IMG/VR virus record: IMGVR_UViG_3300021959_000459
Coordinates: 1 to 21,960 of that record
Direction: 5' to 3' (one strand)
DNA from: a virus
DNA: 21,960 nucleotides
Shown here one piece after another: positions 1-21,960 of the stretch. Numbering within the stretch: the first letter of the stretch is position 1; each line of letters starts with the position of its first letter. A program made the translations under genes and the position numbers. Under the pieces are notes generated by a model that saw only the letters and a list, made by a program, of their open reading frames with translations, made no database searches and had not been told where the DNA came from.

Positions 1-37
1 TGATAGTATTGTTGATAAAAAAATGAAAGAATTTTAA
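1..37 (+). CDS. 3' end of an upstream gene (partial)
   Basis: An open frame enters from the left edge. It can be read from position 2 as Asp-Ser-Ile-Val-Asp-Lys-Lys-Met-Lys-Glu-Phe and ends at a TAA at 35-37. The next gene starts seven bases later on the same strand, in line with the tight packing of the operon. Twelve residues are too few to name a family. Confidence 0.5.
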   Translation, partial: DSIVDKKMKEF

Positions 38-44
38 AAATAAA

Positions 45-353
45 ATGTATAACTTTGTATACAATATGAACCACTACTATACATCAGACGATGAACGAGT
101 AGCAAAGAGCGTCATTGATAGAAAGATACGAGAGGCAAAGGCTAACGCTCTAAGCGAACAATTTTGGGAGTATGGATATAATTTTTGTAGCGACTGCCTA
201 AAATCAAATGGAGTTATGTTAGATTGCTCTCATACTATTTCAGTAGATGAAGCGCAAAAGACCAGAAGAACGGAACTGGCTTGGGATGTTAAAAACATAA
301 AAGTAAGATGCAGAGATTGCCATATAGAACACGATAGCCGTAGTAAATTATGA
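45..353 (+). CDS. HNH-type zinc-binding nuclease-like protein
   Basis: This is a 102-residue protein with an HNH (His-Asn-His) layout in its second half. A CxxC pair lies at residues 48-51, a Cys-Ser-His at 61-63, an Asn at 84 in VKNIKV, and a CRDCH motif at 89-93. The four cysteines would bind structural zinc, and His63, Asn84 and His93 would form the metal-binding active site. Small phage HNH proteins often nick or cleave DNA, and some assist terminase during packaging; this one lies about 4 kb upstream of the terminase genes. A second in-frame ATG at 66 (residue 8) could be the real start. The end overlaps the next start by four bases. The fold is inferred from the motif only, so a non-nuclease zinc finger is possible. 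Confidence 0.65.
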   Translation: MYNFVYNMNHYYTSDDERVAKSVIDRKIREAKANALSEQFWEYGYNFCSDCLKSNGVMLDCSHTISVDEAQKTRRTELAWDVKNIKVRCRDCHIEHDSRSKL

Positions 354-529
354 AAGGGTTATACCAAGTTACTGCAATGAGAGCTAAGAAGATAATTAGC
401 TCAGAGGTCTATGGCAATATAGCTGAGAAAGATACTCTATTTAATCGCTTAATGAGTATCCATAAAATACCACATACAAGACGGCACGAATGGAAACTAC
501 AAGAAGTAAAACTAAATAAAGAAATATGA
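350..529 (+). CDS. small unknown protein, 59 residues
   Basis: A short gene fills the space between the HNH-like gene and the DUF1599 gene exactly. Its ATG at 350 overlaps the preceding TGA (ATGA), and its TGA at 527-529 overlaps the following ATG at 526 in the same way. This double overlap is the main reason to call it. The predicted product begins MKGLYQVTAMRAKK and is basic, with an RRHEWK segment near the end. It has no signal peptide or membrane segment. I do not recognise a family. A small DNA-binding or accessory protein of the modification cassette would fit the charge and context, but that is a guess. Confidence 0.65.
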   Translation: MKGLYQVTAMRAKKIISSEVYGNIAEKDTLFNRLMSIHKIPHTRRHEWKLQEVKLNKEI

Positions 530-828
530 CAAAAAAAGAACAGATGGCACACTTTGGGTATATAACCGAAGAGATGAGAAAGACATTGTTTAGCAAGGGA
601 GATGACTACGCAAATACAGATAGGCTATCAAACTTTAAATTAGCTGGCGCTATTGCTGGAGGAGATGCCAGAACAAATTGCTTAAACCTAATAGCTACCA
701 AAGTAGCAAGATTGGGAGTATTGATTAACTCAGAAAAAGAGCCTAATAATGAAAGTATAGAGGATAGTGTTTTAGATTTAGCAAACTATGCCGTACTTTT
801 GTCAATGATAATTAACGAAAATAAATAA
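526..828 (+). CDS. DUF1599 / nucleotide modification associated domain 1 protein
   Basis: This 100-residue protein resembles the DUF1599 family, also called nucleotide modification associated domain 1 (Nmad1), common in phages. Visible hallmarks are the KGDDYAN motif at residues 24-30, the following DRLSNFK at 32-38, a central helix with Cys52 and a KVARL segment near 59-63, and an acidic helix with SIEDSVLDLANYA near 77-89. The acidic ExxD/DxxNY pattern is like that of all-alpha MazG-type nucleotide-binding proteins. The family was named because its genes cluster with base-modification enzymes in phages. Its biochemical role is not settled; binding or processing of a modified nucleotide is the usual proposal. 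Here it sits upstream of a glycosyltransferase, a ParB-like protein and a TET/JBP-like oxygenase, which matches that context. Confidence 0.75.
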   Translation: MTKKEQMAHFGYITEEMRKTLFSKGDDYANTDRLSNFKLAGAIAGGDARTNCLNLIATKVARLGVLINSEKEPNNESIEDSVLDLANYAVLLSMIINENK

Positions 829-831
829 ATT

Positions 832-1092
832 ATGAAAAAAACAGAAAAAGTATTCGCAGATGGATTTATGTTCAAAATGAATCCAAATTCACCAGAATGG
901 GTAGTAGGTACCTTAAGCCTAAAAGCAGATGAGGCAATAGCCTTTATTCAAAAGAACGCAGAAAAAGGCTGGGTAAATTTGAAAGTTAATGTAGGAAAGA
1001 GTGGAAAGCCATATGTTGAGCTTGATACTTGGAAGCCAGACGCTAAAAAAGAAGTAGTTGAGGAATTTAATTCCGAAGCCTTACCCTTTTGA
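832..1092 (+). CDS. small protein with SSB-like acidic C-terminal tail
   Basis: This is an 86-residue protein of unknown family. The body has alternating beta-like segments (VVGTLSL, GWVNLKVNVG, PYVELDTWKP) that could form a small beta barrel or sheet, around one helix at about 32-44. The end is EEFNSEALPF: an acidic stretch closing with Pro-Phe, like the C-terminal peptide with which single-stranded DNA-binding proteins recruit partners. That raises the possibility of a small ssDNA-binding protein or a mimic of the SSB tail, but no OB fold can be proved by eye. The gene starts three bases after the previous stop, and its TGA overlaps the next gene's TTG start (TTGA). Confidence 0.7.
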   Translation: MKKTEKVFADGFMFKMNPNSPEWVVGTLSLKADEAIAFIQKNAEKGWVNLKVNVGKSGKPYVELDTWKPDAKKEVVEEFNSEALPF

Positions 1093-2441
1093 AATTAGAG
1101 GAGATATATTTTGACAAGAGCATTAGGGATTATGCTTTAAAGCTGACGAAAAACAAATCGGATGCTGAGGAGTTAATCTCTATTGCTTTTGAAATATGTC
1201 TATACAAAGATGATATAGCTAACCTAAAGGGTTTCTTTGCGATGGTTATGAGAAACCAATGGCTAAAAATGTCTAAAGAAAGGGACATTTATTTTGACGA
1301 TGAAACAACAGAATATCCAGAAGCTGAGGAGGTTCTGGATAAAATGAATCACTACTATGCAAACATACTCCGAGCAATCAGCAACGGAGAAAATCTAACG
1401 CAAATACATAAGGGAGCATCTATAGGCTACAGAACTTTAAGGGATGACTATGCAAGAGCGAAAAAAGAATTTAAGATAATGTACGAAAATAAAATAAAGA
1501 TTGCCGTAATAATTAGGGGTATAAACGGAGTAAGTTACCACAGACTATTAATGCCATTTGCTAAGATGCACAGAGATTATGGTATAGAGGTAGTTGTTTT
1601 GCTCAACAAGGATGATGAGTTTTTTAATAACCTTGAGGGAGTAACACACGTTGTTTACAATAGGAATATATCTGGGCTTATGCAGCCAGAGGAAACGTAT
1701 TTAAAACTCAGAGCAAAAGGAATTAAAGTTATTTGCGATATAGATGATTACTGGGTATTGCCTCAGAGCCATCCAATGAGGGTATATTATAAGAAAAGCC
1801 ATTTAGATAAGTGTATAGTAACAAACTTGAAATTAGCTGACCAGATATGGACAACTACCTCAATACTGGCAGATAAGATAAGACCATACAACAAAAATAT
1901 TGAGATAATAAAGAACGCTATTGACCCAACGGAGAAGCAATATGCATACGATGATTTGAGTATTAACTTTGATACGTTCTTTTATTCTGGTGGAAGTACA
2001 CACATAAAAGATTTAAAGTTATTAGGCAATGCCTTTGATGATGAAAAGCTATTAGTAAAAGCCCCAAGGCTGCCTAAAAGAATGTTAGCGATAAAACAAC
2101 AGATAAGCAATATTCAAGACTATGCAGAGGATTATAAACATTGTGGTATATGTGTAATTCCTTTGGCTGATAATACCTTTAATAGCTGCAAATCTGAACT
2201 AAAAATGATTGAGGCTGGACACTTTGCAAAACCAGTAATGGTATCGGCAGTAGAGCCTTATAATTTGCTCTCAACAAATAAAAATAGTCTAAAAGTATAT
2301 AATAATGAATGGGTGTCTGCAATACAGAAGATAAAAGGCAACCATCAAATGCAAGTAGATTTAGGTTTAAAGCTAAAAGAGGACATTACTTTAAAGTATG
2401 ATATAGCAAAGGAAAACGAAAAACGTTTACAAGCTTTATGA
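1089..2441 (+). CDS. sigma-factor-like domain fused to a GT4-type glycosyltransferase
   Basis: This 450-residue protein has two unrelated parts. Residues 8-65 resemble sigma-70 region 2 of ECF factors (YALKLTKNKSDAEELISIAF, then GFFAMVMRNQWLK). Residues 90-127 look like the region 4 helix-turn-helix (ISNGENLTQIHKGAS, then TLRDDYARAKKEF). Residues 136-450 form a GT-B glycosyltransferase: IAVIIRGINGVSYHRL at the start, CDIDDYW at 216-222, IWTTTSILADKI at 253-264, IIKNAIDP at 273-280, and KSELKMIEAGHFAKPV at 368-383, matching the donor-binding segment of GT4 enzymes. TTG is the first usable start, because an in-frame TAA lies at 1068-1070 and no ATG comes before residue 52; it overlaps the previous stop. 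An in-frame ATG at 1479 could start a glycosyltransferase-only protein. The likely acceptor is a modified DNA base or a virion protein; both are inference. The glycosyltransferase call is firmer than the sigma call. Confidence 0.8.
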   Translation: MKLEEIYFDKSIRDYALKLTKNKSDAEELISIAFEICLYKDDIANLKGFFAMVMRNQWLKMSKERDIYFDDETTEYPEAEEVLDKMNHYYANILRAISNGENLTQIHKGASIGYRTLRDDYARAKKEFKIMYENKIKIAVIIRGINGVSYHRLLMPFAKMHRDYGIEVVVLLNKDDEFFNNLEGVTHVVYNRNISGLMQPEETYLKLRAKGIKVICDIDDYWVLPQSHPMRVYYKKSHLDKCIVTNLKLADQIWTTTSILADKIRPYNKNIEIIKNAIDPTEKQYAYDDLSINFDTFFYSGGSTHIKDLKLLGNAFDDEKLLVKAPRLPKRMLAIKQQISNIQDYAEDYKHCGICVIPLADNTFNSCKSELKMIEAGHFAKPVMVSAVEPYNLLSTNKNSLKVYNNEWVSAIQKIKGNHQMQVDLGLKLKEDITLKYDIAKENEKRLQAL

Positions 2442-2623
2442 CAAAAGAATTAGAAGCAAGAATAAGAGCCATTTATAATATGAAAGGGGGACAATTAGAC
2501 CCTAAATTCTTTAATGAGTTTATTGAGCTATGCCAAAAGAACTTTAATTATAGACCAGATGTAAGTTGTGGAAAGTGTATCTACAAGCACGTTGTTAAAT
2601 TATATGATAAATTTTTAAAATGA
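2438..2623 (+). CDS. small CxxC protein, 61 residues, unknown function
   Basis: This short protein has a helical first half (KELEARIRAIYNMKGG), a FFNEFIELCQKNF helix, and a SCGKCIYKHVVKLYDKF segment with Cys residues spaced CGKC near residue 45. The pair could bind a metal together with Cys33, or simply stabilise the fold. The ATG overlaps the previous TGA and the gene's TGA overlaps the next ATG (both ATGA), so it belongs to the same translationally coupled operon. I do not recognise a characterised family. Placement between the glycosyltransferase and the ParB-like gene makes an accessory role in the same pathway possible but unproven. Confidence 0.7.
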   Translation: MTKELEARIRAIYNMKGGQLDPKFFNEFIELCQKNFNYRPDVSCGKCIYKHVVKLYDKFLK

Positions 2624-3189
2624 TAGTAAAAGTAAAAGACCTAAAGCCAAATCCTAATAACCCAAGATATATTAGAGATGAAAAATTTGAGAAATTAAAG
2701 AAGTCAATACAAGACTTTCCAGAGATGTTAAAACTTCGCCCAGTAGTTGTAGATGATGATATGGTAGTATTGGGTGGTAATATGCGATTAAAAGCGCTAA
2801 CAGAGCTTGGAATAGACGAAGTAGAGGCAATAAAAGCAAAAGCCCTAACAGAGAAGCAGAAAGCCGAGTTTATAATTAAGGATAATGTAGGCTTCGGAGA
2901 TTGGGACTGGGACTTACTCGCTAATGACTGGGATAGTCAGCAGCTTAATGATTGGGGTCTTGATGTTTGGCAAATTGATGATTTATCGAACGAAGGCGAA
3001 TACGCTGGCGCAGACCCTGAATTAGAGCTTGACAAATTTTTAAATTCTGAATTAAAAAGAATGTTTTTTGTTTATGATAATCAAACTTTTGAAAGAGTAG
3101 TAAATTGGCTTAACTCTATTCAAAGCAAATACGATTTACAAAGCCATAGCGACGCAATTTTAAAATTAATGGAAAATGAACACATTTGA
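2620..3189 (+). CDS. ParB-like N-terminal-domain protein
   Basis: This 189-residue protein has a ParB/sulfiredoxin-type domain in its first half. It contains KVKDLKPNPNNPR at residues 4-16, a helix EKFEKLKKSIQDF at 21-33, the strand RPVVVDDDMVVLGGN at 40-54, and MRLKALTELG at 55-64, which matches the GxxRLxAL core of the family. The segment KDNVGFGDWDWDLLANDW at 87-104 is typical of phage ParB-like proteins found near DNA methylases and other modification genes. The C-terminal part, from about 130, is a separate helical region. Such proteins are not plasmid partition factors; they may act as CTP/ATP-dependent enzymes or DNA-targeting partners of modification enzymes. The gene overlaps the oxygenase gene by 14 bases, which argues for joint action. 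Confidence 0.8.
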   Translation: MIVKVKDLKPNPNNPRYIRDEKFEKLKKSIQDFPEMLKLRPVVVDDDMVVLGGNMRLKALTELGIDEVEAIKAKALTEKQKAEFIIKDNVGFGDWDWDLLANDWDSQQLNDWGLDVWQIDDLSNEGEYAGADPELELDKFLNSELKRMFFVYDNQTFERVVNWLNSIQSKYDLQSHSDAILKLMENEHI

Positions 3190-4054
3190 GCTAAATAAAA
3201 TAAAATGCGCGGATAGCTTATTAAAGCAAACTCCAAAAAAAGAAGACTATTCTTTAATTATAAATCAAGATACTTTATTTACAAAAAATGGAGCAAATGT
3301 AGGGCTTTATATTAAAATTAGAAAAGAGCAGTCTAATCTAATTAGAGCCGCAAGCTTAAATACAAAATATATAAAAGGTAGTAGAACGCGAGGAATACAG
3401 ACTCAGTCAAGCATATTCGGAAGCTTACCAAGAATAGCGAGAAGAAATGACTATTGCAGATTTTCATCTCAAACAAAAAGCGAAAAATCAAACACAAGCA
3501 TACTATTTTCCTTTTTGCCGCATCTTACAGAAATTTATAAAAAGTATTTGCCTAAGCAATATGATAGAGATATTGAAATAATAAACGAAAATGTTATTGA
3601 CGACTATATTTTGCAAAAAAAAGCTCCATTTACAACAGCAAACATAAATGTAAATCACGCTATAAAATATCACAGAGACACTGGCAATTTTAAAGGCAAT
3701 TTGTCAAATGTTCTAATTTTAAGAGATGGAATAGAAGGAGGTCAGCTTGTTTTCCCTGAATATGGATTTGCTCTTGCTCAAGAGGATAGCTACTTAGCTA
3801 TATTTGACGGACAAAGCGAAATTCACGGAGTAATGCCAATAATTAAAACAAAAGAAAACCCATACAGAGCGTCAATCGTTTACTATACTTTAGAAAATAT
3901 GAAGCATTGCTATCCTTTTAAAATGGAATTAGAAAGGCTTAAAAATGTAGCTTCTGTCAGAGCAAATAGAAGAGCAGAAAATCAAGACCCTACGAAAATT
4001 AAAAAAGAGAGAAATAGCAGCAAAAAGGCTGAAAATATAAGCCCTAAAAAATAA
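3176..4054 (+). CDS. TET/JBP-type 2-oxoglutarate/Fe(II) DNA dioxygenase
   Basis: This 292-residue protein carries a double-stranded beta-helix oxygenase core. The iron ligands are visible as HRD (His166, Asp168) in AIKYHRDTGNF and His217 in DGQSEIHGVMP; Arg231 in PYRASIVYY would hold 2-oxoglutarate. The intervening GGQLVFPEYGFAL at 188-200 and an upstream SIFGSLPRIARRNDYCRFSS at 79-98 are the pattern of the TET/JBP family, which hydroxylates the 5-methyl group of thymine (JBP) or 5-methylcytosine (TET) in DNA. A lysine-rich tail from about 272 could bind DNA. The gene follows the ParB-like gene with overlap and ends three bases before the small terminase. No cytosine methyltransferase is present in the window, so the substrate base is open. 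Family assignment is confident; the reaction is inferred. Confidence 0.85.
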   Translation: MNTFELNKIKCADSLLKQTPKKEDYSLIINQDTLFTKNGANVGLYIKIRKEQSNLIRAASLNTKYIKGSRTRGIQTQSSIFGSLPRIARRNDYCRFSSQTKSEKSNTSILFSFLPHLTEIYKKYLPKQYDRDIEIINENVIDDYILQKKAPFTTANINVNHAIKYHRDTGNFKGNLSNVLILRDGIEGGQLVFPEYGFALAQEDSYLAIFDGQSEIHGVMPIIKTKENPYRASIVYYTLENMKHCYPFKMELERLKNVASVRANRRAENQDPTKIKKERNSSKKAENISPKK

Positions 4055-4057
4055 AAT

Positions 4058-4438
4058 ATGAGTACAAAAAATGACATACAAAAGGCTGCAATGATAGAAG
4101 CTTTGGAAAAGTCTTTAGGGATAGTTACCTCTGCTTGTAAGTCAGTAGGAATAAGTAGGAATACTCATTACACTTGGCTAAAGCAAGACGATATATATAA
4201 AGAAGCAGTAGAGGACATAGAGGATATAGCTTTAGATTTTGCCGAGAGCCAACTGCACAAGCAGATTAAGGATGGTAATACTACTGGAACTATATTTTAC
4301 CTAAAGACAAAAGGCAAGAAGCGAGGGTATATAGAGCGTACAGAGGTGCAGCAAGAGACCACCTACAAGAGCCTTGATATTAACATAATAGATACTGGCA
4401 TACCTTTAGCCTCTAATGAGAAAGATATAGTTGATTAG
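4058..4438 (+). CDS. terS: terminase small subunit
   Basis: This 126-residue protein starts with a helix-turn-helix: AMIEALEKSLGIVTSACKSV is followed by GISRNTHYTWLKQDDIYKEAV (about residues 11-50), a layout shared by small terminase subunits that recognise phage DNA for packaging. The next part, DIALDFAESQLHKQIKDGNTTGTIFYLKTKGKKRGY (about 56-91), is the helical oligomerisation and linker region typical of this group. It lies directly upstream of the large subunit and overlaps it by eight bases, the usual arrangement. The C-terminus is less conserved and probably contacts the large subunit. Confidence 0.88.
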   Translation: MSTKNDIQKAAMIEALEKSLGIVTSACKSVGISRNTHYTWLKQDDIYKEAVEDIEDIALDFAESQLHKQIKDGNTTGTIFYLKTKGKKRGYIERTEVQQETTYKSLDINIIDTGIPLASNEKDIVD

Positions 4439-5588
4439 CACCTCTGCCCTATATCGTCAAAATTATTTATCTGCTGCCGACATAGTAGTTAATCAAGGAG
4501 GTACGTCCTCTGGTAAGACCTATGCTATTTTGCAAGTATTGTTTGCTAAGGCGATTTCAGAAACTTGTATTATTACTATTGTAGGTCAAGATATACCTAA
4601 TTTAAAGGTGGGTGCGTTAAGAGATGCAATAGACATCCATAACGGAGATGAGGCGATAAAACAACAAGTAACATTTTATAATAGGTCAGATAGGGTCTTT
4701 AGTTTCCTAAACGGCTCTATAATGGAGTTTAATAGCTATGATAATGACCAAGACGCTAAGAGTGGTAAGAGGGACTATTTGTTTGTAAACGAGGCTAATG
4801 GTATACCCTACAATATATTTGAGCAATTAAGCCTCAGAACAAGAAAGCAAGTCTATATAGATTATAACCCAGATACAAGCTTTTGGGTACACGAGAAAGT
4901 CATACCCTTGCCAAGTGCTGAGCTGATAATCTCAGACCACAGACATAACCCTTTTTTAAGCGATAAGATTAGAGAGAAAATAGAAGCTCTAAAAAATAAA
5001 GATTTAGACTTGTGGAAAGTATATGCCAGAGGAATTACTGGGCGAATAGAGGGCTTAGTATTCAAAAAATGGTATGTATTAAATGAGAGCTTTGAGGATA
5101 AGAATTTAATAGGGTATGGAATAGATTTTGGGTTTACCAATGACCCATCGACATTAATAGAGGTTAGGATGCAAGATGGAGAATTGTACGTTAAGGAGTT
5201 GATATACGAAACTGGATTAACTAACCAAGATATAAGCAATAGAATGGAGGCTTTAGGAGTAGGCAAAAACGCTTTGATAGTAGCTGACTCGTCAGAGCCT
5301 AAAAGTATAGAAGAGTTAAGGCGATTAAGATGGACAATAGATGGAGTAAAAAAGGGAGCAGACTCGGTTATGTTTGGAATTAATCTTTTGAAAGGTTACG
5401 CAATTAACGTACATTCGTCGAGTAAGAATTTAATAAAAGAATTAGAGCAGTATAAATGGAAGGTAAATAAAAACGGAGATAGCTTAAATGTGCCAATTGA
5501 CGATTATAACCACGCTATTGATGCTCTTAGATATATAATAATGCATAAATTTAGTAAGAAAGGATATGGACAATACAGAATTATATAA
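4431..5588 (+). CDS. terL: terminase large subunit
   Basis: This 385-residue protein is the ATP-driven DNA packaging motor and headful or site-specific nuclease. The Walker A motif GGTSSGKT is at residues 23-30, the Walker B strand DYLFVNEAN is near 114-122 with the catalytic Glu, and a coupling segment follows. The RNase H-like nuclease domain shows its acidic residues in GYGIDFGFTNDPST (about 218-231), LIVADSSEPKSIEEL (about 282-296) and DDYNHAIDALRYI (about 357-369). Length and motifs fit the PBSX-type large terminases. The start is TTG: an in-frame TAG sits immediately before it at 4428-4430, and no ATG occurs before the Walker A motif. The end overlaps the tail assembly chaperone gene by 23 bases. 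Confidence 0.93.
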   Translation: MISTSALYRQNYLSAADIVVNQGGTSSGKTYAILQVLFAKAISETCIITIVGQDIPNLKVGALRDAIDIHNGDEAIKQQVTFYNRSDRVFSFLNGSIMEFNSYDNDQDAKSGKRDYLFVNEANGIPYNIFEQLSLRTRKQVYIDYNPDTSFWVHEKVIPLPSAELIISDHRHNPFLSDKIREKIEALKNKDLDLWKVYARGITGRIEGLVFKKWYVLNESFEDKNLIGYGIDFGFTNDPSTLIEVRMQDGELYVKELIYETGLTNQDISNRMEALGVGKNALIVADSSEPKSIEELRRLRWTIDGVKKGADSVMFGINLLKGYAINVHSSSKNLIKELEQYKWKVNKNGDSLNVPIDDYNHAIDALRYIIMHKFSKKGYGQYRII

Positions 5589-6162
5589 AATAACGATAAA
5601 ACAATATCAAGAAATATGCGACATTGACGAATCTTTGTCAATCGTTGAGCAGAACATCTATGCAGTAGCAGCCCTAAAGGATATAACCTACGAGGAGGCT
5701 TCTAAGATACAGATGTCTGAATTTAAAAAGCTGGTGGATATAGTAGCCGATTTTAATGTTAAACTCTTAGAAAAATTAAAAATAAATAATAAGATTACAT
5801 TAGGCGATAATAAATACTACATTGAGCATAGACCAGACAAGTTAACAAGTGGTCAGCTTTTAGATATTATTAATGTTAGGAGTAGTAATGCTGGTCAAGC
5901 AGTTAAGGCTATGCACTTAATTCTCGCAGCTATGAGCAGACCAAAGGGTAAAAAGTATGGAGAGGATAATTTAACCCTAATAGAAAGAGCTGAGCTATTT
6001 AAAGGTGTTAATTTAAAAGATGTTTGGAATGTCTTTGTTTTTTTTTGGAATCTCTGGAACGATTACTTGGACGATTCAGAGGACTCTTTAGACAAGTGGA
6101 TGTCGGACACGATAAAGATAACGAATCGGATTTTGGACAAAGATGGGGACTCTTTAGCGTAA
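5566..6162 (+). CDS. tail assembly chaperone, short (0-frame) product
   Basis: This 198-residue protein is the likely counterpart of lambda gpG. Its features are a helical body with KLVDIVADFNVKLLEKL (about 55-71), a GDNKYYIEHRPDKLTSGQLLDI segment (about 80-101), and an aromatic stretch VWNVFVFFWNLWNDYL (153-168). Such chaperones coat the tape measure protein and help the tail tube polymerise. The main support is a perfect slippery heptamer inside the gene at residues 159-160 and a -1-frame extension that runs 125 bases past this stop, the arrangement of gpG/gpGT genes in long-tailed phages. It lies directly behind the large terminase, an unusual place. The family call rests on the frameshift architecture more than on sequence identity. 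Confidence 0.72.
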   Translation: MDNTELYKITIKQYQEICDIDESLSIVEQNIYAVAALKDITYEEASKIQMSEFKKLVDIVADFNVKLLEKLKINNKITLGDNKYYIEHRPDKLTSGQLLDIINVRSSNAGQAVKAMHLILAAMSRPKGKKYGEDNLTLIERAELFKGVNLKDVWNVFVFFWNLWNDYLDDSEDSLDKWMSDTIKITNRILDKDGDSLA

Positions 6163-6287
6163 TAGAATCAATGGCAAATTTACATAATATAAGTATAAAT
6201 GAAACTACTGAATTGGGAGCTATTGAGTTTCTAAATTGGTGGGCATATATGGTAGAGAAACAAGAATATGAACGCAGCTTTAAATAA
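5566..6287 (+). CDS. tail assembly chaperone, -1 frameshift product (240 residues)
   Basis: If ribosomes slip back one base at 6039-6045, the first 160 residues are joined to 80 residues read in the -1 frame, ending at the TAA at 6285-6287. The added part ends with a conserved-looking helical region, RWGLFSVIESMANL followed by ELGAIEFLNWWAYMVEKQEY, like the T portion of gpGT proteins that contacts the tape measure. The -1 frame has an ATG at 6024 but no sensible separate gene: it would start with a leucine/arginine-rich shadow of the aromatic stretch. The extension overlaps the next start by 20 bases. The ratio of products should be low, as in other tail chaperones. Confidence 0.7.
6039..6045 (+). 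promoter_or_regulatory. -1 ribosomal frameshift slippery site (T TTT TTT)
   Basis: A run of nine T bases (6038-6046) places the canonical heptamer T TTT TTT in the correct frame (GTT TTT TTT TGG). Five bases downstream, TCTCTG at 6051-6056 can pair with CAGAGG at 6077-6082, including one G-U pair, giving a modest stimulatory stem at a suitable distance. The heptamer and frame are seen directly; the stem is a weak hand-drawn prediction. A homopolymer this long could also allow RNA polymerase slippage with the same outcome. Confidence 0.7.
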
Positions 6288-6864
6288 ATTATATGGCAAC
6301 TTATTGACGTACTGGCAAACGGTAGTTGATGACTTAGTTAAAGAATTGACAATAGCTTACGCTGGGTCAAGTGGCAATACAAGACAAGCCATCGGAAAGG
6401 ACAACGCTAAGCCAGTAAGCCTAACTGCCTCTGGATTTAAGGTCACTATAACTATGCCAGATTATTACCTATTTTTAGATGAAGGGGTAAGTGGAGCAAG
6501 GTATAACAAAAATATCAGTAGATTTAAATACGATAAATTAATGCCTCCTATATCAGCGATAAGAAAGTTTATGCAGAACAGAGATATTACTCAACCTAAA
6601 CAAATCAATAGAAAAAATAGACCTAAAAACCAACCAATAAAAAGAAAGCAGCGACCAAAGAATACAAGAGCTGGTAGAAAGAGAGATAAGGAAGACATAC
6701 TTAACGGTATAGCCTTTGCGATAGCTTACAGTATTTGGGAGAGGGGTTTAAAGAAAACAGAATTTTATAGCAAAGTCATAAATGATAAAAAGTTACTTGA
6801 GCTTGAAGCCTCGTTAATTCAGCAGTATAGTGCCTATGTTTTAGAAACAATTAAGGTAGATTAA
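6268..6864 (+). CDS. HK97 gp10-like / tail-completion protein
   Basis: This 198-residue protein has the layout of a neck or tail-completion protein. A first helical segment (NLLTYWQTVVDDLVKELTIAY) is followed by beta strands (ASGFKVTITMPDYYLFLDEGVSG, about 55-76), then PPISAIRKFMQNR (about 93-105). A very basic linker (about 110-140, rich in Lys, Arg and Asn) leads to NGIAFAIAYSIWERGLKKTEFYSKVIND (about 147-174). The YxxFLDEGVSG...PPxxAIxxFM...RGLKxTxFYS pattern is what such proteins show in related Bacteroidota phages. The protein probably joins the tail to the head. The basic linker is longer than usual and may touch DNA in the channel. It overlaps the frameshift extension of the chaperone by 20 bases. 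Confidence 0.65.
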   Translation: MNAALNKLYGNLLTYWQTVVDDLVKELTIAYAGSSGNTRQAIGKDNAKPVSLTASGFKVTITMPDYYLFLDEGVSGARYNKNISRFKYDKLMPPISAIRKFMQNRDITQPKQINRKNRPKNQPIKRKQRPKNTRAGRKRDKEDILNGIAFAIAYSIWERGLKKTEFYSKVINDKKLLELEASLIQQYSAYVLETIKVD

Positions 6865-6882
6865 AAAAAAATAAAAAAAAGT

Positions 6883-6912
6883 TTTGTATTCTAATATTTT
6901 GTATTAATTTTG
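6883..6912 (+). promoter_or_regulatory. Bacteroidota-type promoter
   Basis: A TTTG at 6883-6886 and TAATTTTG at 6905-6912 match the -33 and -7 elements (TTTG and TAnnTTTG) of the main Bacteroidota sigma factor, separated by 18 bases. Transcription would start near 6917-6922, leaving a leader of about 20 bases before the ATG at 6941. The 76-base gap after a long gene-dense operon is consistent with a new transcription unit. Confidence 0.6.
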
Positions 6913-6940
6913 TGTACATAATATAAAAGCAATAACAAAA

Positions 6941-7183
6941 ATGAACAACACAATTACAAACATTATTAGCAACTTAAAAAAATCAAACACTAATCAAGAT
7001 TTTATTATTTATAATGATAAAATAAAAATGGAATGGAGCATTAACTTTGAATTTTTAAATAATTCTATATTAATGATATGCAATGGTTCCACACTTGATT
7101 CCGTATGGTTTAATAATTTAAAAGAATTAAACTACTATTTAAAAAATAGTTTTTTAAATGACAATAACTTTACTATAAAATAA
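6941..7183 (+). CDS. small AT-rich unknown protein (moron-like)
   Basis: This 80-residue protein is rich in Asn, Lys, Ile and Phe. It shows KMEWSINFEFLNNSILMICNG in its middle and ends with KNSFLNDNNFTIK. I see no signal peptide, membrane anchor or known motif. It has its own promoter match and is followed by an intrinsic terminator, so it looks like an autonomously expressed accessory gene inserted between packaging/neck and tail genes, as phage morons are. Its base composition is visibly more AT-rich than the flanking structural genes. Such genes often affect host fitness or exclude other phages, but nothing in the sequence shows which. Confidence 0.6.
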   Translation: MNNTITNIISNLKKSNTNQDFIIYNDKIKMEWSINFEFLNNSILMICNGSTLDSVWFNNLKELNYYLKNSFLNDNNFTIK

Positions 7184-7192
7184 ACAACACAA

Positions 7193-7220
7193 ACCCTTCA
7201 TCATATGGTGAGGGGTTTTT
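7193..7220 (+). terminator. intrinsic terminator after the first small gene
   Basis: ACCCTTCA (7193-7200) pairs with TGAGGGGT (7209-7216), with one G-U pair, around the loop TCATATGG, and is followed by a run of T to 7220. It lies ten bases after the stop of the preceding gene. Confidence 0.8.
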
Positions 7221-7234
7221 AACACAATAACAAA

Positions 7235-7417
7235 ATGACAAACACAATTAAACAACCAAAAGAAATGAAAAATCACAAATTAACTTTAGCGCAATATTCA
7301 AAAGCAATAGAACTTGGATATTACGAACCGATAAAATGTGTATCTGTTTTTAAAAAGATAGTAAAGCATTACAAAGTTTGCGGAAGAACTGAAACACTTT
7401 TAATAGACTTAAAATAA
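7235..7417 (+). CDS. second small unknown protein (moron-like)
   Basis: This 60-residue basic protein contains KNHKLTLAQYSKAIELGYYEP followed by KCVSVFKKIVKHYKVCGRTE. The two cysteines (residues 35 and 49) are the only notable residues. I do not recognise a family. Its start region (7225-7250) is nearly identical to that of the preceding small gene (6930-6956), and it lies between two intrinsic terminators. No separate promoter is visible, so it probably depends on readthrough of the first terminator or on an unseen start. Small size lowers certainty, but the duplicated start region and the following terminator support a real gene. Confidence 0.6.
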   Translation: MTNTIKQPKEMKNHKLTLAQYSKAIELGYYEPIKCVSVFKKIVKHYKVCGRTETLLIDLK

Positions 7418-7448
7418 AAATAAAAGCCTCACGGTGTTAGTACATAGC

Positions 7449-7474
7449 AGCCCTCAGAAATGAGGGCTTTTTTT
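7449..7474 (+). terminator. strong intrinsic terminator after the second small gene
   Basis: AGCCCTCA (7449-7456) and TGAGGGCT (7461-7468) form a perfect eight-base-pair stem closed by a GAAA tetraloop, followed by seven T. It ends the small-gene insert and isolates it from the tail operon. Confidence 0.92.
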
Positions 7475-7492
7475 ACGTTAAATTTTAAACGG

Positions 7493-7500
7493 TACTTTTG
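7493..7500 (+). promoter_or_regulatory. candidate promoter -7 element for the tail operon
   Basis: TACTTTTG fits the Bacteroidota TAnnTTTG element and lies between a strong terminator and a large structural gene, so a promoter is needed here. No clear TTTG lies 17-20 bases upstream. The start of transcription would be only a few bases before the ATG at 7514, making a very short leader. The GTATATATAAATAGATGG overlapping the start codon recurs upstream of 13855. Confidence 0.45.
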
Positions 7501-7517
7501 TATATATAAATAGATGG
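7500..7517 (+). repeat. start-site motif GTATATATAARTAGATGG, copy 1
   Basis: This 18-base motif covers the last bases before, and the ATG of, the gene at 7514. The second copy (13841-13858) differs at one base and has the same position relative to the ATG of the protease gene. Both follow a break between gene blocks. Confidence 0.6.
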
Positions 7518-8773
7518 CAGTTACAATTCAAGACCAACCGACAACCAATATACCAGAGCCAAGCTTTGCTCCTATAGAGTATTTAGTTAGTAGTGACAAT
7601 ACTACTCAGAGTGGATTTAAGGTAATAGCAAGTCTATTTACTGACCCAACTGGAGATAATACAAAGATTGCTACTTTGCAGTTGAATACTATTCCCTCAG
7701 CTACGCAAGTTGTAACGGATATTCAAAACATCATACAATCGTTTGTAACGAGTAATTATTCTGTTTTGGCTGGAGATACTATTGGAGTTTCTCAAAGTGC
7801 CTTAAAAGACTTTAAAATAGCTTTTCAAGAGTATTATAGTGGAGCGTTACAAGGTACGGCAGTAAGTGGCAATACTTTTACAAGTTGGAATTCATCTCCA
7901 AAGTATATTGAATGGGCTGATTTATCTGAGGGTTATCGCCAATACGAAAAATGGAAAGTAGAGGATTCTGTCGCTAATAATGATGGTGAATTTTTAAATG
8001 GGTTTGAGCAGCAAGACGAGTGGTTTAATTTTACAAGTAGTAATAATTTTGTAAGGGTTATGCCTACTCAGAAATATCAAGCCTCTTGGATTATGAAGCC
8101 AAACAATTCAAGCACATACCAAATCCATCTAAAGACCCTTGATTCTACATTTGCTGCATTAACTACTTCTACTTTATCTATACCTAACACAGAGAGCTTA
8201 TATACTCTTGATATAGGATTAGCTGAATTAGCTTCTCATAGCTGGAGTGTTGCACCAAATACAACAGACTCTAAGTATTATGCTCTTAGAATTTTAGACG
8301 TTACTAATGACTTTTGGGCTACAAATACAATAATGTTTGAAATTGATAGGTGCGAAAATACCTATACAGATTACGAGCTACATTGGTTAAATAGAAAGGG
8401 TGGATATGATAGCTATACTTTTACTGGCAAATCTAACCAGACCACAAATATTAAAAAGAACTTTGCTAAGTATAATACTCGCACAATAGGAGCAAGTAGC
8501 ATAACGCATAATACATACGCGCAACGCAAGAGGGCTTTCCATACTGGTTTAAGCGACTCTTATAACCTTAATAGTAGATTGCTAAAAGATTTTGAAGTTG
8601 AGGGCTTAGAGGACTTATTTTCATCTCCAGAGGTTTACTGGAAAAACGATGCTAATTTTGTTTCGGTTAATGTAACTGGCAGTACTTTTGAACACGCTAA
8701 GAGCGAGAACGGACAAGTATACTCTATGCAACTAACAATGGAGATAGATAATAGCGATAAACGACAATGGTAA
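7514..8773 (+). CDS. predicted tail/baseplate structural protein
   Basis: This 419-residue protein is beta-rich and opens a tail operon. It has an N-terminal region with FAPIEYLVSSDNTTQSGFKVIASLF (about 18-42) and a later segment ENTYTDYELHWLNRKGGYDSYTFTGKS (about 281-307). The pattern LxWLNRxGGxDxxTFxG is one I associate with tail-tip proteins of Bacteroidota siphophages. The C-terminal part (about 365-400, SRLLKDFEVEGLEDLFSSPEVYW) fits the same group. It has no catalytic motif, signal peptide or membrane segment. It overlaps the next large gene by seven bases and precedes the tape measure gene, so a distal-tail or baseplate role is the best inference; direct evidence from a characterised relative is lacking. 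Confidence 0.65.
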   Translation: MAVTIQDQPTTNIPEPSFAPIEYLVSSDNTTQSGFKVIASLFTDPTGDNTKIATLQLNTIPSATQVVTDIQNIIQSFVTSNYSVLAGDTIGVSQSALKDFKIAFQEYYSGALQGTAVSGNTFTSWNSSPKYIEWADLSEGYRQYEKWKVEDSVANNDGEFLNGFEQQDEWFNFTSSNNFVRVMPTQKYQASWIMKPNNSSTYQIHLKTLDSTFAALTTSTLSIPNTESLYTLDIGLAELASHSWSVAPNTTDSKYYALRILDVTNDFWATNTIMFEIDRCENTYTDYELHWLNRKGGYDSYTFTGKSNQTTNIKKNFAKYNTRTIGASSITHNTYAQRKRAFHTGLSDSYNLNSRLLKDFEVEGLEDLFSSPEVYWKNDANFVSVNVTGSTFEHAKSENGQVYSMQLTMEIDNSDKRQW

Positions 8774-11700
8774 TAGAGCATATAATAGCTGGGTATTCTA
8801 TCCCACATAACGAGGGGGCAATCCCTTTGACTAAGGAAGCATATGACGTAAACAACCCTCAGAAGCGTTTAACGGATTATTCTAAGACCATAACTATTCC
8901 AGAGAATAGAATTGTTAATCAGATATTTGAACACGCTTTTGATGTCAATATAGACCTACAGACATTTAATCCAAACCTAAAGACAAGCTACCAGATAATA
9001 CAAGATGGAATTACTGCTATTGATGGCTACTGCCAACTCAGAAGCATTAGTAATGTTGACGGACAAATTAATTATGAAATACAAGCTACTGGAAAGGTCG
9101 GCGACTTATTTGAGAAGATTAAGGACAAGTATTTACAAGACTTAGACTTAACGGCTTTAGACCACGCTTGGACATCTACAAATATTGAGAATAGCTGGAC
9201 TGCTGCAATAGGTCAAGGGTATGTCTATCCTATGATAGATATAGGGGGTAGAACCCAATACGATGTTTGGACAACAAAAGACTTTAAACCAGCGATATAT
9301 TTAAAGCAATATATTGATTCAATATTAACCGAGGCTGGATATACTTACGATAGTACGTTCTTTAATAGTGATTTATTTAAGCGCTTAATAATACCCTATG
9401 GAAGTGGGAAGATATTACTTGACAATGCAGCTATATTATGCCGAGAATTTAATGTACAAAAAACAAGCAGTCAAACAGTAGATTGTCAAGATTTTAGCGA
9501 CCCAGCAAACAGTGCTAATAGCTTACTTGCGTTTAATGATGATAGCAGCCTTTCTGGGTATGAAAAAAGAGTTATTGCAGATGGTGGCGTAGTAGAGGCT
9601 TTGGCTTGTGCTGAGGCTGCTTTTGATTTTTCTACTGATTTCTTTAATACTTGTACGGATGAATTTAATACTTTGACTGGGAAGTATATTCCTACGGAAA
9701 GCAATAAGATGTCATTTCAAGGTATTATTAATTTTGATTTAATTTACACCGAAAGTAATTCACTAACTACAAGAAGTCTAAACGAATGCCATACCGGTCC
9801 AGATACTGATACAAGTTCTTTCAGAGCTAATGTAGATTTATTTCTTGTTCAAAAAATAGGGTTAAGCTACATAATAAAAGAAAAGCTTAGCTTAGACATT
9901 ACAGACAAAGCTATTGCAAACCCTTTATCTCCAACTCCTACTATACTTGATAACAATAGCGTATCTTTTGTTACTGGCGAAATAGATGTTATTTCTGGTG
10001 CTGAGTATTATTTAGCAGTAGGAGAAGTAGTTTATAGTGGGAAAATTAAGATAAATACTGGATTAGGTGTGTTTACGATTTTACCAAGTTACAAGAATTT
10101 TACTGACTTTGAATTTATATTAAAAGCAGATTCCACTTTTGGCAGTAAGTTACTTGAAACAGAAATAGGAACTGGCGATACCATAGATACTCGTTTAGTA
10201 GTACCTAAAGAAATTAAACAGTCTGACTTACTGAGCAGCGTTATTAAGAGATTTAACCTATATTTAGATTATGATGAGATAAACGCTAATAAATTAATCA
10301 TTGAAACAAGAGAGGACTTTTTAACTGATAATAGAAAGAACATAGAGCATATAGTAGATAGGTCTAAAGACTATAATATTAAACCTATGGGAGCTTTAGA
10401 TGCTGGTAGATTTATATTTAAAGACCAATTAGATAAAGATAACCTAAATGATACCTACAATAAAGTTAATGACGAGGTATATGGTCAGCTAACCTTAGAC
10501 GTTCAGAACGACTTTTTAAATGCAGATAAGGTAATTACTACCCTATTTGCTCCTACTCCCTTAGAGAGCTTTAATGGGGTTAATGATAGAGTATTATCTT
10601 CTATGCGATTTGTAGATAAAGATAATAAACCAGCAGAGGCTACGGCAAAAATTAGGCTATTATATTGGGGTGGATTATTGGATACTCAAAAAGATTGGTT
10701 CTTTAACCCTATATTCCCAACATTAAACGCTAAAACTCAATATCCTTACGCTGGTCATTTAGATAACCCTTATAATCCTACCTTTGATTTAAACTGGTTT
10801 GTACCAAGACAACTATATTATGACTTTAGCTATGGCAATAAATATACTCTTAATTACTCTAACAATAATTGCTACAATATATATTGGAAAAAATATATAG
10901 AAGAGATTACCGACAGAAATAGCAAGATACTTGAATGCTTTTTGGCACTTAGACCTCAAGATTATAGAGAGCTTAATTTCAGAGATAACTACTATATAGA
11001 TGGTAGCTACTGGAGATTACTAAAGATTACTGATTTTGATGCAATAGCTGAGCAGACTACTAAATGTACATTCCTAAAGGTAGAGCCAAAGGATGCATTT
11101 GTATCAGAAGTCAAGGTAGTTAATGGAGGCATAGGCGATTATTCAGACGATACACCTATACCAGCTGGAGATTTGTTAAGAAGCCCTAACGGAAATAGTG
11201 GTAAAACTCAAGATAAATTACAGTTTGGAGATAATGTCAAAGGGGGTACTCGTTCTCTGGTTGCATCTAATAACGTAGAGCAAGGTATTGAGGCAGTAAA
11301 TAACTTAATAGTCGGCAGCGATAATAGTAAGGCTTTTGCCGATAATGTTACTTTAATTAATAGCCCCTATGTGGAAACCAATAGACCTAACGAGGCTTAT
11401 ATTAATGGCTTATTTGTAGAGAAATTACAAAACGTATTTCTGCCATATGAGGTATTAACGAGCTTAGAAACTGAGTTACAAATATTGCCTCCATTACCAG
11501 CCGATGAATTTTACCAGATTACAAGAGGTTATATTAGATTAAACGGAGATATGGCTTCTGCTGGGCATAAAGTTGATATAGTGACAGACGATGGTTCTGC
11601 TCATATGTTAGCAGAGATACCATCCTCTTTCTTTGCTACAGATAATAACGTAGGATATTTAACTCTGGGAGCGCATACGGAGGCTGATATACATTTCGGT

Positions 11701-11796
11701 AGTGGATTAAAATTAACGACAAATACAAATATGTCTTTCCCAAGCGGAACGACTACCCTCACAATTAACTTAGTATACAGAATAATTAAATTATAA
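8767..11796 (+). CDS. large tail-tip/baseplate protein with fibre-like C-terminus
   Basis: This is a 1009-residue beta-rich protein and the largest gene here. The first half carries TKEAYDVNNPQKRLTDYSKTITIPEN (about 22-47) and FKPAIYLKQYIDSILTEAGYTYDSTFF (about 172-198), a pattern seen in large tail proteins of related phages. From about residue 804 the sequence changes to short Asn/Gly/Val-rich units (FGDNVKGGTRSLVASNN, then NNLIVGSDNSKAFADNVTLI), like the beta-roll of trimeric fibres. It ends in a beta domain from about 908 (ITRGYIRLNGDMASAGHKV). The protein probably forms the tail hub or an attached central fibre, with the C-terminus exposed to the host. No peptidoglycan hydrolase motif was found. 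The gene overlaps the tape measure gene in a TAATG junction. Confidence 0.65.
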   Translation: MVIEHIIAGYSIPHNEGAIPLTKEAYDVNNPQKRLTDYSKTITIPENRIVNQIFEHAFDVNIDLQTFNPNLKTSYQIIQDGITAIDGYCQLRSISNVDGQINYEIQATGKVGDLFEKIKDKYLQDLDLTALDHAWTSTNIENSWTAAIGQGYVYPMIDIGGRTQYDVWTTKDFKPAIYLKQYIDSILTEAGYTYDSTFFNSDLFKRLIIPYGSGKILLDNAAILCREFNVQKTSSQTVDCQDFSDPANSANSLLAFNDDSSLSGYEKRVIADGGVVEALACAEAAFDFSTDFFNTCTDEFNTLTGKYIPTESNKMSFQGIINFDLIYTESNSLTTRSLNECHTGPDTDTSSFRANVDLFLVQKIGLSYIIKEKLSLDITDKAIANPLSPTPTILDNNSVSFVTGEIDVISGAEYYLAVGEVVYSGKIKINTGLGVFTILPSYKNFTDFEFILKADSTFGSKLLETEIGTGDTIDTRLVVPKEIKQSDLLSSVIKRFNLYLDYDEINANKLIIETREDFLTDNRKNIEHIVDRSKDYNIKPMGALDAGRFIFKDQLDKDNLNDTYNKVNDEVYGQLTLDVQNDFLNADKVITTLFAPTPLESFNGVNDRVLSSMRFVDKDNKPAEATAKIRLLYWGGLLDTQKDWFFNPIFPTLNAKTQYPYAGHLDNPYNPTFDLNWFVPRQLYYDFSYGNKYTLNYSNNNCYNIYWKKYIEEITDRNSKILECFLALRPQDYRELNFRDNYYIDGSYWRLLKITDFDAIAEQTTKCTFLKVEPKDAFVSEVKVVNGGIGDYSDDTPIPAGDLLRSPNGNSGKTQDKLQFGDNVKGGTRSLVASNNVEQGIEAVNNLIVGSDNSKAFADNVTLINSPYVETNRPNEAYINGLFVEKLQNVFLPYEVLTSLETELQILPPLPADEFYQITRGYIRLNGDMASAGHKVDIVTDDGSAHMLAEIPSSFFATDNNVGYLTLGAHTEADIHFGSGLKLTTNTNMSFPSGTTTLTINLVYRIIKL

Positions 11797-13817
11797 TGGC
11801 AGATAAAAGAATAGCTTTAGAATTAGCAATAAACCTAAAAAAAGGCGATATTACAATAGAGGAACTTAATGCTCAATTAGCAGAAGCTAAAAAGCAGATG
11901 GAGGAAATTGGCGACGAGGGTAGCGAAGAGTTTGCAGAACTCGGAAAGGTAGTTGAGGAGGCAGAGGCTGAGGTAGAGAAAATGAATGCTACGCTAAAGA
12001 AAACTAAAAAAGGGTTTGAAGATACTGGCAAGGCTCAAGAGAAATCTGCTAAAAGTAGTAAGAAGCTTAGTAACGGATTTAAAGGGATAGGTACTGCTTT
12101 AAAAGCTGCTGGTATTGGTTTGGTAGTAGCTGCATTTAAGGGCTTGTCTGATGCTTTAGGACAAAATCAAGGATTCCTTGATAATGTTAACGCTGGTATG
12201 AGAACCCTTTCAAATGTATTTAGCAAAGCATTTGGAATTATAACCGATGTATACAATAGCGTATCTAAGTCTACTGGCAACTTTAATGCTCTTGGTAAGG
12301 TTATGAACGGCATACTTGACCTTGCCTTATATCCATTTAAAGCTACATTTTTAGGTATTAAAATAGGTATTGATGAAACTGTACTTGCTTGGGAGAAATC
12401 ATTTTTAGGCTCTGGCGATTCTGGTACTATTAGTAAATTGAATGCAAGTTTAAAAGCTACAAGGGCAGAGTTAGCTAATTTAAACAAAAATACAAGCAAT
12501 TCAGCTAAAGCTATTCAAGATAATTTTAATGCAGCTATGAAGGAAGTAGGTACTTTTACTTCTGAGGTAGTTGATAGAATGAGTGAGATAGATATAAAGG
12601 CTACATTCGCTCAAGAGAAAGCAGCAGTAAGAACGGAGAACGCTGCTAAACTTGCAGCAGCTCAGCAAACATTATTAGTTGAGAAATATGACCAACAAGC
12701 AGAAAGCCTAAGACAAGTTAGGGATGAGGAAAGAAATAGTATTGCTGAAAGAAAGAAAGCCAATGACGAATTAAAGGACGTATTGGACAAGCAAGAAAAG
12801 GCTATGTTAGCACAAGCTGACTTGCAGATTAAAGCAGCTAAAAATGATGTTGATAGAAACGACAATATAGAGAATCAAGTAGCGTTAACGGAGGCTCTTG
12901 CAAACAGAGAGGGAATATTAGCTCAAATTAATGGATTTAGGTCAGAGCAAAAAATGAATGACCTCGCTTTAGATAGAGAGGCAATGGAGCTAACTAAGTC
13001 AATAGGAGATAGTGAGTCAAAATTAGCTGCTGATAGACGTAAATTTAATGCAGAACAAATAACCGATAAGTTAGAATCCTTAAAAGCTTTAAGAGATATA
13101 GCAGAGGAAACGCAGCAAGAGGAAATGTTAAGACTTGAGGGCATTGTAGAAATGACTAAGAGTGGAACTCAAGCCGAAGCCGATGCACTTATAGCGTTAA
13201 ATGAATATAGAGAGCAAATAAGACAAGAAAATCTAATTAATGAGAGGGCTATACTTGACGAAATAGACAAACGTAGAAAAGAATCAAGCGATAAAGAGAT
13301 AAAAGATGCAGAACAATCTTCAAAAGACAAATTAAAATTAGCTACAGATACATTATCTGCCGTTGCTAACATATCTTCACTATTTGCCAAAAAAGACGAG
13401 GCGAGTGCTAAGAAGCAATTTGAATTACAAAAGGCTATTAGTATAGGTCAAACAGTTATATCTACCTATGAGGGCGCTCAGAACGCTTTTACTACTGCTC
13501 AAAAATCTCCTTTGACAATAGGTTTCCCAGCATATCCATTTATTCAAGCTGGATTGGCTGCCGTTGCTGGTGCTGCTCAAGTAAAGAAAATAGCAAGTAC
13601 TCAATATCAATCTACAAGCGTATCTCCAGCAAGTACTGGGGGAGGAGGTACTCCAAATTTAGGAGGGGGAGAAGCTGGAATACAACCTATAGGGTTTACA
13701 AGCCCAGTAGTAGGAGCAGATGTACCGACTACAAAGGTTATCGTAACGGAAACAGATATACGCAATGTGTCAAGAAACGTAGATGGGGTTTATAGCCGAG
13801 CTACTGTAGTTCAATAG
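11796..13817 (+). CDS. tape measure protein
   Basis: This 673-residue, mostly helical protein sets tail length and passes into the cell at infection. A charged N-terminal coiled coil (about 22-90, rich in Glu/Lys/Ala) is followed by a hydrophobic segment GIGTALKAAGIGLVVAAFKG (97-116) and a second at about 145-195. Next come long heptad-rich coiled coils (about 210-540), then AKKQFELQKAISIGQTVIST and PAYPFIQAGLAAVAGAAQVKK near 537-600, a pattern seen at the end of tape measure proteins from this phage group. A Gly-rich linker (about 613-627) leads to a short beta tail. The usual rule of about 0.15 nm per residue suggests a tail near 100 nm. It follows the tail-tip genes rather than the tail tube, which is unusual. 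Confidence 0.88.
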   Translation: MADKRIALELAINLKKGDITIEELNAQLAEAKKQMEEIGDEGSEEFAELGKVVEEAEAEVEKMNATLKKTKKGFEDTGKAQEKSAKSSKKLSNGFKGIGTALKAAGIGLVVAAFKGLSDALGQNQGFLDNVNAGMRTLSNVFSKAFGIITDVYNSVSKSTGNFNALGKVMNGILDLALYPFKATFLGIKIGIDETVLAWEKSFLGSGDSGTISKLNASLKATRAELANLNKNTSNSAKAIQDNFNAAMKEVGTFTSEVVDRMSEIDIKATFAQEKAAVRTENAAKLAAAQQTLLVEKYDQQAESLRQVRDEERNSIAERKKANDELKDVLDKQEKAMLAQADLQIKAAKNDVDRNDNIENQVALTEALANREGILAQINGFRSEQKMNDLALDREAMELTKSIGDSESKLAADRRKFNAEQITDKLESLKALRDIAEETQQEEMLRLEGIVEMTKSGTQAEADALIALNEYREQIRQENLINERAILDEIDKRRKESSDKEIKDAEQSSKDKLKLATDTLSAVANISSLFAKKDEASAKKQFELQKAISIGQTVISTYEGAQNAFTTAQKSPLTIGFPAYPFIQAGLAAVAGAAQVKKIASTQYQSTSVSPASTGGGGTPNLGGGEAGIQPIGFTSPVVGADVPTTKVIVTETDIRNVSRNVDGVYSRATVVQ

Positions 13818-13840
13818 ATTTCCTCTTTTTGCCACAATAG

Positions 13841-13858
13841 GTATATATAAGTAGATGG
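13841..13858 (+). repeat. start-site motif GTATATATAARTAGATGG, copy 2
   Basis: This copy reads GTATATATAAGTAGATGG and ends in the ATG of the protease-scaffold gene. It lies in the 37-base gap after the tape measure gene, which also has a CTCTTTTTG 15-20 bases upstream but no TAnnTTTG match. A start of transcription for the head block could lie here. Confidence 0.5.
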
Positions 13859-14991
13859 ACTTACCATTTATAGAATTTAAACTAACAGAGGACGTAGAGG
13901 GCTTACAAGCGATAGCCCTTGTAGATAGACCAGCAATAGGGCTAAACTACCAAGCGTTTGCGCCTCATAAATTTGAGGTAATAAACGAAGAGAAGCGTAT
14001 CGTAATGGGAGCAGCAATGATTCCAGACTTACCCATTTATCGTAGAGATGAAAGAGGCGAGTATTACGCTATCTTCAAAAAAGAAACAATCAAAGCACTC
14101 GTACAAAAGCTATTCAAAGAGAATAAGCATAATAATTTTAACGAGCAACATAATGCCTTTAAAATCCTTGACGGAGTATATATATATCAATCCTTTATAA
14201 CCGATGCCGAACTCGGTATCTCAGCCCCCTCTGGTTTTGAGAACGTAGCTGACGGAACTTGGTTCATAGCTGCCAAAGTGGAGAATGACGAGGCTTGGGC
14301 AAAGGTTAAAGAGGACGGAATATTGAAAGGATTTAGTGTTGAGGGTGTATTTGATTTGGAACCGTATAAATTTAAAAAGATGAATAAATTAAACTTAGAG
14401 AGTGTTATAAGCACTTTAAAATCTGTATTCTCAGATGCTGAGGAAGCTACGGAGGTAAACTTCGGAGAGGCTACTTTAGTAGATGGGACTATTGTTAAAT
14501 GGGAGGGAGAACTCGTAGAGGGTGCTGCCTTAGTTGTTGTTATGCCAGAAGGCGAAGTAGCTGCTCCAGATGGTATCCACGAATTAGAAGATGGTACTAT
14601 CGTAGAAACTGCTGGAGGTTTAGTAGTAAACATCCAAGCTATGGGAGAAGATGTAGAAGAGGAAGAAATGGTAGACAATGAGTTTACTGACGAAATGCTT
14701 AACGCAATGATTGAGAAAGCAATGGCTAAATATGCTGAGGCTTTTACTGCTTCTTTAGAACTAATGAAGTCTGAAAATGAAACTTTAAAAGCTGAATTAT
14801 CAGAAATCAAATCTTCCAAAGAAGAGTTAAAAAATGAGTTTTCTGCTACACTCAACAAAGTAGGAGAGGAATTAGAGGAAATTGTAAAGGCTGAGGCTTC
14901 TACATCATCTAAGCCACAAGAATTTAAAGCAATCTCAAGAGCTGAAAGAGCAGCTCAGATGGGTGCTATACTAAAACAAATAAATAAATAA
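13855..14991 (+). CDS. prohead protease (XkdF-like) fused to a scaffold
   Basis: This 378-residue protein starts with an XkdF-type domain. It contains VEGLQAIALVDRPAIGLNYQAF (about 14-35), KRIVMGAAMIPDLPIYRRDE (about 47-66), FNEQHN (about 94-99), and GILKGFSVEGVFDLEPY (about 159-175), the signature of phage proteins that act as head maturation proteases. A small domain follows at about 200-262 with repeated DGTIV units (VDGTIVKWEG, LEDGTIVETAG). The last third is a charged coiled coil (about 288-350) ending in SRAERAAQMGAILKQINK, as expected of an internal scaffold. The fusion would be cleaved during capsid maturation. It lies immediately upstream of the major capsid gene, the standard partnership. 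Catalytic residues cannot be assigned safely by eye. Confidence 0.8.
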   Translation: MDLPFIEFKLTEDVEGLQAIALVDRPAIGLNYQAFAPHKFEVINEEKRIVMGAAMIPDLPIYRRDERGEYYAIFKKETIKALVQKLFKENKHNNFNEQHNAFKILDGVYIYQSFITDAELGISAPSGFENVADGTWFIAAKVENDEAWAKVKEDGILKGFSVEGVFDLEPYKFKKMNKLNLESVISTLKSVFSDAEEATEVNFGEATLVDGTIVKWEGELVEGAALVVVMPEGEVAAPDGIHELEDGTIVETAGGLVVNIQAMGEDVEEEEMVDNEFTDEMLNAMIEKAMAKYAEAFTASLELMKSENETLKAELSEIKSSKEELKNEFSATLNKVGEELEEIVKAEASTSSKPQEFKAISRAERAAQMGAILKQINK

Positions 14992-15000
14992 AATAGAAAA

Positions 15001-15939
15001 ATGAGTTTTGATGTATCAACGTTGACTAATTACGTTAACGAACAATCGACAGACCTAATCTCAAGACTATACTTTGAGAAAACGTCAAGTGACTACTTCA
15101 CACTTCAATCTGGAGTAAAGAAAACTGATGCCTTGCATCTATTGGCAGTAACTGCTTTCCCACAAGACGGTAGCTCTTGTGCAGTAAGTGCTTCTGGTGA
15201 TGTAACATTTACTGACAGAAACTTAACAGTAGGTCAAATTACTTACTTCTCTGGTTTTTGTATGAAGGATTTAATCCCTAAGTACACTCAAATCTTATTG
15301 AGAGCTGGAAATGCTGAAACTGAGGATATGGCTTTTGAAGCTGAGGTAGCTGATTCTATCGTTAAAACCATTATGGAGCATAACGAAACTGCTGACTGGC
15401 AAGGAGATACTGCATCTGGTAACGTTTATATCAATCGTTACGATGGTTTGATTAAAATTATTGATGCTGCTACAACTGCCGTAGATGGTAACACTTCTTC
15501 TGCTACTGCTATTAGCTCTGGTGCTTCTGGTAACGTAGATACTTTAATTAGCGATATGTGTAATGCAAGACCAGCTAAAGTAAAATCTGCTGCTAACCAA
15601 GTATTGTTCGTAGGTCAAGATACTTTTGACAAATATGTAGATACTTTGAACGCTAAGAACCTATACCACGTAAACGCTACTGATTGGGCTAACTATACTG
15701 TTTCAATCCCTGGAAAGAACGTAACTTTAGTAGGTGTAGTTGGATTAGACGGAACTAACCGTATGTTCTTAGGTACTCAAGAAAATTTCTTCTTAGGTTT
15801 TGACTTACAAAATGACGAAGAGGAATTTGATATGTGGTACGATAAAAAAGATGACAAGGTTTATTACCGAGTTAAATTTAAGAGAGGTTTACAAGTAGCA
15901 TACCCAGACGAAGTAGTTGAATTTACATTAACCGTATAA
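15001..15939 (+). CDS. major capsid protein
   Basis: This 312-residue protein has the length and style of a Bacteroidota-phage HK97-fold capsid protein. An N-terminal helix VSTLTNYVNEQSTDLISRLYFEKTS (about 5-29) may be part of the N-arm. VTFTDRNLTVGQITYFSGFCMKDLIPKYTQILL (about 68-100) contains the spine-helix start, followed by AEVADSIVKTIMEHNE (about 113-128). The C-terminal NVTLVGVVGLDGTNRMFLGTQENFFLGFDL (about 239-268) leads to YYRVKFKRGLQVAYPDEVVEF. It directly follows the protease-scaffold gene. Its codon use is richer in highly used Bacteroidota codons (for example GGT, AAC and TAC) than that of the accessory genes, as expected for an abundant product. Confidence 0.9.
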   Translation: MSFDVSTLTNYVNEQSTDLISRLYFEKTSSDYFTLQSGVKKTDALHLLAVTAFPQDGSSCAVSASGDVTFTDRNLTVGQITYFSGFCMKDLIPKYTQILLRAGNAETEDMAFEAEVADSIVKTIMEHNETADWQGDTASGNVYINRYDGLIKIIDAATTAVDGNTSSATAISSGASGNVDTLISDMCNARPAKVKSAANQVLFVGQDTFDKYVDTLNAKNLYHVNATDWANYTVSIPGKNVTLVGVVGLDGTNRMFLGTQENFFLGFDLQNDEEEFDMWYDKKDDKVYYRVKFKRGLQVAYPDEVVEFTLTV

Positions 15940-15950
15940 CTTAAAAAGAT

Positions 15951-16463
15951 ATGGCGTGTAATTTAACACAAGGCTTTAGCGTAGGATGCAACGATTCAAT
16001 CGGTGGAGTAGCAGAGTTCTGGATAGCAAATATGCCGACAGACTTTGTAGCTGCAACTGATGGAAGTGGAGAAGTAACTGGTTTGACTGGTGATGGACTT
16101 GTATATTACAAGTACGAATGTACCAACGCTCAAGGAGCTACCTCTGTAATGAACGACAACCCTACTGTTAATGACCAAAACGGAACAAGCTATTTTGACC
16201 AGACTGCGACTTACGTTCTCAACAAAATGGAGAAAGCTAAGCGTAATGAAATCAAAATGATAGCAAGAGCCAAAATGTCTATAATTATCAAGGATAATAA
16301 TGGGAGATACTGGCTAATGGGTGCAACTTTAGGAGCAAGATTAACTTCTGGAGATAACGGAACTGGAACTGCTTTAGGAGATAGAAATGGATATAGCCTT
16401 TCTTTCCAAGCACAAGAGCCAGAGCCAATGCCGATAGTGACTGTTGCTCTTCCTTTAGTATAA
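15951..16463 (+). CDS. tail-tube-like structural protein
   Basis: This 170-residue protein starts MACNLTQGFSVGCNDSIGG and ends with a segment YWLMGATLGARLTSGDNG, then GDRNGYSLSFQAQEPEPMPIV. This beginning and end are shared by a family of abundant structural proteins found downstream of the capsid gene in Bacteroidota siphophages. A tail-tube (major tail protein) role fits: a beta-sandwich of this length, a late GYSLSFQAQE strand, and otherwise no obvious tube gene in the window. An alternative is a capsid decoration protein. The gene ends just before a strong terminator, consistent with high expression of the block from protease to this gene. Confidence 0.65.
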   Translation: MACNLTQGFSVGCNDSIGGVAEFWIANMPTDFVAATDGSGEVTGLTGDGLVYYKYECTNAQGATSVMNDNPTVNDQNGTSYFDQTATYVLNKMEKAKRNEIKMIARAKMSIIIKDNNGRYWLMGATLGARLTSGDNGTGTALGDRNGYSLSFQAQEPEPMPIVTVALPLV

Positions 16464-16488
16464 AGGTTTAGTAACTTAAAAAATAATT

Positions 16489-16520
16489 AGCCCACTACTT
16501 AATACGTGGTGGGCTTTTTT
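16489..16520 (+). terminator. strong intrinsic terminator inside the structural block
   Basis: AGCCCACTAC (16489-16498) pairs over ten bases with GTGGTGGGCT (16506-16515), one pair being G-U, across a seven-base loop and is followed by six T. It lies 25 bases after the tail-tube-like gene and 11 bases before the next ATG, so it should cut expression of downstream genes relative to capsid and tube. Confidence 0.92.
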
Positions 16521-16531
16521 AAAATCAAAAA

Positions 16532-16894
16532 ATGGACATAATAGAGAAAGATACTACAAATTATATTTATTGCAATATCTCAAATGAGGTAAATAATGCT
16601 TACTATACTATGACCATTGAAGCCTCAGAATACGAGGTTAATGTAACTTTAGCAGCCCCAGATGGGGTAAACGATAGGTATGTTGCTTTTGAGCTAATAG
16701 AGGGTGCGCAAGACCTCCCTAACGCAACAATAGACCTACCGAACAACGGAGATTATCCGTATAAGATAATAAATGCCACTACATTAGGAGGAACAGAGGG
16801 GATAGAAATTCATAGAGGTATATTAAGATTGAAACAACCCAAAGAAATTGTATATTCGTACACAGACGAACAAAGTACTATAATTTATGAATAA
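16532..16894 (+). CDS. small unknown structural-region protein, 120 residues
   Basis: This beta-rich acidic protein contains NEVNNAYYTMTIEASEYEVNVTLAAPDGVNDRY, then a LPNNGDYPYKIINATTLG turn region and a closing GILRLKQPKEIVYSYTDEQ. The layout resembles an immunoglobulin-like or tail-associated beta sandwich, but I recognise no named family. It starts 12 bases after a strong terminator and overlaps the portal gene by eight bases, so its expression is coupled to the portal and is probably low. A head-tail joining or minor virion component is possible from context only. No promoter is visible between the terminator and the start. Confidence 0.65.
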   Translation: MDIIEKDTTNYIYCNISNEVNNAYYTMTIEASEYEVNVTLAAPDGVNDRYVAFELIEGAQDLPNATIDLPNNGDYPYKIINATTLGGTEGIEIHRGILRLKQPKEIVYSYTDEQSTIIYE

Positions 16895-19445
16895 ATTTCC
16901 AATTATAACGGAATTTGCCTCAGCAGAAATCCCAGTTTTTTTAGAAAAAAAGAACAAAAATATCGTTTGGTTCGGAGCTGATAACCTTTATCCCTTTGAA
17001 CTTATAGACCTATATAACGATAGTAGCACACATAACGCTATTATTAACGGAAAAGTAGGCTATATTGTAGGCAATGGCTTACATTCTGATGACTTAGAAA
17101 CAAAGAAATGGCTATCTCAAGCGAATATAGATGAGGATTGGACTTCATTATTAAAGCGTTTAACGTTAGATTATGAGTTATTTAATGGTTATGCCATTGA
17201 AGTTATTAAAACAAGAGTAGGCAACCAGTATCATCACTTAGATTTTGCTAACATTAGAGTAGGTTTAGATGGTTCTATACAGTATGCACACGATTGGATT
17301 ACTGACAAGGGGACAAAAAACTCTAAACCAGACATTCAGTATTTAGAGAGATATAACCCAAGAAACCCAGACCAAAAAAGAGGGGTGATTTATCACGTTG
17401 ATTATAGACCTAACCTTAAATATTACCCTTTGCCAGTATATGTTGGCTCACTTGCTGAGATAAGAACAGATGTGCAAATAGGAGATTATTGGTTAAATGA
17501 GGTTGAAAATGGATTTGTAGGAGGGACACTAATTCAGCATAACAACGGAGTTCCAGAAACAAAAGAAGAGGCTAAGCAATTTGAGGAAGCTTTTAAAGAG
17601 AAATTTGGCAAGGCAACTGGAACTAAAATAGTACATTTATTCAGCCCATCAAAAGAGAATGGTAGCGAAATAACCAATCTTAATGGTAATGACTTACACG
17701 AAAGATATGTTAATATGAGCCAACGAGTAAAGGAGGCTATATTTATAGGGCATCGAGTTACTAACCCAATCTTATTTGGAGTAAAAGAAGAGGGACAATT
17801 AGGGGCAAGGAATGAGCTTGATTTGGCTTACGAGATATTTACAAACACTTATGTAGCTGAGCGTCAAAATACGCTGATGAGAACAGTTAAAAAATTAGCT
17901 TTCTTTGAGATACAAAAAACAGATATAGAATTAATACCACTTAAACCTATTGATACCGTAGATTTAACCTCAGATATAATCTTAGCAAACCTTAGCAGAG
18001 AGGAAATAAGAACTATGATAGGCGACCAAACTGGGATTCAGCTTGAAGAGGCTATTGAAGTATCTAATATCCCAGTAGAACCAATACAAACAGATAATCC
18101 TAACGAAGTCGTAGTAGAAAGCATAGATGAAGAGAAAGAGCAAAAGGAATCCTCTTATAATGGTGCTCAAATAGCTTCTGCTTTGTCAATCGTAGAGCAA
18201 GTAAAATCTGGCATTCTTTCAGTTAGTCAAGGGAAAGCTGCTTTAATGGAGTTTTTAAGACTATCAGAAGAGGTATCTCTGAAACTATTAAAAGGAGATG
18301 ACGAGTTTTTAACGCAAATATTTGAAAAAAAAATACAAGACGGAAAGCCTTTATTTGATACAATAGAGGAAGCAGAGAGTGTAGCTCAGCAAATAGGTTG
18401 CGAGGGTTATCACGAACACGAAATAGATGGAGAAATATGGTATATGCCTTGCTCTACTCATTCTGAGATTAATGACAAGAATTTAGAGGGGTTTAATCGT
18501 ATAACAAAATTTGATACCTATAACGATTACCCTAAAGCAGCAAGTAGAAACGCACAGACTGCTCTAAATTGGGCAGAAAAGAACGGATGGGGTTCTTGCT
18601 TAGAGGCAACTGGAAAAAAAAGAGCCTCGATGTTAGCTAATGGTGATAGTTTGAGCCGAGATACTATCGCTCGTATGGCAGCCTTTGAAAGACACAGACA
18701 AAACTCTAACAAAAAGTTAGGCGATGGATGTGGGCGTTTAATGTGGTTAGCTTGGGGAGGTGACGAGGGTATCGCTTGGGCACAAAGAAAACTAAAGCAA
18801 ATAGACTCAGAAAAGATGTCTGCTTGTTTTTCAGAGGATGAAGATATAAGCCATTTATTTGACAATATAGGAGTATCAAAAGACGATTACGAAATAGTAG
18901 ACAATTTAGACATACACTTTAGTTCTGATGGTAGCCCTATAGAATTTGCTACTGCTGAGCAAGGTATCGTAAGAAATGTACTGAAACTTATATTTGCAAA
19001 CCCATTAATAAAAGCTTCTGGTATTGCTGAGGCTTTAGGTTTAGACTTTGACCAGTTATTAGGGTCTATAGGCATATTAACAACGTCTAATTTAATAGAG
19101 ATTGAGGGTAGCGATATTAGTTTAACAAATGTAGGAGAAAAGGTAGCCAAGTCAATTGATTTACCTAAAACTGAGGTTAAATATGAGTACCAATTAAGAG
19201 CCGATGCTCGTCCATTAAAAGAGGGTGGAAGCTCAAGAGATTTTTGTCGCAAAATGATGTCTAAAAACAAGCTATATACCAAAAAAGAAATAGACGTTTT
19301 AAGAAATGATATGAAGGCAAGTGGATTAGCAGATGTTACAGACGTTTGGTTAGCAAGAGGAGGCTGGTATAGAAAGCCAAATACAACTACAAGCGTACCA
19401 TTTTGTCGTCATATATGGAAACAAGTAATAGTTAGAAAGAAATGA
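16887..19445 (+). CDS. portal protein with multidomain C-terminal fusion
   Basis: This 852-residue protein is about twice the usual portal length. Residues 1-400 match portals: IVWFGADNLYPFELIDLYNDS (26-46), NGKVGYIVGNG (54-64), LDYELFNGYAIEVI (94-107), and RVTNPILFGVKEEGQLGARNEL (290-311). Several modules follow. SYNGAQIASALSIVEQVKSG (423-442) is a helical domain often found at portal ends. FDTIEEAESVAQQIGCEGYH with MPCSTH (490-525) is a small possibly metal-binding module. YPKAASRNAQTALNWAEKNG through LMWLAWGGDEGIAWAQ (548-632) is a helical domain. A winged-helix-like segment lies at 694-756. The end, RADARPLKEGGSSRDFCRKM through WLARGGWYRKPN and FCRHIWKQVIV (771-849), resembles the tail of Mu F-like head morphogenesis proteins. 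The gene overlaps both neighbours. The portal call is strong; the fused modules are by pattern recall. Confidence 0.85.
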   Translation: MNKFPIITEFASAEIPVFLEKKNKNIVWFGADNLYPFELIDLYNDSSTHNAIINGKVGYIVGNGLHSDDLETKKWLSQANIDEDWTSLLKRLTLDYELFNGYAIEVIKTRVGNQYHHLDFANIRVGLDGSIQYAHDWITDKGTKNSKPDIQYLERYNPRNPDQKRGVIYHVDYRPNLKYYPLPVYVGSLAEIRTDVQIGDYWLNEVENGFVGGTLIQHNNGVPETKEEAKQFEEAFKEKFGKATGTKIVHLFSPSKENGSEITNLNGNDLHERYVNMSQRVKEAIFIGHRVTNPILFGVKEEGQLGARNELDLAYEIFTNTYVAERQNTLMRTVKKLAFFEIQKTDIELIPLKPIDTVDLTSDIILANLSREEIRTMIGDQTGIQLEEAIEVSNIPVEPIQTDNPNEVVVESIDEEKEQKESSYNGAQIASALSIVEQVKSGILSVSQGKAALMEFLRLSEEVSLKLLKGDDEFLTQIFEKKIQDGKPLFDTIEEAESVAQQIGCEGYHEHEIDGEIWYMPCSTHSEINDKNLEGFNRITKFDTYNDYPKAASRNAQTALNWAEKNGWGSCLEATGKKRASMLANGDSLSRDTIARMAAFERHRQNSNKKLGDGCGRLMWLAWGGDEGIAWAQRKLKQIDSEKMSACFSEDEDISHLFDNIGVSKDDYEIVDNLDIHFSSDGSPIEFATAEQGIVRNVLKLIFANPLIKASGIAEALGLDFDQLLGSIGILTTSNLIEIEGSDISLTNVGEKVAKSIDLPKTEVKYEYQLRADARPLKEGGSSRDFCRKMMSKNKLYTKKEIDVLRNDMKASGLADVTDVWLARGGWYRKPNTTTSVPFCRHIWKQVIVRKK

Positions 19446-19945
19446 TATTAATCGTTAGCCCAGCATTTATAAAAGAAAACACCGTACTACATTATAACGT
19501 AGATGACGGCTACCTAAAACCATTAATTGATAGTATCCAAAATACTTTTATTAGACCTATTTTGGGAAGTGCTTTATTTGATGAGATATTAAACCAAATT
19601 AAAACAAATACCGTTACTTCTTTGAATGAAACATTAATTAAGGAGTATATGAGAGATGCTTTAAAATGGGAGGTTTGCCATAAATACACTCGTATAGGTA
19701 CATATAAATTAAGGAATAAGGGTGCTGGGACTCATTCTGGAGATGGTTTTAACCCATTAGACGAAAGCGAGTTAGTGGTAGCTAAAAATATATATAAAGA
19801 TAATGCAGATTTTTATAGACGTAAATTAAAATTATATTTGAAGCAGAACGAGAATAGCTACCCACTTTACAAAACTCCTCCAGCTGGAGTCGATATAGTT
19901 TACCCAGAGCAAGATACACAATGGAGAAGCCAATTTATACTATAA
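19442..19945 (+). CDS. head-tail adaptor (DUF6712-like)
   Basis: This 167-residue mainly helical protein begins LIVSPAFIKENTVLHYNVDDGYLKPLIDSIQNTFIRPILGSALFDEIL (about 3-50). This pattern marks the head-completion or adaptor proteins of Bacteroidota phages (DUF6712), functional counterparts of HK97 gp6. Residues 66-90 hold the second helical pair (IKEYMRDALKWEVCHKYTRIG), and the C-terminus (NADFYRRKLKLYLKQN) is another helix, leaving a short Pro-rich tail. The protein would form the ring below the portal. The ATG overlaps the portal stop (ATGA), which matches the expected partnership. Confidence 0.7.
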   Translation: MILIVSPAFIKENTVLHYNVDDGYLKPLIDSIQNTFIRPILGSALFDEILNQIKTNTVTSLNETLIKEYMRDALKWEVCHKYTRIGTYKLRNKGAGTHSGDGFNPLDESELVVAKNIYKDNADFYRRKLKLYLKQNENSYPLYKTPPAGVDIVYPEQDTQWRSQFIL

Positions 19946-19969
19946 ATAAAGAGCAGAAATTACAAAAAT

Positions 19970-20440
19970 ATGTCGAAAAGTTTAACCATAAAAAACATAA
20001 GGACAATAATGGAAGGGATAAAGTCAGAACATCCACAGATAAATACCATCATAAAGGGTAACATTTTTGACGTAGATTTAACTAAAGATGTTACTGGAAG
20101 CTATCTTATATATGACGTTGTCAATATTGCTCCTAATGGGTTTAACGGAGTAGATTACTCATTAGATTTGTTTATTTGTGATAATGTTACGGAGATAAAT
20201 ACGGAATCTAACGAGGTTGATGTTCAAAATGAATGCTGCTTAATAGCGTTAGATATTATGAGTATATTTGAGAACTATAACAAGTCTACTTATGCCGACA
20301 AAGATTTAGCTTTAGTACTGAATAAGAACTGGAGCATACAGCCATTTACCGAAAGATTCGATAGCCTATATTCTGGAGCAGCGATAAGTATGTCGTTAAG
20401 CTCTGCATATGGCTACGCAAGATGTAAAATACCAACATAA
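19970..20440 (+). CDS. tail-terminator-like / neck protein
   Basis: This 156-residue alpha/beta protein shows an N-terminal helix (LTIKNIRTIMEGIKSEHPQ), then GNIFDVDLTKDVTGSYLIYDVVNIAPNGF (about 30-58). A helix with cysteines (VDVQNECCLIALDIMSIFEN, about 84-103) and WSIQPFTERFDSLYSGAAISMSLSSAY (about 121-147) follow. The last pattern, a PFTERFxDxxxG strand before the final beta strands, occurs in tail-completion or terminator proteins of Bacteroidota phages, which cap the tail tube and join it to the neck. Its position after the adaptor supports this. The assignment relies on pattern recall and gene order, not on a characterised homologue. Confidence 0.6.
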   Translation: MSKSLTIKNIRTIMEGIKSEHPQINTIIKGNIFDVDLTKDVTGSYLIYDVVNIAPNGFNGVDYSLDLFICDNVTEINTESNEVDVQNECCLIALDIMSIFENYNKSTYADKDLALVLNKNWSIQPFTERFDSLYSGAAISMSLSSAYGYARCKIPT

Positions 20441-20448
20441 ATAAAGAA

Positions 20449-20721
20449 ATGACAACAACTGAATTAACCTTATCAAGAAATGGACAGAAATGTGTAACTG
20501 GAGATGTTACCTTTACTGCCTCAGACAAAGTAGCTTACCTTGTGGTAAACGCAGACGCTACCTTCGCAAATCTAACAGACCAAAGCGATAACAACGTATT
20601 AACCGAAAGTGCTTTAGGTGGCGTAACGCTATCTACTGGAATGATTATTTCTGCAAAAAATGGCGGAATGATGAAGAGAGTTAACGTATCGAGTGGGTCT
20701 GTATTAGCTATATTCGGATAG
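20449..20721 (+). CDS. small beta-rich virion protein, 90 residues
   Basis: This protein has the strands VTFTASDKVAYLVVNADATFANLTD and LGGVTLSTGMIISAKNGG followed by RVNVSSGSVLAIFG, a compact beta fold that recurs downstream of neck genes in Bacteroidota phages. It has no transmembrane or catalytic motif. A decoration, neck-whisker or fibre-associated subunit is possible, but the function is unknown. Its stop overlaps the GTG start of the next small gene by one base (TAGTG), so translation coupling is likely. Confidence 0.65.
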   Translation: MTTTELTLSRNGQKCVTGDVTFTASDKVAYLVVNADATFANLTDQSDNNVLTESALGGVTLSTGMIISAKNGGMMKRVNVSSGSVLAIFG

Positions 20722-20873
20722 TGTATAGCTACGGATACCAATACGGAAGTAAGACTAAACGGATATCAGAGGGACAACTGATATTTGAAGAATACGAGGT
20801 GCGTGTAGAAGCAGACGGAGGAGTGGTAGAAAATAGAAGTTGTGTAATTAGAGACCTAAATAAATTAATATGA
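20721..20873 (+). CDS. very small protein with GTG start, 50 residues
   Basis: This short gene is bounded by neighbours on both sides. GTG at 20721 shares its G with the preceding TAG, and its TGA at 20871-20873 overlaps the tail-fibre ATG at 20870 (ATGA). It has no internal ATG, so GTG is the only normal start. The product, beginning VYSYGYQYGSKTKRISEGQL, is aromatic at its start and acidic in the middle (FEEYEVRVEADGGVVE), as in small structural peptides. No family is recognised. The overlaps and exact fit between genes are the evidence; the size keeps confidence moderate. Confidence 0.6.
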   Translation: MYSYGYQYGSKTKRISEGQLIFEEYEVRVEADGGVVENRSCVIRDLNKLI

Positions 20874-21960
20874 GCATATTAGATAAAGCAAGTTTAATAC
20901 AGATACCAAGTGGGTATAAATCTACAAAGCTATACTCGATAGAGCCGACCAACGGCGATGGCGATTTCACCTTTGCTCGTTCATCAAGTGGAACGAGGGT
21001 AAATAGTGAAGGGTTGATTGAGGTTGCTTCGGTTTTAGGAAGTGAGTTAGTTGTTAATGGAGATTTTGCAACTGATAGTGATTGGAGCAGTACGGAAGTT
21101 GCGACAATAGGAATAAGCGGAGGTTCTATTAATTTTTCATCTACATCAAGCAATAAAAGGATTCAAAATATAGGCAGTATTATAGTAGGTAAAAAATATA
21201 TTGTTAATTATGACATTGTAAGTATCTCTGAAGGCAGTTTTGCTTTTCAAGACGGTGTAAGTACATACACATATCGCTCATCAATAGGTTCTTACTCTGA
21301 GGAGATTACGGCATCGGGTACATTTATTCGAATACGAACAGCGGGAACAACTACGGGCTCAATCGACAACGTATCTGTCAAAGAAGTAATAACAAACAAC
21401 GTTCCTCGCTTGGATTATAGCGGTGGGGCAAGTTGTGCGAGTTTATTATTGGAAGGACAGTCAACGAATTTATTGCCATATTCTAATGATTTTACTCAAT
21501 GGACAATACAAAGCGGTGTTACTGCTACACATAACACTACTGAAACATTAAGTCCCGACGGTACAAATAACGCAACAAAGTTTGTAGGTAACGGGTCTGC
21601 TGGAGTTTTCTATGCAGCTATTGCCGTTACGGGTGTTATAACAAGGTCGATATACTTAAAAAGCATAGTAGGTACGGTAAATGTTATTTTAAAAGACCCT
21701 AACATTACAATAACATCAAAGTCGTTAACGGTAACAACCGAATGGCAAAGATTTGACTTAGCGGAGGATAATGGAACAAGCAGTCAAGGTATATGGATTA
21801 GTAACATTCCCGTTAGTGGGGTTTATATGTGGGGAGCTCAATTAGAGCAAGGCTCTTATCCAACATCCTACATACCCACAATCGGAAGCACAGTAACTCG
21901 CACCGCCGATGTCTGCAACAATGCTGGGACTTCAGCGACGTTTAATAGCACAGAGGGTGT
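20870..21960 (+). CDS. receptor-binding tail fibre, partial (runs off the window)
   Basis: An open frame runs from ATG 20870 to the window edge (363 codons with no stop). The start has IPSGYKSTKLYS and FTFARSSSGTRVNSEGLIEVAS (33-53). A beta-sandwich-like module follows, from ELVVNGDFATDSDW (about 59-72) to IDNVSVKEV (about 164-172). NVPRLDYSGG (about 175-184) and SLLLEGQSTNLLPYSNDFTQW (about 190-210) lead into a second module closing with WGAQLEQGSYPTSYIPT (about 320-336). These are typical of carbohydrate-binding regions in phage tail fibres. The first module splits the usual GLIE...NVPRLDY order, so it looks inserted. Codon use is richer in ACG, TCG, GCG and CGA than that of the structural genes, suggesting exchange. 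The C-terminal tip is outside the window. Confidence 0.85.
   Translation, partial: MSILDKASLIQIPSGYKSTKLYSIEPTNGDGDFTFARSSSGTRVNSEGLIEVASVLGSELVVNGDFATDSDWSSTEVATIGISGGSINFSSTSSNKRIQNIGSIIVGKKYIVNYDIVSISEGSFAFQDGVSTYTYRSSIGSYSEEITASGTFIRIRTAGTTTGSIDNVSVKEVITNNVPRLDYSGGASCASLLLEGQSTNLLPYSNDFTQWTIQSGVTATHNTTETLSPDGTNNATKFVGNGSAGVFYAAIAVTGVITRSIYLKSIVGTVNVILKDPNITITSKSLTVTTEWQRFDLAEDNGTSSQGIWISNIPVSGVYMWGAQLEQGSYPTSYIPTIGSTVTRTADVCNNAGTSATFNSTEG

Follow-up and report, generated by a model that had tools for sequence, protein, structure and literature searches.

A probable exchangeable DNA-modification slot, anchored in parB ahead of the terminase genes and loaded with a TET/JBP dioxygenase, in a small phage

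The region just upstream of the terminase genes in the phage DNA analyzed here (the window, a single stretch of 21,960 nucleotides) is probably an exchangeable site for DNA modification. This slot is anchored by a ParB-like protein and is now loaded with a TET/JBP dioxygenase, which likely converts thymine to 5-hydroxymethyluracil as a protection against restriction. Since sister phages carry differing modifiers at the same place, the locus is better described as an exchangeable DNA-disguise slot than as a fixed pathway in which the TET works with a neighboring glycosyltransferase (GT). The features of the region are as follows; those labeled core belong to the core of the phage lineage.

526-828, + strand: DUF1599/Nmad1-like protein, 100 aa (PF07659, 20.6 bits); core
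832-1092, + strand: 86-aa protein with no family match in PHROG or Pfam searches, adjoining the sigma-GT gene throughout the lineage; core
1089-2441, + strand: fusion of a sigma-like N-terminus (residues 1-135, approximately) with a glycosyltransferase of GT-B type (residues 142-448, approximately; phrog_7162); core
2438-2623, + strand: 61-aa protein, left neighbor of the slot, kept throughout the lineage; core
2620-3189, + strand: ParB, whole ORF (PHROG ParB-like, E=4e-25)
2620-2973, + strand: conserved body of ParB (codons 1-118), the anchor common to all cargo types, with the box II arginine of GGNMR kept
2974-3189, + strand: C-terminal tail of ParB, specific to TET cargo by its identity to siblings with the same versus other cargo
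3176-4054, + strand: TET/JBP 2OG-Fe(II) dioxygenase, 292 aa (PF12851, 64.4 bits)
2974-4056, + strand: swapped cassette (ParB tail plus TET), bounded by the end of sibling homology at 2973 and its restart at 4057
4058-4438, + strand: terminase small subunit (terS, by family annotation), right border of the slot
4431-5588, + strand: terminase large subunit (TerL, by family annotation), basis of the lineage tree

The window derives from a small marine phage, probably with a Bacteroidota host. An earlier note on this DNA described four translationally coupled genes; the run between 526 and 4054 is indeed on one strand (+) and tightly packed, but it contains six ORFs, separated in order by a 3-nt gap and then overlapping by 4, 4, 4, and 14 nt. 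The arrangement is not the product of a chimeric assembly, because a near-identical, separately deposited contig (L002) spans the region, including both borders of the slot. An Rfam scan of the window returned nothing, and no DNA-level relatives of positions 1-6000 were found among isolated phages.

As defined by sequence comparison, the slot runs from within parB to terS: homology to the sibling phages breaks off within that gene and picks up again at terS, and the replacements found between these points differ chemically from one phage to the next. In the sister phages, the slot holds TET plus a TET-associated glycosyltransferase (TAGT), TET plus FkbM, TAGT, Mom, ABC-GNAT, ParB-methyltransferase fusions, AdoMetDC, or ParB alone, and the alternative cargo identified by Pfam and PHROGs comprises Mom, TAGT, N6/N4 and C5 methyltransferases, AdoMetDC, FkbM, ABC+GNAT, and PAPS-reductase/DUF3440. 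The swapped cassette of the window has a G+C content of 31.0%, versus 37.6% for the ParB body. Relative to a 62-tip TerL gene tree, which may itself be affected by recombination of TerL, cargo has changed at least 35 times (shuffled mean, 39.8) and the presence of TET 10 times; the lineage contigs are fragments, some of which may share source populations. The single modification cassette of Nmad1, GT, ParB-like protein, and TET that had been proposed for this locus is not confirmed; the moving unit, the ParB tail and the TET, is much smaller.

The assignment of ParB itself comes from PHROG, its match to Pfam ParB_N (PF02195) being below the cutoff (21.6 versus 26.3 bits), and the box II (P-motif) arginine of GGNMR is conserved in every aligned ParB row. 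In line with a body that stays constant while the tail changes with the cargo, the body of the window protein is 88-91% identical to those of siblings with other cargo, whereas the tail is only 10-11% identical to theirs; the same tail is 43-68% identical to those of most distant phages with this TET type. Across pairs, tail identity is 46% when the cargo is the same versus 8% when it differs, while body identity is equal (65 versus 64%). When ParB-methyltransferase fusions are present in the slot, the enzyme occupies the place of the tail. A ParB gene lies upstream of this TET type in 75/75 loci with enough sequence, and within 1.6 kb of it in 28 of 31 distant loci. Recent work states that it is unknown what ParB-like proteins do next to the DNA-modification enzymes of phages (PMC12783734), and other members of the ParB-CTPase fold bind NTP (PMC12704722). 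We infer that the body, with its predicted NTP-binding, clamp-like fold, would load onto the phage DNA and that the tail would hold or regulate the adjacent enzyme. One can go further, tentatively and with the odds somewhat against it, and picture ParB as a universal tool-holder: an NTP-driven DNA clamp whose exchangeable tail docks the enzyme that the slot happens to hold, be it TET, Mom, TAGT, a methyltransferase, or perhaps one that transfers aminopropyl groups, such that one recombination inside parB would switch the DNA chemistry. However, the tail moves together with the enzyme, so the matching of tail and cargo could reflect linkage alone. In addition, in roughly one-third of the lineage ParB has no enzyme adjacent to it, and there ParB must either act alone or use an enzyme encoded elsewhere.

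By sequence and model, the oxygenase now in the slot is a genuine TET/JBP enzyme, for which base oxidation is the predicted activity. Its match to Tet_JBP (PF12851; 64.4 bits, E=9e-18) is above the curated Pfam cutoff of 34.9. The protein contains HRD at residues 166-168, GGQLVFPEYG at 188-197, a distal His at 217, and Arg at 231, and in an alignment of 54 homologues the iron triad and the 2OG-binding arginine (H166, D168, H217, R231) are invariant. Structure comparison of an AlphaFold2 model (pLDDT 86.7) gives TET2, NgTET1, CMD1, and CcTet as the best folds; the Z scores are about 19 for TET2/NgTET1 and 16.5 for CcTet, compared with 14.4 for the best AlkBH/FTO match and 13.4 for PHD2. This ranking rules out a protein hydroxylase, the placement that would have spoken against the earlier note, whose proposal of a TET/JBP oxygenase with a ParB-like partner, probably protecting phage DNA, is supported. 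The annotation of phrog_6059 as "Queuine tRNA-ribosyltransferase" is also ruled out, since such proteins are TET/JBP enzymes by both Pfam and fold; in actinophage records the queuine name is a carry-over.

The enzyme would hydroxylate pyrimidine methyl groups of replicated DNA ahead of packaging, and host restriction enzymes would then fail on the modified bases. Thymine, giving 5-hydroxymethyluracil, is the likely substrate. A less probable choice, to which we give perhaps a quarter of the weight, is that the TET oxidizes 5-methylcytosine (5mC), made by the host or by a distant phage methyltransferase, to 5hmC or a further oxidized cytosine. The phage TETs that have been studied biochemically act on 5mC, and the solved folds nearest to the window enzyme are 5mC oxidizers. 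PMC11404850 carries a statement on the phage enzymes to this effect, at second hand. A C5-methyltransferase is present in 5 of the 27 TET records, and a more distant TET, that of Nonlabens phage P12024L, is encoded close to an annotated DNA methyltransferase. However, the other 22 TET records lack a C5-methyltransferase, as do the five genomes of isolates carrying this TET type and all 18 lineage records (environmental records being fragments, and the window not reaching the early region of its own phage). Furthermore, at the position of TET2 His1904 (NgTET1 H297), which we take to be the histidine that contacts 5mC, 51 of 54 homologues have Leu or Met (catalytic Arg+8), with Leu in the window TET. 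Finally, among isolates, the window TET has its best homologue in Rhodococcus phage Tonitrus, whose gene set has been described as thymidine hypermodification (PMC11955845). Together, the missing methyltransferase in the five isolates, the replaced histidine, and the Tonitrus gene neighbors favor thymine over the cytosine raised previously.

It is improbable that the TET hydroxylates a base which the adjoining sigma-GT then glycosylates, with assistance from Nmad1 and ParB, as had been suggested. The genes are close and tightly packed, the sigma-like domain could bring the GT to DNA, and TET-GT pairs are an established pattern, as in the Acadian order ParB-TET-TAGT-PIG-L-TerS-TerL. However, co-occurrence across separate sets of loci rejects this as the main reading, because the window GT accompanies each of the cargo types and also occurs where the slot has no cargo. 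The sigma-GT fusion, conserved in 54 distinct homologues, was found in 48/48 lineage contigs whose upstream sequence could be read, across all slot cargoes, yet only 8 have any TET; conversely, phrog_7162 is found in 0 of 27 larger records that have a TET but lie outside the lineage, where it appears only in two small contigs, both chosen for having it. DUF1599 likewise occurs in 6/6 tested lineage records with differing cargo and in 0/17 other TET records. Moreover, the sister TETs are accompanied in the slot by a TAGT or FkbM gene of their own, even though these phages already have the sigma-GT, and the slot GTs of siblings do match TAGT (PF20691), whereas a Pfam search of the window sigma-GT found neither a GT family nor TAGT. 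A hydroxyl supplied without TET is rejected too, since no thymidylate-synthase-type hydroxymethylase (PF00303) was found in the 18 lineage records. Sigma-GT and Nmad1 therefore appear to be neighbors that work for the phage regardless of what the slot carries.

The family assignments of these neighbors vary in strength. The GT, called GT4-type in the earlier note, matches phrog_7162 (E=3.5e-45, residues 142-448), its model is poor (pLDDT 63) with weak matches to GT-B enzymes, and the DUF1599 match (E=6e-4) scores below the curated cutoff of 25 bits. The sigma-like N-terminus alone matches PF04542 very weakly (E=0.05), but it has a profile match to standalone sigma-like proteins (hhalign 90%, E=1e-6) and its model weakly matches PhyR sigma-like domains. 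A search of genome contigs for prophage forms of the GT lineage gave only a 29% match, in Serratia, without the sigma part, and so assigns no host. Between the 61-aa protein and an upstream family of 22 members from unrelated TET phages, homology was unsupported (hhalign 10%).

That the slot is instead a general accessory hotspot, with the TET serving some other role such as anti-defence on host DNA or RNA, is comparably doubtful: the cargo is highly diverse, and FkbM and ABC-GNAT are unproven as DNA modifiers, but DNA modification is known or predicted for the majority of the cargo families, and a location just ahead of terS/terL, next to a ParB partner, is seen again from one phage group to another.

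As a DNA-modification slot, the locus gives a natural series in which the ParB body and the backbone are related, the cargo is of at least eight kinds, and the tails vary with the cargo. With this series, the hypothesis that ParB serves modifiers as adaptor and clamp becomes testable, and the speed at which phage DNA chemistry can be switched is apparent. The series also warns against taking adjoining core genes (GT, Nmad1) for pathway partners.

ParB-TET ahead of terminase is also found in actinophages and cyanophages. In the actinophages Acadian (gp1-gp6), Prince (gp1-gp5), and Margaery (gp1-gp4), ParB and then TET directly precede the terminase as in the window, although the modules are only about 30% identical to it and the phage backbone is unrelated. 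Margaery matches the window in its minimal set, ParB-TET-(small ORF)-terminase; Acadian, in contrast, adds TAGT and PIG-L, and Prince adds genes annotated as DNA glycosylase and adenylate kinase. Prochlorococcus phage MED4-184 (ParB, FkbM, TET, small ORF, TerL) shares its order and families with siblings L087, L104, L106, and L119, whereas FkbM is missing from the window, whose TET is of the other subtype (28% identity). Tonitrus, like the window, has ParB and TET, but its set also includes aGPT-Pplase2 and a 5hmU kinase-like gene, neither of which is among the genes annotated in the window (a 22-kb fragment). TAGT (PF20691) systems, which pair TET with a sugar-transferring enzyme, occur in sister phages as well; the GT of the window, in contrast, is a phrog_7162 protein fused to a sigma-like domain and independent of TET. 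Finally, Mu-like cryoconite phages have a variable methyltransferase island in the packaging module (PMC7468147), where DNA-modifying genes swap near ParB and terminase genes as they do in the window lineage; that island was reported with methyltransferases and an acetyltransferase only, whereas the window lineage adds the body/tail pattern of ParB and the alternation of TET, Mom, TAGT, and AdoMetDC.

At 526-4054 of the window, six ORFs on one strand, joined at nearly every junction by overlaps of 4-14 nt, lead directly into terS and terL, the genes for the small and large terminase subunits. This arrangement is real, since a separately deposited, near-identical contig (L002) spans 514-7593. 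The window (21,960 bases, IMG/VR) is a fragment, and all contigs compared with it are metagenomic fragments. The features discussed are as follows.

45-353: HNH endonuclease-like protein (E=7e-5), retained upstream throughout the lineage
526-4054: the same-strand run of six ORFs
1089-2441: "sigma-GT", a sigma-like N-terminus fused to a glycosyltransferase (GT)
2620-2973: ParB body (codons 1-118)
2974-3189: ParB tail (C-terminal part)
about 2974-4056: the "slot", an exchangeable stretch from within parB to terS
3176-4054: oxygenase
16887-19445: 852-aa portal protein; its long C-terminal extension matches phrog_2859, another PHROG than the portal part

Relatives were fetched in three sets, by TET, by sigma-GT and by TerL; the TerL set, here called the lineage, comprises 76 non-identical contigs, and the closest isolate TerLs are those of Bacteroidota phages (~39% identity). 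Lineage members share the order HNH, Nmad1, 86-aa protein, sigma-GT, 61-aa protein, slot, terS-terL. The DNA of the window is 81-90% identical to that of siblings L084, L087 and L108 as far as 2973, within parB, and from 4057 on, where terS begins; in L104 and L106 homology ends at 2935 and returns at 4088. The 1.08 kb between the borders has no DNA-level relation to the siblings, and its G+C content is 31.0% versus 37.6% in the ParB body. We hold the slot and its borders to be close to secure. Across the lineage the slot nearly always starts with ParB, and its further contents, the "cargo", differ widely.

Slot cargo among the 76 lineage contigs
TET as in the window
Another TET type (25-29% identity), paired with TAGT (TET-associated glycosyltransferase) or FkbM
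TAGT alone
Mom (PF25680, E=5e-54)
ABC ATPase-GNAT acetyltransferase fusion (L107:12029-13099, L134:6551-7639; phrog_11143, a family annotated without function), possibly a further modifier
ParB fused to N6/N4 methyltransferases
ParB-N6/N4 methyltransferase fusion plus S-adenosylmethionine decarboxylase (AdoMetDC)
C5-methyltransferase
PAPS-reductase/DUF3440 protein plus a second ParB-like protein, directly before terS (L208:1411-3245, L210, L211); IbrA/IbrB-like
ParB alone (~145 aa, no enzyme adjoining; e.g. L085, L097, L121, L145), with a conserved C-terminal CEKCGKEI, which might bind metal or serve for docking

AdoMetDC adjoins an N6/N4-type methyltransferase, ParB-fused or separate, in two arrangements (L082:11532-13059, L109, L110 and the L100/L101 slot), once with a GNAT (L100). 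In Croceibacter phage P2559S (gp66-gp68, L219:6667-8921), gp66 shares 45% identity with the L082 ParB-methyltransferase, and here too AdoMetDC comes next, close to the terminase. This pairing suggests aminopropyl transfer onto DNA from decarboxylated SAM.

The ParB tail goes with the cargo. ParB bodies of the siblings compared above are 88-91% identical to that of the window, and their tails 10-11%; for distant phages that carry this TET type, identity is 45-65% over the body and mostly 43-68% over the tail, with 25-33% for the tails of a second TET branch (L051-L074). Lineage-wide, at equal body identity, tails are 46% identical in same-cargo pairs versus 8% in different-cargo pairs, which are not independent. 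A tree of TerL from 62 contigs, whose tips are likewise not independent, requires at least 35 changes of cargo (shuffled mean 39.8) and at least 10 of TET presence; TerL may itself recombine, and these counts and pair identities give scale, not a strict test. The matching of tail to cargo may be linkage. ParB lies directly upstream of TET in all 75 loci with enough sequence. Of 31 distant TET loci, 28 have ParB within 1.6 kb. Because ParB-methyltransferase fusions occupy the same slot, this analogy suggests that an unfused ParB and its cargo would also act together; that ParB is the docking partner of the enzyme is a tentative idea, given somewhat less than an even chance. Recent work describes ParB-methyltransferase fusions in phages and NTP binding by the ParB fold, whose function beside modifiers is unknown (PMC12704722, PMC12783734).

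The earlier note had read 526-4054 as a hypermodification cassette of Nmad1, GT, ParB-like protein and TET/JBP dioxygenase. The motifs that it quoted are present, and profile searches upheld the oxygenase (Tet_JBP, 64.4 bits against a cutoff of 34.9), the ParB-like protein (PHROGs, E=4e-25) and the GT (phrog_7162, E=3.5e-45), whereas Nmad1, at 20.6 bits, fell below the Pfam cutoff of 25. H166, D168, H217 and R231 of the oxygenase are invariant among 47 aligned relatives. Its AlphaFold2 model is good (pLDDT 86.7), and the nearest solved structures, human TET2, Naegleria TET1, CMD1 and Coprinopsis TET (Z 16.4-19.2), rank above AlkB/FTO (14.4 or lower) and PHD2 (13.4). Since TET2 also leads a PDB-sequence profile search (E=1e-6), the oxygenase is a TET/JBP enzyme and the protein-hydroxylase identity, which the note had named as its refutation, is rejected; very probably it acts on DNA. 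In phrog_6059, and in several actinophage gp2 entries of RefSeq, TET/JBP proteins bear the label "queuine tRNA-ribosyltransferase" or "DpdA-like", which seems to be a misannotation passed on between records.

A role for GT and Nmad1 as pathway partners of TET was not borne out. Sigma-GT occurs in all 48 lineage contigs with readable upstream sequence, 8 of which have TET, and was not found in any of the 27 larger records with TET from outside the lineage; DUF1599 (Nmad1) is present in 6/6 lineage records tested, with differing cargo, versus 0/17 other TET records. By this distribution both are lineage genes. Standalone sigma-like proteins lie upstream of ParB or nearby in 31 TET-bearing phages outside the lineage, and their profile matches the N-terminal region of sigma-GT (hhalign 90%, E=1.4e-6). 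The fusion is thus a lineage oddity derived from a common pre-terminase gene; a GT directed to DNA is conceivable but has no positive support.

As to the base, C5-methyltransferase was not found in five isolate genomes with related TETs, in 18 lineage records or in 22 of 27 other TET records. In 51 of 54 members of the window TET family, the residue eight positions after the catalytic Arg is Leu or Met; there TET2 has His1904 and NgTET1 has His297, both cytosine contacts. Mycobacterium phage Prince gp2 is annotated as a thymidine hydroxylase, and the closest isolate homologue belongs to Rhodococcus phage Tonitrus, whose TET gene set was termed thymidine hypermodification by its authors (PMC11955845). 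Together these points slightly favor thymine, converted to 5-hydroxymethyluracil, as a better guess than 5-methylcytosine, itself a possible substrate.

ParB-TET and TET-GT modules were reportedly described by Iyer et al. in 2013 and are already known, including in isolates. As in the window, ParB and TET precede the terminase in Mycobacterium phage Acadian (ParB-TET-TAGT-PIG-L-TerS-TerL), Microbacterium phage Margaery (ParB-TET-ORF-terminase) and cyanophage MED4-184 (ParB-FkbM-TET-ORF-TerL). In cryoconite phages, variable methyltransferase islands lie close to ParB and terminase genes (PMC7468147). What seems new in the window lineage is a single fixed slot that alternates chemically unrelated modifiers on one backbone, behind a related ParB body with cargo-specific tails.
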